The notes under the pieces: generated by a model
The model's input: only the letters and a program-made list of their open reading frames with translations
Databases searched by the model: none
What the model was told of the DNA's origin: nothing
Assembly: GCF_000955905.1 (NCBI RefSeq)
Contig: NZ_CP011097.1
Coordinates: forward strand, 817,957-881,956
DNA from: Candidatus Nitrosotenuis cloacae
Lineage (GTDB): Archaea; Thermoproteota; Nitrososphaeria; Nitrososphaerales; Nitrosopumilaceae
Length of the DNA stretch: 64,000 bases
Direction of reading: 5' to 3'
Shown: positions 1-64,000 of the stretch, one piece after another
Layout: each line of letters begins with the position of its first letter
How positions within the stretch are numbered: position 1 is the first letter of the stretch
Made by a program: the position numbers and the translations under genes

Positions 1-828
1 GCTTGATGCGCCTTCCACATCTCGGTGTCTGTAATCATTGTATGAACCGTAGTGATTTTGGCCTGTGGTAAAGCATGTTTCAACAGGTATGTTGTCTATT
101 TTTTGATTAAATGCCGCATTTGGAATGAATCTTGACTCGGATACCAAGATACCGTTTTCATTTACCAAGTATGCCTCACCTGTTTTCCCTAGGCCTTGCC
201 TGTCCAGCAGAATTTGATCAACTAGTTTTGTGTTTGCGGTAATTATTGCAACACCGAGTATTGCACTCTCCTTTGATTTTTCGTATATTGGTGATACCGT
301 GACTGTCTTTCTTTTGTTGTCCTTGCCAAGCATAATTTGTGAGAATGTTTCTTTTGTACCTTTGATGAAAGTCGGGTCATCCAAATAACTTTCCTTAGTC
401 TTTGTGTTTACCAAAGCAAAGTGGCGCTTGCCATTAATTCCGATTATCTCAACGTTTTCAAGATCATTCAGTCCGCCGATGCTTGCCTCAAATGCTTGCA
501 CCTCCACTAGAAACCCGAATCGATGATCCGCAATTGACTCTGCCAGTTTTTCATCGTCCGATATGGCGTTTAGGCCAATCATCAGATTCTTTATCATTGG
601 ATTTGTGGTGATTACTTGAATTTGCTCTATTTTGGAGCTCAAAATATTGTCCACTGATGCGCCCCTGATTGCAGATTCTCCCTTTAGCTGGTTTATGACC
701 CTCTCTTCCAGTATGATGTTTGCGTAATGAAATGAAAAGAAGATGGTGATTCCGATTCCAATTAGGGATACTGTCATGACCAGTGAGACAAGCTTTTTGT
801 CCAGCGTGACAGGAATTGGAGCCCTCAT
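1..828 (-). CDS. Membrane sensor with extracellular Cache domain (3' end cut by window edge)
   Basis: The frame is open from an ATG at 828 to the window edge, giving 276 codons. Residues about 10-35 form a hydrophobic segment after a short basic N-terminus, and the following roughly 240 residues look like an extracellular dCache fold, ending in a Y-x-D-Y-R-x-R-D-V-x-G pattern typical of Cache domains of chemoreceptors and histidine kinases. The signalling output domain lies outside the window, so kinase and methyl-accepting receptor cannot be told apart. An in-frame TGA lies upstream of the ATG and no other good start intervenes. The ligand cannot be read from the sequence. Confidence 0.75.
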   Translation of the reverse strand, partial: MRAPIPVTLDKKLVSLVMTVSLIGIGITIFFSFHYANIILEERVINQLKGESAIRGASVDNILSSKIEQIQVITTNPMIKNLMIGLNAISDDEKLAESIADHRFGFLVEVQAFEASIGGLNDLENVEIIGINGKRHFALVNTKTKESYLDDPTFIKGTKETFSQIMLGKDNKRKTVTVSPIYEKSKESAILGVAIITANTKLVDQILLDRQGLGKTGEAYLVNENGILVSESRFIPNAAFNQKIDNIPVETCFTTGQNHYGSYNDYRHRDVEGASS

Positions 829-910
829 GGGTTTGATCGATTTTGCTTGGAATATCTCTTTTTCTCAGATTACTAGCTAAATTTATGCTAGTTCGACGTG
901 ATATGATGTG

Positions 911-1012
911 ATGCGAGGCCTGTGTCACGTATGTCTGCAATCAAACGTGGAACTAGTAATAGAGCGTGGCCAAATTCTGTGCCAGGCTTGTCTGAAAAAA
1001 GCAAAAAACTAA
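911..1012 (+). CDS. 33-residue two-CxxC zinc mini-protein
   Basis: A short frame starting at ATG 911 encodes a 33-aa protein with two CxxC pairs (C5/C8 and C24/C27) separated by 15 residues, the layout of a minimal zinc ribbon. A TATA-like aaatttatg lies near 879-887, about 27 nt before the ATG, as expected for a leaderless archaeal transcript. The PfkB gene starts 25 nt downstream on the same strand, so co-transcription is possible. Function is unknown. The regular Cys spacing and the promoter distance are the reasons to call a gene this short. Confidence 0.6.
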   Translation: MRGLCHVCLQSNVELVIERGQILCQACLKKAKN

Positions 1013-1037
1013 ATCCAAATCAGCTTGAGCAATCCAA

Positions 1038-1907
1038 GTGAAGCTTGCCGTTTTCTCGCATTGTACAATAGATGAGATAAAGATCAATGATGATCTGTAT
1101 GAGAGGCCTGGTGGGCCTGCATGCTATTGCGGACTGGCTGCTAGGGAAATGGGTTTTGATGTGGAACTGGTGACAAAGTTTGGAACAGATTACACATTTT
1201 CTGATCAATTATCTCAAAACAAAATAAAATTTCAAAATACACCATCGCAAAAACCAACGACTAGATTCAGATTGGAAATAAACGATACCGACAGGACATT
1301 GTGGATAAAAAATACATGCGATAAAATCGAATACACCAAAACTAATGCAGATGGAATTCTGATCAGCCCAGTCTTTGATGAAGTATCTTTGGATGTATTG
1401 GAGAAGATAAAATCCGATGCAAACTTGGTCGCATTGGATCCTCAGGGGTTTTTGAGGCGGGCAGGGCCTGATGGTATGGTATCATTTGAGCGAACAAATC
1501 TGGACCTATCAAACATTGATGTGTTAAAGTCCGACCCAGGCGAGGTGAATAATCTGACAGGTCTTGAAGGACTGGAAGGCGCCAAACTGTTGCACAAAAA
1601 AATAGATCACATACTATACACAAACAAGCGCGACGTGTCATTATTTTACAAAAACAAACAATATTCCATCACGCTACCCAACATGGATATTTTTGATACA
1701 TCTGGTGTTGGCGATATCTTTACTGCCACATATTGTTGTACAATGTTAAAGGAAAAGGATGCTTTGTGGGCACTAAGCTTTGCAGGTGGTGCAGCTCAGG
1801 CAGCTCTGGAATCAAAAGAGGTTGGACTGGACAAAATACCGCCAAAAGGCGCCACCCAGACAAATGCCTCGTATTTCTACAATATTATAAAGTTCAAAGA
1901 CGTCTAA
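1038..1907 (+). CDS. PfkB-family sugar/nucleoside kinase
   Basis: This 289-aa protein has a ribokinase-like fold: an early G-G-P sugar-site region (PGGPACYCGLAA) and, near residue 219, the PfkB signature DTSGVGD, whose last Asp (about 225) is the family's catalytic base beside the anion hole. It should phosphorylate a sugar or nucleoside with ATP in the cytosol, but the substrate cannot be assigned. The start is GTG at 1038, with a weak TATA (ctaaatcc) about 27 nt upstream. The NAD-kinase-like gene follows but appears to have its own TATA box at about 1912-1918. Confidence 0.85.
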   Translation: MKLAVFSHCTIDEIKINDDLYERPGGPACYCGLAAREMGFDVELVTKFGTDYTFSDQLSQNKIKFQNTPSQKPTTRFRLEINDTDRTLWIKNTCDKIEYTKTNADGILISPVFDEVSLDVLEKIKSDANLVALDPQGFLRRAGPDGMVSFERTNLDLSNIDVLKSDPGEVNNLTGLEGLEGAKLLHKKIDHILYTNKRDVSLFYKNKQYSITLPNMDIFDTSGVGDIFTATYCCTMLKEKDALWALSFAGGAAQAALESKEVGLDKIPPKGATQTNASYFYNIIKFKDV

Positions 1908-1939
1908 GCTTTTATTATAATCTAACAAACTGATCATTT

Positions 1940-2935
1940 GTGCAAATAGGAATCTCTGGTCTTACACCAAATGACATTGCAGTGAAAACAATCAAGACCG
2001 TTTTAGATGATTATGGAATTACATCGACCTATGTTGGATACAAGGCAAGAAAGGACCTTGATTGCATTATAGTGACTGGCGGTGATAGGGGTGTTCGCAA
2101 TTATTTTCACAAAACCCAGGACGCACAGGTCCCTGTCCTCGGTGTTGGCGAGTCCGAGTCCAGTGGTTTTTTGGCACAAGTTGATCTAAAGGAATTCTCC
2201 AGTATGGTAAACAGGATAAAAAAATCAGACTATGAGATATCGGAATTTTCAAGGCTGGCAGTCAAAATAGATGGCAAGCCCGTCTATCCAGTACTGAATG
2301 ATGTAGCTGTGTTTTCATCAAAATCTGCCATGTTAATGGAGCATGTATTGCGAGTAAACCATGAAGAGGTCTGGCATGATTCCAGTGATGGTGTAATCAT
2401 ATCAACACCTACTGGCTCGTCTGCATATTCAATGTCGGCAGGAGGACCAATGATATTTCAGGACTCGCCAGTGTTTGGTATTGTATCTGTTAATTCTCTA
2501 GATATTACCAGGAGACCGCTAATCGTCCATGACACCAGCCTAATTGAGGTAGATGATGTACGATCCAGACTGTTCTGCGAAGTGGTATTGGATGGTGTGG
2601 ATAGATTCAGAATAAACAATACACTCGAGTGCACAAAATCCGCACCATCTGCCAAGGTCATAAAAATAAAAAAAGACTCTACTGCAGTATCTGCTCTGAC
2701 CAAAAAGGTCCGGCTGGCAGAAGACCTGCTAAACATGCCTCCAAGCTCAAAGCTTTTGCTAAAAACACTGGAATATGAGGGGTCTTTGACTCAGCGAGAC
2801 CTAGTCACCAGAACCTTACTCCCAGACAGAACAGTCCGACTGGCGCTGCGACATTTATTGGACAAGGGCTATGTCAAAAAGAAGATATCAATTCGAGATG
2901 CACGGCAGAAAATCTACGAAATATCAAAGACCTAG
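1940..2935 (+). CDS. nadK: NAD kinase-like protein with C-terminal winged-helix domain
   Basis: The protein has 331 aa. Residues 1-250 match the NAD(+)/ATP kinase family: an NDVAV element near residue 118 and a well-kept substrate-binding TPTGSSAYSMSAGGP starting at residue 156. The family's GGDG motif reads GGDRG here (residues 47-51), an unusual change at a near-invariant glycine. Residues about 258-331 form an added winged-helix-like region (SLTQRDLVTRTLLPDRTV) that ordinary NAD kinases lack. It could be the cell's NADP-producing kinase or a nucleotide-sensing regulator derived from one. The GTG start at 1940 is leaderless with a TATA at 1912-1918. The stop overlaps convergent pyrG by 4 nt. 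Confidence 0.8.
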   Translation: MQIGISGLTPNDIAVKTIKTVLDDYGITSTYVGYKARKDLDCIIVTGGDRGVRNYFHKTQDAQVPVLGVGESESSGFLAQVDLKEFSSMVNRIKKSDYEISEFSRLAVKIDGKPVYPVLNDVAVFSSKSAMLMEHVLRVNHEEVWHDSSDGVIISTPTGSSAYSMSAGGPMIFQDSPVFGIVSVNSLDITRRPLIVHDTSLIEVDDVRSRLFCEVVLDGVDRFRINNTLECTKSAPSAKVIKIKKDSTAVSALTKKVRLAEDLLNMPPSSKLLLKTLEYEGSLTQRDLVTRTLLPDRTVRLALRHLLDKGYVKKKISIRDARQKIYEISKT

Positions 2936-4530
2936 CTTGCAGATGCACGAATAAAGGCCTCAAAGGATTCCTCTGGAAAGCCAGGCCTGCTGTTAAACTC
3001 TGGGTGGAATTGTACCCCAAAATAGAATTTGTGAGACGGTATCTCTAGCATCTCCATTCTCTTGGAATTATCAGATTCTGCTGAAAAGATCAATCCGTTT
3101 TTCTCAAATGCTTCCAGATATTTGGTGTTGATTTCATATCGGTGTCGATGTCGCCTTGCAACATGATCAGAGCTGTATGTCTTGTGAGCTATGGTATTTT
3201 GTTTGATGGTAATGTCGTGCGCCCCCAGTCTTAGTGAGCCGCCCATGTTTGATACTGTTTTTTGCTCTGGCAGCAAATCCACTATTGGATGTGTAGTGTT
3301 TGGGTCTAGCTCTGTCGAATTTGCATCGGAATAATTACAAACGTGTCTGCCAAATGCAACTGCTGCAAGCTGAAATCCAAAACAGATTCCAAGATATGGA
3401 ATATTTTTCTCTCTTGCAAAGTTTGCTGTTTTTATTATTCCCTCAGAGCCTCTAGAACCAAATCCTCCCGGCACTAAAATTCCGTTATACTTTGATAGTA
3501 TGTCCACGTTTCCGTTTATTCCCTCTGAGTCAATCCAGTCTATTGTGATGGTTTTTCCTATCTTTGCGCCTGCGTGTTTTAGTGCGTGGTTTACGCTGAC
3601 ATAGCTATCTGCCAGTGTGACGTATTTTCCAACCATTGCTATTTTTATTTCGCCTTCGCCGTGCTGCATTGACTGGACAATTCTGTTCCAGCTGTCCCAG
3701 TTTGCAGCGGAGTTTATCATGCCTACCTTGCCAAATTTAGTAAATATCGTATCTACAATTCCCTGCTCAAATAGAATCTGCGGCACCATAAAGATGGACT
3801 TTACATCATGGCATGAAAATACATCATTTGCGGTTACGTTTGTAAACATGGAGATTTTTTTCTTTGTTGATTCCAATAATGGTGTGGTACATCTCACTGC
3901 CATCAAGTCTGGCTGGATACCGATTCTTCGCAATTCCTGGACGGAGTGTTGTGTTGGTTTGGTCTTTTGCTCACCTACCACATCTAGTGATGGTGCCAAA
4001 GTAACGTGGACGAAAATAACACCTGTTGGACCTTCTTCCAGTCTTAGCTGTCTTAGTGCCTCTAAAAATGGCAATGATTCTATATCTCCAACTGTTCCAC
4101 CACACTCTACTACCAACATGTCAAGCTTTTCGTCTTCGGCTATTTTGCGAATTCTTCGCTTTATCTCGTCTGTGACATGGGGTATGATCTGAACACATGC
4201 GCCCAAATATTCGCCCTTTCTTTCAGCCTCTATTACAGAAGAGTAAATCTGGGCAGTTGTAATGTTGTGGGTTTTTCGGATGTTTTGGTTTAGGAATCGC
4301 TCATAGTTACCAATATCCATATCGCATTCGCCGCCATCGTCCGTAACATAGACCTCACCGTGTGCGATAGGATTCATGGTACCTGCGTCATAGTTTAGGT
4401 ATGGATCTATCTTTACACAAGAGACCTTTTGGTTTGATAATTGTAATAGTTTGGCAATCGATGATGAGACTACACCCTTGCCTAGGCCGGACATGACTCC
4501 ACCTGTCACAAAAATGAACTTTGTCTGCAC
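2932..4530 (-). CDS. pyrG: CTP synthase
   Basis: This 532-aa protein converts UTP to CTP using ATP and glutamine. Residues 1-270 carry the synthetase domain, with P-loop VTGGVMSGLGKG at the N-terminus and the CTP-feedback region KIDPYLNYDAGTMNP. The C-terminal half is a class I glutamine amidotransferase with nucleophile Cys in GICFGFQ and the His/Glu pair in QFHPEF. Length and motif order are normal for the family. The start is GTG at 4530. Gene ends overlap with the convergent NAD-kinase-like gene. Confidence 0.97.
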   Translation of the reverse strand: MQTKFIFVTGGVMSGLGKGVVSSSIAKLLQLSNQKVSCVKIDPYLNYDAGTMNPIAHGEVYVTDDGGECDMDIGNYERFLNQNIRKTHNITTAQIYSSVIEAERKGEYLGACVQIIPHVTDEIKRRIRKIAEDEKLDMLVVECGGTVGDIESLPFLEALRQLRLEEGPTGVIFVHVTLAPSLDVVGEQKTKPTQHSVQELRRIGIQPDLMAVRCTTPLLESTKKKISMFTNVTANDVFSCHDVKSIFMVPQILFEQGIVDTIFTKFGKVGMINSAANWDSWNRIVQSMQHGEGEIKIAMVGKYVTLADSYVSVNHALKHAGAKIGKTITIDWIDSEGINGNVDILSKYNGILVPGGFGSRGSEGIIKTANFAREKNIPYLGICFGFQLAAVAFGRHVCNYSDANSTELDPNTTHPIVDLLPEQKTVSNMGGSLRLGAHDITIKQNTIAHKTYSSDHVARRHRHRYEINTKYLEAFEKNGLIFSAESDNSKRMEMLEIPSHKFYFGVQFHPEFNSRPGFPEESFEAFIRASAS

Positions 4531-4595
4531 ATTTGGATAAGGAAAATCATGTTTTTATTTCTTTTTTTGCGGATATGCTTTAATCGACATGATTT

Positions 4596-4874
4596 GTGTC
4601 TCAAAGAATGATCGAAGACCTCTGGGTATCAATTCTGGGTAGTGTGGCAGCTGCCCTAGTTACTGGGAGTTTTGTGCCACAAGTGATTCGTGGTTATAGG
4701 ACAAAGAGCCTAAATGACGTCTCGTATTGGCTCATGATTACCATATGTGTTGGGCTTTGTCTGTGGATCGTATATGGTATAATAAAACAGGACTGGGTCA
4801 TAATTGGCGCCAACATCTCTACAATAGCGCTAAACGTGATATTATTGGGACTGAAGATCAAGTATTCAAAATAA
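4596..4874 (+). CDS. SemiSWEET/PQ-loop small transporter
   Basis: A 92-aa membrane protein with three predicted helices (about residues 9-28, 42-62, 66-88) and the PQ-loop signature SFVPQVIRGYRTKSL after helix 1. This is the layout of a SemiSWEET half-transporter, which dimerises to move sugars or related solutes across the membrane. GTG at 4596 is used here; ATG at 4608 is the alternative. The stop lies 1 nt before the end of convergent trpA. The substrate is unknown. Confidence 0.8.
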   Translation: MSQRMIEDLWVSILGSVAAALVTGSFVPQVIRGYRTKSLNDVSYWLMITICVGLCLWIVYGIIKQDWVIIGANISTIALNVILLGLKIKYSK

Positions 4875-4875
4875 T

Positions 4876-5676
4876 CTATTTTGTTGCTGCCTTTAGCTGT
4901 TTGGTAAATGCGGTAATGGTTTTCTGGATTTTATTGGATGGTGTCTTTTCTATTATTTTGATTAGTGCCGAGCCAACAATTGCAGCATCTGCACCAGATT
5001 TTATGTAATCTTTAATGTCCTGTGGTGTGGATATGCCAAAGCCAATTCCAACTGGGACATTTCCTTTTGCGATTTTTTTAGTGTTTTTTAGCGCATCGAT
5101 TGTGTATTTTTGAATTTTATTTTGCACACCAGTTGTACCAAACACAGATACCAGATACAAAAATCCTGTAGTCTGTCTTACTATTTGGGATAGTCTGGAT
5201 GTGCTGGTGTTTGGCGAGACCAAAAATATCGTATCCAGTTTGTGTTTTTTTGCGGCCTTGAGATATTCCTTTGATTCTTCCACTGTCATGTCTGGCGTTA
5301 TTATTCCGTCCAGGCCTGCCTCTTTTACTAATTTGAAAAATTGTTCATATCCTTTATGATATAGAATGTTGGTGTATGTCATTAGTACGAGTGGAATCTG
5401 ACTTTCTTTTCTGATTTGCCTAACTAAATCCAAAAACTGGCTCATCTTAGTTCCCCTTTCCAGAGATATGGTGCTTGCATGCTGGATCACAGGCCCGTCT
5501 GCCAGGGGATCTGAGAATGGAAATCCCAACTCTATAATGTCTGCACCACCATCAATCAAGCCACGCACCGCAGATATGGTGTCTTTGTATGTTGGATAGC
5601 CCACCATCACATACGTGATGAGTGCTTTTTCTCCGGCTGATTCCAGCTCGGTAAATTTATTTTGAATTCTTGACAT
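4876..5676 (-). CDS. trpA: Tryptophan synthase alpha subunit
   Basis: This 266-aa TIM-barrel enzyme cleaves indole-3-glycerol phosphate to indole and glyceraldehyde 3-phosphate, and indole is channelled to TrpB. The catalytic segment [14 protein letters not shown] and the phosphate-binding GIGFGIS and VGSAL loops are present. It is the last gene of the trp operon; its ATG lies inside the end of trpB (20-nt overlap), which suggests translational coupling. Confidence 0.97.
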
Positions 5677-6847
5677 ATTCCTGCACTACTTCAACGTCCT
5701 TGTCTCCACGGCCTGACAATGTTACTACTATGCTGTCTGATTTTGGTTTTTTCTTTGCAAGTTTAACTGCCTCTGCTATTGCATGAGCTGATTCCAAAGC
5801 TGGTATGATTCCCTCTGTTTGTGTTAATAACAAAAACGCATCAATCACCTCCTTGTCTGTGGCACTGGTATAGTGGACACGATTTTTGTCCTTGAGGTAT
5901 GAGTGCTCTGGTCCCACCCCAGGATAGTCTAGGCCTGCCGATATACTGTGGGTTTCCTGAATTTGTCCTTCAGAATCTTGCAGTAGATAAGTCATCATAC
6001 CATGTAAGACTCCCTTGGAGCCTGCAGACAAGGTTGCAGAATGGTGTCCTGATTTTAGGCCCTGGCCTGCGGCTTCTACACCAATTATTTCAGTATCTGA
6101 ATCAATCAATGGGTAAAATGTCCCAATTGCATTAGAGCCCCCACCAACACATGCAATTACAGCATCTGGTGTCTTTTTGCCAAATTTTTTGATTTGCTGC
6201 TTTATCTCTTCTCCGATTATGGATTGGAAATCCCTTACCATCACAGGATATGGGTGTGGTCCTACTGCCGAGCCCAGTAAATAATAGGTGTCCTTGACGT
6301 TTGTAATCCAGTCCCGGATTGCCTCGTTTATTGCGTCCTTTAGGGTCTGGGATCCTGCCTTTACTGCATGGACCTCACATCCAAGCATATTCATTCTAAA
6401 GACGTTTAGCTTTTGTCGTATGGTATCCTTGTAGCCCATGTAGACCTCGGCTTTTAATCCCAAGGCAGCGCATGCCATCGCAGTTGCCACTCCGTGTTGC
6501 CCAGCACCCGTCTCTGCTATGATTCGAGTCTTTTTCATGCGTTTTGCAAGCAAGGCCTGGCCCAAAGTATTGTTGATTTTATGAGCGCCGCCATGGAGTA
6601 AATCTTCTCGCTTTAGGTATATTTTTGCACCACCTATTTTCTCAGTCAGATTCTTTGCATAGTATAATGGGGTTGGACGTCCTGCATATTGGGTCAGGTA
6701 ATAGTGTAATTCTTTTTTGAATGTAGGATCGTTTTTGTATTTGAGATATCTCTGTTCTAGTTCTTCAATTGCTGGAACGAGTGTCTCTGGAATGTATTTT
6801 CCGCCAAAATCTCCAAACCTTCCGTCCTTTGGGAATTTAATCTTCAT
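5657..6847 (-). CDS. trpB: Tryptophan synthase beta subunit
   Basis: A 396-aa PLP enzyme that joins indole and serine to tryptophan. The PLP lysine is K90 in GGAHKINNT, the phosphate cup is GGGSNAIG, and the N-terminal [13 protein letters not shown] and the AETGAGQHG loop are those of canonical TrpB1, the form that pairs with TrpA. Its start overlaps the trpC stop by 4 nt. The trpB-trpA order and the channelling motifs indicate a normal alpha-beta complex. Confidence 0.97.
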
Positions 6848-7614
6848 ATTGCGTTCACCAAGCTCCGAACGTTCTCTTTAATATTTTCTGACTTCATTAT
6901 ACTAGAGCCAATCAGGAATGCGCCGGTGCCACATTTTTTTAAGAACTGGATGTCTGATGGATTTTCTATTCCGCTCTCGGATACTATTATTCTGTTATTG
7001 TGATGCCCGTTCAGGATATTTTTGGTAGTGTTGATATCGATTTGTAGGGTGTCCAGATTGCGGTTATTGATTCCAACCAGATCCGCATCGGTATTCAGAG
7101 AATTTTCAAATTCTGATTTTGTGTGTGCCTCAACTAGTACCTTTAGGCCTTGCTTGTGGCCATAATCAATGAATTCGTCAATATCCTTGAGGTATCCTTG
7201 ATCAAACAACGACTGTATCAGTAACATGTAATCTGCGCCGATTTTTTTTGCAGCCTCGATTTGTATCTTGTCTACTACGATATCTTTCATCAGCATTGGA
7301 ATTTTGATTTTCTTTCTAATCTGCATAAAATAGCTTGGCGAGCCCTCAAATAGATATGGTTGAGTCAAAACCGATAACGCCTGTGCACCACCATCCACCA
7401 TATCTTGGGCAATTTGAACTGGGTCTGATTTTTGCCTGATTTTGCCCAAAGATGGTGATGAGAATTTTATCTCTGTGATTAGTGATGCATGAGGATTTGA
7501 TTTTATGGACTGTATGAGATCAATGTCTGATTTTTGCAAAGACTCTGCTATCTCATATGTGCCGTCTGCAATGGCCTGCCTGGAATTGTCTACTAGTTTT
7601 TTTAGCGTACTCAT
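6844..7614 (-). CDS. trpC: Indole-3-glycerol phosphate synthase
   Basis: A 256-aa (beta/alpha)8 enzyme that ring-closes CdRP to indole-3-glycerol phosphate. Family motifs include [24 protein letters not shown] and the C-terminal VSESGI phosphate loop. An upstream in-frame extension exists, but ATG at 7614 is chosen: it shares one base with the trpD stop (TAATG) and has a strong GGAGGGG Shine-Dalgarno 5 nt upstream. No PRA-isomerase (TrpF) domain is fused. Confidence 0.95.
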
Positions 7615-8651
7615 TACAACCCCTCCAGTTTTGTGTGGTCTCCACAATCTTTGATGAAATTCTCAAAATGAGTGTAAGCATTTCCTGATTTTAGTGACTC
7701 GTTTGCCATTTCTAATCCCTCTTCAAAGTCTTGGGCCAAATTTGCAACAATTAGGCCGCCTGCTGCATTTAGCGCAGTAATCTCTATCATTGCCTGACTT
7801 GCTGTTCCTTTCAGTACTGACACAAAAGCATTGATTGCCTCTTGTTTTGATGATATTTGCAAGTCTTTGATTGTTGCCTGGTGTAGGCCGAATCTTTGTG
7901 CATCGATTATTGTTTCACCAATTTTGCCGTCGCGCAAAAAGCAGACCTTATTCTTTGATGTGGTAGATAGCTCATCCAATCCATCCTGAGAGTGAACAGT
8001 CATGATGTTTTGTGCACCGCGTTTTTTCAAAATATCCACTATTCTGTTCAGGTATTCTTCCGAATACACTCCGATTAGTTGGTGTTTTACTCTGGCTGGA
8101 TTACATAGAGGACCTAGCAGATTAAATGCGGTTCGTGTGTTGAGCAGTTTTCTTGATGCTGCAACGTTTTTCATTGCCGGATGAAACCTTTGTGCAAACA
8201 AAAATCCGATTCTATGTTTTTCTATTATACTGGTGATGGTAGCGGCATCTGCGTTTAGATCATATCCAAAATACTCGAAAATATCTGCACTGCCGGAGAT
8301 TCCGGAAACCGAACGATTCCCATGCTTTGCCACTATTCCACCACAAGATGCCACAACAAATGCTGCCGTAGTAGAAATGTTGAATGTGTGTAATTTGTCG
8401 CCACCAGTTCCACATACATCGATTATGGTTCCCTTGCATTTTGGTTGGATATGAACGCCATATTCTTCCATCTTTGCAAGCATTGCGGTTAATTCTTCGT
8501 CGGTTTCGCCTTTTTTTGTCAGATTCTGCAAAAAGGCTGCCTTTAGCTCATCTGTTTCTCCCTCTACTAGAAGCAATTTCATTGCATTGTGCATTTCATT
8601 TGAGGTTAGGTTTGCGCCGACTTCGAGTCTGGCAATGTAATTTTCTAGCAT
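7614..8651 (-). CDS. trpD: Anthranilate phosphoribosyltransferase
   Basis: A 345-aa enzyme that transfers the phosphoribosyl group of PRPP to anthranilate. It has the GTGGDKLHTFNIST PRPP/pyrophosphate loop, the KHGNRSVSG anthranilate segment and the N-terminal helical domain of the family. It overlaps trpG by 7 nt and trpC by 1 nt. Length is typical, and no glutaminase domain is fused because trpG is a separate gene. Confidence 0.96.
   Translation of the reverse strand: MLENYIARLEVGANLTSNEMHNAMKLLLVEGETDELKAAFLQNLTKKGETDEELTAMLAKMEEYGVHIQPKCKGTIIDVCGTGGDKLHTFNISTTAAFVVASCGGIVAKHGNRSVSGISGSADIFEYFGYDLNADAATITSIIEKHRIGFLFAQRFHPAMKNVAASRKLLNTRTAFNLLGPLCNPARVKHQLIGVYSEEYLNRIVDILKKRGAQNIMTVHSQDGLDELSTTSKNKVCFLRDGKIGETIIDAQRFGLHQATIKDLQISSKQEAINAFVSVLKGTASQAMIEITALNAAGGLIVANLAQDFEEGLEMANESLKSGNAYTHFENFIKDCGDHTKLEGL
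7620..7626 (-). promoter_or_regulatory. Shine-Dalgarno site for trpC
   Basis: GGAGGGG on the minus strand, inside the last codons of trpD and 5 nt before the trpC ATG at 7614. It decides the start against the longer upstream frame and indicates reinitiation within the polycistronic trp mRNA, in contrast to the leaderless first genes that prevail in this window. Confidence 0.7.
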
Positions 8652-9235
8652 TTTTTTACCTTGTCTATGAAATTTTGCAGTATTTTTTTGCCTTCTGTAG
8701 TTAGAATGGATTCTGGATGGAACTGGACTCCCTCTATCAGATATTGCTTGTGGGACACGCCCATTACCTCGCCATCATCCTCTGCTATTGCTGTGATCTT
8801 TAAAACGTCTGGTATGATCGTTTTATCACCCACCAAAGAATGATACCTGGTGGCACGAAACGGGTTTTGCACGCCAGAAAATAATGAATCGGAATAATGC
8901 TTGATCTGGCTTGTCTTGCCATGTCGAACACTACCTGCATTGACCACTTTACCTCCAAATTCATGTATTATGCCCTGGTGCCCAAGGCAAATTCCAAGAA
9001 TTGGTGTGGTTGGACCCAAGTCTTTGATTATTGCAGAGCACACCCCAAAGTATCGCTTGTCCTCTGGAGTTCCGGGGCCTGGTGATATGATTATTGCATC
9101 ATAATGGTTTTGTTTGATTTGGTTTATTGTTATTTTGTCGTTGCGAATCACATCTGATTCTACACCAAGCTCGCCAAGCAATTGTGCGATATTGTATGTG
9201 AATGAATCGTAATTGTCTATGATTAGAAATTTCAT
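8645..9235 (-). CDS. trpG: Anthranilate synthase glutaminase subunit
   Basis: A 196-aa class I amidotransferase that supplies ammonia to TrpE. Nucleophile C83 lies in GICLGHQ, the oxyanion segment is SPGPGTP near residue 51, and the His/Glu dyad is in VQFHPES near 170. PabA-type use in folate synthesis cannot be excluded by sequence, but its position between trpE and trpD with overlaps on both sides settles the role. Confidence 0.96.
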   Translation of the reverse strand: MKFLIIDNYDSFTYNIAQLLGELGVESDVIRNDKITINQIKQNHYDAIIISPGPGTPEDKRYFGVCSAIIKDLGPTTPILGICLGHQGIIHEFGGKVVNAGSVRHGKTSQIKHYSDSLFSGVQNPFRATRYHSLVGDKTIIPDVLKITAIAEDDGEVMGVSHKQYLIEGVQFHPESILTTEGKKILQNFIDKVKKC

Positions 9236-10608
9236 TTTGTTGCCTCTTTTAGTGCTGAGATCATTGCGTTTACCTTGTGTTCTGTTTCTTTGAATTCGCT
9301 TTCTGGTGTCGAGTCCATGACAATTCCTGCACCTGACTGGGCAAATCCTGAATTGCCATCAAAGAAGATGCTTCGAATGGCTATTGCAAAATCACAGCAT
9401 CCGTTGTTTGAGAAATATCCGACAGCTCCTGCATATTGCTCCCTGATGTCTGGTTCCAGATCATTGATTATCTCCATGGCTCGAACCTTTGGGGCACCAG
9501 TAACGGTTCCTGCCGGAAAGACAGCCTCAAAGGCAGAAAACATATCGTGTTTATCATCTAATGTCCCAACCACATGAGTTACAATATGTTGTACATGCGA
9601 GAATCGTTTTACCTGCATTAGTTCGGTTACATGGACCGTTCCATATTTGCAGACACGTCCAACGTCGTTTCGCCCAAGGTCAACTAGCATGGTGTGCTCG
9701 GCAATCTCTTTTTCATCCGATAATAGTTCTTGTTCTAGTTGCTTGTTTTTTGCCTCATTATCGGTTATTTTTCGGGTTCCGGCAATTGGGAATGTCTCTA
9801 CGTGCTTTCCTGTGACTCGGACCAGCATTTCAGGCGAGCACCCAATGTAGGTTTTTTGTCCAAACTTCATGTGGTATAGATACGGTGAAGGGTTTAGTGC
9901 ACGCAATTCTTTGTAAACTCGCAGAAAATCACCATCTGCTGAAAAATTGAATCGTCTTGATAGTACTACCTGAAAGATATCACCAGAGTGTAGATATTTT
10001 TTTGCCTGGTTCACCATAGAGGAGAATTGTGTTTCGTTGAGATTTGGTGTTATATCAGACAGGGTGATTGTACCAAATTTTCTCTCTGATTGTTTTATCT
10101 GGTTGATTCTATTTTCATCATAGTAAAAGTAAAGAGATTGTTTTGTTTTGTTATCATACAAGATACCGTCTTGGTATATGCCAAACTCAATTAGTGGTTT
10201 GGAGTTGTTCTTGATTGGAATGTTTTCGTACAGTTTGATTGCGTCATAGTTTATGATTCCAACTGCGCCACCCAAATATCGGTGGGATTGATTTGTGGTT
10301 TGTGAAATGAATGATTTCAGCTCGGCCACTGGGTCTTTTGTTGGGATGGTTTTGATGGTGCCATCACTATATGATAGAATGATCCTGTCTGCAAAGCCTT
10401 GGATGATTATTTTTGGATCAAAGCCAATGATTGATGTTTCGGCCAGCTCCTCAGGTCCTGTCAGTGATTCAAACAGAAATGTGTGGGTATAGTGTTGTTC
10501 CAGTCTAGAATAGATTTCAAATTGAGTGCCAGGTAAGCTTAGGGGTATTACTGTAGGATTAGAGTTACCAAAGGTGGCCACCCATGATATGGTACCTCGG
10601 TGTGGCAT
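9232..10608 (-). CDS. trpE: Anthranilate synthase component I
   Basis: A 458-aa chorismate-using enzyme that makes anthranilate with TrpG. The catalytic core has IAGTRKI, LVDLGRNDVGRVC and the C-terminal GAPKVRAMEII motif. The N-terminal region has LLESLTG-like FESLTGPEE, the kind of segment that carries tryptophan feedback sites. ATG at 10608 is chosen over a longer frame because an AAATTTATC TATA-like element (about 10632-10640) lies some 28 nt upstream. It heads the six-gene operon and is divergent from a small zinc protein gene. Confidence 0.95.
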   Translation of the reverse strand: MPHRGTISWVATFGNSNPTVIPLSLPGTQFEIYSRLEQHYTHTFLFESLTGPEELAETSIIGFDPKIIIQGFADRIILSYSDGTIKTIPTKDPVAELKSFISQTTNQSHRYLGGAVGIINYDAIKLYENIPIKNNSKPLIEFGIYQDGILYDNKTKQSLYFYYDENRINQIKQSERKFGTITLSDITPNLNETQFSSMVNQAKKYLHSGDIFQVVLSRRFNFSADGDFLRVYKELRALNPSPYLYHMKFGQKTYIGCSPEMLVRVTGKHVETFPIAGTRKITDNEAKNKQLEQELLSDEKEIAEHTMLVDLGRNDVGRVCKYGTVHVTELMQVKRFSHVQHIVTHVVGTLDDKHDMFSAFEAVFPAGTVTGAPKVRAMEIINDLEPDIREQYAGAVGYFSNNGCCDFAIAIRSIFFDGNSGFAQSGAGIVMDSTPESEFKETEHKVNAMISALKEATK

Positions 10609-10737
10609 ATTTAATGAGTGTGAATCTGATAAATTTTGCAAAAAATTGTTCCAAATTGTGCGTGCTTAGGCTCAAATTTTGTAAGAATTACGGTATGGTA
10701 CGGTACCTTTATATGCGATCTTGTGCTATAGTACCCC
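10609..10737. promoter_or_regulatory. Divergent promoter region trpE / zinc mini-protein
   Basis: The 129-nt divergent spacer carries a minus-strand TATA-like AAATTTATC at about 10632-10640 for trpE and a plus-strand tttatat at 10708-10714 for the gene at 10738, each about 25-29 nt from a start codon. Directly upstream of the plus-strand TATA are three tandem pentamers (CGGTA TGGTA CGGTA, 10691-10705) ending in GGTACC. Another GGTACC occurs in the first trpE codons near 10590. A regulator site is possible; none is proven. Confidence 0.5.
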
Positions 10738-10938
10738 ATGAGTCAGATGCTTGCAAAACCAAAATCACATGTATTGTATTCAGAGATGTATTTTGGCAAA
10801 CCGCAAATCCACCTGAGAAGCTCAGCCACTGAGGTCGCATGTCAGTTGTGCAAATCCGAGCTCAGAGAGGGAATTGGAATCACTGCAAAACGAATGGGTG
10901 ACAGAATTGTCTTTGTTTGCAGCGAGCACGGATTTTAG
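10738..10938 (+). CDS. Small zinc-binding protein (66 aa)
   Basis: The protein has C35-x2-C38, then C61-x2-H64 at the very C-terminus, a likely CCCH zinc site in a compact beta domain after a roughly 30-residue N-terminal tail. No membrane segment or signal peptide is seen. ATG 10738 follows the TATA tttatat (10708-10714) by about 27 nt. I do not recognise a named family. The shared promoter with trpE hints at co-regulation only by position. Confidence 0.75.
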   Translation: MSQMLAKPKSHVLYSEMYFGKPQIHLRSSATEVACQLCKSELREGIGITAKRMGDRIVFVCSEHGF

Positions 10939-10978
10939 TATACCAAAACTGATAAAGCTCGACTAGACGCATCATACC

Positions 10979-11329
10979 ATGACGGATTTTGTCCACGAAC
11001 CATACAAGACAATCCACATTCGTGATATCATAAAGCTGAGTCTGGATGATCTAATTAGTATGATTTCATCACTTGAAGCAGCAAATGCGTATTGGGCGGA
11101 CGGCGTGCTTTTTGTTAGCTTTACAATTGCTGAATCTGATGATCTGGGGAAAAAAGAAATCGAAGGAGAAACATATCTGGACAAAATAGTATTTTGCAAA
11201 TATGACAAATATACGAAGACTGCAAAATCATCTACCAATCTTGAAATTAATGTGCTAAATGTGCAAAAAAGTCACTTGCATCGTGACCTAATAGTGTGGC
11301 TAAAAAAACAACCGTCGTGGAATGAATAA
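10979..11329 (+). CDS. Unrecognised 116-aa soluble protein
   Basis: An acidic-basic mixed protein with no membrane segment. It is predicted mostly alpha/beta, with a central strand-rich part (VLFVSFTIAES) and an ending in LIVWLKKQPSWNE. I recognise no catalytic motif. Its TAA stop shares its last base with the ATG of the following zinc protein, so the two are likely translated from one mRNA. Confidence 0.7.
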   Translation: MTDFVHEPYKTIHIRDIIKLSLDDLISMISSLEAANAYWADGVLFVSFTIAESDDLGKKEIEGETYLDKIVFCKYDKYTKTAKSSTNLEINVLNVQKSHLHRDLIVWLKKQPSWNE

Positions 11330-11535
11330 TGAGTATTGTTAATCCAAATTATAATTCGACTGATCAGAAAATCGCCAAATCTGACATTCCAGTTGGTGAT
11401 CTGATTGCATATTTTCGAGTAAAGTGTAGCGCTTGTGGCCATCACAGAATAATGCATGATTCCTCTGGAAAATGCGAGGGTGTGATGAACAAGCCCTGTA
11501 ATTCGGGCTGTGACAAATTCATACCAGAATTATAA
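11329..11535 (+). CDS. 68-aa Cys/His-rich zinc-binding protein
   Basis: C33-x2-C36, H38/H39, H43, C49, C57 and C61 cluster in the C-terminal half (CSACGHHRIMHD...CEGVMNKPCNSGC), enough ligands for one or two zinc ions. The N-terminal 30 residues are plain. It overlaps the previous stop by one base, indicating a two-gene operon. The function is unknown; a nucleic-acid or protein-binding adaptor is one reading. Confidence 0.7.
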   Translation: MSIVNPNYNSTDQKIAKSDIPVGDLIAYFRVKCSACGHHRIMHDSSGKCEGVMNKPCNSGCDKFIPEL

Positions 11536-11567
11536 AAAACAAATACAGGAATCATGCTATACAAATC

Positions 11568-11852
11568 ATGTATGTTGCAATAATAGAGATGCCTCTGAAG
11601 GAAGAAAAAGAAGAAGAGTTCAAGGCCTGGATTCATCAGACCAACCAAACATTATCAAAGCAGCCTGGATTCATTAATCGCAGGCTGGCAAAATCCGAAG
11701 ATGGAAAATACATCATAATTGCCGAGTTTGCCGATAAAGAATCACACCACAAAATTCACCAAACACCAGAGCACCACCAAATCTCAATGCAATTGATGAG
11801 TTTTCTAAAGCAGGGACCATCACGCAAATTTTACGATATTATTTCACAGTAA
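11568..11852 (+). CDS. ABM-superfamily (antibiotic biosynthesis monooxygenase-like) protein
   Basis: A 94-aa dimeric alpha+beta barrel type domain: an N-terminal strand MYVAIIEMPL, the typical helix KEEEFKAWIHQTNQ, then QPGFINRRLAKSEDGKYIIIAEFADKES, which matches the ABM pattern of 'pG-x-rr-l...y-v-ieWes'. Such proteins act as small monooxygenases, heme-degrading enzymes or stress proteins. No substrate can be named. It lies convergent to ilvD with an 11-nt gap. Confidence 0.75.
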   Translation: MYVAIIEMPLKEEKEEEFKAWIHQTNQTLSKQPGFINRRLAKSEDGKYIIIAEFADKESHHKIHQTPEHHQISMQLMSFLKQGPSRKFYDIISQ

Positions 11853-11863
11853 ATGATTTCTAA

Positions 11864-13540
11864 CTACCAAATAGGGCTGGTTACTGCGCCTTGCGCAGCA
11901 GATCCTACAAGTGATGCATATTTTGCCAATGCTCCTGACTCATAGTTTGGCTTGCGCGGCGTCCATTGTTTTCTTCTGTTTTCCATCTCGTTTGGTGAAA
12001 TGTGCAGGTCAATCTTGTTAGTTTCTGTATCTACTGTGATTTCATCGCCATCATTTACTAGTGCAATGTTTCCGCCAACATAGGCCTCTGGCGCCACATG
12101 ACCAATCATGAACCCTCGAGTTGCACCTGAAAATCTACCATCAGTTACCATTGCTACTTTTTCGCCCAAGCCTTGGCCTACCAAGGCAGCAGTGACTGCA
12201 AGCATCTCTCGCATTCCAGGCCCACCCTTTGGACCCTCATATCGTATCACTACTACATCGCCTTCTTTGATCTTACCCTGCGATACTGCATCAAATGCCA
12301 ATTCTTCCCTATCAAAGCACTTGGCCTTTCCAGTAAATTTGGTGATTTTAACGCCTGACATTTTGACTACGGCGCCATCTGGTGCCAAAGAGCCCCTGAG
12401 TATTACGGCAGTTCCGGTTTGGTGTAATGGGTTTGCCAAGGGTTTTACAATATCGTCGTTTGATGGCGGTAATGCTATGTTGTCCAGATTTTGCTTCATG
12501 GTTTTTCCGGTTATGGTCAGAACATTCTCGTGTAGTAATTTTCTGTCAAGCAGTTTTTTGAGCATCAATGGCACGCCGCCAACTTTATCCAGATCATTCA
12601 TCACATACATTCCGCCTGGTTTGAGATCAGCTACGTGTGGTACTTTTCTTCTTACTCGCTCAAAGTCATCATAGGTTAGTTTGACTTTGGCCTCATGAGA
12701 TATTGCCAACAAGTGCAATATGGCATTGGTTGAACCACCGATTGCATTTAGTATTGTTATGGCATTCTCAAATGCCTCAAATGTCAGAATATCACGGGGT
12801 CGAATGTTATTTTTGAGTGCTTGAACGCATGCAACGCCTGTATCGTACACCATTTTTTCTCTTCTTTCATCTTCTGCTGGAGGTGATGCACTACCAGGCA
12901 ATGCAATTCCTAATGCTTCGGAAATTGACGCCATTGTATTTGCAGTAAACATACCACCGCAAGAACCAGCGGTTGGACATGCATAGTTTTCAATGTTTTT
13001 GAGTGCCTCTAGTGTGAGATTTCCAGCGTCATATGCTCCGACTGCCTCGTACACATCTTGTACTGTGAGCTGTTTTCCATTTAGCATGCCCGGCATTATA
13101 GTTCCACCATACACGAATATTGATGGTAGATTCAATCGAGCCATTGCCATCATTGTGCCAGGCAAGCTCTTATCACACCCTGCAATTCCTACCAGTCCAT
13201 CATATTGATGTGCACGCACCATCAATTCTATAGAATCTGCAATTACCTCTCTTGATATCAGTGAAGACTTCATTCCTTCGTGGCCCATGGCTATCCCATC
13301 GGATACTGCTATGGTGGAAAATTCTCTTGGGGTAAATCCCGCATCTGACACTCCTTGCTTTGCCTTGATTGCTAGTCTTGGCAGGTGAATATTACAAGGT
13401 GTGGCCTCATTTCCAGTGTGACACACGCCAATAAACGGTTTATCTAAATCATTGTCAGTTAGGCCCATTGCCTTGTACATGGCTCGGTGTGGGGCCCGTG
13501 ATGTTCCCTCTACTACGTTTCTGCTTGATATTTCCATCAT
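11864..13540 (-). CDS. ilvD: Dihydroxy-acid dehydratase
   Basis: This 558-aa Fe-S dehydratase forms the 2-keto acids of valine and isoleucine. Cluster and Mg ligands are visible: C in CHTGNEATPCN, CDKSLPG and CPTAGSCGGMFTANTM. The C-terminal GGPGMREML and DGRFSGATRG motifs are family hallmarks. Start ATG is 13540 or 13537; a TATA-like TTCTAATATT lies about 27 nt upstream. It stands alone, with the other branched-chain gene in the window (ilvA) far away at 59.8 kb. Confidence 0.97.
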   Translation of the reverse strand: MMEISSRNVVEGTSRAPHRAMYKAMGLTDNDLDKPFIGVCHTGNEATPCNIHLPRLAIKAKQGVSDAGFTPREFSTIAVSDGIAMGHEGMKSSLISREVIADSIELMVRAHQYDGLVGIAGCDKSLPGTMMAMARLNLPSIFVYGGTIMPGMLNGKQLTVQDVYEAVGAYDAGNLTLEALKNIENYACPTAGSCGGMFTANTMASISEALGIALPGSASPPAEDERREKMVYDTGVACVQALKNNIRPRDILTFEAFENAITILNAIGGSTNAILHLLAISHEAKVKLTYDDFERVRRKVPHVADLKPGGMYVMNDLDKVGGVPLMLKKLLDRKLLHENVLTITGKTMKQNLDNIALPPSNDDIVKPLANPLHQTGTAVILRGSLAPDGAVVKMSGVKITKFTGKAKCFDREELAFDAVSQGKIKEGDVVVIRYEGPKGGPGMREMLAVTAALVGQGLGEKVAMVTDGRFSGATRGFMIGHVAPEAYVGGNIALVNDGDEITVDTETNKIDLHISPNEMENRRKQWTPRKPNYESGALAKYASLVGSAAQGAVTSPIW

Positions 13541-13586
13541 ATCACCACCATATTCAATACAATATTAGAATTTGGTTGATTTTCAG

Positions 13587-14204
13587 CTATTTCTTTTCAA
13601 TGAACAGACCATCCAACTCCATAAGGTAGTTGTCCACTTGGGTCTGGTTTTCGTTTCCGTATAACACGAGGATTCTATCGTCCTCATTTAGGACATAGTC
13701 TGTGAGTGATGGTATCTTTTCATGGTTTACATAGAATTTGAGTGAATAATCCTCATTTGTGCAGAATGTGTGTTCTGGCTTTTTGTCTGGGAATGTAAAG
13801 CAGTTATCATCTAGTCCGACTTTGATGGTGTGAAATAGGTATCCAATATTGACATTTGATGCATGTCTGTGGATGGTGTCACCGTTTTGGCTCTCAAAGT
13901 GAATGTATGGGCTCTTTACCTGATAGTCTGGCAGTGAGAAATCAAACTCATCGCCAAAGATTCTAACTAGTATGGCTGCGTGTTCGTGCTCATCTCCTAG
14001 CTTGCCAGCGCCTGGTGGGCCTGACATTTGAGTTCCAGTCACTGCTATTTTTTCATAATAATGGTATGACGCATATCCTACAATTGCAATCACTACTGCA
14101 AAAACGCCGATTGCAATCAGGGTGTTTTTTTGCTTTGAGGCCTTTTGCCTGTCTGCATAGTTTTCCCGTTCTTTTTCTCGTCGGGATTCCCTGTTATTGC
14201 CCAT
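13587..14204 (-). CDS. Membrane-anchored thaumarchaeal protein with HEHA motif
   Basis: With ATG 14204 the protein has 205 aa: a highly charged cytosolic N-terminus (residues 1-28, RREKERENYADRQK), one membrane helix (about 29-49), then an extracellular domain that begins with a Gly/Pro linker and DEHEHAAILVRIFG and ends in a ubiquitin-like strand set (ILVLYG). Several His (HEHA, HFES, HRHAS) and two Cys could bind metal or form a disulfide. I do not assign a function. It is divergent from the HIT gene. Confidence 0.7.
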   Translation of the reverse strand: MGNNRESRREKERENYADRQKASKQKNTLIAIGVFAVVIAIVGYASYHYYEKIAVTGTQMSGPPGAGKLGDEHEHAAILVRIFGDEFDFSLPDYQVKSPYIHFESQNGDTIHRHASNVNIGYLFHTIKVGLDDNCFTFPDKKPEHTFCTNEDYSLKFYVNHEKIPSLTDYVLNEDDRILVLYGNENQTQVDNYLMELDGLFIEKK

Positions 14205-14293
14205 TGAGTTTGGTGCAAAATCAAGCACTAATTAATCAATCGCCATTTGATCTTACGATACTATAATAAAATACAAAACTCCGCAGAAAATGA

Positions 14294-14698
14294 TTGGACT
14301 GCATATTCTGCGATATTATATCCAGTAGCCGCGAGGGCCATTTCATTTACGAAGATGATAATCATGTGGCGTTTTTGGACAAGTATCCAATTGACAAGGG
14401 TCACACATTAGTTGTTCCAAAACAACACTATGAGAAGATCACAGACATGCCAGAGGAAATGGTTGGGATTTTGTTCTCAAAGATTCCAAAAATCGCTCAG
14501 GCAATAATGAAGACTACTGGCGCCGTTGCGTTTTCCTTGGCACAGAATAATGGACGGGCTGCAAAGCAAATCATACCGCATGTCCACGTACACATCATAC
14601 CAAGATATGCGGAAATGGGTGCAGTCTGGACCAAGCGAACCATTCCAAGCTCGGATGAGCTAAATTCGCAGGCAACACAAATCAAATCAAACTTTTAG
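14294..14698 (+). CDS. HIT-family nucleotide hydrolase
   Basis: A 134-aa histidine-triad protein with the catalytic HVHVH (H96, H98, H100) and a zinc-type N-terminal C3-x2-C6, followed by GHTLVVPKQH. The family hydrolyses AMP-lysine, AMP-NH2 or Ap4A-type substrates. The start must be TTG 14294 because a TGA stop sits directly before it in frame and residues begin MDCIFC as in relatives. It ends 4 nt into the convergent coiled-coil gene. Confidence 0.92.
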   Translation: MDCIFCDIISSSREGHFIYEDDNHVAFLDKYPIDKGHTLVVPKQHYEKITDMPEEMVGILFSKIPKIAQAIMKTTGAVAFSLAQNNGRAAKQIIPHVHVHIIPRYAEMGAVWTKRTIPSSDELNSQATQIKSNF

Positions 14699-15372
14699 GA
14701 ATTCATCCTATTGGCAATCTGCTTTAGTAATTGAAAGATTTTATCAGTATCTGGGATTCCAGCCCGTCGTAGTTCTGCCTTTAGCAGCAAGAGCGGGTCA
14801 GAAATCTCTGGCCTTGTGGTCTTTAGCTCGACTTTGACATTGTTGATTTGCTGGCGTTTTTTTGCAATCTCGTCCTTGGTTCGCTGGACTATGAGTTCCT
14901 GGTATAGGAGCTTGTCCTTCATTTTCTCACACTCTTCTTCTAGTACGGATAGTAGATTTTGGACATTTTCGATTGTAACGTGTTTTGGATTTATCTTGTC
15001 CAGCTCGTATCTGGTCTTGATTTTATTTTGTAGTAGGTCTAATTCTCCTAGGAATTTTTTTTCATCCTGTTTGATTTGCTTTATTTTCTCCACCTTGTCT
15101 TTTATCATGCCGTTTACAAATCTGAAATACTGGTCGGTGTTGCCAAACTGATCCTTTAGCTGAGCAGACTTTTCCTTTACTAGGTCCTCATTGGTTTGGT
15201 TTTGGTTGAATCTATTGGAAAATGCAATGATTCGCTCCTTTGGAGACATTGGGTCTGACGATGGATGCTGTTTTAGCTCCGCTGTAATGTGAGACCATTC
15301 TTCTTCCGATGAGATGTTTCTATTGTATCGATCATCACCATTGCGTGCAGTACGGTGGATGTGTTTTGTCAT
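14695..15372 (-). CDS. Coiled-coil protein of unknown function (225 aa)
   Basis: Residues about 60-190 are strongly heptad-like and rich in Lys/Glu/Gln (IKQIKQDEKKFLGELDLLQ), with no signal peptide or membrane helix. The N-terminus is basic and His/Arg rich; the C-terminus has a short Pro-containing unit (LRRAGIPDTDKIFQLL). It could be a structural or scaffold protein; no family is recognised. Confidence 0.7.
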   Translation of the reverse strand: MTKHIHRTARNGDDRYNRNISSEEEWSHITAELKQHPSSDPMSPKERIIAFSNRFNQNQTNEDLVKEKSAQLKDQFGNTDQYFRFVNGMIKDKVEKIKQIKQDEKKFLGELDLLQNKIKTRYELDKINPKHVTIENVQNLLSVLEEECEKMKDKLLYQELIVQRTKDEIAKKRQQINNVKVELKTTRPEISDPLLLLKAELRRAGIPDTDKIFQLLKQIANRMNS

Positions 15373-15492
15373 CGTATAGTGATGTGCGAGGCTATGATTT
15401 TACCCGGGTGTTGTTTATTAGAACACACATTTTTTGTTCGTTTAAAGTAACAAGACTAGTCTTAAAAGATGAACTTCTAATTTTGTAGTGTA

Positions 15493-15957
15493 ATGGACAT
15501 TTTGATTGCAGAGGACAATGAATTTACTGCAAAACAGTACAAAACGGCGCTGGAAAAGCACAATCACAAAGTCACTCTAACAAAGGATGGGGTAGAGTGC
15601 GTTGATCATTACACCAACGAGGCAAAATATGAGGAGTTGTTCCGCAAAACCAGGACATCCCCATTTGATATCGTATTATTGGATCATGACATGCCAAGAA
15701 TGACTGGAGCTGCAGCCGCAAAAGAAATTCTAGAGCAAAGACCAAACCAGAGGCTGATATTTTTGTCTGCATATGGCAATAATATCATGAATAAACTACA
15801 AGATGTCCGAGAGGATACCATCCAAATAGTGCAAAAGCCCTTTTCGCTGAGCTTTTTGATAAAAAAAATAGAAGGCTCGCGTCTCAAAAAAAGAATCATC
15901 AATACTCAGGATGGTAATGTGATGACTGCGTCCCAAGATGGTGCGGCAATTCGATAA
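15493..15957 (+). CDS. Single-domain response regulator (CheY-like)
   Basis: The 154-aa receiver has acidic pocket E7/D8, phosphoacceptor D64 in VLLDHDMPRMTG, switch S92 in FLSAYG and K115 in VQKPF. All key residues are present, so it should accept phosphate. No DNA-binding domain follows, only a basic tail of about 30 residues. A TATA-like cttaaaag lies about 30 nt before the ATG. It sits immediately upstream of two giant secreted-protein genes. The window's only complete histidine kinase is at 38.2 kb and no link is shown. Confidence 0.9.
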   Translation: MDILIAEDNEFTAKQYKTALEKHNHKVTLTKDGVECVDHYTNEAKYEELFRKTRTSPFDIVLLDHDMPRMTGAAAAKEILEQRPNQRLIFLSAYGNNIMNKLQDVREDTIQIVQKPFSLSFLIKKIEGSRLKKRIINTQDGNVMTASQDGAAIR

Positions 15958-15961
15958 TCTG

Positions 15962-16006
15962 CCCGACAACCTTTTATGATATAATAAAACCCGACAGTTA
16001 TTGTCG
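15962..16006 (+). promoter_or_regulatory. Promoter with repeated CCCGACA motif upstream of secreted protein
   Basis: CCCGACA occurs at 15962-15968 and again 28 nt later at 15990-15996, flanking the TATA-like cttttatgatata. The second copy forms an inverted repeat with TGTCG at 16002-16006 (CGACA-5 nt-TGTCG) over the start codon. The arrangement suits a dimeric regulator covering both sides of the TATA box; this is inference. Confidence 0.4.
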
Positions 16007-18781
16007 CCAAAATTTGTCGTAATGGCGGTTTTAACTTCCATCATACTTTGTCAAATCGGATTATTTGCTGTTGCTGAAGCTGAAAAGACTCCTGATTTTG
16101 GATTACAAAGAAGCCAAGGAGTACACGAAACTGAACAAAACACAATTCTCGATAGTCGTACACAGTTAAAGATTACAACAAAAAACGGGTTTAACTCTGT
16201 AATTGATCTTGTTGTGACTGTCGATCCACCAAATCGCGGAGTGGAGGCGACTATTAATGGAAAGACATCCTTGACAATTGATCCCAAAAAAGAAAATGCA
16301 GGTTTGTCAGTCCATGTTTCAGATGATGCCCCTGATGGTGACTATAAAGTAACAATTACCGGTACAAGTATTATCAATGGTAAGAAAGTCGAACGCATTA
16401 CTTTCTTTACAGTTAAAGTAAAGCCCCCTAGTGAATTTTTCCTTAAAGCAAATCCCTCCTCAATAACAATACCTCAAGGAGGAAGTGGGTTTACCACAGT
16501 TAAAGCTACAGCTACAAAGTCATTCAAAAATCCAATTAATTTGGAAGTGTGGTTCAAATCTACTGGATTTTCAAGCAAATTTTCAGGTGATGGGCAATTA
16601 ACCATGGAAATGATAACTCAGTCCTTTACAGAGTGGTTTATTGAGCCAAAACAAGGCAAACCAACAAACACAAAGCTAGAAATCAAAGTCAATCCTCATG
16701 TCGCACCGGGAACGTACTATGCAACAATTGAGGGCACGATGCAAAATGTTCAATTTGGCGCACCTAAACATTCAATCCCACTAACGATTCATGTGACTGC
16801 AAATCCAGAATTTGCTCACCTGCAAGTTCCGACTTTATTTGATATGGACTTTGAACATCGACAAGAAACAGTACAAATGGGCTCAATGCTTCTAAATGAC
16901 ATTACCGTTTGGTCGGAGAGGCCTGATGAGACCATCACATTTACTGTATCTGTGTCGCCACCTAACAAAGGAGTATCTGCAGACATAAATCAGAAAAGGA
17001 TCATCCCAAACAAATTACCAGCTACTGGAGTTTTTGTAATGGTTGCCGTTTCTGATTCTGCTGAGCCTGGCAAATATACGGTCATATTAACTGGTGTCAC
17101 ATCTACACTATCTGGCAAAGAACTAACACAGAGCGCGAGCTTTGATGTCATTGTACCAGAAAAGAACAAAAAAACAGTAGAACCTAAAAACTCGGAACAA
17201 TCGTTAATTCAAAATGATCCATCAAAATCATCTACAATAAAGAAAGCAGAATTTGCACAAATACGCGCCGAGCTTGGTAAATTATATCAAATCAGCAAAC
17301 ACGGTGAAAAACTTGCATCCCTAATAAAAAATGCCAATGATGATGAATCAAAAGCACTAAAGAAAATGTCCGGAGATATCAAATCCGTTTATTCAAAAAC
17401 AAAAAACACTGATGCAAAAAAGCTAGACGAGAAAATACAAAAGCAGATTAAAGATGCAGAAGTTGATAAAAAGCAAATATCTGCAATTGACAGCGCATCT
17501 AAAAAAATAACAAAACAAATCATTAGTATTGCAAAAGATAACGATATTAAAAAAACAGAATTAGACAAGATAATTAAAAACGACAAAAAAAATACAGATT
17601 CAAACAAACCACAATCTCTCAATAAAATCAAAGAGCACTATGTTGCTGCTTACAATGAAATATTTGATGATGATGAGATGTATCGCACTGTTTCTCCCAC
17701 CGCATCCGCCATTGCTGACTATTGGGACAATGTCATGACTACTCTACCATCGGATCCAGAGCAAATAAGCGAAGATACTATCAGAGCAATAGATCCTTCT
17801 GGTTTGTCATCAATCAAAAAAGAATCCATTCTGGATGATTTGGACCCAACAATTAGGGGGCCAGACGTTAATGAGTCAAAAGAAAAGCCAAACACCGAGG
17901 AAAACGACCCGAATGCCCCACCAGAATCAATTCTGGATGATGTAGATACTGATTATGCTCCTGATGCTCGCGCACCAAAAGAAAAGCCAAAGACAACACC
18001 CTCTGGAATAGATCATCGCAGAATTGCACTAGACGACATGCTCATAATTGAACAATCACTAGCACAAGAACTTCAAGATTATCTCAGAGATAAGATGCTA
18101 CAAATTGATTTAGAAAGACAACTCAAAGACCTAAAACAAAAAATCACAATCACTGATACAAAAAAGCCGATTATCCAAAAGGATCCAACAAAGCTGCCTG
18201 AAACAAAAACTGACACTAAACCAAAAAGCACTCAACCAGAAAAAACAGAAAAGCCAGTCATCCAAAAAGATCCTACAATAACAAAGCCAAGCAACACAAA
18301 ACCTACACTATCCATTCCAAAACAGGTAACATACGAGGCAACTGGCCCATCTGGAGCAAATGTGGTATTTTCCACATCAAGCCAGGACAAGGAAGACGGC
18401 TCACTTATCCCTGTTTGTACTCCTACATCGGGCTCTACATTCCCAATTGGCACAACTTCAGTTAGCTGCACTGTGACAGATTCTAATAATAATTCAGTTT
18501 CTGGCTCTTTTACCATAACCGTACGTGATACGACACCTCCTGCCTTTGCACCATTCCAGCCAACAGAAGGAGTCAGGGATGATTCCGGCGTGCAGGTGTT
18601 CTTTGATGTTACTGCCAATGATCTGGTAGATGGTAATGTTCCAGTAAGCTGTAATTATCAATCCGGTTACAAATTCCCACCAGGTGTTACCGAATTGAAA
18701 TGCACTGCATCCGATTCCAGAGGGAATCAATCAACAAAAACAGTACAAATCACAGTAACTGTAACCGAATCAGGCCAATGA
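16001..18781 (+). CDS. Giant secreted surface protein with Ig-like, coiled-coil and two HYR-type domains
   Basis: A 926-aa protein with a signal peptide (residues about 1-28, ending AVAEA). Then come three beta-sandwich units (about 30-150, 150-270, 275-390), the first and third sharing VDPPNRGVEA/VSPPNKGVSA and a D-x-x-x-G-x-Y pattern. A Lys/Asp-rich helical stretch follows (about 400-540), then an acidic linker with repeats of 'ESILDD', and two HYR-type domains (about 765-926; QEATGPSG-like, PIGTTSVSCTVTDS). Each HYR unit keeps its Cys pair. No C-terminal membrane anchor is seen. TTG 16001 is leaderless; ATG 16022 is the alternative. A role in S-layer binding or adhesion is inference. Confidence 0.85.
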   Translation: MSPKFVVMAVLTSIILCQIGLFAVAEAEKTPDFGLQRSQGVHETEQNTILDSRTQLKITTKNGFNSVIDLVVTVDPPNRGVEATINGKTSLTIDPKKENAGLSVHVSDDAPDGDYKVTITGTSIINGKKVERITFFTVKVKPPSEFFLKANPSSITIPQGGSGFTTVKATATKSFKNPINLEVWFKSTGFSSKFSGDGQLTMEMITQSFTEWFIEPKQGKPTNTKLEIKVNPHVAPGTYYATIEGTMQNVQFGAPKHSIPLTIHVTANPEFAHLQVPTLFDMDFEHRQETVQMGSMLLNDITVWSERPDETITFTVSVSPPNKGVSADINQKRIIPNKLPATGVFVMVAVSDSAEPGKYTVILTGVTSTLSGKELTQSASFDVIVPEKNKKTVEPKNSEQSLIQNDPSKSSTIKKAEFAQIRAELGKLYQISKHGEKLASLIKNANDDESKALKKMSGDIKSVYSKTKNTDAKKLDEKIQKQIKDAEVDKKQISAIDSASKKITKQIISIAKDNDIKKTELDKIIKNDKKNTDSNKPQSLNKIKEHYVAAYNEIFDDDEMYRTVSPTASAIADYWDNVMTTLPSDPEQISEDTIRAIDPSGLSSIKKESILDDLDPTIRGPDVNESKEKPNTEENDPNAPPESILDDVDTDYAPDARAPKEKPKTTPSGIDHRRIALDDMLIIEQSLAQELQDYLRDKMLQIDLERQLKDLKQKITITDTKKPIIQKDPTKLPETKTDTKPKSTQPEKTEKPVIQKDPTITKPSNTKPTLSIPKQVTYEATGPSGANVVFSTSSQDKEDGSLIPVCTPTSGSTFPIGTTSVSCTVTDSNNNSVSGSFTITVRDTTPPAFAPFQPTEGVRDDSGVQVFFDVTANDLVDGNVPVSCNYQSGYKFPPGVTELKCTASDSRGNQSTKTVQITVTVTESGQ

Positions 18782-18871
18782 TACTGTTGATTTTCATTGA
18801 ACTTTCCAAGATGTAGTCTATTAGATAGAATAAGACGTGATCTTTATTACACAATAGACTAGCAAAAACCT

Positions 18872-21319
18872 GTGAGACAATTCAAGAATTCCTCACTGTT
18901 TTTGATATTCATATTGATTAGTTCTGTAACTTTTACCAATTTTGCAAACGCCCAAGATATCGATGCTGATGGTGATGGCATCTCAGACAATAAGGACAAT
19001 TGCAAAAAAATAGCAAACAAGAACCAGTCAGATAAGGATGGGGATGGAATTGGTGATAGCTGTGATCCAAAAAATGATAAAAAATCTGATTCGACCAAAA
19101 AACAAACAAAACCAACATCACAAAAAAATCCAAAAAGTGTCAACAAAAACAATGTTGTTGCAAAAGCAGAAAATGAAATAAAAGAAACAAAGACCGAGAC
19201 CCTACCTAATGGTGCTCAAGAGACTACTACAAAATACAAGGATGGTACAAAAGTAGTTGAAGGCAGCGGATTACGTCACACTTGGGTTAGTACAACATAC
19301 ACAAACGGCACAACCATAACGATATACGATGGAGGTGATGGCGGATATGAAAAAAGTAGTATAATGGACAGCGTTCGAGTTCGAGGCTATCCAAATGGAA
19401 CCATAGTCACATCGGATAGTACAATGCTTATTTACCGATACCCAGACGGTTCGCGTTTTGTAATTTATGATGTGCTCGGAGGTGGTAGAACCGATATTAC
19501 TTTTGCAGATGGTACTTATCGCTCCATTTATGGAAGTCGCACCGATGATCGTGTGGCAATCGCAGTTGACATATTGAAGTCATTCTGGGGCAATAATGTA
19601 CCAATAGCAAATCAACGACCGAACGTTAACGATGATGCAATGGTTCCAAAAAGCGCTACACCGCCAACAAAAAATCAGATAAAGGTTTCAAATGATGATC
19701 TCAAAACCTTGTATACGATAGCTAAATTACATGAAAGTGCATCTACCACATTAGCTAGTGTAAACGACCAACAAACAAAAATTCTACAAAAAGCTACTGC
19801 AGCTGCAAATCAGGACCTAACAAAAGAGCAGAAAACTATACTAAAATCATTACTCAAAGAACAAGATTCTGATAAAAAAGACATCAAAGCAATTCAAGAT
19901 TATACCAAAAAAGTCTCAAATGCAGTTAAGAAACTAGCTCAAAAAGAAGGACTGAAATCATCAGAACTTGATAAAATAGCAAAACCGGTAAAATCTGGAA
20001 AACCCATCAAGAACGGCCCTGCAAACCAGCTAAAACAGGATGCGACAAATGCAAAAGATACCCTTGATGAAGCAAAAAAATTCCAAGAAGAAATTGACTT
20101 GGCAAAAATTGCAATTCAGATAGGAGAAATACTGCCAGATTCGGAAGGCAGAAGTAATTTTGAGCAAAGAGTGGAAAAAAGGTTTGAAGAGCAATATGCC
20201 AGAGAAAATGCTCGACAAGATCGAGAACGAGAACAAAAATTAGCCAAACAACAAGAAGAGGCTGATGAAAAAAGCAAACAACATGTAATTGACATGATGC
20301 AACAGCTCTTAGAACTAGTTCAAAAACAAGAACAAGCCCAGACTGACTCTGTTTTGAATACATTACCTGATCCACATCTATATGAACAAACCCAAAACAA
20401 AGATCTGGCTGCAAAGAAGGATCCAAGTAAACCGGCCACTACATCTAATGTTATCCCACTTCAATCAAAACGAGGTACATATAGTGAACCTACAAACCCA
20501 TGTACATCAAAAAATCTGACTATTGAGGCCATGTGGATTTTGGCAAAATCATCAAACATTGATTCTGGATCAGCTACTGTACTTATTTTAGATCTTGGAA
20601 ATAACAAACCCAAGACACCTACAAGTATTAGTAAAAATATTGATGATGGGGTAATCCGATATTCTGGATATGCTGAACATCCCGGACATTATCAGCTTTG
20701 GTTATCAGAAATCGACGGTAAAATAATGCAAGGCAGTCTAATTGATATTGTAATTCCAAACTTGTGCATCAGTACATCGCCACCTCCAGTCATTGCAGAA
20801 CCAGGAGGGGGTGGATTTAACGTGGAGCCTAATACAAAACCGACTTTAACCATACCGAAACAAATAACACAAGAAGCTACTGGTCCATCTGGCGCACTTG
20901 TGGAATATGTTCCAACAGGCATCGATAAAGAAGACGGTTCCATTACTCCAATATGCAACCCGCCACCATACAGTATTTTTCCAATCGGTGTTACTACTGT
21001 ATCTTGTACCGTAACTGATTCTAATGGTAATTCCGTATCGGGATCATTCACTGTAACAATACGAGATACCACACCACCAAACATCCCAGCATTTCAACCC
21101 CGGGAAGGAGTCAAAGATGAATCTGGAATTCAAGTCTTCTACGAGGTAACTGCAACAGATCTAGTGGACGGTGCAGTACAAGTAAGCTGCAACTATCCTT
21201 CTGGCTACAAATTCCCAATAGGAGTCACAGTTTTGACATGTACTGCATCGGATTCACATGGAAATCAATCAACAAGGTCATTACAAATTACGGTAACTTC
21301 CACACAATCTGGCCAATAA
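18872..21319 (+). CDS. Second giant secreted protein: thrombospondin type-3, beta-repeat, coiled-coil, HYR domains
   Basis: An 815-aa protein with a signal peptide (about 1-27). Residues 28-65 have calcium-binding thrombospondin type-3 repeats (DADGDGISDNKDNC, DKDGDGIGDSCDP). A Gly/Asp/Tyr-rich beta-repeat (about 105-225) follows, then a long helical region (about 270-490, ending in a Gln/Glu/Lys-rich coiled coil), a possible beta-sandwich, and two C-terminal HYR units almost colinear with those of the preceding gene. The shared last ~165 residues show the two arose by duplication of at least the C-terminal module. The start is GTG 18872, with TATA-like tctttattac about 30 nt upstream. Confidence 0.85.
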   Translation: MRQFKNSSLFLIFILISSVTFTNFANAQDIDADGDGISDNKDNCKKIANKNQSDKDGDGIGDSCDPKNDKKSDSTKKQTKPTSQKNPKSVNKNNVVAKAENEIKETKTETLPNGAQETTTKYKDGTKVVEGSGLRHTWVSTTYTNGTTITIYDGGDGGYEKSSIMDSVRVRGYPNGTIVTSDSTMLIYRYPDGSRFVIYDVLGGGRTDITFADGTYRSIYGSRTDDRVAIAVDILKSFWGNNVPIANQRPNVNDDAMVPKSATPPTKNQIKVSNDDLKTLYTIAKLHESASTTLASVNDQQTKILQKATAAANQDLTKEQKTILKSLLKEQDSDKKDIKAIQDYTKKVSNAVKKLAQKEGLKSSELDKIAKPVKSGKPIKNGPANQLKQDATNAKDTLDEAKKFQEEIDLAKIAIQIGEILPDSEGRSNFEQRVEKRFEEQYARENARQDREREQKLAKQQEEADEKSKQHVIDMMQQLLELVQKQEQAQTDSVLNTLPDPHLYEQTQNKDLAAKKDPSKPATTSNVIPLQSKRGTYSEPTNPCTSKNLTIEAMWILAKSSNIDSGSATVLILDLGNNKPKTPTSISKNIDDGVIRYSGYAEHPGHYQLWLSEIDGKIMQGSLIDIVIPNLCISTSPPPVIAEPGGGGFNVEPNTKPTLTIPKQITQEATGPSGALVEYVPTGIDKEDGSITPICNPPPYSIFPIGVTTVSCTVTDSNGNSVSGSFTVTIRDTTPPNIPAFQPREGVKDESGIQVFYEVTATDLVDGAVQVSCNYPSGYKFPIGVTVLTCTASDSHGNQSTRSLQITVTSTQSGQ

Positions 21320-21320
21320 A

Positions 21321-21548
21321 TCACGGCTTTAATTTTCCACCAATCTTCCACTCTAGTTCTGCTTTTTCCTGAGCAATAACATCCAGTAGTTTTTCTTCAG
21401 AGCTTTCCACTTTTTTGATGCTGGACTGGGTTGTTTTCTGTATGTTGTTATTTGCTTCAAAGAACGGTAATCCAACCAAAGAAGCAACAAATGTGATGAT
21501 TCCAATGCCAGATATTATGGCAATCTTGGTCTTGATGGAATGTTTCAT
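21321..21548 (-). CDS. Small single-helix membrane protein (75 aa)
   Basis: ATG 21548 is chosen over a longer frame. A basic N-terminus (KHSIKTK) precedes one hydrophobic helix (about residues 8-27), then a charged tail with Lys/Glu-rich helical content and the ending GGKLKP. It could be anchored with the tail outside. It is convergent to the secreted-protein gene, with one nucleotide between stops. Function unknown. Confidence 0.6.
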   Translation of the reverse strand: MKHSIKTKIAIISGIGIITFVASLVGLPFFEANNNIQKTTQSSIKKVESSEEKLLDVIAQEKAELEWKIGGKLKP

Positions 21549-21603
21549 TATTTTAGGTGATTCCAAATAATCAAAAAACTAGTCTGTGATCAAACTGCAC
21601 AAG

Positions 21604-22878
21604 CTAGAGATTTGGATTATATCGTAGCATGGCGCCAGATTTGCCCAGACTGGACAACATCACACCGTATTCGGATAGTCCTGAGATGACCTCTATTTTC
21701 GTGCCAAAAGGTATTGCTATCGTGGATAGATAATCCACAATATCCTGAACGGTTGCCTCTGAATCCATTGATTTGCAAGATGGGCATGGCTGGTTTAGCA
21801 GCTCAGTTTTTCTTGTAATGACCTTGTTGTGTTCTAGTATCTCTTCTTGGATGTTTTTGCATCTTCTACATGTTACTTCCAGTCTGTGCAGATTGGTATC
21901 ATCGGTGATTAGTATGGTATCAACTACATTATTTTTCAAAAATCCCATTATGTCCTTGAGGCCATAAACTCCAAGGCCTGACCGATTGTTGATTTCTCGG
22001 AATAATTTCTCTACTAGTTTTTTTTCTTCTGATAATCGAAAATCAGACAAAACATCCTGAGCTTTTATGAATGCCTCACGAATTCCCTCCGAACCAGAAT
22101 ATGACGTATCCAGTGTGGCAAGCACCATGTTTGCTAGCCTATATTCTAGATAGTTTGCTTTCAGAAAGTCTTCCTTTGTAGGTCCTGGGCCTGACACTAT
22201 CAAGCCCTTGATTGGATAAATGTCAATGAAAAATTCTTTGGTTACCTCGGCCACACGATTATAATAATATGACAACTCCATTTCTCGCAATCGCTCAAAA
22301 CGCCTAGCTGACTGGCCACCCTGTCTGTGTTTTCCTGCAACGCCAGAGCTAGTCTCTCGAAGTACCTCGATTTTATCACCATGGAGTAGGCCCCACCCGG
22401 CATCCTTGGTATCAATTGCTAAAAACCCAATCAGATTGTCATCTTTTAGCATGTCCTTTAGAATATCGACATGGAAATGATCATCGCATCTATACAGCGA
22501 GGTTGCCAAGTCCTTTGGCGGTTCCAGCTCCCATACTTTGATGATCTCACTACCAAGTGGACCGCCGCCTTCTGGTGGAACTGCACCACAAAACACGACC
22601 AATCCTCGTGGTGGTGTGTCCTTGTACAGCTTTAATCTCTGCTGGACGCGAGATAGTGCATCTACAACATGGGTTCTAGTCATGGCGGACTTGATGTTGT
22701 CTGCGGTTCCAGCCTCCTCTCTTAGCTGGTTAATCACAAGGTGAAGTTGCTTTCCCTTTGGAATGTATACTGTAATGAGCTCAGTTCCCCTTCCGGATAT
22801 TCGTGATAATTCGTCTAGTGTCTTTTTTATTTTGTAAATTTTAACGGAGTCTTGCTTTTCTATGTTGATTTTTCCCAA
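21604..22878 (-). CDS. prf1: Peptide chain release factor aRF1
   Basis: A 424-aa archaeal release factor 1. It has the stop-codon-reading NIKS motif (about residues 61-64), the peptidyl-tRNA-hydrolysing GGQ (about 187-189 in GKHRQGGQSARRFERLR) and a C-terminal CxxC...CxxC zinc mini-domain. An upstream frame would start at TTG 22902, but TTG 22878 lies about 28 nt after a CTTAATATT TATA box, matching leaderless starts here. It recognises all three stop codons, with aEF1A as the usual partner. Confidence 0.96.
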   Translation of the reverse strand: MGKINIEKQDSVKIYKIKKTLDELSRISGRGTELITVYIPKGKQLHLVINQLREEAGTADNIKSAMTRTHVVDALSRVQQRLKLYKDTPPRGLVVFCGAVPPEGGGPLGSEIIKVWELEPPKDLATSLYRCDDHFHVDILKDMLKDDNLIGFLAIDTKDAGWGLLHGDKIEVLRETSSGVAGKHRQGGQSARRFERLREMELSYYYNRVAEVTKEFFIDIYPIKGLIVSGPGPTKEDFLKANYLEYRLANMVLATLDTSYSGSEGIREAFIKAQDVLSDFRLSEEKKLVEKLFREINNRSGLGVYGLKDIMGFLKNNVVDTILITDDTNLHRLEVTCRRCKNIQEEILEHNKVITRKTELLNQPCPSCKSMDSEATVQDIVDYLSTIAIPFGTKIEVISGLSEYGVMLSSLGKSGAMLRYNPNL

Positions 22879-22971
22879 TGATTGAACGCCTGGCGGATGC
22901 AATATTAAGATTCCAAAACGGCATCAAATTTTGTGATATAATGCCGCACTAGTCAATAATCATACCATGGC

Positions 22972-23355
22972 GTGCCATGCGTGGAAAAAACACCATACCA
23001 AATCCAAACACAGGACTATCCCAAACTATTGCGATACAAAATAACAAAATCTGGATTTTACCATATGGAGGAACTGATCACCAGAATATACATTGAAGAA
23101 CAAATCCCAACCATGCACACTCTGGTGAATCTTGGCATCTTGCTGCGAGTAAACATGTGCCAGACAATGAATATGGAAAATGAGAGTATGTTTCAGGATG
23201 TCTCTAGCAGAGCAAAAAAGTTCGGAGGAGTAGAACCAGAATACATTGCCGAGTGTGTCAAATCACTAATCGGACGAGGATTAATTGAAGCAAATCCACA
23301 ATATGATCGAGGCCTTGCCTTGCAAATACACCACTACGGGTTACATTCCATCTAG
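22972..23355 (+). CDS. Unrecognised 127-aa soluble protein
   Basis: A helical protein with no signal peptide. The ending resembles a winged-helix wing (CVKSLIGRGLIEANPQYDRG), so a DNA-binding role is possible but not shown. GTG 22972 or GTG 22981 are the candidate starts; TATA-like gatataat lies near 22934-22942. It overlaps the convergent DsbA-like gene by 15 nt. Confidence 0.6.
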   Translation: MPCVEKTPYQIQTQDYPKLLRYKITKSGFYHMEELITRIYIEEQIPTMHTLVNLGILLRVNMCQTMNMENESMFQDVSSRAKKFGGVEPEYIAECVKSLIGRGLIEANPQYDRGLALQIHHYGLHSI

Positions 23356-23985
23356 TACTTTTCTGAATACTTCTAATGGTTGATTGCCAGTGATCTTTGT
23401 TATTTTATCACCAGAAATTATCAGAAATGACGGTGTTGCATTGATTTCAATTCCCTGTGCAAATTCGTATGTATCCAATACCTCTTGATGGTATTTTTTA
23501 GAATCAAGACACTCATTTAGTGACGCTGTGTCTACCTCAGCAGCTTGGGCAAATTGGGTTATAGCGTCGCGGTTTACCCAGCCGGTTCTCTCACCTTTCC
23601 AGCTTCTATAAATGACATCGTGCATTGGCCAAAATTTCCCTTGCTCATTTGCACAATGAGCTGCCTCTGCTGCCAATACCGAATCAGGACCATTTAATGT
23701 AAAATCAACAAAAACAAGGCTTGCCTTGCCAGAATCAATATACTCTTTTTGAATAATACCTAATCTGTCTTTGTGAAATTTGTAACAGTACGTACACTGA
23801 TAGTCGCCAAACTCGATTATTGTGATGGGTGCTGATTCATCACCCATGTACGGTGAGCCCAAGGTCACCAGTTCAGATACGGTAAAATCCCCAGATTCTG
23901 GCTCATTTGTCCCAAAATACACCGCCGCAAAAATGGCTGCTGCCACACCAATTCCTACTGGTATTGCAAGCATTACCTTTGACAT
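23341..23985 (-). CDS. DsbA-family thiol:disulfide oxidoreductase, membrane-anchored
   Basis: With ATG 23985 the protein has 214 aa: one N-terminal membrane helix (about residues 4-25) and an extracytoplasmic thioredoxin fold with active-site C64-T-Y-C67 in FGDYQCTYCYKFH and the cis-Pro segment INATPSFLI. An additional Cys pair (HCANEQ..., LNECLD) fits the thioredoxin_4 subgroup. It should form or isomerise disulfides in secreted proteins, relevant here because the neighbouring HYR and Kazal-like proteins are Cys-containing. Confidence 0.9.
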   Translation of the reverse strand: MSKVMLAIPVGIGVAAAIFAAVYFGTNEPESGDFTVSELVTLGSPYMGDESAPITIIEFGDYQCTYCYKFHKDRLGIIQKEYIDSGKASLVFVDFTLNGPDSVLAAEAAHCANEQGKFWPMHDVIYRSWKGERTGWVNRDAITQFAQAAEVDTASLNECLDSKKYHQEVLDTYEFAQGIEINATPSFLIISGDKITKITGNQPLEVFRKVLDGM

Positions 23986-24017
23986 TACCCCAAATGAAAT
24001 TTGCCGCAAACAAATAG

Positions 24018-24656
24018 CTATCGATGAGTAGCTATTGTCCAGAGAGCCGAGTTTTTTGCGGCAATCTCGGCAACAAAAGGATCAGATGCTGACGATATTA
24101 TTATGAGATCTCCATTGTGCGGATGCAGCTCATCTAGCAGTGTCTGTCTGGTCTTTGAATCATTTGCAAGACAGTCAATGTTTTCTTTGGGAAACACAAA
24201 CTGGTTGTCCTTGTATTGGATGGTAGTAGCCCCACTTGCCCCATACAAAATAGCATAGTCTCGTTGCTCCATTCCAGATTTTGTGGCAGTAGAATATCTC
24301 TTTAGAATCACACCGTAGTTGAATTTACCTGGAGCAATTGAGCATTTTTTTATTGCACATTCGTGTGGCATCACATCATATAGGGATTTTACAAAATTCT
24401 TGCCCTTGTTAGTAAGAAATGTGCCGGATTTTGTCGAGTCTGCAAACGATTCCTCCTTTAGGTGGGCAATCATTGTTTTGACTGCTCCCTCCCCCATGTG
24501 TAGCTGCGAGCAAAACATACTTCGAGATACAAATTGATCCACATGCAACATCTGCAAGGCCTTGAAGACGTGCGGAACAGAAAATGTTAAAACCTTTGCT
24601 GATCCTTTTCTGGAAACAATATTTTGCAAGGCCTGAACCTTTGATTGCATGCTCAT
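24018..24656 (-). CDS. DUF4443-like protein with N-terminal winged helix
   Basis: With ATG 24656 the protein has 212 aa. Residues about 25-95 look like a winged helix (EGAVKTMIAHLKEESFADS, then a wing ending TNKGKNF). The C-terminal half has a Cys pair (CAIKKCSI) and strand-rich sequence ending in DLIIISSASDPFVAEIAA, which I associate with DUF4443 proteins of thaumarchaea. It is divergent from cbtB across about 60 nt, so it may regulate cobalt uptake; that is inference. Confidence 0.65.
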   Translation of the reverse strand: MSMQSKVQALQNIVSRKGSAKVLTFSVPHVFKALQMLHVDQFVSRSMFCSQLHMGEGAVKTMIAHLKEESFADSTKSGTFLTNKGKNFVKSLYDVMPHECAIKKCSIAPGKFNYGVILKRYSTATKSGMEQRDYAILYGASGATTIQYKDNQFVFPKENIDCLANDSKTRQTLLDELHPHNGDLIIISSASDPFVAEIAAKNSALWTIATHR

Positions 24657-24717
24657 GATTTTATATATTGGATGGATCATCCCAGAACTTAAATACATTC
24701 AGCTAAACCTGACTTGC

Positions 24718-24933
24718 ATGTCTCAATCAAAAGAGATTGCAATTTCAAAGTCAAGTGTTCCAAAGATAGCAATTATCGCACTAGCTGCAATATTTGTTCT
24801 AGGAATGTTTGTAGTCGGCTTTGATCAAGGACACGTCTTTAGTGTTGTCTTTGGCGAGCAGGCCTTTGATGAAATGTACATTCACGAACTAACTCATGAC
24901 ATGAGACATGCAGCTGGCTTTCCGTGCCACTAG
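24718..24933 (+). CDS. cbtB: Cobalt transporter subunit CbtB
   Basis: A 71-aa protein with one membrane helix (about 17-38) and the CbtB C-terminal metal-ligand pattern H-E-x3-D-x-R-H-x6-C-H (ELTHDMRHAAGFPCH). CbtB partners CbtA for cobalt entry, mostly for cobalamin synthesis. ATG 24718 follows a TATA-like cttaaatac (24689-24697) by about 26 nt, so the longer frame is rejected. cbtA begins at the next base after its stop. Confidence 0.9.
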   Translation: MSQSKEIAISKSSVPKIAIIALAAIFVLGMFVVGFDQGHVFSVVFGEQAFDEMYIHELTHDMRHAAGFPCH

Positions 24934-25668
24934 GTGTTCGTCATGAAGGTTTCTCTTTTTATTGCGATCATAGTTTTGTCTGGCGCTCTTGCCGGAGTTT
25001 CTTTGGGTTTAGTTAATCTGGTGATAGTCGAGCCATACTTGGATACTGCAATTGGAATTGAAAACCAAAGCCTGTTTGCATCAGGTGAGGAAGAGGATAC
25101 GCCAGAGTTTTGGGCAAACTATTACTCGTACAGAGTGTGGCAAAAGGGTGGACAGTTACTTGCAGGTGCTATTCTTGGAACATCACTAGGCACATTGTTT
25201 GGCATAGTGTTTGCATATTCAAAAAATGCGTTGCCAGGAAAATCAATGATCAAAAAAGCACTGGTGCTGAGCCTCATCATGTGGGCAACACTATATGTGA
25301 TACCATTTGCAAAATACCCTGCAAATCCTCCAACCGTTGGAGACCCCGAAACCATCATGCTAAGACAGTCATTATATCTGGCATTCATGGCAATCTCTGG
25401 CCTTGGCGCACTGGGATTCTATCAGGTATACAAAAAAGTAAACAAAAAGGCAATTGCATTTGCTGGCTATGGAATAATGATGGCAGTAGTGTTCTTTGTA
25501 ATGCCGCCAAACCCAGACCCAGTACAGATTGACTCTGGACTATTGACTGGCTTTAGGGTAACATCCATGATTGGAATGTCGGTGTTTTGGGGAGTAGTTG
25601 CAATCATTTTGGGTGCATTATGGCAGAAAACAAACCCAGATCGAACCGCTCAGGCAAAATATCAGTGA
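24934..25668 (+). CDS. cbtA: Cobalt transporter subunit CbtA
   Basis: A 244-aa membrane protein with about five to six helices and the family pattern of a short loop (VIVEPYLDTAIGIE), a Glu/Asp-rich region (EEEDTPEFW) and R-V-W-Q-K-G-G before helix 2. GTG 24934 directly abuts the cbtB stop; ATG 24943 is an alternative. It should form the pore of the CbtAB importer. The window's cobalamin adenosyltransferase at 52.9 kb uses the product pathway of this uptake. Confidence 0.9.
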   Translation: MFVMKVSLFIAIIVLSGALAGVSLGLVNLVIVEPYLDTAIGIENQSLFASGEEEDTPEFWANYYSYRVWQKGGQLLAGAILGTSLGTLFGIVFAYSKNALPGKSMIKKALVLSLIMWATLYVIPFAKYPANPPTVGDPETIMLRQSLYLAFMAISGLGALGFYQVYKKVNKKAIAFAGYGIMMAVVFFVMPPNPDPVQIDSGLLTGFRVTSMIGMSVFWGVVAIILGALWQKTNPDRTAQAKYQ

Positions 25669-25740
25669 TTATAGATTCTCATTCCATAAAACTAGAACAA
25701 TAACATTTTATTTAAAGAGCAATCCACTCACCACAGTCAC

Positions 25741-26073
25741 TTGTCTAAACGATTCACACTACCTCAATTAAAAAAATACGATGTCACGCAAAAGGTAATT
25801 GAGGCACTAGCTGATGCCGAGTCGCGCACCATACTGTTTTCTGTGATAAAACAGGGAAGAACTGCAGCTGAGCTAGCAGACAAGTACAAGATTCCATTAA
25901 GCTCTGTTTACAAAAAGCTGGCAGATTTGGAGGATCTGACACTGGTCCACGTAGAAAGATGGATGATATCAGACAAGGGCAGAAAATTCAAAGTATACCG
26001 AAGCAGAATAAGCAAAGCAGACATTTCAATCAAAAAGCCAGAGCCGGTTCTGAGCCTTGCACCAAACCTGTGA
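25741..26073 (+). CDS. Winged-helix regulator A (tandem pair)
   Basis: A 110-aa protein with a compact winged helix (about residues 15-85; TAAELADKYKIPLSSVYKKL as helix-turn-helix, then ISDKGRKFKVYRS as wing). It has no ligand-binding domain. TTG 25741 is leaderless: TATA-like ttttattta lies about 28 nt upstream. It is clearly similar over its whole length to the next gene, so the two are tandem duplicates between cbtA and the iron permease gene. Control of metal uptake is a neighbourhood inference. Confidence 0.75.
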   Translation: MSKRFTLPQLKKYDVTQKVIEALADAESRTILFSVIKQGRTAAELADKYKIPLSSVYKKLADLEDLTLVHVERWMISDKGRKFKVYRSRISKADISIKKPEPVLSLAPNL

Positions 26074-26077
26074 TACC

Positions 26078-26407
26078 ATGATAGAGAAAAACTCGATATT
26101 CCAGCTCAGTCAGTACGATATCACCCAACAGATCATCGAAACACTGGCAAATGTTTACTCTAGAGCAGTATTGTTTTGTATAATAGATGAGGCAAAGGAT
26201 GCCCAGACAATTGCTGATGATCAAAAAATGTCAATTTCTACAGTATACAAGATATTATCCAATCTTGAAAACCTCACACTAATCGAGGTGGACAGATTCG
26301 AAATCTCTGATGCCGGCAAAAAAATAAAATTCTACAAAAGCAGAATCAAAAAGGCCGAAATCATAGTCGGTGGAAACACGCCTACTCTGAATCTGCAATC
26401 CAACTAG
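26078..26407 (+). CDS. Winged-helix regulator B (tandem pair)
   Basis: A 109-aa protein starting at ATG 26078, 4 nt after the previous stop, so co-transcribed. Helix-turn-helix SISTVYKILSNLENLTLIEV and wing ISDAGKKIKFYKSRIK align with regulator A position by position. An acidic stretch with one Cys (LFCIIDEAKD) replaces a basic one in A, which could differ in sensing. The longer frame with start 26057 overlaps the upstream gene and is not chosen. Confidence 0.75.
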   Translation: MIEKNSIFQLSQYDITQQIIETLANVYSRAVLFCIIDEAKDAQTIADDQKMSISTVYKILSNLENLTLIEVDRFEISDAGKKIKFYKSRIKKAEIIVGGNTPTLNLQSN

Positions 26408-26438
26408 ACTCATTCTATAATTTTAGAACATATCCCTG

Positions 26439-26463
26439 CTTTAAATAAAGTTAGGCGCGCCTA
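26439..26463 (+). promoter_or_regulatory. Promoter and DtxR-like palindrome upstream of iron permease
   Basis: TATA-like tttaaataa is at 26440-26448. It is followed by a perfect 12-bp palindrome TAGGCGCGCCTA at 26452-26463, extended to TTAGGCGCGCCTA from 26451. The palindrome lies between the TATA box and the predicted start site (about 26470), a repressor-type position. Its TTAGG/CCTA half-sites resemble the operators of DtxR/IdeR-type metal regulators. No DtxR gene is in this window. Confidence 0.6.
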
Positions 26464-26471
26464 TCAAAACA

Positions 26472-28700
26472 TTGAAGCAGTTTTTGATTTTGGCGCTAGT
26501 CGTATCGGTGATATTTTCTGCCATACCGTACTCTAGTGCAGAATCCCAGGACATTGCACTTGCCGATGCAACAGGAAGAGTAGTAACACTTGGGATCGAC
26601 ATGATTCGAGAGAGCATACAGAATAACAGTTATGATTCGGCGTTGAAATATTCTAAATTTACAACCGATTTTTATTCTGCACAAATATACACACTGCGCT
26701 CATCAAATATCGAATCTGCAGATGATCTACATCTTTTATTAATTGACATTCACTCCAAAATAGCGCGTAGTGCATCATCCGATGAGATTTTTGCAGACTT
26801 GGATATGGCCTCACAATATGTGAGTAAATTTCCAACATCAACAGAGCCACTAATGGTCGCATCTCACTTGTTGTCTGCATCTGATCAAAGTTACCAGCTA
26901 TCAAAACCAGAAAACAACGGGGATCATTTCTACATCATTGCCGATTCGCTCAGAATAATGTCATTTAATTTATTCAATAGCAATTCAGCCCCACAAGAAA
27001 GACAAGCAGATGAGATTCGCGCATTTTATTTGGATTTACAGCAACACATGGATGCCAAAAAAGATTTTGTCTCAATTGGTAAGCTGATCACAACAATTCA
27101 GCGAGACATTACCGGAACTGATACAGTGCTTGTTGATTCTGCTAATTTGTATAATGTGATTCGTGATTTGTATTCACAAACCGATGTTGAGCTGCAAGCA
27201 GGCAACTATGAAAAGGCAGAAGAGTTAGTGATTGCTGCATATTTGGATAATTTTGAGTACCTGGAAGCAGATATTGAGATAGTTGATGAAACACTACTCC
27301 ACACCATGGAACTCAACATGAGAGAAGAGCTTCGTGCAATGGTAAAAGAGAAAAAATCGCCAGAAGAAATAATGACATTCATCAATGATCCAATACTAAA
27401 AGATCTGGAAAAAGCAGAAGGCTTGGTATCGAATCTAAAACGAGCCGATCCACAAGTAGCCCATGCTGCGGCGGCTCAACCAAAGCTGCTAAACCCAATG
27501 GGTTCTGCCACGGATGATCAAAAATCAGGCGTGCGAGCTGAGATTGACTTCATTCGGGCAACACTTGAAACCATGCTGGTTCAATACCAAAACCAAGACT
27601 ATACTGCGGCATTTACATCGGCTAGAACTGCATATTTGGATAGCTACGAGCACGTAGAGATACCGCTTCGAAGCATTGATCCAGATTTCACACTAGAAGT
27701 AGAGTTACAATTTGCTGAGCTAAGACAACTAATCAATGAAAAGGCAGATTTTTCTCAGGTCCAAGAAGCCGCAATCAAGGTACGACGAAGTCTTGATGAG
27801 TCAGAAAGACTGGTAACTGGGACTGGACAGCTGGCGCCAGCAATTGCGTTTACATCATCATTTGCAGTAATATTTCGAGAGGGATTGGAATCGGTTCTGA
27901 TTCTTGGCGCAATTCTGACATATCTAGAAGCATCACGAAACACTCGATTCAAAAAATACGTCCATTATGGAATTGTTTTGGCAATAGCTGCCACTGCAGT
28001 GACATGGGTAGTTGCAGCTTATCTGATCAAGATCTCTGGAGCAAATCGGGAGCTAATAGAAGCAATTGCGGCACTTTCGGCCACTGCAGTTTTGTTTTAT
28101 GTCAGCTTTTGGATCCTAAACAAAATAGAGCACAAAAAATGGATGGAGTTTGTCAAGGCAAAGGTCTGGCAGGCATCCACCACCGGTGGTGTTGCAGTAT
28201 TTGTAATGTTGTCATTCTTTACTGTATACAGGGAAGGATTTGAAACTGTACTGTTCTATGAGGCAATGTTTGGATTTGCAAAATACATGGAGCTGTATGT
28301 CGGACTGGGATTTGTCCTAGGTATTGGAACTTTACTTGGGATTTACTATGTGACTCGAAAGCTTGGAAAGAGATTACCACTAAAGATGCTCTTTGGCCTA
28401 ACAATGGGCGTTGGCGCATATCTGTCAATTGCGTTTTTGGGCAATGCCATAAGGGAGCTGCAAACACTGGACATAGTACCATTTACCAGCATGCTTGGAA
28501 TCATTCCAAGACTAGACATCAATCTGGCAAAGATGACTGGAATCTATCCAACACTAGAGACATTGATTGGACAGCTGATCATGCTTGGAATCTACATGGT
28601 TGCAGCATCATATGTTTTGGTATTGAGGCCAAAAAGAGAAGAAAAAATAGCAACCATGCGCAAATCAAGACGAGAAGCAGATGAGCCAAAGACGAATTAG
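26472..28700 (+). CDS. FTR1-family iron permease with large extracellular domain
   Basis: A 742-aa protein with a signal peptide (about 1-24), a predicted helical extracellular region (25-455) and a membrane domain of about seven helices (455-720). Both FTR1 iron-binding motifs are present: R469-E-G-L-E473 and R587-E-G-F-E591. The family imports Fe(III), usually with an oxidase partner; none is adjacent, so the extracellular region may play that part. TTG 26472 is leaderless. The gene ends 20 nt inside the hydantoinase gene. Confidence 0.92.
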   Translation: MKQFLILALVVSVIFSAIPYSSAESQDIALADATGRVVTLGIDMIRESIQNNSYDSALKYSKFTTDFYSAQIYTLRSSNIESADDLHLLLIDIHSKIARSASSDEIFADLDMASQYVSKFPTSTEPLMVASHLLSASDQSYQLSKPENNGDHFYIIADSLRIMSFNLFNSNSAPQERQADEIRAFYLDLQQHMDAKKDFVSIGKLITTIQRDITGTDTVLVDSANLYNVIRDLYSQTDVELQAGNYEKAEELVIAAYLDNFEYLEADIEIVDETLLHTMELNMREELRAMVKEKKSPEEIMTFINDPILKDLEKAEGLVSNLKRADPQVAHAAAAQPKLLNPMGSATDDQKSGVRAEIDFIRATLETMLVQYQNQDYTAAFTSARTAYLDSYEHVEIPLRSIDPDFTLEVELQFAELRQLINEKADFSQVQEAAIKVRRSLDESERLVTGTGQLAPAIAFTSSFAVIFREGLESVLILGAILTYLEASRNTRFKKYVHYGIVLAIAATAVTWVVAAYLIKISGANRELIEAIAALSATAVLFYVSFWILNKIEHKKWMEFVKAKVWQASTTGGVAVFVMLSFFTVYREGFETVLFYEAMFGFAKYMELYVGLGFVLGIGTLLGIYYVTRKLGKRLPLKMLFGLTMGVGAYLSIAFLGNAIRELQTLDIVPFTSMLGIIPRLDINLAKMTGIYPTLETLIGQLIMLGIYMVAASYVLVLRPKREEKIATMRKSRREADEPKTN

Positions 28701-30798
28701 AATCGGAATTGATGTTGGCGGTACATTTACCAAAGCAGTCGCAATAGACATCAAGACTGGCCAAATAATAGGCAAATCCACCATACCAACCACCCACAAG
28801 GCGCAAAAGGGAGTTTCGGAGGGAATCATTACCGCACTATCAACCATACTAGCAGAATCAAAAATAGAAATAAACGAAATTGAGCTAATTGCACATTCCA
28901 CCACACAGGCAATCAATGCATTATTAGAATCAGACACTGCAAAGGTTGGAATCATTGCAATGGGAGTTACTCCAGAAAAAGGCAACATCATAAAGCGCAC
29001 TACACTAAATGATGCAAAGTATAATTCCGATCAATCGCTAAAAACAGAGCACGCATTTTTGGATACTGCGCATCTGATATCAGAGTCAGAGGTAAACCAA
29101 ACCATATCATCACTAAAAGAAAAAGGAGCTCAGGTAATAGTAGCTACTGAAGCATTTGGGGTAGACGATCCATCCAATGAGATGTTTGTAATGAAAAACG
29201 CCATCACACATAACATTCCGGCAACCGCATCACATGAAATCTCTGGAATTTATGGGCTGGAGATACGTACATTGACTGCTGCAATAAACGCAAGCGTTCT
29301 GCCCAAAACCTTTGAGGTGGCAAACTTTGTCGAAGAGGCAATAAAAAATGCCGGAGTCCATGCACCAGTCATGATAATGAAGGGAGATGGGGGTGTTACC
29401 AGCATGGACACATTTAGGACAAAACCTATTCTTACCATATTATCTGGGCCTGCAGCCAGTGTTGCAGGGGCCCTACTATACCTAAAAATATCAAACGGAA
29501 TATTTGTGGAGGTCGGCGGAACATCAACCAATATCTGCATAATTAAAAATGGCAAGCCAGAGATTCGCTATGTTACCATAAAGGATCATCCAACTTGCAT
29601 TCGTTCAATGGATGTCAGGATATTGGGAGTGGCGGGAGGTTCCATGATAAAGCTCAAGGATAAACATGTCTGGAAGGTAGGCCCTCGCAGTGCGCATATT
29701 GCAGGTATGAGATATTCGTGCTTTGCCGACTCGGATGTGCTCAAAAAAGGCAAGATAATCCATGTCAAACCAAAGCAAAACGATGCAGACCCATATGTTG
29801 CCGTACAGTGTGAAGGTGAAACATTTGCCATTACCAATACTTGTGCTGCAAATGCACTGGGAATGATAGAAAAAGACGACTATTCCTATGCCAATCAGAA
29901 TTCCGCAAAAATTGCAATGGAGTTGCTGGGCAGAGAAATTGGAGTGACTGGTCCTGAAGCTGCAATGTCTGTAATTCAAACAGCATCATTTGAAATAACA
30001 AAAACAGTATCAAAGATTCTAAAAGAATTCAAGATGGATAAAACAAAAACCCAGATAATCGGCGGCGGTGGTGGAGCGTCGGTTTTGGTCCCATTTGTTG
30101 CAAAGCAGCTAGTCATTCCATACCAAAAAGCAGAGCATGCCGAGGTAATATCGTCAATTGGGGTTGCATCTTCTATGATCCAAGAAGAGTTAGAGCACAC
30201 CATAGCAAACCCAACGCCGGAGCAAATCTCGGAAATGCACAAAAAAATCCATCAGATCATGATAGACAGGGGCGCTGTACCAGAATCCATTGTGATAAAC
30301 TCGGAATACATTGCAGAAAAATCACTACTGCGAGTTTCTGCCACCGGAAATGTCGAGATGGATAGTGCAGATAATGCAAAAAATGTATTCACATTAGATG
30401 AAGCAAAAAACAGGGCATCAGATACCATGGAGTTGTCCTCGGATTTAGTAGACCTTACATTTGAGACTGATCATTATTTTGTCTTTACAGGACATGTATC
30501 AGAAAAGAAACTATTCAGCAAGAAAAACCGTCACCATGTACTGGTTTTGGATAGGTTTGGTAGACAAAAGCTATCAATACCAAACGCCAAGATATTCCAA
30601 GGCGGTAAAATCTCAATATTGGAAGAGCTGGATGATTTTCTGGAATCACGCAACAATGACATTGCACCCCAGGTGTATCTGATGAATAATTTGAAATTAA
30701 TCGACTTTTCGAGCCTGACATCAATATCTCATATACTTAATGCAGTACAGGGAGAACTGGATTCATCTGAAAAGGCAGCAATCATAGTAGAACTGTAA
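28681..30798 (+). CDS. Hydantoinase A / oxoprolinase-family ATPase
   Basis: A 705-aa protein with the actin-like ATPase N-terminus (RIGIDVGGTFTKAVAID), the HyuA middle segment with SGPAASVAGA and GGTSTNICII, and a C-terminal GGGGASVLVPF. The family opens cyclic amides (5-oxoproline, hydantoins) or activates ketones for carboxylation, often with a HyuB partner that is absent here. Its start lies 20 nt inside the FTR1 gene, indicating one mRNA and possible translational coupling; a role in metal handling is not established. Confidence 0.85.
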   Translation: MSQRRIRIGIDVGGTFTKAVAIDIKTGQIIGKSTIPTTHKAQKGVSEGIITALSTILAESKIEINEIELIAHSTTQAINALLESDTAKVGIIAMGVTPEKGNIIKRTTLNDAKYNSDQSLKTEHAFLDTAHLISESEVNQTISSLKEKGAQVIVATEAFGVDDPSNEMFVMKNAITHNIPATASHEISGIYGLEIRTLTAAINASVLPKTFEVANFVEEAIKNAGVHAPVMIMKGDGGVTSMDTFRTKPILTILSGPAASVAGALLYLKISNGIFVEVGGTSTNICIIKNGKPEIRYVTIKDHPTCIRSMDVRILGVAGGSMIKLKDKHVWKVGPRSAHIAGMRYSCFADSDVLKKGKIIHVKPKQNDADPYVAVQCEGETFAITNTCAANALGMIEKDDYSYANQNSAKIAMELLGREIGVTGPEAAMSVIQTASFEITKTVSKILKEFKMDKTKTQIIGGGGGASVLVPFVAKQLVIPYQKAEHAEVISSIGVASSMIQEELEHTIANPTPEQISEMHKKIHQIMIDRGAVPESIVINSEYIAEKSLLRVSATGNVEMDSADNAKNVFTLDEAKNRASDTMELSSDLVDLTFETDHYFVFTGHVSEKKLFSKKNRHHVLVLDRFGRQKLSIPNAKIFQGGKISILEELDDFLESRNNDIAPQVYLMNNLKLIDFSSLTSISHILNAVQGELDSSEKAAIIVEL

Positions 30799-30812
30799 AT
30801 GTTGGTTGCTGA

Positions 30813-31004
30813 TTATTGTTTAATCTTTGATTTGAACTCGATTATTTCCAATTCTTTTCCGTTTTCCGTGATTTTTGTTATCTTTGGCTTAAAGTTTGGC
30901 TCATCCTTTGGAAGTATCTTACCATCTGCGGATGCCTGATTCAACTCTATTATAACAAATACAGACGCTGCAACTAGTATGATTAGCGCAAGTGTTGTCA
31001 TCAT
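30813..31004 (-). CDS. Small membrane protein (63 aa)
   Basis: One N-terminal hydrophobic helix (about residues 3-22), then a Lys/Glu-rich soluble tail (KPKITKITENGKELEIIEF) of strand-like character. The helix could be a signal anchor. It lies convergent to the hydantoinase gene with a 14-nt gap. No family is recognised. Confidence 0.6.
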   Translation of the reverse strand: MMTTLALIILVAASVFVIIELNQASADGKILPKDEPNFKPKITKITENGKELEIIEFKSKIKQ

Positions 31005-31105
31005 GGACGCATTTCTGTAGGGTATGATTAAAGAAAGCTGGAACTATCACACCAAAATTGGTTCCAAAAAGGAATCTATACTGAGAAACTCTTGATAAAA
31101 CAGGC

Positions 31106-31303
31106 ATGTTACTCGGTATATCTCTGGTTGTGATGGGCTCACTCATAATTGGATTCTCGCTGTTTGGCCTAACAAACAACCCATTATCGGCGGAAACGTG
31201 GCTTCAGATATCTCACCAACACTATGTCGTACTGTTTGGGATTGGATTTTTACTAATTGGGATTAGGATGCTAAGAAAAAAAAGGCCTAGTTTGGTGCCT
31301 TGA
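31106..31303 (+). CDS. Small two-helix membrane protein (65 aa)
   Basis: Two hydrophobic helices (about 3-23 and 38-57) separated by an 'NNPLSAETW...SHQHY' loop, and a basic C-terminus (RMLRKKR) consistent with a cytosolic end. The stop overlaps the convergent secreted-protein gene by 17 nt. Function unknown. Confidence 0.6.
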   Translation: MLLGISLVVMGSLIIGFSLFGLTNNPLSAETWLQISHQHYVVLFGIGFLLIGIRMLRKKRPSLVP

Positions 31304-32492
31304 GAACGTACTGATTGTTCATCTCGTCCCATGTTTCATCAGTTACTGCGGAAATTACCACACCTTCAGATATGATAATCTCCATCACGTGTGGAGTTAG
31401 AGCCTGAGTTACTATTTGGTCGGTTCTATCTCCAAATCCACCGTGACTGGATGTGAACATTACATCCAACTTGTACTGCTCTGGGAATGACTCTAATATT
31501 GTGATTGGGCCAAACTCTAGTGTATCTTTCATTCCATCAAATGCAAATGTTGGCGATGATAAAACGAACTCGCTGGCAATTTCGATTATGGTTTGATCAT
31601 CATGCGCCGGAATGTCTACTGGCATTGGAATGTTTTCCTCACCCGCACTCCAAATTATTTGGTGTAATTCTCGTAAAACACTTGGGGCCGTATCTGATGC
31701 ATCAGTCCATGAAAATTCTTTTTCAAACACTCCTTGGTTTAGATGCAAAGTATACGCAAAATAGTCGGCCGCACCTTCATTTGGAAGATAATCATCGACT
31801 AGAATGTTGAATAGTTTGCTTTTCTGGAATGCTTGATCAATTTCTTTTATGGTGAGATCATCTAGTGGTACATTTGTAGTAGATTTACCTTCGGTGATGA
31901 CGATCATGCCATTTTCTGGATCAAATGTCATTGTCTTTGGGGCAAATCCTGCAAATCCTCCCTCTCTCGTTATTTCAAGTGTGTATGGTGCAGTTGATTT
32001 TAGGTTCATTCTCTCAATATTCATTATTACGGACATGCCTTCCATTGAGCCGGATTTTGCAGTGCCGATTTGCTTTTTGTTTGTCAAGTCTAGTGTAAAT
32101 GAGATTTCATCTCCAACCTGGTGGATTTGTGGATTCTTTACCTCAGTTACCACACCTTCAAAGCACAATGTAGATTGTGTTTGTATGCATACGTCGCTTG
32201 GGGTCAGGTCCATTCGTACAACTTCGAGACCTGCTGAGCCTGCAGATACAACAGTTGCCTTGTCATTATTGATTAGAAAGTGAAATGCCAGCCCAGCAAA
32301 TTCTGGGGGAGATTCTATCACATTCTTTCCATGATACACCAGCATGGATTGTCCTGCAGATGCAGCGTTTGCTGAAAATAATACGGTAAATACGAACAAA
32401 CCCAATATAGCAAGTCCTATTCTTTGATTCACGATTGTTTTTATGATGATTTGATTATAACTTTTGATTAAATTTGGTTTTAATGTAGTCAT
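31287..32492 (-). CDS. Secreted protein with emfourin-like region
   Basis: From ATG 32492 the protein has 401 aa with a signal peptide (about 20-46). A strand-rich domain (48-165) contains one Cys pair (VCIQTQSTLC). Around residues 170-290, I-T-R-E-G-G-F-A-G-F, then P-L-D-D-L, A-D-Y-F-A-Y-T-L and D-T-A-P-S-V-L-R-E-L follow the order of the emfourin/protealysin-inhibitor fold. A last domain (about 300-401) has SPTFAFDGM and HGGFGDRT. An inhibitor role against secreted metallopeptidases is inference. ATG 32498 is an alternative start. Confidence 0.65.
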   Translation of the reverse strand: MTTLKPNLIKSYNQIIIKTIVNQRIGLAILGLFVFTVLFSANAASAGQSMLVYHGKNVIESPPEFAGLAFHFLINNDKATVVSAGSAGLEVVRMDLTPSDVCIQTQSTLCFEGVVTEVKNPQIHQVGDEISFTLDLTNKKQIGTAKSGSMEGMSVIMNIERMNLKSTAPYTLEITREGGFAGFAPKTMTFDPENGMIVITEGKSTTNVPLDDLTIKEIDQAFQKSKLFNILVDDYLPNEGAADYFAYTLHLNQGVFEKEFSWTDASDTAPSVLRELHQIIWSAGEENIPMPVDIPAHDDQTIIEIASEFVLSSPTFAFDGMKDTLEFGPITILESFPEQYKLDVMFTSSHGGFGDRTDQIVTQALTPHVMEIIISEGVVISAVTDETWDEMNNQYVLKAPN

Positions 32493-32638
32493 AATCATGT
32501 AAGACATGTCTAAAAACTAGATCGCCACATATCACTAAATTGTATAATATTGTACCCAACAAATTGATCGGATCATTACGATTTTTATGCATACTATATT
32601 GATCAGCTTATTTATGCCAGGTATGAGCAACATAACTA

Positions 32639-34621
32639 ATGACTAAAATAATTTCTAATACAATACTAATGACATCACTTGCTGTAATTTTGACAATCGG
32701 TGCAACATCACAAGCATTTGCACTCGATGTATCATTTACACCAATTTCAACACCATTTAACAACCCAATCGGAATCGATCATTTCGAAGGAACACCAGAC
32801 AAGGTAGTAATCAGTGTCAACTATGCAGGTGGGATACCACGAAACTTTGAGCTGGTGGCATCTGATGGTTCAAGAACCGGATTTTCAAGCCTTTCTGGTT
32901 TTACTGACGAAGTAAAGATTGCAACTGCCAGAGACGATGGAGTAAACTCCTTCACACCAGGTACAATGTTTACCGGAAATGGAATTGATGGCCAAATTGC
33001 CAAAGTTAATCCAGACGGAACATTTGTCAATCCATGGGTTGATCTTCCGGGAGTCGGAAACGGTTTGATGAGAGGTAGCCTTTATGTCGATAGAACTGGT
33101 GAATTTGGTGGCGATCTGATTGTTGTAACAACTAATGGTGAGGTTTGGCGAATCAATTCCGCAGGAACCCCAACCAAACTAGCTGATGTTAATGTACATC
33201 TTGAAGGCGTAATGACCGTACCGAGAGACCCACAGTTTGGCCAATTGGCAGGTAAAATAATTACCGGCGCTGAAGGCCAATCCCGTGTCTATGCAATTAG
33301 CACTGCGGGGGCAGTACAGTTTTGGGCAATACCATTTAATATTGAAGACATTGACCCCATACCCGAAAATGAAAACTTTTTCGGTGTGAACTTTGGAACC
33401 GGTAGATTACTTGGTGTTCCAGCTTCATCATTTGATAGTGTAGAGGGAGAGATCCTAATTACACAAGAATTTGGTGGCGGACCAACAGGTCTTGGACTAT
33501 TAAGATGGGATTCTACAACAAACGCTCCAACTGTTGAATTCATTGGACGCCAAGCAGGCTCTTTCGTGCAAGGCCAATGGGAACATGTTACATTCTCAAG
33601 CGCAGGAATTGTAGAAATTCCACCAGCAGAAGAAATCTGTGGGGATGGAATTGACAATGACAATGATGGACAAGTTGACGAGGGATGCAACACAACTCCA
33701 GCAGCACAAGACGGTACATTTAGCACAGCAGAAGACACTCCATTGAGTGCATCAGCTGTTGCAACAGATGCAGAAAGTGACCCACTAACATACATGATAG
33801 TAGGCCCAACACCTGCAGGACTGATATTCAATTCTGATGGTACATTTACCTATGTCCCAGCACTTGACTTTACTGGCACAATATCATTCCAGTTCAAGGC
33901 AAATGATGGTGAGTTTGACAGTAATGTGGCTACAATAACCATAATTGTTACACCAGTAAATGACCAACCGGTTGCAAACGATGGTACCAACACAACTCCA
34001 GAAGATACATCAGTAGGCGGGACAGTAATCGGCAGTGATGTTGACGGAAACGCATTAACATTTGCATTGAACACACCTGCAACAAACGGCAGCGTAGTTA
34101 TCAATGTGGATGGCACGTACACATACACACCAAATGCAAACTTTAATGGTGTAGACTCGTTTACCTTTGCGGCAAACGATGGTACAGTTGACAGTTTACC
34201 TGCAACAGTCACCATAACAGTAACACCAGTAAACGATGCACCACAATGCAATACTCCAACCACAACTACTCCATACATTTGGCCACCAAACCACAAGATG
34301 GTATCAATTGGTGCTACCATGACTGCAACTGACGTAGATGGCGATACAGTTACCATTATCGTAAGTAGCATATTCCAAGATGAGTCAACAAACGGCCTTG
34401 GAGATGGAGATACATCACCTGACGCAACCTTATCCCCAGCTCAAGTAAGAGCAGAAAGATCAGGTACAGGTGACGGACGAGTTTACATTGTTACAATGAC
34501 GGCAAATGATGGAAATGACGGAACATGCAGTGGCACAGTACAAGTTATTGTTCCTCACAGCATGAAAAAGCCAATATCTGCAGTCAATTCTGGAGCAACA
34601 TACAATTCCACACTACCATAA
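32639..34621 (+). CDS. Secreted surface protein with MopE-like motif and tandem Ig/cadherin-like repeats
   Basis: A 660-aa protein with a signal peptide (about 1-29, ending AFA). Residues 30-325 resemble a beta-propeller-type region. Next come a Ca-binding MopE-like motif CGDGIDNDNDGQVDEGC (about 334-351), two tandem VCBS/cadherin-like units (about 355-440 and 445-530, both ending VTPVND), and a C-terminal unit with WPPNHKMVSI and RAERSGTGDGRVY, known from bacterial secreted proteins. ATG 32639 follows TATA-like cttatttatg by about 28 nt. Adhesion or S-layer association is inference. Confidence 0.8.
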   Translation: MTKIISNTILMTSLAVILTIGATSQAFALDVSFTPISTPFNNPIGIDHFEGTPDKVVISVNYAGGIPRNFELVASDGSRTGFSSLSGFTDEVKIATARDDGVNSFTPGTMFTGNGIDGQIAKVNPDGTFVNPWVDLPGVGNGLMRGSLYVDRTGEFGGDLIVVTTNGEVWRINSAGTPTKLADVNVHLEGVMTVPRDPQFGQLAGKIITGAEGQSRVYAISTAGAVQFWAIPFNIEDIDPIPENENFFGVNFGTGRLLGVPASSFDSVEGEILITQEFGGGPTGLGLLRWDSTTNAPTVEFIGRQAGSFVQGQWEHVTFSSAGIVEIPPAEEICGDGIDNDNDGQVDEGCNTTPAAQDGTFSTAEDTPLSASAVATDAESDPLTYMIVGPTPAGLIFNSDGTFTYVPALDFTGTISFQFKANDGEFDSNVATITIIVTPVNDQPVANDGTNTTPEDTSVGGTVIGSDVDGNALTFALNTPATNGSVVINVDGTYTYTPNANFNGVDSFTFAANDGTVDSLPATVTITVTPVNDAPQCNTPTTTTPYIWPPNHKMVSIGATMTATDVDGDTVTIIVSSIFQDESTNGLGDGDTSPDATLSPAQVRAERSGTGDGRVYIVTMTANDGNDGTCSGTVQVIVPHSMKKPISAVNSGATYNSTLP

Positions 34622-34715
34622 AATCCAATTCTCTTTTTCTTTTTGTACAAAAACTGATTATATTACACTAGAATGAGAACAAAGCCTAAATCAGAATAAC
34701 ATTGCAAAAAATCAC

Positions 34716-35180
34716 TTGAAAACCATACTTTTCATAGCAATAGTTGCCGCAATCTCGGCAATTCCACTGTCTTTTGCAGACGAGGGAGTTGAGACAATAG
34801 AGGCCGAAGGAGAATCATTTGATGTCTCGTACAGCTTCGATGGCGAGCTTGTGGCAATACAAGTTGATCAAGAATCAACATCACTACTAGTCGGCACCAC
34901 AAACGTGCAAGAATCCACACTTGAAATTTCATTTCCATCCGAATTGCTTGCGGCAGAAAACGCAGAGTTTGTAGTCCTAGTTGACGGACTGGAAACCGAC
35001 TACACCATATCATATGCAGACAACAACCCAACCATCATGATACAAATCCCAGAGGCAACCGAAGAAATTGAAATCATTGGAACCACAGTGATTCCGGAAT
35101 TTCCACTAGGTGTTTTGGCAATTATGGGTGCAGTCTCTGCAATGGCGCTAGTTTTTTCCAAGACTCGACCATTCAAGTAG
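34716..35180 (+). CDS. Secreted protein with PEF-CTERM-like anchor
   Basis: A 154-aa protein with a signal peptide (1-21, SFADEG junction), an acidic beta-rich core and a C-terminal sorting-like tail: IPEFPLG, then one hydrophobic helix (about 130-147) and basic ending SKTRPFK. This tripartite tail matches the archaeal PEF/PGF-CTERM type recognised by an archaeosortase-like enzyme, although the tail may equally be a plain anchor. TTG 34716 is used. It ends 8 nt inside the convergent purP gene. Confidence 0.75.
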   Translation: MKTILFIAIVAAISAIPLSFADEGVETIEAEGESFDVSYSFDGELVAIQVDQESTSLLVGTTNVQESTLEISFPSELLAAENAEFVVLVDGLETDYTISYADNNPTIMIQIPEATEEIEIIGTTVIPEFPLGVLAIMGAVSAMALVFSKTRPFK

Positions 35181-36198
35181 TGATCTTTTCTAATTTTTTT
35201 GATTTTGCAGCAGTTTTGATCTCTTTTGCTATTCTTCGACCCATGCTCATTGGAACATCATGAATCAGAGTAGAGTATGGCGAGCCATCCATGTAGATGT
35301 TGGTGCCAGCAACAATTCTTGCAGAAAACTCAAAGCTCCAGAATTTCCCGTCCTGATCATATACTCCCTCTATGCAAAATGGCCCATTCATGCCTGGCTT
35401 TACCAGTCTTTTTGATGCAGAAACAAATCGCTCTCCCATCTGGTATACCTCATCTAGGAGGGATTCTCGCAGGACCATCGGACTGTTCCCTATGACATTA
35501 AACGATGAAATGTAATCCATTCCCATTTGCTGTGGGGCTGGAATTCTTGCCAGGCCTTCAATGTCGGATTCGTGCCTTTTGTCCACACCAAAGAACTCTA
35601 GGTTGCCAGTAAGTGGCGAGTAGAAAAACTGCAGATATGCCAAAACCCCAATCACATATTCCTGTAGGTATAGATCCGAATCACCTTTGATTAGTCCCTG
35701 TTTTACCAAAATATTGCGCTTTTTGATGTAGTCTTTTTCCGATGTAGTAAGAAAATAGCCCTTGCCACCAGCTGCACCATGTCTTTTTGCTATAGTAAGG
35801 CGATTGATCTTTTTGTGGTGGGGTATGGATTTTGGAACATTTAGCTTGGATTCAATCATGAGTTGCTCCTTTAGCTTTCTGTCGGACTCCCATCGTAGAA
35901 TCCATTTGTTGCCAAAGACTGGGATTTTGATTGACTCGATTTGCTTTGTTGTCATTTGTGCAATTAGAGTTCCATGTGGAATCAAAACAGAGTTGTTCTT
36001 TTCCAGTATTGTGGTGCATTTTTTGTCTAAAACCTCTTCAAATGCATCCACTAGGATTAATTCATCAATGAAATCAAATCTCTTGTATAGTCGCTCTCGC
36101 TTTTTCTCGCATACCAACAAGGTCTTGAGTCCTTCGTCTTTTGCACCTTTCAGTACCTGTAGTGCGCAGTGAGACCCAAGTGTAGCAACAGATGCCAT
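35173..36198 (-). CDS. purP: 5-formaminoimidazole-4-carboxamide ribonucleotide synthetase (formate ligase)
   Basis: A 341-aa ATP-grasp protein matching archaeal PurP, which formylates AICAR with formate and ATP in the penultimate steps of IMP synthesis. Motifs include N-terminal VATLGSHCALQ, KRHGAAGGKGYF (ATP-grasp lid), LQEYVIGV and a terminal EFSARIVAGTN. It complements purE/purK at 61-63 kb. It may be co-transcribed with the two upstream minus-strand genes (gaps of 23 and 34 nt). Confidence 0.95.
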   Translation of the reverse strand: MASVATLGSHCALQVLKGAKDEGLKTLLVCEKKRERLYKRFDFIDELILVDAFEEVLDKKCTTILEKNNSVLIPHGTLIAQMTTKQIESIKIPVFGNKWILRWESDRKLKEQLMIESKLNVPKSIPHHKKINRLTIAKRHGAAGGKGYFLTTSEKDYIKKRNILVKQGLIKGDSDLYLQEYVIGVLAYLQFFYSPLTGNLEFFGVDKRHESDIEGLARIPAPQQMGMDYISSFNVIGNSPMVLRESLLDEVYQMGERFVSASKRLVKPGMNGPFCIEGVYDQDGKFWSFEFSARIVAGTNIYMDGSPYSTLIHDVPMSMGRRIAKEIKTAAKSKKLEKITT

Positions 36199-36221
36199 GT
36201 GTATGATGGTATTTTCAGGGT

Positions 36222-36440
36222 TTATGAAAGCTCGCTCTGAGTCTGGGACACAAACGCAAAGACCTCATCAATTAGCTCCATTGACAGGTCTTTTTTTAGA
36301 TCTTCAGGTGTTGCTTTTAGAATAAAATCAATCATTGACATGTTCTTTGGTAATGTGTTTGGGTCTTTGGCATATATGGAATAAACCGAAATGGCATTTG
36401 ATATTACAATTAGGACCTTTTCTCGATTGGATAACGTCAT
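36222..36440 (-). CDS. Unrecognised 72-aa helical protein
   Basis: A short acidic-helical protein starting MTLSNREKVLIVISNAISVYSIY with no obvious metal ligands or membrane segment of full length. It lies between the winged-helix membrane protein and purP on the same strand with small gaps. The conserved-looking DLKKDLSMELIDEVFAFVSQ is plainly helical. No function is assigned. Confidence 0.6.
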   Translation of the reverse strand: MTLSNREKVLIVISNAISVYSIYAKDPNTLPKNMSMIDFILKATPEDLKKDLSMELIDEVFAFVSQTQSELS

Positions 36441-36474
36441 GGTTTGTTTGGTGACATCTAGGTAATTTCTAGTC

Positions 36475-37338
36475 TTATTTTCTGCGGGGGCGAATTATTC
36501 GCTCTATGATTAATCCCACGATACCCACAGATAATGCGATTATAATAGAGAGATAGAAATCTGATATTGGCTCTCCAAGGAGTGGTGCATCGGATGACAT
36601 GTAAGACAATGTATCTCCATCCATTGGCATTGCAGATTCTGGCGGTGAGGCATATTGTGATTGATCAGCCGCATCTTCTGCAAACTGAGGTTCTGGGCTA
36701 GGCACTTCAGGTACTGTCTGCTCTGTAGTATCATATGCTGGAGCAGACTCGATTGATTCGACTCCACTATGTGTTGGCTCTTCTGTAGGTGCCGACTTCA
36801 TTGCCATCTCTGGACTGGTCGCAGTAAATGCTGATTCAGGTGCATTAAATTGATTTCCAGAGTTTGCACGTGCATTTGATAGTACTACTCGGTTGTTTTG
36901 CTGGATGAATTGGGCCGAAAACCATGCCGCAAGTGACACACCGCCAATTGTTGCAAATCGGTATATGCGATTAAACGAGTTGAACAATGATTTTGAGGAC
37001 TTTGCCTTCTCGGACATGCCCGATGGCAAAATTACAATGGCAAATTTGTCCACTGTATAATACTTCATGTCGTGCGATTTGGTGTTCTTTCCGGTTTGCG
37101 ATATTTTGACCACGTTGCAGTCTTGCATCTTTTTGAGATGATACATAACTAATGGTAGTGAGATTTCTGTTTTTTGTGCTATTTGGTTTGCAGTCATTTC
37201 CTCATTGAATAATAATTTCAGAATTGTTCTAGACGAATCCGAGCTAAGTAACTCCCCTACTGCCTTGATACGATCATCATCAGTGGATAAGATCTCTATT
37301 TTGTCGTTAATTCCCATTGGATCTTCTGAGTCGCCCAT
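36475..37338 (-). CDS. Membrane-anchored winged-helix regulator
   Basis: A 287-aa protein with an N-terminal ArsR-type winged helix (about residues 18-95; MTANQIAQKTEISLPLVMYHL), a short hydrophobic segment (about 128-145), a long Ser/Pro/Glu-rich region (150-245) and a strong C-terminal helix (about 258-280) followed by RPRRK. The topology places the DNA-binding domain in the cytosol and probably the spacer outside. TATA-like TTTTAATATC lies 28 nt before ATG 37338. It is divergent from the SIMPL gene, a candidate target. Confidence 0.8.
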   Translation of the reverse strand: MGDSEDPMGINDKIEILSTDDDRIKAVGELLSSDSSRTILKLLFNEEMTANQIAQKTEISLPLVMYHLKKMQDCNVVKISQTGKNTKSHDMKYYTVDKFAIVILPSGMSEKAKSSKSLFNSFNRIYRFATIGGVSLAAWFSAQFIQQNNRVVLSNARANSGNQFNAPESAFTATSPEMAMKSAPTEEPTHSGVESIESAPAYDTTEQTVPEVPSPEPQFAEDAADQSQYASPPESAMPMDGDTLSYMSSDAPLLGEPISDFYLSIIIALSVGIVGLIIERIIRPRRK

Positions 37339-37431
37339 GATTCAATGACGCTTCAGTGAATAGATATTAAAATTTTCGATTCAATTCTATTTTAATCAAA
37401 GGTAATAAGCAAACCTACCTATCATCATACC

Positions 37432-38214
37432 ATGAACAAAACAATAACAGTCGCAACAGCGATAGGAGTTGTTCTTGCATTAGGGTTCTCATTAGGAGCA
37501 ATCCCAAGTGGAATCAATGCACAGGCACAAACAGAGCCAACTCCATTCCCCTCACGAGAAAAAACAATTTCCGTGTCGGGCCAAGCAAGCACCTTTGTTG
37601 AACCAGACAGACTCAACATCAACTTTGGCGTAGAGGTCCAAAAACCAACTGCCAAAGAGGCACTAGATGAAAACAGTGCCAAGATGAACGAGGTAATTGA
37701 CGCAATCAAAGCAGCTGGAATAAATGATGATGAAATCACAACATCCCAGTTCTCAATTTACCCAGTTTACGAGTCGTATCAGGAAAAGGAAACTGGAATC
37801 TACAAGCAAAGACTAACCGGCTACAGCGTATCTAACATCATCAGTGTCAAGACATCAAAGCTGGACTTGGCATCAAACATCATAGATGCAGCAGTAGATG
37901 CCGGAGTAAATCGTGTAGATAGTGTGTGGTTCTCCTTATCTGAGAAAAAACAACAACAAGTAAGCGATGATTTGTTGGCAGAGGCAGTCAAAAACGCAAA
38001 ATCCAAGGCAGAAAAGGCACTTGTCCCCCTAGACTACCAAGTGATTGGAGTAAAGCATGTGAGCCTTTCTGAGGGCGGATACTATCCACCACCAATGCCA
38101 TACTATGGCGCAATGGATGGATTTGCGATGGAAAAATCTGCAACACCAATCTTCTCATCTGACCAACAAGTCAGTGCAAGCGCAACCGTTGTCTTCCTAA
38201 TTGGAAGCAACTAA
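37432..38214 (+). CDS. Secreted SIMPL-domain (DUF541) protein
   Basis: A 260-aa protein with a signal peptide (about 1-28, INAQA) and a SIMPL domain: ISVSGQAS, LNINFGVEVQ, then TSQFSIYPVYE and a final ASATVVFLIG strand, the family pattern. SIMPL proteins are periplasmic/outer-surface proteins with stress-linked but unclear function. A Tyr/Pro-rich loop (GGYYPPPMPYYG, about 211-222) is notable. It overlaps the convergent histidine kinase by 18 nt. Confidence 0.85.
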   Translation: MNKTITVATAIGVVLALGFSLGAIPSGINAQAQTEPTPFPSREKTISVSGQASTFVEPDRLNINFGVEVQKPTAKEALDENSAKMNEVIDAIKAAGINDDEITTSQFSIYPVYESYQEKETGIYKQRLTGYSVSNIISVKTSKLDLASNIIDAAVDAGVNRVDSVWFSLSEKKQQQVSDDLLAEAVKNAKSKAEKALVPLDYQVIGVKHVSLSEGGYYPPPMPYYGAMDGFAMEKSATPIFSSDQQVSASATVVFLIGSN

Positions 38215-39147
38215 CTTTTTTATTTTTTCTATTTTCTTTGATAGTAAGGCCTCTTTTGGCAATATTATGGAGAATGCAGTACCTTTACCATCCTTGCTGT
38301 GAGCAGTAATCATTCCTCGATGTTGTTCTACTATCTTTTTGCAGCTTGCCAGTCCCAGGCCAGTTCCTGTCTGCTTTGTGGTGAATAGTGGCTCAAATAT
38401 TTTGGGCAGGACATCATTTGATATGCCGCATCCAGTATCGAATATCTGAATCATCACATCGTTTGGCATATCCGATAGTGTAATGTCAATTTGTCCGGAA
38501 TTGTTCATTGCCTGAATAGAATTCATCATTAGGTTGGTCAGTACGACTTCCATTTTGATTCCATCACAAACTACATACACAAAGTTTCGTGGTAGATTGA
38601 TTGTAACGGTGTCCGGTTTTACTATTTTCTCTAAAGCTGCGGCAATTATTTCGTTTACTAGATGCTTCTCAAAGTGTAATGTACCTGGACGAACAAAATC
38701 CAACACATCCTCGATTTGATGTGATATTCTATCTACTGCACGATGCAACCTTCCGTAATAGATTATTTTTTCTTCCAAGAGCAATCGTTGTTTTGCTTCC
38801 ATTATTTCCACGGTATTTTTTATCACAGATAATGGGTTTCTCAGATCATGTGCTAGTCTTGCTGCCAGCTCACCAATTGCTTTTAGCTTTTCAGATTTTT
38901 CACCTATTTTGGTGTCGATTCTCTCAATTGGTGCAATATATCCACATACCAATCCAATATTGGAATAATGATTCTTGATTGCTTCCTCGTTTGGTGCCTC
39001 TAATACACAACACATCTCTTGTGATTTATGATCATAAAATATCTCTACAGTGGATATCCCAAACTCGTTTATTTCTTGGTTTACAGTATCTATTATTTTG
39101 TCCAGGCCTGTCTCTGTCACTCTATGTCTTGCTATGAATTCGGGCAC
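38197..39147 (-). CDS. Soluble histidine kinase with DUF4242-like N-terminus
   Basis: A 316-aa protein without membrane helices. Residues 1-75 (FIARHRVTETG, then VLEAPNEEAIKNHYSNIGL) resemble DUF4242, a small ferredoxin-like fold seen in nickel-binding proteins. The DHp helix has phosphorylatable H100 in RLAHDLRNPL, the N-box N209 in NLMMNSIQAM, G1 DTGCG at 237-241, and FEPLFTTKQTGTGLGL. All catalytic parts are present, so it should be active in the cytosol with a sensory input from the N-terminal domain. Its partner regulator is not adjacent. Confidence 0.88.
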   Translation of the reverse strand: MPEFIARHRVTETGLDKIIDTVNQEINEFGISTVEIFYDHKSQEMCCVLEAPNEEAIKNHYSNIGLVCGYIAPIERIDTKIGEKSEKLKAIGELAARLAHDLRNPLSVIKNTVEIMEAKQRLLLEEKIIYYGRLHRAVDRISHQIEDVLDFVRPGTLHFEKHLVNEIIAAALEKIVKPDTVTINLPRNFVYVVCDGIKMEVVLTNLMMNSIQAMNNSGQIDITLSDMPNDVMIQIFDTGCGISNDVLPKIFEPLFTTKQTGTGLGLASCKKIVEQHRGMITAHSKDGKGTAFSIILPKEALLSKKIEKIKKLVASN

Positions 39148-39222
39148 AAATCGGATAGCCTAAAACCGATTAAGTAAATTTAGATTTTTGATCCAAACAA
39201 ACAGAGTGTAGTATGGTGGGAA

Positions 39223-39606
39223 TCAGTAGCCATTTAGTATTTGTTCGTATTGAGACAGCTCCTCGATTGCACGTATTTTGCCCGAGGTTATCTTCATTAG
39301 TCTGTTTTTGTATGACAGATCAATTCTGGTTCGGCGCTCTAGCTGCTCAATTACTCGTTTTGTGAGGTATTTTCCCTTTCTGTCAGAATCAAACAGCAGG
39401 ATCAGATTCTTGTGACAACAAACAGAATCTGCAAATTTTGTTATTCCGCCAAATCGATGAAACTCTAAAATTTGCTGCGAGTATCCCAAATTTTTGAGTG
39501 CTGCGGAATCACGCTTGCCCTCAACTACTACCATGCTTTCTGATGCCAAGTTTAGCGAGACGATGAAATTTCTCAGATCGGAAACCTCATCATATGAAAT
39601 CTCCAC
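39223..39606 (-). CDS. Small Toprim-domain protein
   Basis: From GTG 39606 the protein has 127 aa. The Toprim core shows the invariant Glu in MVVVEGKRD and the D-x-D pair in LLFDSDRKGKYL. Such stand-alone archaeal Toprim proteins (UPF0292 type) have no proven role; a nucleotidyltransferase or nuclease activity is the usual guess. A TTG at 39615 would add 3 residues. Confidence 0.85.
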   Translation of the reverse strand: MEISYDEVSDLRNFIVSLNLASESMVVVEGKRDSAALKNLGYSQQILEFHRFGGITKFADSVCCHKNLILLFDSDRKGKYLTKRVIEQLERRTRIDLSYKNRLMKITSGKIRAIEELSQYEQILNGY

Positions 39607-39903
39607 AAGGCACAAACCTACACACTACCTAATTTGCCTTTTAGCAAATAATAATGACAAAAAACTGGACAAATTCTTCGTGCCCTACGAACAAACTTCT
39701 GGATCTTTTCTACGCAAGTGTTTTAATAATTTACGAGTAAGTCTTCTCAAGAATCCCCCAAAAGGTGAACATCAGGTTCACTGTGCCAGCCAAAGGTCTT
39801 GGGAGCGCTTTTTTGCTCTCAGGACTCTTTAGCCGTTTTATTCAAAAATTGTTTGTTCGTTTTGATTTGGCACATGAATTAATCATGTTTGTGTAGATGT
39901 CAT
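39607..39903 (+). other. 297-nt spacer with possible structured transcript
   Basis: TATA-like gttttaataattt (about 39720-39731) predicts transcription from about 39752. The following sequence holds a perfect hairpin GTGAAC-5 nt-GTTCAC (39765-39781) and a second stem GGGAGC/GCTCTC around 39801-39820 with a T-rich loop. A 43-codon frame from GTG 39765 is possible but has no supporting features. The gene at 39904 has its own weak TATA-like attaatcat near 39879. Confidence 0.35.
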
Positions 39904-40653
39904 ATGATGGTAAAATCACAGTATTTTGACGATTATAACGTGGATTTGGCAAGGCTTGCATCAAAGATTCAAGCATACCTAACAGAGCACCATTTTGAGG
40001 TTGCAAGCTCCCAAGATGCCAAAGACATTCCAAGATATTTCATACAAGCAAGAAAGCGAGGAATTTTGCGAACAAGTGCTGGCATTAGGCGCAGCACAAA
40101 CATCAACATTGATGGCATTCCCGACAGCTTTGAGATAAAAATCGGAACTGGTGAGTGGGGTAACAACATTTTGGTATCAGCTCCTCTTTTTGTAATACCT
40201 GTAGTTGGAATTGCAGCAACTGCTGCAAGAGTGTATTCTGCCAAGAAATTCGAATCAAACCTCTGGAAGCAGATCAAAGCCCATGTGGAATCACTAAAAA
40301 ACACTGCAAAAATAAAACCATACACAAAATCCGATCAGTACAACTGCGATTATATCGAAGGATATCCTGGTTGGAGAGGAACTGTTGGCGGAAAGATGAT
40401 ACTTGAAAAAAAGGAAAATGGTGATAGGTTGGTCTTTGAGGCCCAAGACGGTGAGCAAATTACCATCCCAGCAGGTAAAATAGAAAAGGCAGCCATTGTT
40501 TTGCGAAAAAAAGGCCTCAAGGAAAACGATCTGTTATTGGAAATCACATGCAAAAACAAGGACGGCGATACGATTAGTCCTGTTTTGAATTTCTCAGACG
40601 ATACAATAGCTTTGGCGTTATCTGGGATAAACCATCTAGTAGAGAAAACCTAG
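39904..40653 (+). CDS. Unrecognised 249-aa protein with hydrophobic segment
   Basis: From ATG 39904 (or 39907) the protein has an N-terminal alpha/beta part, a hydrophobic stretch (about residues 97-118, LFVIPVVGIAATAARVYS) that could be a membrane hairpin or helix, and a beta-rich C-terminal half (about 145-249; KMILEKKENGDRLVF, QITIPAGKIEKAAIVL) resembling a PH-like or GRAM-like sheet. No catalytic motif is seen. Its stop overlaps the convergent 75-aa gene. Confidence 0.65.
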   Translation: MMVKSQYFDDYNVDLARLASKIQAYLTEHHFEVASSQDAKDIPRYFIQARKRGILRTSAGIRRSTNINIDGIPDSFEIKIGTGEWGNNILVSAPLFVIPVVGIAATAARVYSAKKFESNLWKQIKAHVESLKNTAKIKPYTKSDQYNCDYIEGYPGWRGTVGGKMILEKKENGDRLVFEAQDGEQITIPAGKIEKAAIVLRKKGLKENDLLLEITCKNKDGDTISPVLNFSDDTIALALSGINHLVEKT

Positions 40654-40877
40654 AGTGCGTCGCGTTTGATGAATTCTTGCTGAGCTTCCTTGATTTTACT
40701 ATCATATGATACATCATAGCTCATGTCTACTAGCTCCACCACGCTTGTAATTGGTGTGATGGTTTCATCTGGCTGCTCTGTGAGATCATGTTGTAGGTTT
40801 AGTAGTGTGTCAATGCTGTCGGCTAGAATCATTCGTACTTCTTTGATGTAATCTACAACATCCGCATTATCGCTCAT
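40650..40877 (-). CDS. Unrecognised 75-aa acidic helical protein
   Basis: With ATG 40877 the protein is acidic and helical (DNADVVDYIKEVRMILADSID), without Cys or membrane segment, with Thr/Pro in the middle and a basic end (FIKRDAL). The frame upstream of the ATG is short and not needed. It could be a small partner protein; no family recognised. Confidence 0.55.
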   Translation of the reverse strand: MSDNADVVDYIKEVRMILADSIDTLLNLQHDLTEQPDETITPITSVVELVDMSYDVSYDSKIKEAQQEFIKRDAL

Positions 40878-41189
40878 TATAATACCGAACATGAGATTGT
40901 CTAATTAATTTTTCAAGTGTGCAAACCAAACACTCAGGCACAAAACCAAAAAAATCGTTCGTTTTTTGCAAACAGACTAGGGCTTTAGCACATCTTTGGA
41001 AAAGATAATCCATGCATTATACTAGAAGAACGCCTACTGGTGCCTGCTCATTTGATGTAATACAATTACAAAACATGATCAAAATCTTTGGTACTATTCT
41101 CACCAGAAAGGAAATGATATTGTTCTCACATCAAACCAAATCTAACACCTACAAGACAACATTTCCAATACAAAAAAGAGGAGCTAAAA
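40878..41189 (+). other. 312-nt spacer before NDH-2 with a weak 63-codon frame
   Basis: No clear gene. A plus-strand frame 41012-41203 (63 codons) has ordinary codons but no recognisable protein features and only a weak TATA-like element. It overlaps the NDH-2 start by 14 nt. The NDH-2 gene uses a Shine-Dalgarno site, so the transcript must extend upstream into this spacer, which keeps the small frame possible as a leader ORF. Confidence 0.3.
41178..41183 (+). promoter_or_regulatory. Shine-Dalgarno site for NDH-2 gene
   Basis: GAGGAG ends 6 nt before the TTG start at 41190. Most first genes in this window are leaderless, so a good SD site here indicates a 5' leader or an upstream cistron, and supports TTG as the true start. 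Confidence 0.6.
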
Positions 41190-42566
41190 TTGCAATCACC
41201 TAACCAGACCAAGATTCTCATATTGGGTGGAGGATTTGCAGGAATTTCCGTTCTGCGTGAACTGGAATCCACTTACAAAAACAACGATTCCATCAAAATC
41301 ACTCTGGTCAATGAGGACAATTTCTTTTTGTTCACACCGATGTTGCCAGAATTGGCGTCTGGCATGATCAGGCCAAGCGCCATATCCATTCCACTAAGGA
41401 TGGTGTGCAAAAAGACAGAGTTCATCCAGGCAAAGGTCTCATCCATTGATCTGAAAAGCAAACTCGTGGCAATCACCAGACCATTTGATGGAATGGTCAA
41501 GATTCTATCATATGACTATTTGGTAATAGCAATGGGTGGCACTACAAACTTTTTTGGCAACAAGCAAATAGAAAAGCACGCATTTACAATCAAAACAATC
41601 CAGGATGCCATAGGAATCAAGACTCATTTAATCCACATGCTAGAGATAGCAGACACTGAGAAAAACCCCGCACTGCAAGAAAAGCTGCTAACGGTAGTGG
41701 TGGTGGGGGCTGGCTTTGCAGGAGTGGAAACAATTGGTGAGCTGAACGATTTCATTAAAGATTCCGTGAGAAGCTACTATCACAATATCAACCCAGAAAA
41801 CATCAAGATGATTCTAGTCTCTGCCAGTGATAAGATACTGCCTGAGCTTGGAGAAGAATTGGGCAAAAAGGCATACGAGTCACTCCAAAAGGCTGGAATT
41901 CGAATCATTCCAAACACAAAGGCAGTAGATGCAGGCGAGGATTTTGTGTTTTTGGGAAATGGCGAGACCATACCATGTGATACGATGATTTGGACTGCAG
42001 GCGTTACCATTGATTCTGTGATTACCAGTCTGGATTGCGAGCACAAATCAGGCAAAATTGTAGCGGACTCGTATCTGAGACTACCCAACTATGATACTGT
42101 ATTTGCATTGGGTGATTGTGCAGCCATCACAGATACTAAAACCGGCGGATTATACCCGCCAACTGCCCAGCATGCTCTGCGAGAAAGCAAGATACTCTCA
42201 CACAATCTAAAATGCGCAATATCTGGCAAACAAAACCAAAAACAATTCAACTTTGAGAGCAAGGGCATGATGGCAATTATAGGAAAAAGAGACGGAATTG
42301 CAAAAATATCTGGCCATTCCTTGACTGGAATTCCGGCGTGGTTTGTCTGGAAGACATACTATTTGATGATGCTTCCAACATTTGAGAAAAAGCTCAAAGT
42401 AGCACTGGACTGGACCGTAAACTCGCTCTTTACGCGGGACATCACGCTGGTTCGCAAGATAAAGCGCAAGTCCATCAACCAGTTTTCCTCAGACGGTATG
42501 GACAGTCTGGATCAGGTCTTGTTTAGATCAGAGGAATCTGCCAAAATACAGGCTAGCAAAGTTTGA
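41190..42566 (+). CDS. Type II NADH dehydrogenase (NDH-2-like flavoprotein)
   Basis: A 458-aa FAD enzyme with two Rossmann motifs: ILILGGGFAGIS near the N-terminus for FAD and VVVVGAGFAGVE (about 170) for NADH, plus the FAD contact ALGDCAAI (about 307). It lacks membrane helices but has the amphipathic C-terminal region of NDH-2. It should oxidise NADH with a quinone without pumping ions; a sulfide:quinone-type substrate is less likely because the active-site Cys pair is missing. Confidence 0.88.
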   Translation: MQSPNQTKILILGGGFAGISVLRELESTYKNNDSIKITLVNEDNFFLFTPMLPELASGMIRPSAISIPLRMVCKKTEFIQAKVSSIDLKSKLVAITRPFDGMVKILSYDYLVIAMGGTTNFFGNKQIEKHAFTIKTIQDAIGIKTHLIHMLEIADTEKNPALQEKLLTVVVVGAGFAGVETIGELNDFIKDSVRSYYHNINPENIKMILVSASDKILPELGEELGKKAYESLQKAGIRIIPNTKAVDAGEDFVFLGNGETIPCDTMIWTAGVTIDSVITSLDCEHKSGKIVADSYLRLPNYDTVFALGDCAAITDTKTGGLYPPTAQHALRESKILSHNLKCAISGKQNQKQFNFESKGMMAIIGKRDGIAKISGHSLTGIPAWFVWKTYYLMMLPTFEKKLKVALDWTVNSLFTRDITLVRKIKRKSINQFSSDGMDSLDQVLFRSEESAKIQASKV

Positions 42567-42629
42567 GCAGTTTAGATGCAAAATCCGATTTTTCATTAAA
42601 ATAAATACCGAATCCAGAGCAAACATACC

Positions 42630-43940
42630 ATGATAGGAACAGACTTGGAAAAATGGCGCAGGACTCATTATTCTAACCAATTATCTTCCAAGCTAGCGGA
42701 CACCGAGGTTATGGTGATGGGTTGGGTCCTGTCAGTGAGGGGACATGGAAACATTTCATTTATGGCACTAAAGGACAAGGAAGGTGAAATACAAGTTGTG
42801 GCAAAGGCAGGAAGCTGTCCGGATGATGTGCGGGAAAAGATATCTCATCTCAAGGCGCACTCGTCAGTTGGCATACTGGGCACCATAAAACCATCTGAGA
42901 AAGCACCAAGTGGTGTTGAAATCATACCAAAAGAGCTCAAGGTTTTCTCCGAGGTAGAAAAGATTCCTCCATTTGAGCCATATGCAAAGACCGTAAAGAA
43001 CATCGACACTAGATTGGAGATCAGACCAATTGATCTAAAAAGAAAGTCACTGCAACACATATTCAAAGCAAGAAGCTTGGTGCTAAAATCAATTCGGGAT
43101 TATTTTTATGAAAATGGGTTTTTGGAAATCAACACGCCAAAGATGATTGCAACTGCAACAGAGGGCGGCGCAGCACTATTTCCCATATTCTATTACAACA
43201 AGGAAGCTTTTCTGGCACAATCTCCACAGTTGTACAAAGAACAACTCACGATGAGCTTTGAGAAGGTATTTGAGATTGCACCAATATTTCGAGCAGAGCC
43301 ATCTAGAACAAACCGACACCTCTCTGAGGCAATCTCAATAGACATGGAAGAGGCCTATGTTGATTATAATGATATCATGAAAAGAATTGAAGACGTGATA
43401 AAATCATGCATCAAAACAATATCAGAATACGCAAAGAACAACCCAGAATCGGAATTTGTCGTACCAGATCTGCCATATACAATCCCGCAATACACCTATG
43501 CGGAATTGGTCGATAAAATGCAAAAAGCTGGGGCAAAGACAGAGTGGGGCGATGATCTTTACCCATCAAATCTAAAAAAGATAGGTCTAAGTGGATTTTA
43601 TTTCATAAAGGATTGGCCTACCGGACCAAAACCATTCTATGTTAAAATAAACAAGTCAGACCCAAAAATATCCGAGTCCTTTGATCTGATGTTTGGTGAT
43701 CTGGAGCTATCATCAGGTAGTACGAGGGTTGAAAAAAGAGCAGAGCTCGAAGAGCGCATGAAAAACAAGGGCCTAAAGATTGACGCATTTGAGTATCACC
43801 TGAGGGCATTTGATTATGGGGTGCCACCACACGCAGGGTGCGGAATCGGACTTGAGCGACTAATCATGGCACTCACAGGCACTGAAAACATAAGAGACAC
43901 CACATTTTACCCAAGAGACGTAGACAGGCTAACGCCTTAG
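42630..43940 (+). CDS. aspS: Aspartyl-tRNA synthetase (archaeal type, likely non-discriminating)
   Basis: A 436-aa class IIb synthetase: N-terminal OB-fold anticodon domain (VMVMGWVLSVRGHGNISF), motif 1 region (FLEINTPKMI), motif 2 (FRAEPSRTNRHLSE) and motif 3 (GCGIGLERLIMALTG). gatC follows by 4 nt, with gatA and gatB behind. This operon implies that it also makes Asp-tRNA(Asn), later amidated by GatCAB. ATG 42630 fits the archaeal length. Confidence 0.97.
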   Translation: MIGTDLEKWRRTHYSNQLSSKLADTEVMVMGWVLSVRGHGNISFMALKDKEGEIQVVAKAGSCPDDVREKISHLKAHSSVGILGTIKPSEKAPSGVEIIPKELKVFSEVEKIPPFEPYAKTVKNIDTRLEIRPIDLKRKSLQHIFKARSLVLKSIRDYFYENGFLEINTPKMIATATEGGAALFPIFYYNKEAFLAQSPQLYKEQLTMSFEKVFEIAPIFRAEPSRTNRHLSEAISIDMEEAYVDYNDIMKRIEDVIKSCIKTISEYAKNNPESEFVVPDLPYTIPQYTYAELVDKMQKAGAKTEWGDDLYPSNLKKIGLSGFYFIKDWPTGPKPFYVKINKSDPKISESFDLMFGDLELSSGSTRVEKRAELEERMKNKGLKIDAFEYHLRAFDYGVPPHAGCGIGLERLIMALTGTENIRDTTFYPRDVDRLTP

Positions 43941-43944
43941 GGAG

Positions 43945-44217
43945 ATGTCTTTGGTCACAAAAGAAGAAATCCAGAACATTGCAAAGCTAATGCGAATTGA
44001 TATTGAAAATGCCGATGAATATTTCGATCGAGTTCAAAAGGTGCTGAGTTATTTTGATATTTTGGATAAAGCAGACATTGAGGGAGAGGAGATACCAGTA
44101 CAAGATGTAGGAATTGATAATCTACGAGAGGACCAGCACATTCCATTTGATGACAAACTAATCCAGCAACTCAAAAACTACAAGGGAAGCTACATCCGGG
44201 CTCCAAAGATGAACTAG
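43945..44217 (+). CDS. gatC: Asp/Glu-tRNA amidotransferase subunit C
   Basis: A 90-aa belt subunit that wraps GatA and GatB. It has the family pattern: early helix KEEIQNIAKLMRIDI, mid KVLSYFDILDKADI and a C-terminal region with LREDQ. It starts 4 nt after aspS and ends 1 nt before gatA, a compact operon. Sequence conservation in GatC is low, so the position adds weight. Confidence 0.92.
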   Translation: MSLVTKEEIQNIAKLMRIDIENADEYFDRVQKVLSYFDILDKADIEGEEIPVQDVGIDNLREDQHIPFDDKLIQQLKNYKGSYIRAPKMN

Positions 44218-44218
44218 A

Positions 44219-45667
44219 TTGAGCCTTGCCATTTCCGCCATCGATTACATCAATGGCATCAAAAACGGAAGCATCACGTCTGAGGAGTTTGTTGCAAAAA
44301 CCATCGAGCACATAAAAAAGCATGAGCCTAGACTGCACGCATTTTTATCAATAAACGAGGATGCCATAGAGCAGGCACGCCAGATAGACAAGAAAGTAAA
44401 GCTAGGCCAAAAGGTTGGCGCATTTTACGGCATGCCAATATCCATCAAGGATAACATCTGCATCAAGGGTGGCAAGACAACATGCGCATCAAAGATGTTA
44501 GAGAATTACACCGCCCCATATGACGCAACAGTAGTATCAAACCTAAAATCACAGGATGCCATCATAATCGGCAAAACAAATCTAGATGAATTTGCGATGG
44601 GTGTTGCAACCGAGTTTTCAGCATTTGGCCCAAGCAAAAACCCATGGAATATAGATTATGTTCCAGGCGGCTCGTCTGGCGGTAGTGCAGTTTCGGTTGC
44701 AGGGCTGGAATCTATTCTATCGCTTGGCTCTGATACCGGCGGCTCGGTTAGAAATCCCGCCAGCTTTTGCAGCATTGTTGGCCTAAAGCCGACATACGGC
44801 CTGGTATCTAGGTATGGTTTGATATCATACTCTAATAGCATAGAGCAGATTGGCCCAATGGGTAGAAAGGTGGAGGATGTGGCGTTGTTATTGAATCACA
44901 TCGCAGGAAAAGACCCGCATGATCCCACCACACTAACAAATCCAACCTCGGACTATCTATCCGAAATCGATGTAGGGGTTTCTGGAAAAAAAATAGGCAT
45001 CATAAAGGAGATGAGTTCAGGTGCAGGCCTGGACAAAACAGTGGAATCGGTTTTCAGAAATGCGGTGTCTGCATTTGAAAAACTTGGTGCCAAAATAGAA
45101 GAAGTATCGCTAGATATGGTGGAATATACAGTTGCAACATATTATATTCTGACTACGGCCGAAGCTGGCAGCAACTTGTCCAGATATGATAATCTGAGGT
45201 ACGGGTACGATCTGGATTCTGAAGGATATGAGTTCAAGTCATACATCTCAAAAGCAAGAAGGAGTTTTGGACCAGAAGTAACCAGAAGAATGATTCTGGG
45301 CGGATTTGTCCCATCCGCTGGATTTGCAGGAAAGTACCTGCTTAAGGCACTAAAGGTCAAAAATAAGCTAAAAAAACAAATTCAGTCAGCATTTACAAAA
45401 TTTGATTATTTGATATCGCCAACAGTTCCGGTGTTGCCATTCAAATTTGGCGAAAAAATAAACGACCCACTTGCAATGTATCTGGCAGACATCAATACAG
45501 TAACTGCAAACCTTACAGGCATTCCAGCAATATCCATTCCATATGAAATAAGAAATGGCCTGCCAGTTGGCGTGCAAATTCATGCAAATATCCTGCAAGA
45601 AAAACCATTACTACAAGCAGGTTATGCACTACAGAACACCACCAAAATTCCGGAGATCACACTATGA
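44219..45667 (+). CDS. gatA: Asp/Glu-tRNA amidotransferase subunit A
   Basis: A 482-aa amidase-signature glutaminase. The Ser-cisSer-Lys triad is visible: Lys in ISIKDNICIKGG, the cis-Ser in the GGSSGGSAV loop and the nucleophilic Ser in DTGGSVRNPASFC. It releases ammonia from glutamine for GatB. TTG 44219 is used as start. It overlaps gatB by 4 nt. Confidence 0.96.
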   Translation: MSLAISAIDYINGIKNGSITSEEFVAKTIEHIKKHEPRLHAFLSINEDAIEQARQIDKKVKLGQKVGAFYGMPISIKDNICIKGGKTTCASKMLENYTAPYDATVVSNLKSQDAIIIGKTNLDEFAMGVATEFSAFGPSKNPWNIDYVPGGSSGGSAVSVAGLESILSLGSDTGGSVRNPASFCSIVGLKPTYGLVSRYGLISYSNSIEQIGPMGRKVEDVALLLNHIAGKDPHDPTTLTNPTSDYLSEIDVGVSGKKIGIIKEMSSGAGLDKTVESVFRNAVSAFEKLGAKIEEVSLDMVEYTVATYYILTTAEAGSNLSRYDNLRYGYDLDSEGYEFKSYISKARRSFGPEVTRRMILGGFVPSAGFAGKYLLKALKVKNKLKKQIQSAFTKFDYLISPTVPVLPFKFGEKINDPLAMYLADINTVTANLTGIPAISIPYEIRNGLPVGVQIHANILQEKPLLQAGYALQNTTKIPEITL

Positions 45668-47064
45668 TAGGCCTTGAAATCCACTGCCAGTTAACCAAAT
45701 TAGAAAGTAAACTGTTTTGCACATGCAAGGCAAACTATCGCGAATTTGAGCCAAACACAAACATCTGTCCCACATGCATGGGGATGCCCGGAACCCTACC
45801 AAGACTCAACAAAAAGGCAGTGGAAAAGGCAACAATGATTGCAATGGCGCTAAACTGCCACACCCCACAAAGGCTTGGGTTTTTTAGAAAAAACTATTTT
45901 TACCCAGATTTGCCAAAAAACTTTCAAATCACGCAGCTCAACATGTATGGCCCAACATCAATTGGTGATCAGGGCAAGGTATCAGTTGAGGGCAAAGAAA
46001 TACGAATCAGGCGAATCCAGCTAGAAGAGGACCCCGGCAGGCTAATCTACGAAGGCGCATCGGAGAAAACTGCAATCACACTTGTTGATTACAATCGCGC
46101 AGGCACACCACTAGTGGAGATAGTAACCGAGCCTGACTTTGATAGTCCGAGGCAGGTCCGAATCTTCCTAAATGTACTATCTGATCTATTGCAAAACTTG
46201 GATGTCTCAGACCCAACACTGGAAGGTGCAATGCGTGCAGACGCCAACGTATCAGTACAGGGTGGTCCGCGAGTTGAGGTCAAAAACATTGGCTCTTTTC
46301 ACGACTTGGAAAAAGCGATTCACTTTGAGATGACAAGACAGCAAAGTCTCAAGGAAAGAGGAATCGAAATATCACAGGAGACTCGTCACTGGGATGACAA
46401 ACGCAAAATCACCATATCATCCAGATCAAAAGAGGAAGACGAAGATTATCGGTATATTTTGGAAGGCGACATACCATGGGTTGTAATGGATAATTCCTCC
46501 ATAGAAACATGGAAAAAGAAAATGCCAGAGAGCATCAGCTCAAAAAAAGAGCGATACATCACAAAATATGGCATTCCATCTCAGGTGGCAGATGTATTAT
46601 CATCTGATAAATATTATTCTGACTTGTTCGAGCAGGCCCACAATGAAGCAAACGCAAAAGAGATTGCAAATCTGATCACCACAGATATGATGGGTTTGGT
46701 TGATACTAGAGAAAAAAGAGAACAATCAAAGCTCATACCAAGGCATCTCGCTGATCTGATTGATATGGTGAATTCTGGCAAAGTAACTCGCAGCTCGGCA
46801 AAAAATGCCCTAGTTGAAATAGTAAAATCCGGAAAATCAGTATCCGAGATAATATCCAGTACCGGCATGGCAAAGATATCAGATGAATCCGAGCTTGGCA
46901 GAATCATAGATGACATAATACTACAGGAAGGTGTGGCAGTCCAGCAGGCAGGGGAAAACCCCCAAACCATAAACTATCTGGTAGGAAAGGTAATGCAGAA
47001 AACAAATGGCAAGGCAGATCCTGCCATCACACTAAAGATATTCAAAGAGAAAATTGGAATCTGA
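45664..47064 (+). CDS. gatB: Asp/Glu-tRNA amidotransferase subunit B
   Basis: A 466-aa kinase/transamidase subunit with the GatB start (IGLEIHCQL), a CxC...CxxC zinc site (CTCKANY, CPTCMGMPG), the central FFRKNYFYPDLPKNFQITQ motif and the C-terminal YqeY-like helical tail (from about residue 320) ending LVGKVMQKTNGKADP. With GatC and GatA it amidates misacylated Asp-tRNA(Asn) in this context. The downstream gene begins 11 nt before its end. Confidence 0.96.
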   Translation: MIGLEIHCQLTKLESKLFCTCKANYREFEPNTNICPTCMGMPGTLPRLNKKAVEKATMIAMALNCHTPQRLGFFRKNYFYPDLPKNFQITQLNMYGPTSIGDQGKVSVEGKEIRIRRIQLEEDPGRLIYEGASEKTAITLVDYNRAGTPLVEIVTEPDFDSPRQVRIFLNVLSDLLQNLDVSDPTLEGAMRADANVSVQGGPRVEVKNIGSFHDLEKAIHFEMTRQQSLKERGIEISQETRHWDDKRKITISSRSKEEDEDYRYILEGDIPWVVMDNSSIETWKKKMPESISSKKERYITKYGIPSQVADVLSSDKYYSDLFEQAHNEANAKEIANLITTDMMGLVDTREKREQSKLIPRHLADLIDMVNSGKVTRSSAKNALVEIVKSGKSVSEIISSTGMAKISDESELGRIIDDIILQEGVAVQQAGENPQTINYLVGKVMQKTNGKADPAITLKIFKEKIGI

Positions 47065-47323
47065 TCTGGATGAAAATGAGGTAGAGATTGCCCGAATTAT
47101 GGTGAGATTACCGGAATTTGCATGGTTGAAAACAGCAGAGATTGCAAAAATCAAACATGAAATTAGGCACAAAATAGCAAGAACACTCCAGCAATATTAT
47201 TTGGAAAATACTAGGATGGTTCAGAGTGATTGGAGTGCTAGATTCATCCAAGCCGGCATAACAGAGGATGATGGAAAATCTGCAATATCCTGTGCAAGAA
47301 GACTGGGAATTGAAATATCATAG
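47054..47323 (+). CDS. Unrecognised 89-aa helical protein after gatB
   Basis: A TTG-started protein overlapping the gatB end by 11 nt, with helices such as TAEIAKIKHEIRHKIARTLQ and a short RRLGIEIS end. No signal peptide; one Cys. The overlap suggests operon membership and translational coupling with gatB, but a link to tRNA amidation is inference. Nothing identifies a family. Confidence 0.6.
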   Translation: MESDLDENEVEIARIMVRLPEFAWLKTAEIAKIKHEIRHKIARTLQQYYLENTRMVQSDWSARFIQAGITEDDGKSAISCARRLGIEIS

Positions 47324-47400
47324 CATCATGTGCGGATTCATGCAATGTTTGTCTGATTTGAACACACTATACCATAGGTTGCAAATCTGATGAATCCACA

Positions 47401-48477
47401 TTGGATTTGGGCCTCAGCATAGCAATAGGTGGTGGAATAATTTGTGCAACGGTACTGTTGGTTTTATCAATAATGTTTTCCCTTACTACTCAGACCTACG
47501 AGGTAAACTCGGCAAGGTCCCAAAGCTCAGAATTGGAGCGGACTCTAATTCACACAAATTTTACCATCAGTGATTTGTATGCACAATCCGGCAGTGACAG
47601 AGTAAGCTTTACACTACAAAATACAGGTCTTGAAAAACTATGGAATTATAACAAATTCGCAGTAATTGTAAAGTATAACGCAACCATTACGGGAAACCCA
47701 GTCCTTACATCAGAATATCTAACATATGATTCAACGACTGCATTTGGTGGGGCTGGAGTAAGCAGTGGAAGCACTCAGTTTGCAAGGCCGGATCAAGACG
47801 TATCAAAGGAAAACTGGGATGATGCAGTTGGTGGCGATAATGATGACATTCTGTATGATGAGGTCGACGAATCTACTCAAAACGATACTGACTATGCAAC
47901 ATCCGGTTCATTGAGTCTGCTGGATACCAGCGAAACTTGGGAGACGGGACTAACAAACGTCATAGATCCGCAGACGTCATCAAATCACATTGTAAAGTAT
48001 GTGTATCGAAAAAACACATCAGGTGGAAACGTAATTGATCTTACGGTAAGGCTGATGCAAGGAAGCACTACAATAGCATCCTGGACACACACCAATATAG
48101 GAAACACATTCACGCTTGCATCCCAGACGCTAAGTGTAGGTGAGACTGATTCCATAACAAATTATTCCGATCTTAGATTGAGATTTACTGGAACATACTC
48201 AAGCGGACTTGCTGCAAGGACAGTGCAAATTTCTTGGGCGGAATTTGAGGTTCCAGCGGCAAGCGGGATTTATGATTGCTCATTGGTATCAGTTACTGCC
48301 GGCAAGTGGACCATAGATAGAATAATGAGTGATCTGATGGATCCTCGCATCCTAAACTCAAATGAGGACAGTCGAGTCTGCATTAGACTATCCAATAATG
48401 TGCATTCTGGGAGCAATGTCTTGGTAAGTGTGGCAACAGATCTTGGCAAAACAGAATCTGATTCAATCAACACATGA
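47401..48477 (+). CDS. Archaellum/pilin-like surface protein (FlaF/FlaG-type)
   Basis: A 358-aa protein with a short N-terminus and one hydrophobic helix (about 4-26), then a beta-sandwich with the FlaF/FlaG-like phrase FTLQNTGLEKLWNYNKFAVIVKY (split: residues about 75-98). A large Ser/Thr/Asp-rich insert (100-270) follows, then VSVTAGKWTIDRI with one Cys pair (about 295 and 325). TTG 47401 is used. A pilin-like or archaellum-linked role is plausible; no other arl/fla gene is adjacent. Confidence 0.6.
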   Translation: MDLGLSIAIGGGIICATVLLVLSIMFSLTTQTYEVNSARSQSSELERTLIHTNFTISDLYAQSGSDRVSFTLQNTGLEKLWNYNKFAVIVKYNATITGNPVLTSEYLTYDSTTAFGGAGVSSGSTQFARPDQDVSKENWDDAVGGDNDDILYDEVDESTQNDTDYATSGSLSLLDTSETWETGLTNVIDPQTSSNHIVKYVYRKNTSGGNVIDLTVRLMQGSTTIASWTHTNIGNTFTLASQTLSVGETDSITNYSDLRLRFTGTYSSGLAARTVQISWAEFEVPAASGIYDCSLVSVTAGKWTIDRIMSDLMDPRILNSNEDSRVCIRLSNNVHSGSNVLVSVATDLGKTESDSINT

Positions 48478-48518
48478 CCCAAGAAAACATAAAACATTGT
48501 ACCCCCAAAATATGATGT

Positions 48519-49871
48519 TTGAAGAGTCTTGTTTTGTTATTGCTGGCAATCATGGTATCGACTACATCAGCATTTGCTTTTGCAGAAGATATTAGTCACT
48601 TTCCATACAATGGGATTTGCGCTCCGGGATTCGTACCATTAGATGAGATATGCGTTTTAAATGACAGGTGTGGCCCTGGTGCATATCCAGGAAAGGTCTG
48701 TACGATGGATGGTAAGACATTTCCATATCTTAGCCCTCGCCAACAAGGAAATGCCGGAATATCTGCGGAAAATGTAATCTGCGCAGAAGGCCTAGAACTT
48801 GTTTTCAAGGCAAGCAATGGAGCCCCTGCCTGTGTCAAGCCAGAATCCATCACAAAGATAGAGGACCGTGGCGGATGGCAAAAATCAAGGCCAGACCTTG
48901 CGTGCACTCTTGAATACGCACCAGTTTGCGGCGTCAATAACATCACATATGGAAATGCCTGCATGCTAAGTGCGGATCACATTGCACTAAAAAACAAGGG
49001 AGAATGTACTGCAAATCCAGAAGAGCGAGGCGGTGTATTTCCAAACACATTTGATTATACCATAAATGCGCCAGAGATAGATTCGGATAAAGGATATTTT
49101 GTTGAGGAAATAGCAGATGGGCTATACTGGCTTGTGGGAAGCGGCTACCAAACAATGTTTCTTACTACTGGGGAGGGAGTGATTGCAATTGATGCGCCAC
49201 AACCAATCAGCCAAAAATACATCGATGCAATAAGCGAGGTTACAGATGAGCCAATAACTCACATGATCTATTCTCATTACCACCAAGACCATACTGGTGC
49301 TGCAGGCCAGATATTTCCACAAGACATTACATACATTTCACACCAAGAAACAGCTGATTCCATAGTGCAGGAAAACGATACTGAGAGGCCGATCCCAAGT
49401 GTAACATTTGAGGACAACTATACTCTGACGATTGGTAGCCAGACATTAGAGCTGTACCACATTGGTAATTTTCACTCCAGTGGAGATATTGTGATTTATT
49501 CCCCATTCCACAAAGTTGCCATGGTAGTTGATCTGATACGCCCAGGAATTACTCCATATCGGGCATTTGCAGTAACACCAGACATCGAACAATACATCAA
49601 TGCCCATTATACATTGGTGGAGGATTTTGACTTTGATGTCATGGTTTCAGGCCATACCGGAATTTTGGCAACAAAAGAGCATATCAAGACAAACAAGCAA
49701 TTCACACTAGATGTCATGGAAAACGCCGAAAATGCACTTCAGGTTCAGAACTCGGATCCAGTACAGACATGTGTAGATGACACCATTAAACAGTGGAGTG
49801 GAAGGCTGGAAAAACTAGATGAATTCATGGTAGAGCACTGTACTGCGATGATCAACTATCTATCCGAATAA
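48519..49871 (+). CDS. Secreted Kazal-like plus metallo-beta-lactamase-fold hydrolase
   Basis: A 450-aa protein with a signal peptide (about 1-23). After a Cys-rich N-terminal part (about 35-75), a Kazal-type inhibitor segment spans C129-C163 ([16 protein letters not shown]), with 4 of the usual 6 Cys. The C-terminal MBL domain (about 190-415) keeps H253-Y-H255-Q-D257-H258 and later His in GNFHSSGD and VSGHTG, a complete zinc set. The substrate is unknown. Leaderless TTG 48519. Confidence 0.85.
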
Positions 49872-49957
49872 CTTTTCAGCATATCAAATAGTTTGATAGT
49901 ATTGTAAACTTGGAAAATGTTGTGTGATGTTATGGGTGAGTTTTTTCTTGAGAAAGT

Positions 49958-51184
49958 TTATTTTCTGATTTTTTTGATTTCCTGAGACACTAGCGGCAAA
50001 AACGCCCCAACATCAGTTACTATACCTAGTGCCTGCCAGGTACCCCTATCCATGAGCTTGGTTACAGTTGGCTGTGAGATATCCACCACTATTACCTTAA
50101 CGTGTGCTGGCAACATGTTACCAGTAGCTATGGAATGCAACATTGTAGATACCATGATTACCATCTTTGCCTCCTTGAGGACTTTTTTGTATTCTTTTTG
50201 GGCAACTGCAGTATCTGTGATCACATCCGGCAATGGCCCATCATCCCTAATAGAGCCTGCCAGAATGTATGGAATCTTTTTTTTGACACATTCATACAGG
50301 ATGCCGCGTCTCAGCTCGCCCTTTTTTACCATGTTAGAGATAGAGCCTGCTCGAAATACTGCATTTATTGTATCCATGTGGTTTCGGTGTCCCTTGACAG
50401 CAAGTGAGCCGTCATGGACATTCATGCCAAGAGATGTACCTAATGTGGCATATTCTATATCATGGACTGCCAAGGCATTTCCTGCCAATATCCCATCAAT
50501 GTAGCCCAGTCTGATCAGTTCTGCAACAGAATCAGCTGCACCAGTGTGAACGATGGCAGGACCACCAACCAAGAGTATCTTTCCGCCAGATTTTTTTGTC
50601 CTGAAAATATCCTCGGCTACTTTTTTTGCAATGTGCTGTGTTGGTCGCTCAGAGGAGCTGCTACTACCCATAAATGCAAACACGTTAGAGCCCTCCCTTG
50701 GTCGCTCTGGCGGTGTTATTTTTACGCCAGACTCACCCACTACTACAAGGTCACCCTTTTTGATGTCACGAATTGGTGTGCAGCTTGCTTTGCCGTTTTT
50801 GACTACAATGCACTTGTCCATCATCATGTTATCTACTAGTACCCACTTGTCAGACAGTAAGATTTCCGTGGTATTGTTTGTAGTAGAATAGAAATCATCT
50901 GGCATTACCATGTCTTTTGGTGCCGCCTTTAGGGATACATTTTTGCCAATTGTCGCAGTTGCACCCTCCCTGTATACCTGCTCTAGAATTTTATCCAGAT
51001 GGTCTTGGGTTTTTCCCTGGATTTGCAGCTTGGCATAGCTTGGCTCTTTTTTCTTTTTTCCCACATTCATTTGTAGGACCTCAAACTCGCCGCCAAGGTC
51101 CATTATAACATCAAATATCTTGGTTAGTATCATGGAGTCAATTAGGTGTCCTCGCACCTCCACCTCGGATGAAAACTTGGTCAT
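49958..51184 (-). CDS. Archaeal ornithine cyclodeaminase (LOR/SDH-type, TIGR00300)
   Basis: A 408-aa protein of the archaeal family that turns ornithine to proline with NAD; it is unrelated to the bacterial mu-crystallin enzyme. The N-terminal LOR-like region (VEVRGHLIDSMILTKIFDVI) and the C-terminal nucleotide fold (ILLVGGPAIVHTGAADSV, GILAGNALAVHDIE, LGTSLG) are present. It may be the route to proline here, as no proBAC is in the window. ATG 51184 is well placed. Confidence 0.85.
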   Translation of the reverse strand: MTKFSSEVEVRGHLIDSMILTKIFDVIMDLGGEFEVLQMNVGKKKKEPSYAKLQIQGKTQDHLDKILEQVYREGATATIGKNVSLKAAPKDMVMPDDFYSTTNNTTEILLSDKWVLVDNMMMDKCIVVKNGKASCTPIRDIKKGDLVVVGESGVKITPPERPREGSNVFAFMGSSSSSERPTQHIAKKVAEDIFRTKKSGGKILLVGGPAIVHTGAADSVAELIRLGYIDGILAGNALAVHDIEYATLGTSLGMNVHDGSLAVKGHRNHMDTINAVFRAGSISNMVKKGELRRGILYECVKKKIPYILAGSIRDDGPLPDVITDTAVAQKEYKKVLKEAKMVIMVSTMLHSIATGNMLPAHVKVIVVDISQPTVTKLMDRGTWQALGIVTDVGAFLPLVSQEIKKIRK

Positions 51185-51258
51185 TTGACTATGATACTCT
51201 GGGTGTCGAATTTAAAATATGTCTCATATACAATATTTGACAAGCACAAAACAATCTA

Positions 51259-51606
51259 CTATACTGGCAGGATAACTTTGCCTTCAAATTTCGGTATGTT
51301 GTCCTTTTGGAACTGCTCTACGATTTGGTCGCACTGGTCCTTTTGTATTCCCTGGACTAGTGCTTTTGTGAAACCATTCTTATCACAAATAGAGATAATG
51401 TACCCGCTGGTGTCAGTGAGAACAAATCCGCTGGACTCATCCACCACCGCATACAGGTTTTCCTCACCAACCGGTTCCCATATGTCGGATTTTGTGTCGC
51501 GCAGAGCAAGTGCTGGCATTGCTCTATTGTTTGTAAGCTTGTTGAGATATTCGCGGGATGTTGCAACTCGTTTTTTTCCCAGAGTCAGTGCTTGAAAGTA
51601 TTGCAA
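51259..51606 (-). CDS. Unrecognised 115-aa protein
   Basis: TTG 51606 is chosen because a TATA-like TTTTAATAA on the minus strand lies about 28 nt upstream; the longer frame runs through the divergent gene and is rejected. The protein has LTLGKKRVATSREYL at its start and a strand-rich middle (LYAVVDESSGFVL, YIISICDKNGF), with a helical end (DQIVEQFQKDNIPKF). It could be a compact alpha+beta domain. No family. Confidence 0.55.
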   Translation of the reverse strand: MQYFQALTLGKKRVATSREYLNKLTNNRAMPALALRDTKSDIWEPVGEENLYAVVDESSGFVLTDTSGYIISICDKNGFTKALVQGIQKDQCDQIVEQFQKDNIPKFEGKVILPV

Positions 51607-51658
51607 GTATCTTGGATTAGTGCAATAATTATTAAAACGTAAGGCAGTCGATAGTGTA
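51607..51658. promoter_or_regulatory. 52-nt bidirectional promoter
   Basis: One AT-rich core (about 51625-51640, aataattattaaaacg) offers a TATA box to both strands: the minus start TTG 51606 and the plus start ATG 51659 are each about 25-29 nt away. The two unknown genes therefore probably share regulatory access. Confidence 0.5.
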
Positions 51659-51961
51659 ATGCCACTGACAAACCAAGTCATCATACTCTTAAATGAAATA
51701 ACTACCCAAGTACAAAACAAAAAAGCCCTCACCCCACAAGATGAATCACTAATCAAAGAGATATTTAACAAGATGTTAAGCTGCGGTCAATATTACAATG
51801 TAGAAGAGATTGAATCTTGGTTTGAAAACGAGGGAACTTGGACTCACAGACCAACCATAATCCGAATAACCAACATGTCTCATTATGTCCAGTCTAGATT
51901 TGATCAGGCACCAAAAAAGCTCAACGTAATAAAAGAGCCAGACGATTGTGGCTGCCACTAG
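51659..51961 (+). CDS. Unrecognised 100-aa protein with C-terminal CGCH
   Basis: A helical N-terminal half (EITTQVQNKKALTPQDESLI) and a central MLSCGQYYNVEEIESWFENEG segment that reads as a helix-turn-helix-like element, then a tail ending DDCGCH. Three Cys and His could bind metal, the last close together (C-G-C-H). No signal peptide. It ends 4 nt inside the convergent gene. Function unknown. Confidence 0.6.
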   Translation: MPLTNQVIILLNEITTQVQNKKALTPQDESLIKEIFNKMLSCGQYYNVEEIESWFENEGTWTHRPTIIRITNMSHYVQSRFDQAPKKLNVIKEPDDCGCH

Positions 51962-52188
51962 GATTCCAGTTTTTCCAGTAATTTAGCTACGGTCTTGCTG
52001 TTATCTGCTCTTTGGGATAAGATTTCATCCACTCGTTTTTGGACTATAACGGTTTTCTCAGATGTAATCAGCTGAAAGTATTCCTCATCCAATGTGTTGT
52101 TTGCCTGCAGTCTCTTTATTATCTCAAATAATATTCCAATGAGTTCGTTTTGGGCTCGAATAAGGTCATCCTTTTCTGAAATCGACAT
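51958..52188 (-). CDS. Small coiled-coil protein (76 aa)
   Basis: From ATG 52188 the protein is almost entirely helical, with heptad-like leucine/isoleucine spacing (LIRAQNELIGILFEIIKRLQ). No Cys. It is downstream of the HD-hydrolase gene with a 14-nt gap, so probably co-transcribed. A structural or adaptor role is possible. Confidence 0.6.
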   Translation of the reverse strand: MSISEKDDLIRAQNELIGILFEIIKRLQANNTLDEEYFQLITSEKTVIVQKRVDEILSQRADNSKTVAKLLEKLES

Positions 52189-52202
52189 GCTCCAGATCAC
52201 AT

Positions 52203-52769
52203 CTACGAGTTTAAGAGTATTTTCTGCAGCAATTTTTTGATTTTCGGATCTGTTATCTGTTTTTTTGCAGAGTCAAAGAATGGTTTTAGTTTTTGCTTGG
52301 AATAACCAAATTTTTTGTAGATGTTTGCCTGCAGCGCCATTTCCAGTTTGTCTACTTGATGGAGCAGTTTTGCTTCCGGGGTTTGATTTTTTTGGTATTC
52401 CATCCAAATTGCATGATATTGATTTTTGGTTTTTGGTTCTAATGTTGAGAGAATTTTTTTCATTGCTAGGTTTTCTAGTTTTGTCTTTTTTGATTTTGGT
52501 CCATCTTCTGGGGTAAGATCACCCGTAATGGATTCGGCCAAATCATGCAGTATTGCCATTTTGAGCACTTTTGCTGAGTCCAGTCGCTTTGAATCAGACA
52601 GAATCATCGCTATTGCCGCAACACCATATGCATGGTCCGCAACCGATTCAGGTCTTTTGATTCCAATCTTTTTTTGCCAGCCTGACCTCGGGATAGTCTT
52701 TAGATGTAAAATAAAATCAAAAATAGTGCTAGTATTTTCTTGTATCGCCTTCAAGTAGGCCTGATCCAT
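52203..52769 (-). CDS. HD-domain phosphohydrolase (YfbR/HDDC2-type)
   Basis: A 188-aa protein. HD metal ligands are in SVADHAYG (about residues 43-50) and ILHDLAES (about 73-80), with the later Asp in HQVDKLEMAL. Members dephosphorylate deoxynucleoside monophosphates, and the length fits. It is embedded between the C2H2 mini-protein (41-nt overlap upstream) and the coiled-coil gene, all minus strand. Confidence 0.88.
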   Translation of the reverse strand: MDQAYLKAIQENTSTIFDFILHLKTIPRSGWQKKIGIKRPESVADHAYGVAAIAMILSDSKRLDSAKVLKMAILHDLAESITGDLTPEDGPKSKKTKLENLAMKKILSTLEPKTKNQYHAIWMEYQKNQTPEAKLLHQVDKLEMALQANIYKKFGYSKQKLKPFFDSAKKQITDPKIKKLLQKILLNS

Positions 52770-52851
52770 GATGAACCCGGTCTATATGCCTTGAGAGCTC
52801 GTCTTTTGTGTCAAATTCGGATTGGCAATATGGGCATGAAACTTTGCTCAT
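52729..52851 (-). CDS. 40-residue C2H2 zinc-finger mini-protein
   Basis: ATG 52851 opens a 40-codon frame carrying one textbook C2H2 finger: C6-x2-C9, F14, L20, H23, H28 (CPYCQSEFDTKDELSRHI). A TATA-like ATTTAATAG on the minus strand lies about 28 nt upstream. It overlaps the HD gene by 41 nt in another frame. It could bind nucleic acid or a protein partner. The clean finger spacing and promoter distance support a real gene. Confidence 0.75.
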   Translation of the reverse strand: MSKVSCPYCQSEFDTKDELSRHIDRVHHGSGLLEGDTRKY

Positions 52852-52930
52852 TACCCCACACCAATCAATGCATCTATTAAATTAATTGTGATAATCAAAG
52901 GATAATAATTCCAGTCACATCACCACACCA

Positions 52931-53467
52931 TTGAAGATATACACCAAAACAGGTGATGATGGCACCACTGGATTGCAAGGCGGAAAAAGAGTATCAAAAT
53001 CAGACCTTAGAATCCAGGCATATGGTCTAGTAGATGAGATAAATTCTGTTTTGGGGATTGTACTGACTCACGAACTAGATGTAGACCTCAAGAATTTACT
53101 GACATTAATCCAAAACGAGCTGTTCGTTGCAGGCTCGGATCTGTCAAATCCAGACCTTGCAAGTACGAAAAATAGGATAGTAAATCCCATGATTCTAAAT
53201 CTGGAAAACCACATCGATAAGTTTGAAGGTGAGTTGGCTCCACTTGCAAACTTCATACTTCCTGGCGGCCACAAAATAGCATCGTTTCTACACTTGGCGC
53301 GCACAACGACTCGACGAGCAGAAACGATATTGGTGGAGTTATCAAAATCCGAGCAGATAAATCCTGAATGCCAAAAATACCTAAATCGTTTATCTGATCT
53401 TTTATTTGTCATGGCACGTCTGGTAAACAAGCGAACCAACACACCAGATGTAATATGGAAGCCATGA
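52931..53467 (+). CDS. ATP:cob(I)alamin adenosyltransferase (PduO type)
   Basis: A 178-aa protein of the PduO family that makes adenosylcobalamin from cob(I)alamin and ATP. It has N-terminal TKTGDDGTTGLQGGKRVSK, the ATP site R in QAYGLVDEINS and the C-terminal ARTTTRRAE motif. TTG 52931 is leaderless with TATA-like ataataat about 28 nt upstream. Together with cbtAB it points to an active cobalamin route. Confidence 0.95.
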   Translation: MKIYTKTGDDGTTGLQGGKRVSKSDLRIQAYGLVDEINSVLGIVLTHELDVDLKNLLTLIQNELFVAGSDLSNPDLASTKNRIVNPMILNLENHIDKFEGELAPLANFILPGGHKIASFLHLARTTTRRAETILVELSKSEQINPECQKYLNRLSDLLFVMARLVNKRTNTPDVIWKP

Positions 53468-53523
53468 GAAATTTCTCACGCACCAAAAGACACTTTAATT
53501 CCTAAATTTTGACGGAAACTGAC

Positions 53524-53597
53524 GCCAAGGTAGCTCAGCCTGGGAGAGCACTCCGCTGAAGACGGAGCCGTCGTGGATTCAAGTCCCACCCTTGGCA
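53524..53597 (+). tRNA. tRNA-Phe (anticodon GAA)
   Basis: A 74-nt cloverleaf: acceptor GCCAAGG pairs with CCTTGGC (53590-53596), discriminator A 53597, D-arm TAGCTCAGCCTGGGAGAGC, anticodon stem CTCCG/CGGAG around loop CTGAAGA with GAA, and a T arm with GTGGATTCAAGTCCCAC. No intron and no encoded CCA. The innermost T-stem position 53-61 is an A-C mismatch instead of the usual G-C. A run of eight T follows at about 53603, likely the terminator. Confidence 0.95.
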
Positions 53598-53602
53598 CAT
53601 AT

Positions 53603-53612
53603 TTTTTTTCTT
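53603..53612 (+). terminator. T-rich terminator after tRNA-Phe
   Basis: A run of consecutive T starts within 6 nt of the tRNA 3' end (acatattttttttc), the usual archaeal RNA polymerase stop signal. No hairpin is needed. Confidence 0.6.
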
Positions 53613-53667
53613 ATCTGCGATCATAATGTATGCAAAATGTTTTATCATCATTTTATTATGGTAGAAC

Positions 53668-54396
53668 ATGGGAAGACGAACTACGATAATTCTAAACGAT
53701 AAACTATTCACAAAATTGCTTAAAATTCAATCAGAGAAAATACTAGAGCTGAATACGTCAATAAGCCTATCATCCATCATTAACAGACTGATTGAGGAAA
53801 AAATACTAGATCATGATGTGAAAAAACCAAATAAAAAAATTCCAGAGACAAGCGATGTCATTCTAGAGAAAATAGATGAGATGCAAAATTATGACCATCT
53901 GGCATTTACTATTCACAACAATAACGATTTTGGTAATCACCTATCAGAATTCATCATGCAGGGATTGAAGATGAATCTTCTAAATGTCATGATCGTATCA
54001 GAAAGAGAGGCAAAAAAATACGTCGAGTTACTAAAGCAAAATGGAATCAATGCGCTTGATCTCATAAGATCACAGGACATAATCATACTATCACACGAAG
54101 AGATTTTTGGGAAGGTAAAATTCGGCACAATTGAGCCAATACTCAAACGCGTAGGCAAATTAACAAGCATAGTCAAAGCAAAGAAAAAATCAGGTATGAA
54201 CGTCATAGGTACAATAGCTGGTACTTTGGCGGGCACCGGGCAACATGAGCAATGCCTGAAATTGGAAAAAGTTTGGCATGAATCAATTCCAAAATTTGAA
54301 GTTCCAATCAGAGTTGTATGTCCGTATCACACACCAATATCTTCCGAAATAGTAGATTCTCTTGTTTTGAATCATACTGATGATTTTGTACGATAA
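53668..54396 (+). CDS. Ribbon-helix-helix regulator with MEDS-type sensory domain
   Basis: A 242-aa protein. Residues 1-50 form a ribbon-helix-helix (MGRRTTIILNDKLFTKLLK, then SISLSSIINRLIEEKI). Residues about 70-240 match the MEDS/DcmR-like sensory fold: HLAFTIHNNNDF, GLKMNLLNVMIVSE, LEKVWHESIPKF and the closing VVCPYHTP...HTDDF. MEDS domains are proposed to sense small organic ligands. TATA-like ttttatca lies about 28 nt upstream of ATG 53668. It may control the VOC gene behind it. Confidence 0.7.
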   Translation: MGRRTTIILNDKLFTKLLKIQSEKILELNTSISLSSIINRLIEEKILDHDVKKPNKKIPETSDVILEKIDEMQNYDHLAFTIHNNNDFGNHLSEFIMQGLKMNLLNVMIVSEREAKKYVELLKQNGINALDLIRSQDIIILSHEEIFGKVKFGTIEPILKRVGKLTSIVKAKKKSGMNVIGTIAGTLAGTGQHEQCLKLEKVWHESIPKFEVPIRVVCPYHTPISSEIVDSLVLNHTDDFVR

Positions 54397-54456
54397 ACAA
54401 CAGCCAATTCCATAAATCGAAAGAATCCTTAATAATCTAAAACGTAAATTCCTATC

Positions 54457-54924
54457 ATGATAAAGTCCATACCAGACGGATTTCACAGTGCAACAATCTG
54501 CCTCACACTAAAAGATGCATCGGCCGCAATTGAGTTTTACAAAAAAGCATTTGATGCACAAGAGCTATTCCGAATGATGGGCAAAGATGGAAAACAAATA
54601 ATGCATGCAGAGATAAAAATTGGTGATTCCATCATAATGATAAACGATGAATTTCCACAAATGAATTTTAGATCACCTCAGTCAATAGGTGGCTCTGGTA
54701 GTGGCGTGTACCTGTACATGAATAATGTGGACGATACACTCAAAAAAGCAGCTGCAAATGGTGCAAAAATTACAATGCCGGCAACAGACGTGTTCTGGGG
54801 CGACAGAATGGGATCAATGGAGGATCCATTTGGCCACATTTGGAGTATTGCCACCCATGTAAAAGACGTGAGCCCAGAAGAGATGATAAAGGGCGCGCAA
54901 GAAATGAAGGAAAACTGTCAGTGA
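54457..54924 (+). CDS. VOC-family protein (PhnB/glyoxalase-like)
   Basis: A 155-aa vicinal-oxygen-chelate protein with two beta-alpha-beta-beta-beta modules: TICLTLKDASAAIEFYKKAF, then DVFWGDRMGSMEDPFGHIW. The metal ligand H in the first strand (FHSATICL) and the Glu in SMEDPFGH are present; E in HAEIKIGD fits a third ligand. Substrate unknown; the PhnB-like subgroup often works on small organic compounds. TATA-like cttaataatc lies about 28 nt upstream. Confidence 0.85.
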   Translation: MIKSIPDGFHSATICLTLKDASAAIEFYKKAFDAQELFRMMGKDGKQIMHAEIKIGDSIIMINDEFPQMNFRSPQSIGGSGSGVYLYMNNVDDTLKKAAANGAKITMPATDVFWGDRMGSMEDPFGHIWSIATHVKDVSPEEMIKGAQEMKENCQ

Positions 54925-54988
54925 GAAAAAGATCGAATAATTTTTTCCAAGCAAATCAAAAAGTAAGTAATGTTTTAATACATCGAAA

Positions 54989-55237
54989 TTGCCTCATGAG
55001 AAAGTTAACTTGGCAAAAAAAGTAACAAAAAAACCAGCTAAAGAGGAAAAGAAAAAGGCAAAGGCGACCACACCCAAAAAGGAAAAGCCTGCTAAAAAAG
55101 CCAAAAAGAACACCAACTTTGTAGCTGACGACGGCCTAGTCATAATTGATGAGAAAATAGAAGAAGATAAGGAAGCCGAGCTAGAGGCACGCAAGGCATA
55201 TCTTGAAGAAGCAAGATCACAAGAAGTCGAAGACTAA
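54989..55237 (+). CDS. Lys-rich small basic protein
   Basis: An 82-aa protein (TTG 54989; TTG 55010 is an alternative). Residues about 8-40 are almost entirely Lys/Ala/Pro (KKPAKEEKKKAKATTPKK), resembling histone-tail or nucleic-acid-binding tails. The C-terminal part is acidic (IEEDKEAELEARKAYLEEA). Such charge-segregated proteins may bind DNA, RNA or ribosomes. No family is recognised. Confidence 0.55.
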   Translation: MPHEKVNLAKKVTKKPAKEEKKKAKATTPKKEKPAKKAKKNTNFVADDGLVIIDEKIEEDKEAELEARKAYLEEARSQEVED

Positions 55238-55267
55238 CTTTATTTGCAAATACATCATATCATAATA

Positions 55268-55507
55268 GTGCGAGCAGTCTGTCTTATTACAATAAAACCC
55301 GGCAAAACAGACAAAGTTCTGGAATCGCTCCACAAAAAAAGAAAACTTCTCAAGGAGATCCTGCCAGTTACCGGCAGAGCAGACGTTTGCGTCTTGTTGC
55401 AGGGCTCCATAGACGAGATAAACAACATGGTAATTGACTTTAAGAAAATCAAGGAAATAGTGACCACGGAAACCCTAATTGAGGTGGAGGTAAACCTGGG
55501 ATGGTAA
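55268..55507 (+). CDS. Stand-alone Lrp/AsnC-type RAM domain protein 1
   Basis: From GTG 55268 the protein has 79 aa and consists of one RAM (amino-acid-sensing) domain: VRAVCLITIKPGK, GRADVCVLLQG and the final LIEVEV strand. It has no DNA-binding part. It overlaps the next RAM gene by 7 nt, indicating one unit. These small RAM proteins may oligomerise with each other or modulate Lrp-like regulators. Confidence 0.8.
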   Translation: MRAVCLITIKPGKTDKVLESLHKKRKLLKEILPVTGRADVCVLLQGSIDEINNMVIDFKKIKEIVTTETLIEVEVNLGW

Positions 55508-55719
55508 AGGCAGTAATTTTGGTAAAATCACCAAAAAAGCTGATTGCAGCCAAGCTTGGCAAGCTCCAGTACGTGTACAACTCTTTTCCAGTTTCCGGCC
55601 AGTTCGATGCAGTAGCATTTGTCCAAGTCGATGATTTATCCCAAATCCGAGAGGTCACTACAAAAATCCAAATGATTCCCGGCGTTGAGCGAACCGAAAC
55701 CATGATGGAAATACAATAA
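55501..55719 (+). CDS. Stand-alone Lrp/AsnC-type RAM domain protein 2
   Basis: A 72-aa RAM-like domain (KAVILVKSPKKLIAAKL, GQFDAVAFVQVDDLSQI, PGVERTETMMEI). It lacks a DNA-binding helix-turn-helix. The 7-nt overlap with its neighbour suggests co-translation and hetero-oligomer formation. Ligand unknown. Confidence 0.75.
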   Translation: MVKAVILVKSPKKLIAAKLGKLQYVYNSFPVSGQFDAVAFVQVDDLSQIREVTTKIQMIPGVERTETMMEIQ

Positions 55720-55750
55720 AGCATTTAACATTGTAGTGTATAATCACCCT

Positions 55751-56164
55751 GTGAACATAAAGCGTGTAGGAAACGTAATTTTGGCAGTAAAAGACTTGGA
55801 CAAGTCCATTGCCTTTTACCACGAATTGCTCGGGTTGCCAATCAAAAACCAAAGAAGAACATGGGTTGATTTGGGACAGACGGGTGCGTTGCTAAGCTTG
55901 CATCCAGCCGGACTGACAGCGGATCATTCTGCAAACAATCTTGAAGGTGGAATTGTTGTTGGCTTTTTGGTCGGCGATGTCAAATCAGCAATGGATGAGC
56001 TGAAATCAAAAGGAGTCAAGGTTCACCGGGAGATAATGGACCGAGAGGCAGGCAAAAACGCCATAGTGCTAGACCCAGACGGATACATGGTATCTTTGTT
56101 TGAGCCTAAATTTGCAGACTCGGACCAGCAATCAAAAGGATATCACGGATTTACTCCGGCCTAA
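55751..56164 (+). CDS. VOC-family protein 2 (glyoxalase/lactoylglutathione lyase-like)
   Basis: From GTG 55751 the protein has 137 aa: a first VOC module (NVILAVKDLDKSIAFYHELLG), then TWVDLGQTGALLSLHP and a second (VGFLVGDVKSAMDEL, IVLDPDGYMVSLFEP). Metal ligands are a His in LHP and the Glu in FEP. Substrate unknown. A TATA-like catttaaca lies about 28 nt upstream of this GTG. It overlaps the convergent gene by 4 nt. Confidence 0.82.
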   Translation: MNIKRVGNVILAVKDLDKSIAFYHELLGLPIKNQRRTWVDLGQTGALLSLHPAGLTADHSANNLEGGIVVGFLVGDVKSAMDELKSKGVKVHREIMDREAGKNAIVLDPDGYMVSLFEPKFADSDQQSKGYHGFTPA

Positions 56165-56547
56165 AAAATACTCTTTACCTTTCTTATTATTTCATCTAAT
56201 GATTTTGCACTTGGATTTATCGAAATATAATATACAACATTTTTGTTTGGCACACATACTACGATTGCATTTTTGTGTCTAATTGTAACAGAGTCCAGAT
56301 TGCCAAAGGCTTTGGCCTGGGAATGGCGTAGTGTTATCAGGTTTGATATGATAAAGAACTCGTTTTTTGCATTCTCTGGGTTTAGCAGTGGCTTGAGTCC
56401 AGGCTGGATTATTCCAGTCAATGTGCGCCCAAATTCGTTTATCACCCCAGCATAGCGCACTGACTTTGATATGCCCAGTATTTTTTGGCAGTCTTTTCTG
56501 TACTGTATGATAGTGTCCTTCCATTTCTGCTCAGGGGTTTTGTTCAA
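56161..56547 (-). CDS. DUF6659-like protein
   Basis: A 128-aa protein whose middle, SVRYAGVINEFGRTLTGIIQPGLKPLL, then LRHSQAKAFGNLDSVTIRHK, resembles DUF6659 proteins common in thaumarchaea (roadblock-like fold). A role in signalling or GTPase control is inference. Strands near the end (VVYYISINPSAKSLDEI) complete the domain. Start ATG 56547. Confidence 0.55.
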   Translation of the reverse strand: MNKTPEQKWKDTIIQYRKDCQKILGISKSVRYAGVINEFGRTLTGIIQPGLKPLLNPENAKNEFFIISNLITLRHSQAKAFGNLDSVTIRHKNAIVVCVPNKNVVYYISINPSAKSLDEIIRKVKSIF

Positions 56548-56696
56548 TGGTTAGACTCAGCATACTAAAGTTAAAAAGAGTTTGTTCATGCCATAAAAAA
56601 TAAAATTTTGATCACAATAATTATTTGAATATCTCTTGGAGCTTTTTGTAAAAATTTGCACTAAATCTTAAATAAAATGATGTACATTGTATGACG

Positions 56697-56869
56697 ATGC
56701 ATAAGGACATCAGTTCTGAAGCATAAAAGGCGCGTGACCTAAGCAGAACGAATTGTGTTCCCGCTTGGTGCAATAGCACATTGGGATAGAGAGGTGTTCT
56801 CTCATGTTCTGCGTTTGTGGGTCACGCCTATTTGTTTTCCATTCTCAGAGAACGCTGTGACTATTTTTT
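56697..56869 (+). ncRNA. Candidate structured RNA 1 (about 170 nt)
   Basis: TATA-like cttaaataaa (56667-56676) predicts a start near 56697. The interior closes with AGGCG/CGCCT plus GTGACC/GGTCAC (56728-56739 with 56820-56829, 2-nt bulge), then GCAGAAC/GTTCTGC (56743-56749 with 56806-56812). Inside are hairpins GTGC-AATA-GCAC (56768-56779, stacked on CCC/GGG) and GAGAG-5 nt-CTCTC (56789-56803). An outer stem pairs about 56708-56719 with 56845-56859. Six T follow at 56864-56869, a natural terminator. No reading frame fits. It is not tRNA, 5S, SRP or RNase P as far as I can see. Confidence 0.6.
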
Positions 56870-56916
56870 CATAATAATCAAGATCAGTCTTAAATAACAT
56901 TTTGACGTATAATACC

Positions 56917-57021
56917 CAACGAGAAACTATCACTTCTGCGTCGTAGATTTGATAGAAATAGGAAAACGATCATGTTATTACGAAACTATTTCGTTGTAGT
57001 TTTCCACTTGTTTTCTCGTTG
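56917..57021 (+). ncRNA. Candidate structured RNA 2 (about 105 nt)
   Basis: TATA-like cttaaataa (56889-56897) lies about 25 nt before a 10-bp closing stem CAACGAGAAA/TTTCTCGTTG (56917-56926 with 57012-57021). Inside, CTATCA/TGATAG (56927-56932 with 56950-56955) and GGAAAAC/GTTTTCC (56961-56967 with 56999-57005, holding ACGAAA/TTTCGT) form two branches of a three-way junction. The orientation follows from the TATA distance; T-rich sequence follows. No open frame is present. It is independent of candidate 1 but shares its promoter type and branched layout. Confidence 0.55.
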
Positions 57022-57026
57022 TGATT

Positions 57027-57443
57027 TTAGACCTTTTTGTTCTTGAATGACTCAATTCTCTTTTTTAGTTCTGCATTTTCCAGTCTGAGTCGTTCGTTTT
57101 CTTCCTTGGTGGTATAGTCAGATGCCATTTTATGGCTCATTGGGTGTCCTGGCGCAAACATGCTAGATGACATGTCCATCAAACCAGATGCATGTTTTAG
57201 GTACATCTTGTTGAACTCATTAATCTTGCCAGTAAATGTGGTGTTTTCTGCAATCATTTTTTCCTTTAGCTTGGCAGGATTCATAGTCATTGGACCAACC
57301 ATTGCCGGCGGATATCTTAGTGAGGTAAACGGACTAAGGCTAAATCCCAGTGGATAGCCGTGCATCTCCATGAACGCTCGAATCTCAGTTGGATCCATGT
57401 TTTTCCCACGCCGGAACGGTATTTTTGCTTTGGCATTACGCAT
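57027..57443 (-). CDS. Unrecognised 138-aa protein with C-terminal coiled coil
   Basis: From ATG 57443 (or 57398, MDPTEIRAF) the protein has a middle part rich in Met/Pro/Phe (YPLGFSLSPFTSLRYPPAM) and a C-terminal heptad helix (RLRLENAELKKRIESFK). No signal peptide. TATA-like GATTAAAAATG lies about 30 nt upstream on the minus strand. An oligomeric scaffold role is possible. It is convergent to RNA candidate 2. Confidence 0.6.
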   Translation of the reverse strand: MRNAKAKIPFRRGKNMDPTEIRAFMEMHGYPLGFSLSPFTSLRYPPAMVGPMTMNPAKLKEKMIAENTTFTGKINEFNKMYLKHASGLMDMSSSMFAPGHPMSHKMASDYTTKEENERLRLENAELKKRIESFKNKKV

Positions 57444-57490
57444 TAGATATACCGCCCAGCTAATTCCTAGTCATTTTTAATCAAATTGAG

Positions 57491-57517
57491 CTGATCGCGG
57501 ATCCTTATAGCGATCAG
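57491..57517 (+). promoter_or_regulatory. Inverted repeat spanning the TATA box of a 48-aa zinc-type gene
   Basis: CTGATCGC (57491-57498) and GCGATCAG (57510-57517) are perfect 8-bp inverted arms, 11 nt apart. The spacer ends in ccttatag, the TATA box (about 57503-57510) for the ATG at 57538. A third GATCGC follows at 57519-57524. A dimeric repressor site is a fair reading. Confidence 0.5.
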
Positions 57518-57537
57518 AGATCGCATGCCCAATACAC

Positions 57538-57684
57538 ATGGGATTCAAGCTAAAGCACTGCATCAAGTGCAAAAAAAACATCAGCATGGGTGAGCTACAC
57601 AAAATCGTAATGTATGTAGTCCAAGAAAAGTTCACAGATCATCACTATGAGCACATAGAGTGCCCTGACAAGTTTACAGTCTAG
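57538..57684 (+). CDS. 48-residue Cys/His protein
   Basis: A short frame with C8-x2-C11 (CIKCKKN), then H35, H36, H39 and C42 (HHYEHIEC) toward the end, a plausible single zinc site. TATA-like ccttatag sits about 28 nt before ATG 57538. Its stop overlaps the convergent cyclase stop (CTAG shared). Function unknown; the promoter carries a strong inverted repeat. Confidence 0.6.
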   Translation: MGFKLKHCIKCKKNISMGELHKIVMYVVQEKFTDHHYEHIECPDKFTV

Positions 57685-58502
57685 TCGGTGTGCACCCAGA
57701 CAGGGTACAGTTGTCCGTCATCTCTATGATACTTCCACTCATTGTTCTTCCAGACCACCTTTTCAAATGAGGGTTGGGTAGATGGATGAATTCTTGCATA
57801 CACATCATCACCAATTAGAATTTGGTTTTGCTTTGCCATGCCTTGGATTTTTGCTGCAATGTTCATTACAGGACCCAAGATGTCAACGTGTGATTTTTTG
57901 GCATCTGCTCCATACCTGACTATCATGTTTTCACCATAGTCGATTCCTATTTTGATTGCCAAGTCCGGATAGTCGTACTGGTTTAGAATTGGATTGATTC
58001 CCTTTTGGATTACTGATAACATGGACTTGGCACACATTACTGCATTGTCTGCTGGCTGGAGTTGGTTTTCCTCTGCTGGAAAATAGCCAATCACGGCATC
58101 ACCTACAAACTTTAGCACAAAGCCCCCATGGTGTCGGATTGTTTGCGCCATCTCTTGCGCAAAGCAGGTGATTATGATAGCTACTTTTTCCTCAGGTAGT
58201 GCAAGTGTGATTTGTGTAGAGCCAACCAAATCGACATACATTACCACCATTTTCATTCTGGAAAAGACGTTTTTTCGCAAAAATGCATCGGATTCATCTT
58301 CCTGCGGTGAATACTCGTATCCACTCTTTAGTGCACGCCAGACCCGGTTTTGGGTTTCCTTGATCAGAGTTTCAGAATCCACCACGCGCTCTGAGGGTTT
58401 GGATAGCATCATGTCAATTACGCCATAGTCTTTTTTGGCCTTTTTTGGCGCAGGTTTTGGCTCACTCGCTGGGGCGTTTGGTTTTTCTTTGCTACTCATC
58501 AT
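57681..58502 (-). CDS. Class III nucleotidyl (adenylate/guanylate) cyclase
   Basis: A 273-aa protein. A Lys/Pro-rich N-terminus (1-30) precedes a helical linker and a class III cyclase catalytic domain (about 85-255): metal Asp in YVDLVGST, second Asp in FVGDAVIGYF and the C-terminal GPVMNIAAKIQ (substrate N/R region) are present. No membrane segments are seen. It should form cAMP or cGMP from ATP or GTP; which is not decidable here. The zinc-ribbon gene ends 7 nt upstream, so the two form an operon. Confidence 0.88.
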   Translation of the reverse strand: MMSSKEKPNAPASEPKPAPKKAKKDYGVIDMMLSKPSERVVDSETLIKETQNRVWRALKSGYEYSPQEDESDAFLRKNVFSRMKMVVMYVDLVGSTQITLALPEEKVAIIITCFAQEMAQTIRHHGGFVLKFVGDAVIGYFPAEENQLQPADNAVMCAKSMLSVIQKGINPILNQYDYPDLAIKIGIDYGENMIVRYGADAKKSHVDILGPVMNIAAKIQGMAKQNQILIGDDVYARIHPSTQPSFEKVVWKNNEWKYHRDDGQLYPVWVHTD

Positions 58503-58508
58503 ACAACA

Positions 58509-58631
58509 CTATTCCAGGGGAAAACTCACGTCACAGACAGGGCATTTTGCACGCCTGCCCTTGTATGCATCATCATAATACTGGACTACCTCCACGTTAC
58601 AGTTTGAGCATAATATCTTGCTTAGTGCCAT
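58509..58631 (-). CDS. 40-residue zinc-ribbon mini-protein
   Basis: ATG 58631 opens a 40-codon frame with C8-x2-C11 and C30-x2-C33 (CSNCNVEVV, then AKCPVCDVSFPLE). TATA-like CTTAAATAC on the minus strand lies about 27 nt upstream, so it is the leaderless first gene. The cyclase starts 7 nt after its stop. A role in binding the cyclase or a nucleic acid is conceivable. Confidence 0.75.
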   Translation of the reverse strand: MALSKILCSNCNVEVVQYYDDAYKGRRAKCPVCDVSFPLE

Positions 58632-58728
58632 TTTCAACAAAAAGTAGGGTGATTTTGTATTTAAGAGATTGGTACAAAACAACGGTGCAGAGCATTAGGA
58701 TTTTTAGGCTCAAAAGACGACCAAGTTT

Positions 58729-59568
58729 GTGCGCCTAGGCAGCAAGACTACGGACGAGTTTTTAGGAACTTTGGGACAAAGATCAGACAAAATAAGCCAG
58801 TTATTCCAGAGAGAGATAGAAAGGTTGACCAAGCCAATTCCCATCAAGGTAATGCTTGGCGACACCACAGTAACTGACCAAAACACGTTTGATCCCGATT
58901 CGATTGGAAAATTATACAACACCATACTACACCAGAACAAAAACTGGAAGGTAGAGGGAATCACATCCACTGCCGATGAGGACCTGCGTCGAATCTTTGT
59001 AAAGCTGGAATGTCAGGTTGGAAACTACATCTTGTTGTGGCACTTGGCGTTACAGTATCACGCACTATTATATTACAAGCCGGATATCAAAGTTGCCCAA
59101 ATCCAAAAAGAGCTTGCCGACATTATGGATAATACCATAAACAAGGAAAAAGAGCTTGCCGATCTGACAGATTCCATGATAAAGGAAAGACTGGAGACAA
59201 TGGGTCACAAGGAATTAGACGAACAAAAGCTCTTTGAGGTGTTATTCAATGACGACAAGCTCCGAGAGGAGGTAGTACAAGAGACGGAAAAAAAGACAGA
59301 TTATGATTTTAGGGCAAAGGATCAAAGAAAAAAAGAACTTTTCAAAGAACTGGACAATCTCCTAATTGAGGCATATACCACAACATCGGTTCTAATTGAT
59401 GAGAATAGACTGGTAACTGGCGAGGAAGGCTGTGTTTGCACAGTAGATTTGGATTTTCTGAAAAACAAAACCAAAGAGGCAATTTTTGATCCAAAGAGAA
59501 TCTCAGATAACACAAAACAAGAAATCATCAAAACTTTGGATGATGTCATAAAATCTCTAAGCAATTGA
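58729..59568 (+). CDS. Unrecognised 279-aa helical protein
   Basis: A mostly helical soluble protein. The N-terminal third has alpha/beta features (IPIKVMLGDTTVTDQNTF), and the middle is a helix with the repeated phrase KELADIMD/KELADLTD (about 125-150). The C-terminus is charged and helical. One CVCTVD Cys pair (about 230). No membrane segment. GTG 58729 follows TATA-like tttttagg by about 30 nt. No function assigned. Confidence 0.65.
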   Translation: MRLGSKTTDEFLGTLGQRSDKISQLFQREIERLTKPIPIKVMLGDTTVTDQNTFDPDSIGKLYNTILHQNKNWKVEGITSTADEDLRRIFVKLECQVGNYILLWHLALQYHALLYYKPDIKVAQIQKELADIMDNTINKEKELADLTDSMIKERLETMGHKELDEQKLFEVLFNDDKLREEVVQETEKKTDYDFRAKDQRKKELFKELDNLLIEAYTTTSVLIDENRLVTGEEGCVCTVDLDFLKNKTKEAIFDPKRISDNTKQEIIKTLDDVIKSLSN

Positions 59569-59601
59569 GAAATTTTATATCACAGACACGCCAATCAAAA
59601 C

Positions 59602-59663
59602 AAAAAGCCAAAGGAACAATGAACTAAATTACTCTAGTTCAAGGGGAGAACGTTCCTTTGACT
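59602..59663 (+). ncRNA. Candidate structured RNA 3 (about 60 nt)
   Basis: TATA-like ttttatat (59573-59580) predicts a start near 59602. A 9-bp stem CAAAGGAAC/GTTCCTTTG (59609-59617 with 59652-59660) encloses a 7-bp hairpin TGAACTA/TAGTTCA (59620-59626 with 59635-59641), with an asymmetric purine-rich internal loop (AGGGGAGAAC) between. No reading frame fits. It could also be a leader element or terminator for the preceding gene. Confidence 0.4.
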
Positions 59664-59671
59664 AACTATGT

Positions 59672-59692
59672 ACGATCATCGTTAATATATTT
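59672..59692 (+). promoter_or_regulatory. Palindrome ACGATCATCGT and TATA box upstream of ilvA
   Basis: The perfect 11-nt palindrome ACGAT-C-ATCGT (59672-59682) abuts TATA-like ttaatatattt (59682-59692), whose start site would be near 59713. A second TATA-like ttaaatata (about 59768-59776) lies 28 nt before the ilvA ATG. From 59729 a 21-codon frame (MIFAISQESAHEIKYTKEQAS) ends at 59794. Two promoters or a regulated leader are possible. Confidence 0.4.
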
Positions 59693-59799
59693 AAGATCTA
59701 TGTGCAATTTTGTGCCTAGTTCACCATAGATGATTTTTGCAATTAGTCAAGAAAGTGCACACGAAATTAAATATACCAAGGAGCAGGCGAGCTAGTCTA

Positions 59800-61008
59800 A
59801 TGATTCCTCGATACGACGACATTGTAAAGATTAGAAATTCTTATGGAAACATAATTCGAAAGACACCTCTGTATTATTCTGAGACATTTAGCAAAATGTC
59901 CGGCTCTAAGGTGTATCTAAAGGCAGAGTTTGCGCAAAAAACTGGCTCGTTTAAGCTTCGGGGGGCATATGCAAAGATAAGATCACTATCACCTGAGGAA
60001 AAAAAGCACGGAGTGATTGCAGCATCTGCAGGAAACCATGCACAGGGAGTAGCATATGCATCAAAGCTAGAAAAAATTCCTTGTACCATAGTAATGCCAC
60101 TTACCGCATCACCTGCTAAAGTAGCTGCCACCAGAGGATATGGTGCCAATGTAATCTTGGATGGGATAAACTATGATGAGTCATGGGCAAAGGCTCAGCA
60201 GATATCAAAAAAGACAGGTGCCAAAATAATTCACGCGTTTGATGATCCACATATCATAGCTGCAAATGGCGCAATAGGGCTAGAGATATTAGAAGACCTG
60301 CCAGATGTTGATGAGATCTACGTTCCAATAGGGGGTGGTGGATTAGCTGCTGGAATCTGTGTTGCCGTGAAGAGTAAAAGACCAAACATCAAAGTTATTG
60401 GCGTAGAGTCAAAGGCATTTCCTGCAATGAAGGACTCTATCAAAGCAAAAAGACTCCAAGCAGTAAAGGGTGGTCGAACAATAGCTGATGGAATCGCAGT
60501 CAAGATGCCAGGAAAAAATACATTCAGAATAATCAATGATATGATTGACGATATCGTAACAGTGGATGATACCCAAATAGTAAAAGCAATGTTTTTGCTA
60601 ATGGAGCGTGCAAAGACGGTAGTAGAGCCGGCAGGCGCCGTAGCGTTGGCATATTTGCTAAATTCCAGACAGGCGCCAAACAAAAAAGTCGTACCAATTT
60701 TGGGTGGTGGAAACGTCGACATGTATCTGCTAGGCCAAATTGTATCAAAGGGACTGGCAGCCATGAGTAGAATGGTCAAGATCTTTATCCTGCTCAAGGA
60801 CAAGCCAGGTGCACTAAAGGAGGTAGTAGACGAGATTGCCTCACTATCAGTAAACATTGTTGAGGTGGTCCATGACAGGTTGAGCTCGGAAATCGATGCA
60901 GGTACTGCGGGAGTCACACTAAGTCTTGAGATGGAAGGACGTGAGCATGCACAGAAACTGATTGCTCATCTAAAATCAAGGAACATTCAATTCAAGATAC
61001 TTACTTGA
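59800..61008 (+). CDS. ilvA: Threonine dehydratase (threonine ammonia-lyase)
   Basis: A 402-aa PLP enzyme that forms 2-oxobutyrate from threonine, first step to isoleucine. The PLP lysine is K52 in GSFKLRGAYAKI, the phosphate cup is in GGGGLAAG (about 182) and a C-terminal ACT domain (about 328-402; FILLKDKPGALKEV) should bind an allosteric amino acid. ATG 59800 with TATA at -28 is preferred over a TTG at 59737. It overlaps purE by 8 nt, convergent. Confidence 0.95.
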   Translation: MIPRYDDIVKIRNSYGNIIRKTPLYYSETFSKMSGSKVYLKAEFAQKTGSFKLRGAYAKIRSLSPEEKKHGVIAASAGNHAQGVAYASKLEKIPCTIVMPLTASPAKVAATRGYGANVILDGINYDESWAKAQQISKKTGAKIIHAFDDPHIIAANGAIGLEILEDLPDVDEIYVPIGGGGLAAGICVAVKSKRPNIKVIGVESKAFPAMKDSIKAKRLQAVKGGRTIADGIAVKMPGKNTFRIINDMIDDIVTVDDTQIVKAMFLLMERAKTVVEPAGAVALAYLLNSRQAPNKKVVPILGGGNVDMYLLGQIVSKGLAAMSRMVKIFILLKDKPGALKEVVDEIASLSVNIVEVVHDRLSSEIDAGTAGVTLSLEMEGREHAQKLIAHLKSRNIQFKILT

Positions 61009-61570
61009 ATTTTTTTTGAACAAATTTACTCAGTCCGTTCTTTTTTAGATCATCTGACTCTGCCAGTACTGATTGGTGTTGTTTTTCTTTGAATCTTTTC
61101 AGTTTTGATTTTAGTTCTGTGAATTCAGCTGCCAGAATCTTTGCAGCATATAGTCCTGCGTTTGCTGCCTTGTTGACACCAACAGTTGCAACAGGTGAGC
61201 CATTTGGCATCTCTACTATTGATAGTAATGAGTCCATTCCTCCAAATGCAGAAAACTTGAATTCTGATTTTTTATCGGACTTGTCATTGTATACCATGAT
61301 TGGAACTCCAATCACTGGGATTATGGTGTGAGATGCAATCATCCCAGGCAGATGGGCTGACCCCCCAGCTCCTGCAATTATCACTCGGAATTGGTTTTTT
61401 TCTGCATGCTTTGCATATTCTTCTAGTCTGGTAGGGGTGCGATGAGCGGATACTATTTGATCCTCATGAATAATACCAAAATCATCCAAAATTTTTGCGG
61501 CATTGTGCATTATCTTGCTATCAGAGCTAGAACCCATGATTATACCAACAAGTGGCTTTTTTGGCAACAT
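61001..61570 (-). CDS. purE: N5-carboxyaminoimidazole ribonucleotide mutase
   Basis: A 189-aa enzyme that moves the carboxylate of N5-CAIR to CAIR in purine synthesis. It has GIIMGSSSDSKIM, the catalytic SAHRTP (about residue 46) and GAGGSAHLPGMIA. Internal ATG 61570 (MLPKKPLVG) fits the family start; the longer frame runs across the divergent purK promoter. A Lys-rich C-terminal tail of about 30 residues is unusual. Confidence 0.96.
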   Translation of the reverse strand: MLPKKPLVGIIMGSSSDSKIMHNAAKILDDFGIIHEDQIVSAHRTPTRLEEYAKHAEKNQFRVIIAGAGGSAHLPGMIASHTIIPVIGVPIMVYNDKSDKKSEFKFSAFGGMDSLLSIVEMPNGSPVATVGVNKAANAGLYAAKILAAEFTELKSKLKRFKEKQHQSVLAESDDLKKNGLSKFVQKKFK

Positions 61571-61649
61571 TATTTGTGAAAACAAGTGCGCTGCTTTTAA
61601 CAATATTGATTCGACGTAACTATTTTTAGTAGAACCACAACTTGATGAA

Positions 61650-62798
61650 ATGATGGGGCAGATTCTTGGAATCATTGGTGGGGGTCAGCTTGGCATGATG
61701 CTAACCGAAGCAGCAAAAAAGATGTCAGAACATATCTCAGATGTCATAGTCTTGGATCCGACCCCAAATTGCTCTGCAGTTCAGGTAGGAGCAAAGCAGA
61801 TCACAGCGGACTTTAAGGATGAAAGGGCGATTTTGGAGCTTGCATCAAAGGTCGACATTCTCACATATGAGATAGAATCTGGTAACAGTGAGGTCCTAAA
61901 AAGTGCCGAATCAAAAACAACAATCAATCCATCTCCTGAAACCCTTAGAATAATTCAGGACAAGTTTTTGCAAAAAACATTTCTTGCTAAAAACAATATT
62001 CCCGTAACAGATTTTGTTGAAATAAAATCCCTCAATGATCTTAAAGAAAAGATAAACCAGTTTGGCTATCCTGCACTCCTCAAGGCAAGACGAGATGCAT
62101 ATGATGGTAGGGGGAACTACAAAATAAGATCGCCAGATGAACTAGAAACAGCACACAATACATTTGCAGGAAAATCAATGATGCTGGAAAAGTTTGTCGA
62201 TTTCAAAATGGAAGTATCAGTAATTGCGGCTCGTAACACCAAAGGACAGATTGCAACCTATCCAGTGGTAGAAAACATTCATGAGAATAACATATTAAAA
62301 ATAACAATAGCTCCCGCCCGCGTATCAGAAGATATAGCAAAACAGGCAGAAAAAATAGCTCACAAGACCATGGACGTGTTGCATGGTGCAGGAGTGTTTG
62401 GAATAGAAATGTTTGTCACAAGGAATGATCATGTAATCATAAACGAGATTGCACCACGTGTGCACAATTCTGGTCATCACACCCTACAATCCAGCAAAAC
62501 ATCCCAGTTTGAGCAACACCTTCGAGCAATACTTGGATTGGATCTCGGAAACACGAAATTAGTTCATCCAACAATAATGTACAACATTTTGGGAACAGAC
62601 GAGTTTTCCGGCAAATACAAAATCTCTGATCATAAAATAGAAAATCTATACTTGAAAATGTACGGCAAAGAGGAATCAAAACCACAAAGAAAGCTTGGAC
62701 ACTTTAATCTCGTTGACGAATCAGATACACTCGGAGTGGATGGATTGCTAAAATCGTTGAACTCGATAAAGAACCAAATAAAATTAATTAAAGCATAA
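61650..62798 (+). CDS. purK: N5-carboxyaminoimidazole ribonucleotide synthetase
   Basis: A 382-aa ATP-grasp enzyme that carboxylates AIR with ATP and bicarbonate to N5-CAIR. Signature features are the N-terminal GIIGGGQLGMM, central LLKARRDAYDGRGN (ATP lid), and EIAPRVHNSGH with a catalytic His. It is divergent from purE, which uses its product; the 79-nt gap holds both promoters. ATG 61650 is chosen. Confidence 0.96.
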   Translation: MMGQILGIIGGGQLGMMLTEAAKKMSEHISDVIVLDPTPNCSAVQVGAKQITADFKDERAILELASKVDILTYEIESGNSEVLKSAESKTTINPSPETLRIIQDKFLQKTFLAKNNIPVTDFVEIKSLNDLKEKINQFGYPALLKARRDAYDGRGNYKIRSPDELETAHNTFAGKSMMLEKFVDFKMEVSVIAARNTKGQIATYPVVENIHENNILKITIAPARVSEDIAKQAEKIAHKTMDVLHGAGVFGIEMFVTRNDHVIINEIAPRVHNSGHHTLQSSKTSQFEQHLRAILGLDLGNTKLVHPTIMYNILGTDEFSGKYKISDHKIENLYLKMYGKEESKPQRKLGHFNLVDESDTLGVDGLLKSLNSIKNQIKLIKA

Positions 62799-62883
62799 GA
62801 TGTGAATGCACGAAGTTTGACTAGTCCCTCTAAACAATGCGGCTCAAACTAATATACCAGAATCACCATACAACCCCATCGGG

Positions 62884-63699
62884 ATGCAGGCAAGGGACGA
62901 GCTAATTACAATGCTAAAGCATTTTGATTTGGATGATATCGACGCAAATTTGTACGTCGGGTTATTGCAAATTGGGCCACTTTCTGTTGGAAACCTGGCC
63001 GCAAAACTGGACATCGAACGAGGAAAGGCATATCGTTCATTGGAAAAATTACGTAGCCTTGGCCTAATCACCACAACCATGACAAACCCGATCATCTGCA
63101 AACCAGTTGAGCCACAAGAAGGCTTAACAAACATCATACAAAGAAAGGAAAACGAGTTCATCACAATGCAAAAGCTGGCAGCAAAGCTATCAGATGATCT
63201 CAGAGATGTCACCAGAAAACACCAGCCGATGGAAGCTGCAACTGTATCAGTAGTACAGGGGCGACACAACATCTATTCCAGGATTGGAAAACTATTCTCA
63301 GAGTCAGAATCCGTTGTTTACATGATCACTACGGGAAAAGACTTGATTCGAATGTATCACACATCTATTCCAGAAAAGATAAGAATCTGCAAGGCAAATG
63401 GTGGACAAATCAGAATTGTGACTGATGCCGATGAGCCAGATACATTATCCCTAGTCAACAAGCTTGGTGCATCAGAGATAAGAATCGGCAAACTACCATC
63501 CAAATCTCGAATGATAGTAGAGGAGGGAAAACATCTCATCATGTCAGGAGGGATTAACGAGTCCATGGACATGAATGATGATGGAGATTCCGTATTAGAC
63601 AGCAATTCTATCGAAATGGTTGAGAACATGTATAGTCTTTGTGAGCATTTGTGGAAAAAATCCAAATCTGCAGAGCCGATGAAAAAATTAGCAAAATAA
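62884..63699 (+). CDS. TrmB-family transcriptional regulator
   Basis: A 271-aa protein: N-terminal winged helix (about 18-80; VGNLAAKLDIERGKAYRSL), a coiled-coil linker (about 90-115), then a PLD-like sugar/effector-binding domain (about 125-260; VYMITTGKDLIRMY, LGASEIRIG). TrmB proteins usually act on sugar metabolism or uptake genes; the ligand is unknown. TATA-like actaatata lies about 30 nt upstream. Confidence 0.85.
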   Translation: MQARDELITMLKHFDLDDIDANLYVGLLQIGPLSVGNLAAKLDIERGKAYRSLEKLRSLGLITTTMTNPIICKPVEPQEGLTNIIQRKENEFITMQKLAAKLSDDLRDVTRKHQPMEAATVSVVQGRHNIYSRIGKLFSESESVVYMITTGKDLIRMYHTSIPEKIRICKANGGQIRIVTDADEPDTLSLVNKLGASEIRIGKLPSKSRMIVEEGKHLIMSGGINESMDMNDDGDSVLDSNSIEMVENMYSLCEHLWKKSKSAEPMKKLAK

Positions 63700-63771
63700 T
63701 TTTTACAAAGTTCAATGTTTAGGCAAAAAATGCAAGCTTGGCATTAAATAAATTCAAAAAGAAATCACAAA

Positions 63772-64000
63772 ATGATGTTGGATCTAGCCTCACTTGATGG
63801 AATAAGAGTAGTATTGGCACTAGCTATGCTAGGCATCGCATGTGCATCCGATGTGAAAAAGCGTGAAATTAATGACATCATCTGGATTATCTTTGGGGCA
63901 ATTGCCGCATGTTTGATTCCATTTAGTGGCGACATTACAGAAGAGCTGCTCAAAATAGGCATAGCCATGATTGTGGCTCCAATTGTCATCATAATATGGC
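63772..64000 (+). CDS. Prepilin/archaellin peptidase-like protein (A24 family), truncated at window end
   Basis: From ATG 63772 (or 63775) the frame stays open to the edge. It shows one membrane helix, then a short loop A-S-D-V-K-K-R-E-I-N-D, the catalytic-Asp-type pattern (D-x-K/R-x-R-x-I-x-N) of type IV leader peptidases, then a second helix. The C-terminal half with the second Asp (GxGD) lies outside. TATA-like ttaaataaatt lies about 28 nt upstream. It may process the pilin-like protein at 47.4 kb. Confidence 0.8.
   Translation, partial: MMLDLASLDGIRVVLALAMLGIACASDVKKREINDIIWIIFGAIAACLIPFSGDITEELLKIGIAMIVAPIVIIIW

Follow-up and report, generated by a model that had tools for sequence, protein, structure and literature searches.

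Positions 56697-56829 of the window constitute one copy of a previously undescribed, conserved RNA of the Nitrosopumilaceae that is restricted to this family. The RNA combines a short reading frame at its predicted 5′ end with a covarying structured domain. The ammonia oxidisers of this family rank among the most common marine microbes. Taken as a whole, our preferred reading is that of a stand-alone, ribosome-entered RNA that acts in trans as a translation-gated regulator, and we would put the probability of this complete statement at roughly 0.45; from the sequences compared, we infer its transcription, translation, occupancy by a single ribosome, gating and trans action.

The window is a stretch of 64,000 nucleotides (nt), C1:817957-881956 of the complete 1.62-Mb genome of Candidatus Nitrosotenuis. 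A DNA search of 12 relatives drawn from the same genus recovered copies of the RNA in every one, mostly two per genome. Two covariance models were built, the first from 21 copies and a second, broader one from 87 copies. With the genus-trained model, 154 of the 300 class genomes drawn were positive, every one of them within a single family, which we take from general knowledge of the group to be the Nitrosopumilaceae; this model missed some family genomes in the draw, of which the broader model recovered G058, G104 and G119. When 398 genomes of the phylum were scored with the final 87-copy model, all 63 family genomes drawn for this scoring were positive, with one to four copies each, and none of the other 335 genomes matched. 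The window's own genome carries three copies (C1:23744, C1:1313519 and the window copy), and the window copy has the lowest score of the three.

The locus yielded no match in Rfam 15 at the gathering threshold. Searching positions 56500-57050 up to an E value of 10 returned only chance hits far below the cut-off, and six distant relatives had no match up to an E value of 1. We found no earlier description of the RNA in the literature searched, which was mostly outside subscription journals, and almost nothing published on regulatory RNAs of ammonia-oxidising archaea of this family. A sequence-only reading of the window had proposed a conserved noncoding RNA of this lineage, new if absent from Rfam, and had named a lack of conservation or covariation in related genomes as what would speak against it. 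The proposal survives, as both lineage-wide conservation and strong covariation are present and Rfam holds no match.

The features of the window copy are collected in Table 1. Its predicted fold has a free energy of −58.7 kcal/mol (z = −2.9), and only 1 of 200 shuffled sequences folded as well. In the 87-copy alignment, 28 of the 34 pairs show compensatory change, i.e., each of the two sides has changed at least once, and 93.8% of the cells are paired. The covariation score reached 0.313, compared with 0.143 ± 0.005 in shuffles (0 of 500 as high) and 0.04-0.06 with slid partners; this alignment was fitted to the covariance model and is therefore biased towards its fold. A mutual-information scan of the same alignment likewise placed pairs of the structure at the top, and compensatory changes were already present in the first alignment, made with MAFFT alone. 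These comparisons showed that the predicted P1-P4 fold is backed by strong covariation, and we consider it nearly certain that this is a real structured RNA family. P1 opens in most relatives with a conserved GCG located 3-5 nt past the stop codon of the short frame, and conserved unpaired stretches lie between P2 and P3. The bulged closing stem, the second 7-bp stem and the two hairpins that had been read from the window's letters correspond to P1, P2, P3 and P4, respectively; an outer pairing proposed around them proved not to be conserved. The motif ACGAGAGGA in P4 recalls the sarcin-ricin loop, a resemblance that was judged to be chance because the P4 stem covaries. No covariation in the 87-copy alignment supported a pseudoknot or switch pairing between the frame and the P1-P4 domain, and an AAAGG/CCUUU pairing considered in Nitrosopumilus copies was rejected as absent from Nitrosotenuis.

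Table 1. Predicted features of the window copy (positions are those of the window)
Feature	Position	Strand	Evidence
TATA box CTTAAATA of the RNA promoter	56667-56674	+	TTAAATA present in almost every copy
Leaderless micro-ORF, 9 codons + stop (M H K D I S S E A TAA), ATGCATAAGGACATCAGTTCTGAAGCATAA; forms hairpin H0	56697-56726	+	Frame intact in 87/87 aligned and 19/20 held-out copies
P1 5′ strand, bulged closing stem, GGCGCGTGACCTA	56729-56741	+	6/9 P1 pairs with compensatory changes
P2 5′ strand, GCAGAAC	56743-56749	+	Compensatory changes in 7/7 pairs; 98.7% of cells paired
P3 hairpin; its sequence and length both vary	56760-56785	+	Covariation in 7/7 modelled pairs, with the highest-ranking pairs of the alignment
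P4 hairpin GAGAGGTGTTCTCTC with a G-NNN-U loop, the best conserved of the hairpins	56789-56803	+	97.9% of cells paired; outer pairs covary
P2 3′ strand, GTTCTGC	56806-56812	+	Covariation; pairs with 56743-56749
P1 3′ strand, GGGTCACGCC	56819-56828	+	Covariation; conservation ends here
U-rich tract, probable terminator and 3′ end	56829-56840	+	Directly after P1 in nearly all copies; termination predicted

In most of the 87 copies, 28 nt separate the first T of the TATA box from the start codon that follows it. The box of the window copy is centred approximately 26 nt upstream of 56697, as the sequence-only reading had placed it, and sequence conservation begins at 56697, the predicted 5′ end. 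By analogy with other archaeal promoters, transcription would be expected to start at the AUG or within a few nucleotides of it; with the start codon 28 nt past the TATA box, the transcript should therefore be leaderless. Conservation ends at ...GGGUCACGCC (about 56829), and the U-rich tract that follows (TATTTGTTTT in the window, TTTTAATTTTC in most relatives) is likely to be the 3′ end. The predicted RNA is thus approximately 135 nt long, with its own TATA promoter and a U-tract end. Whereas the earlier 5′ boundary of 56697 coincides with the start of conservation, the 3′ boundary of 56869 has to be withdrawn: the six-T run at 56864-56869, then taken for a terminator, lies about 35 nt past the conserved end and 20 nt before the TATA box of another RNA.

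This other RNA is a second conserved structured RNA directly downstream (window 56889-57025). It has its own TATA box CTTAAATA (56889-56896), a predicted start near 56918, a closing stem AACGAGAA/TTCTCGTT and two hairpins, of which one covaries and the second is conserved; the z score of the element is −4.7. It has no Rfam match and no start codon at its 5′ end, and it was found in 46 of 200 genomes of the class, distributed over four genera of the Nitrosopumilaceae. The two RNAs are 0.7 kb apart in genome G052 (C12:11026-11156 and 11877-11981) and mostly unlinked elsewhere.

Just 5′ of the TATA box (window 56658-56674) we observed an A/T-rich inverted repeat, TGTAAAAATTTGCA in the window and of the TGTAAAAATTTACA or TTCAAAAAATTTGAA type in relatives, which is possibly the site of a regulator. 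The promoter itself, TTAAATA followed at near-fixed spacing by TTCCTATA, is nearly private to the RNA in the six genomes searched; the promoter of the window copy is without the TTCCTATA part. The same rare arrangement, TTAAATA-N7-TTCCTATA, also occurs at a gene for a zinc-ribbon protein (MTCKGICSRY...; L204, 1500-1985; G000, C1:1419548-1419569), which suggests that the RNA and this gene are co-regulated.

Every one of the 87 copies carries a start codon (ATG in 86, GTG in 1), a short frame and an in-frame stop (TAA in 70, TAG in 10 and TGA in 7). The frame is nine codons long in 84 copies, eight in one and ten in two. Among 20 distant copies held out from model building, 18 have nine codons, one has eight (L180) and one is decayed (L184), with TAA, TAG and TGA stops in 6, 3 and 10 copies, respectively. 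In L190 and L191, the ATG runs directly into a TGA, and a nine-codon frame starts instead at a GTG two bases later, which is 28 nt from the TATA box; L193 allows two overlapping frames of nine codons. By parsimony on a tree computed from the structured part only, about 212 changes have occurred within the 30 nt of the frame in the 84 nine-codon copies, and every frame is intact. Because every copy ends in a stop, the nine changes at positions 2 and 3 of the stop codon are stop-to-stop only. When an equal number of changes was simulated, a mean of 31 of the 84 frames survived (maximum, 69) and all survived in 0 of 1,000 runs, although the exact odds are rough, as the simulation placed changes randomly outside the AUG and ignored the hairpin. 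Each of the 52 distinct ORF sequences is predicted to form the hairpin H0 within the frame (mean z of −2.8), and the spacer between the stop and P1 measures 3-5 nt in most copies. The frame also persists in unrelated sequences, such as those encoding MFVKPLRMA, MLVQCRMMD and MQNRVNYNE. We consider it very probable that the short frame is translated. The description of the locus as a structured RNA was correct for the fold and missed the leaderless nine-codon frame in the 5′ hairpin.

The extended search also revealed a distinct third subfamily (L183, L185-L187 and L196-L198; about 1000-1220), in which GUGAGGAGAAUGCUUUUCAC replaces P4 and the nine-codon frame is retained with TAA, TAG and TGA stops. 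L184 (1035-1158) is a decayed, AT-rich third copy that no longer has the frame and in which much of the stem structure is gone, as if the two were lost together. One reverse-strand match in L195 mirrors the true copy and was set aside. No viral contig matched the search pattern, which sets a minimum of 38 nt from AGAAC to GAGAGG and so fits mainly Nitrosotenuis; because of this requirement, the contig scan named mostly Nitrosotenuis records.

The encoded peptide varies freely. The 87 copies specify 46 peptides, ranging from MPKDIIPID, present in 25 of them, to MLVQCRMMD and MFVKPLRMA, with no invariant residue after the Met and no conserved sensory codons. Codon positions 1, 2 and 3 underwent 55, 81 and 66 changes, respectively, so the second position changes most, and paralogues within one genome encode different peptides. 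The alignments showed that the start, the length, the stop, the internal hairpin and the spacer from stop to P1 are kept and the peptide is free. This pattern suggests that the RNA is built for ribosome entry for a purpose other than peptide production.

With regard to genomic context, the window copy lies in an interval free of proteins (56548-57026), as had been noted before. The next downstream gene is antisense in about 80 of the 87 loci, and the RNA therefore appears to stand alone and not as a cis leader. The commonest copy is flanked by a divergent gene for a short-chain dehydrogenase and by a convergent gene that encodes a small membrane-anchored protein and lies next to a TFB gene (names of neighbours were assigned by reading the sequences), and the 3′ end of the RNA abuts the stop codon of the convergent gene. 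Other copies occupy other locations, and contexts differ between paralogues.

A cis leader of the downstream gene, be it a leader-peptide attenuator or a riboswitch, would accord with the second Nitrosotenuis copy, which lies 80-100 nt upstream of a corA-like transporter gene. Given the antisense genes faced by most copies, the unlike surroundings of paralogues and the U-tract directly after P1, genomic context largely refutes this explanation, and we regard it as extremely unlikely. The nonapeptide could instead be a signal or effector and the RNA its messenger, and the recurrence of MPKDIIPID would be in line with that; the diversity of the other peptides, the preponderance of changes at second codon positions and the disagreement between paralogues of the same genome run counter to this, and the pattern of changes over codon positions renders it quite unlikely.

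If the RNA were purely structural, the AUG, the hairpin and the UAA would be structural or promoter motifs that no ribosome enters. The retention of H0 in all distinct sequences is consistent with this, and small RNAs of Haloferax can carry ribosome occupancy without coding potential (PMC12482152). However, three stop codons interchange, frames of 8, 9 and 10 codons all remain in frame, GTG substitutes for ATG and the frame survives in sequences that are otherwise unrelated, so a purely structural role seems improbable. We consider somewhat unlikely, though deserving more weight, a dual-use small RNA whose structured part acts in trans by base pairing or protein binding and in which translation of the micro-ORF only sets stability or turnover. 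It draws on the same data as the gated regulator: the fixed length and free peptide fit it, as do the conserved unpaired stretches. It leaves unexplained, however, why the frame has nine codons and not any short length, and why it ends 3-5 nt from P1. If translation only tunes the stability of the RNA, the RNA sits closer to a known kind.

The translation-gated regulator that we prefer relies on leaderless initiation, which is established in archaea, where 30S complexes form directly on a 5′ AUG or GUG (PMC11698992). One ribosome would load at the leaderless AUG, open H0, read the nine codons and halt at the stop codon just before the stable P1-P4 domain. Nine codons correspond to about one ribosome footprint, and therefore only one ribosome would fit at a time; by a reckoning from general knowledge, a ribosome positioned on the stop codon would extend with its leading edge to the base of P1. 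H0 would form only without a ribosome present. The peptide would not be what matters; the decisive events would be that a ribosome enters and that it terminates at a set distance from P1. With ribosomes available, the 5′ module would be occupied and P1 pushed on or held open; upon failure of initiation, H0 would close and the P1-P4 domain would be free for a protein or RNA partner. We tentatively propose that the RNA may represent a new translation-sensing class, in which a single ribosome, loaded on a leaderless frame of constant nine-codon length, switches the regulatory domain attached to it and so reports the availability of ribosomes or initiator tRNA to the cell. The presence of the RNA in every family genome scored with the final model, often in multiple copies, together with selection on length and not on peptide, suggests a function for which translating the frame is itself the signal. 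The AUG, the nine codons, the stop and P1 offer a precise handle for direct tests, and cultured members of the family exist.

Comparison with known systems placed the RNA apart from each of them. The genome's only matches to archaeal RNase P RNA (RF00373) and archaeal SRP RNA (RF01857) lie elsewhere, at C1:1074413-1074693 and C1:121160-121470, respectively, and ARAGORN found no tmRNA anywhere in the window and no tRNA at the locus. Like tmRNA, the RNA is predicted to be a structured molecule bearing a short frame read by a ribosome; unlike the tag ORF of tmRNA, which is without a start codon, its frame has its own 5′ start codon (AUG or GUG in all intact copies), and a tRNA-like acceptor domain is not visible in its fold. 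A leader-peptide attenuator acting in cis was rejected on two grounds, the antisense gene downstream of most copies and the absence of conserved sensory codons. A precedent is rnTrpL/peTrpL, the trp attenuator small RNA of Sinorhizobium meliloti, which carries a leaderless 14-codon ORF and acts in trans (PMC7298713). Both would share a 5′ end that coincides with the AUG of a short leaderless frame, a structured downstream part and a stand-alone product presumed, for the archaeal RNA, to act in trans. However, rnTrpL is bacterial, is the terminated leader of trpE(G) and encodes a functional peptide (PMC7298713), whereas the archaeal RNA lacks both a regulated gene downstream and a conserved peptide, and its frame is fixed at nine codons. 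With regard to a dual-function small RNA of this type, the short frame of the archaeal RNA is strongly constrained in the 87 as well as in the held-out copies and is predicted to be translated; a conserved functional peptide is at odds with its codon-position changes. Ribosome-associated small RNAs of Haloferax (PMC12482152) are likewise archaeal, and ribosomes enter or bind them, as we predict for the present RNA; they are, however, individual transcripts from ribosome profiling, and the RNA of the Nitrosopumilaceae is a covarying family whose frame is strictly kept and which is known only from sequence. Tan1, a 229-nt RNA of marine group II Euryarchaeota, is, according to the part of its description available to us, also a structured noncoding RNA confined to one marine archaeal lineage; compared by that description only, it differs in phylum and size, and the part available mentions no reading frame (PMC5069720). 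Because it lacks a defining feature of each neighbouring kind tested, namely, the known Rfam families, attenuators acting in cis, tmRNA and dual-function RNAs that encode a peptide, the RNA would constitute a new category.
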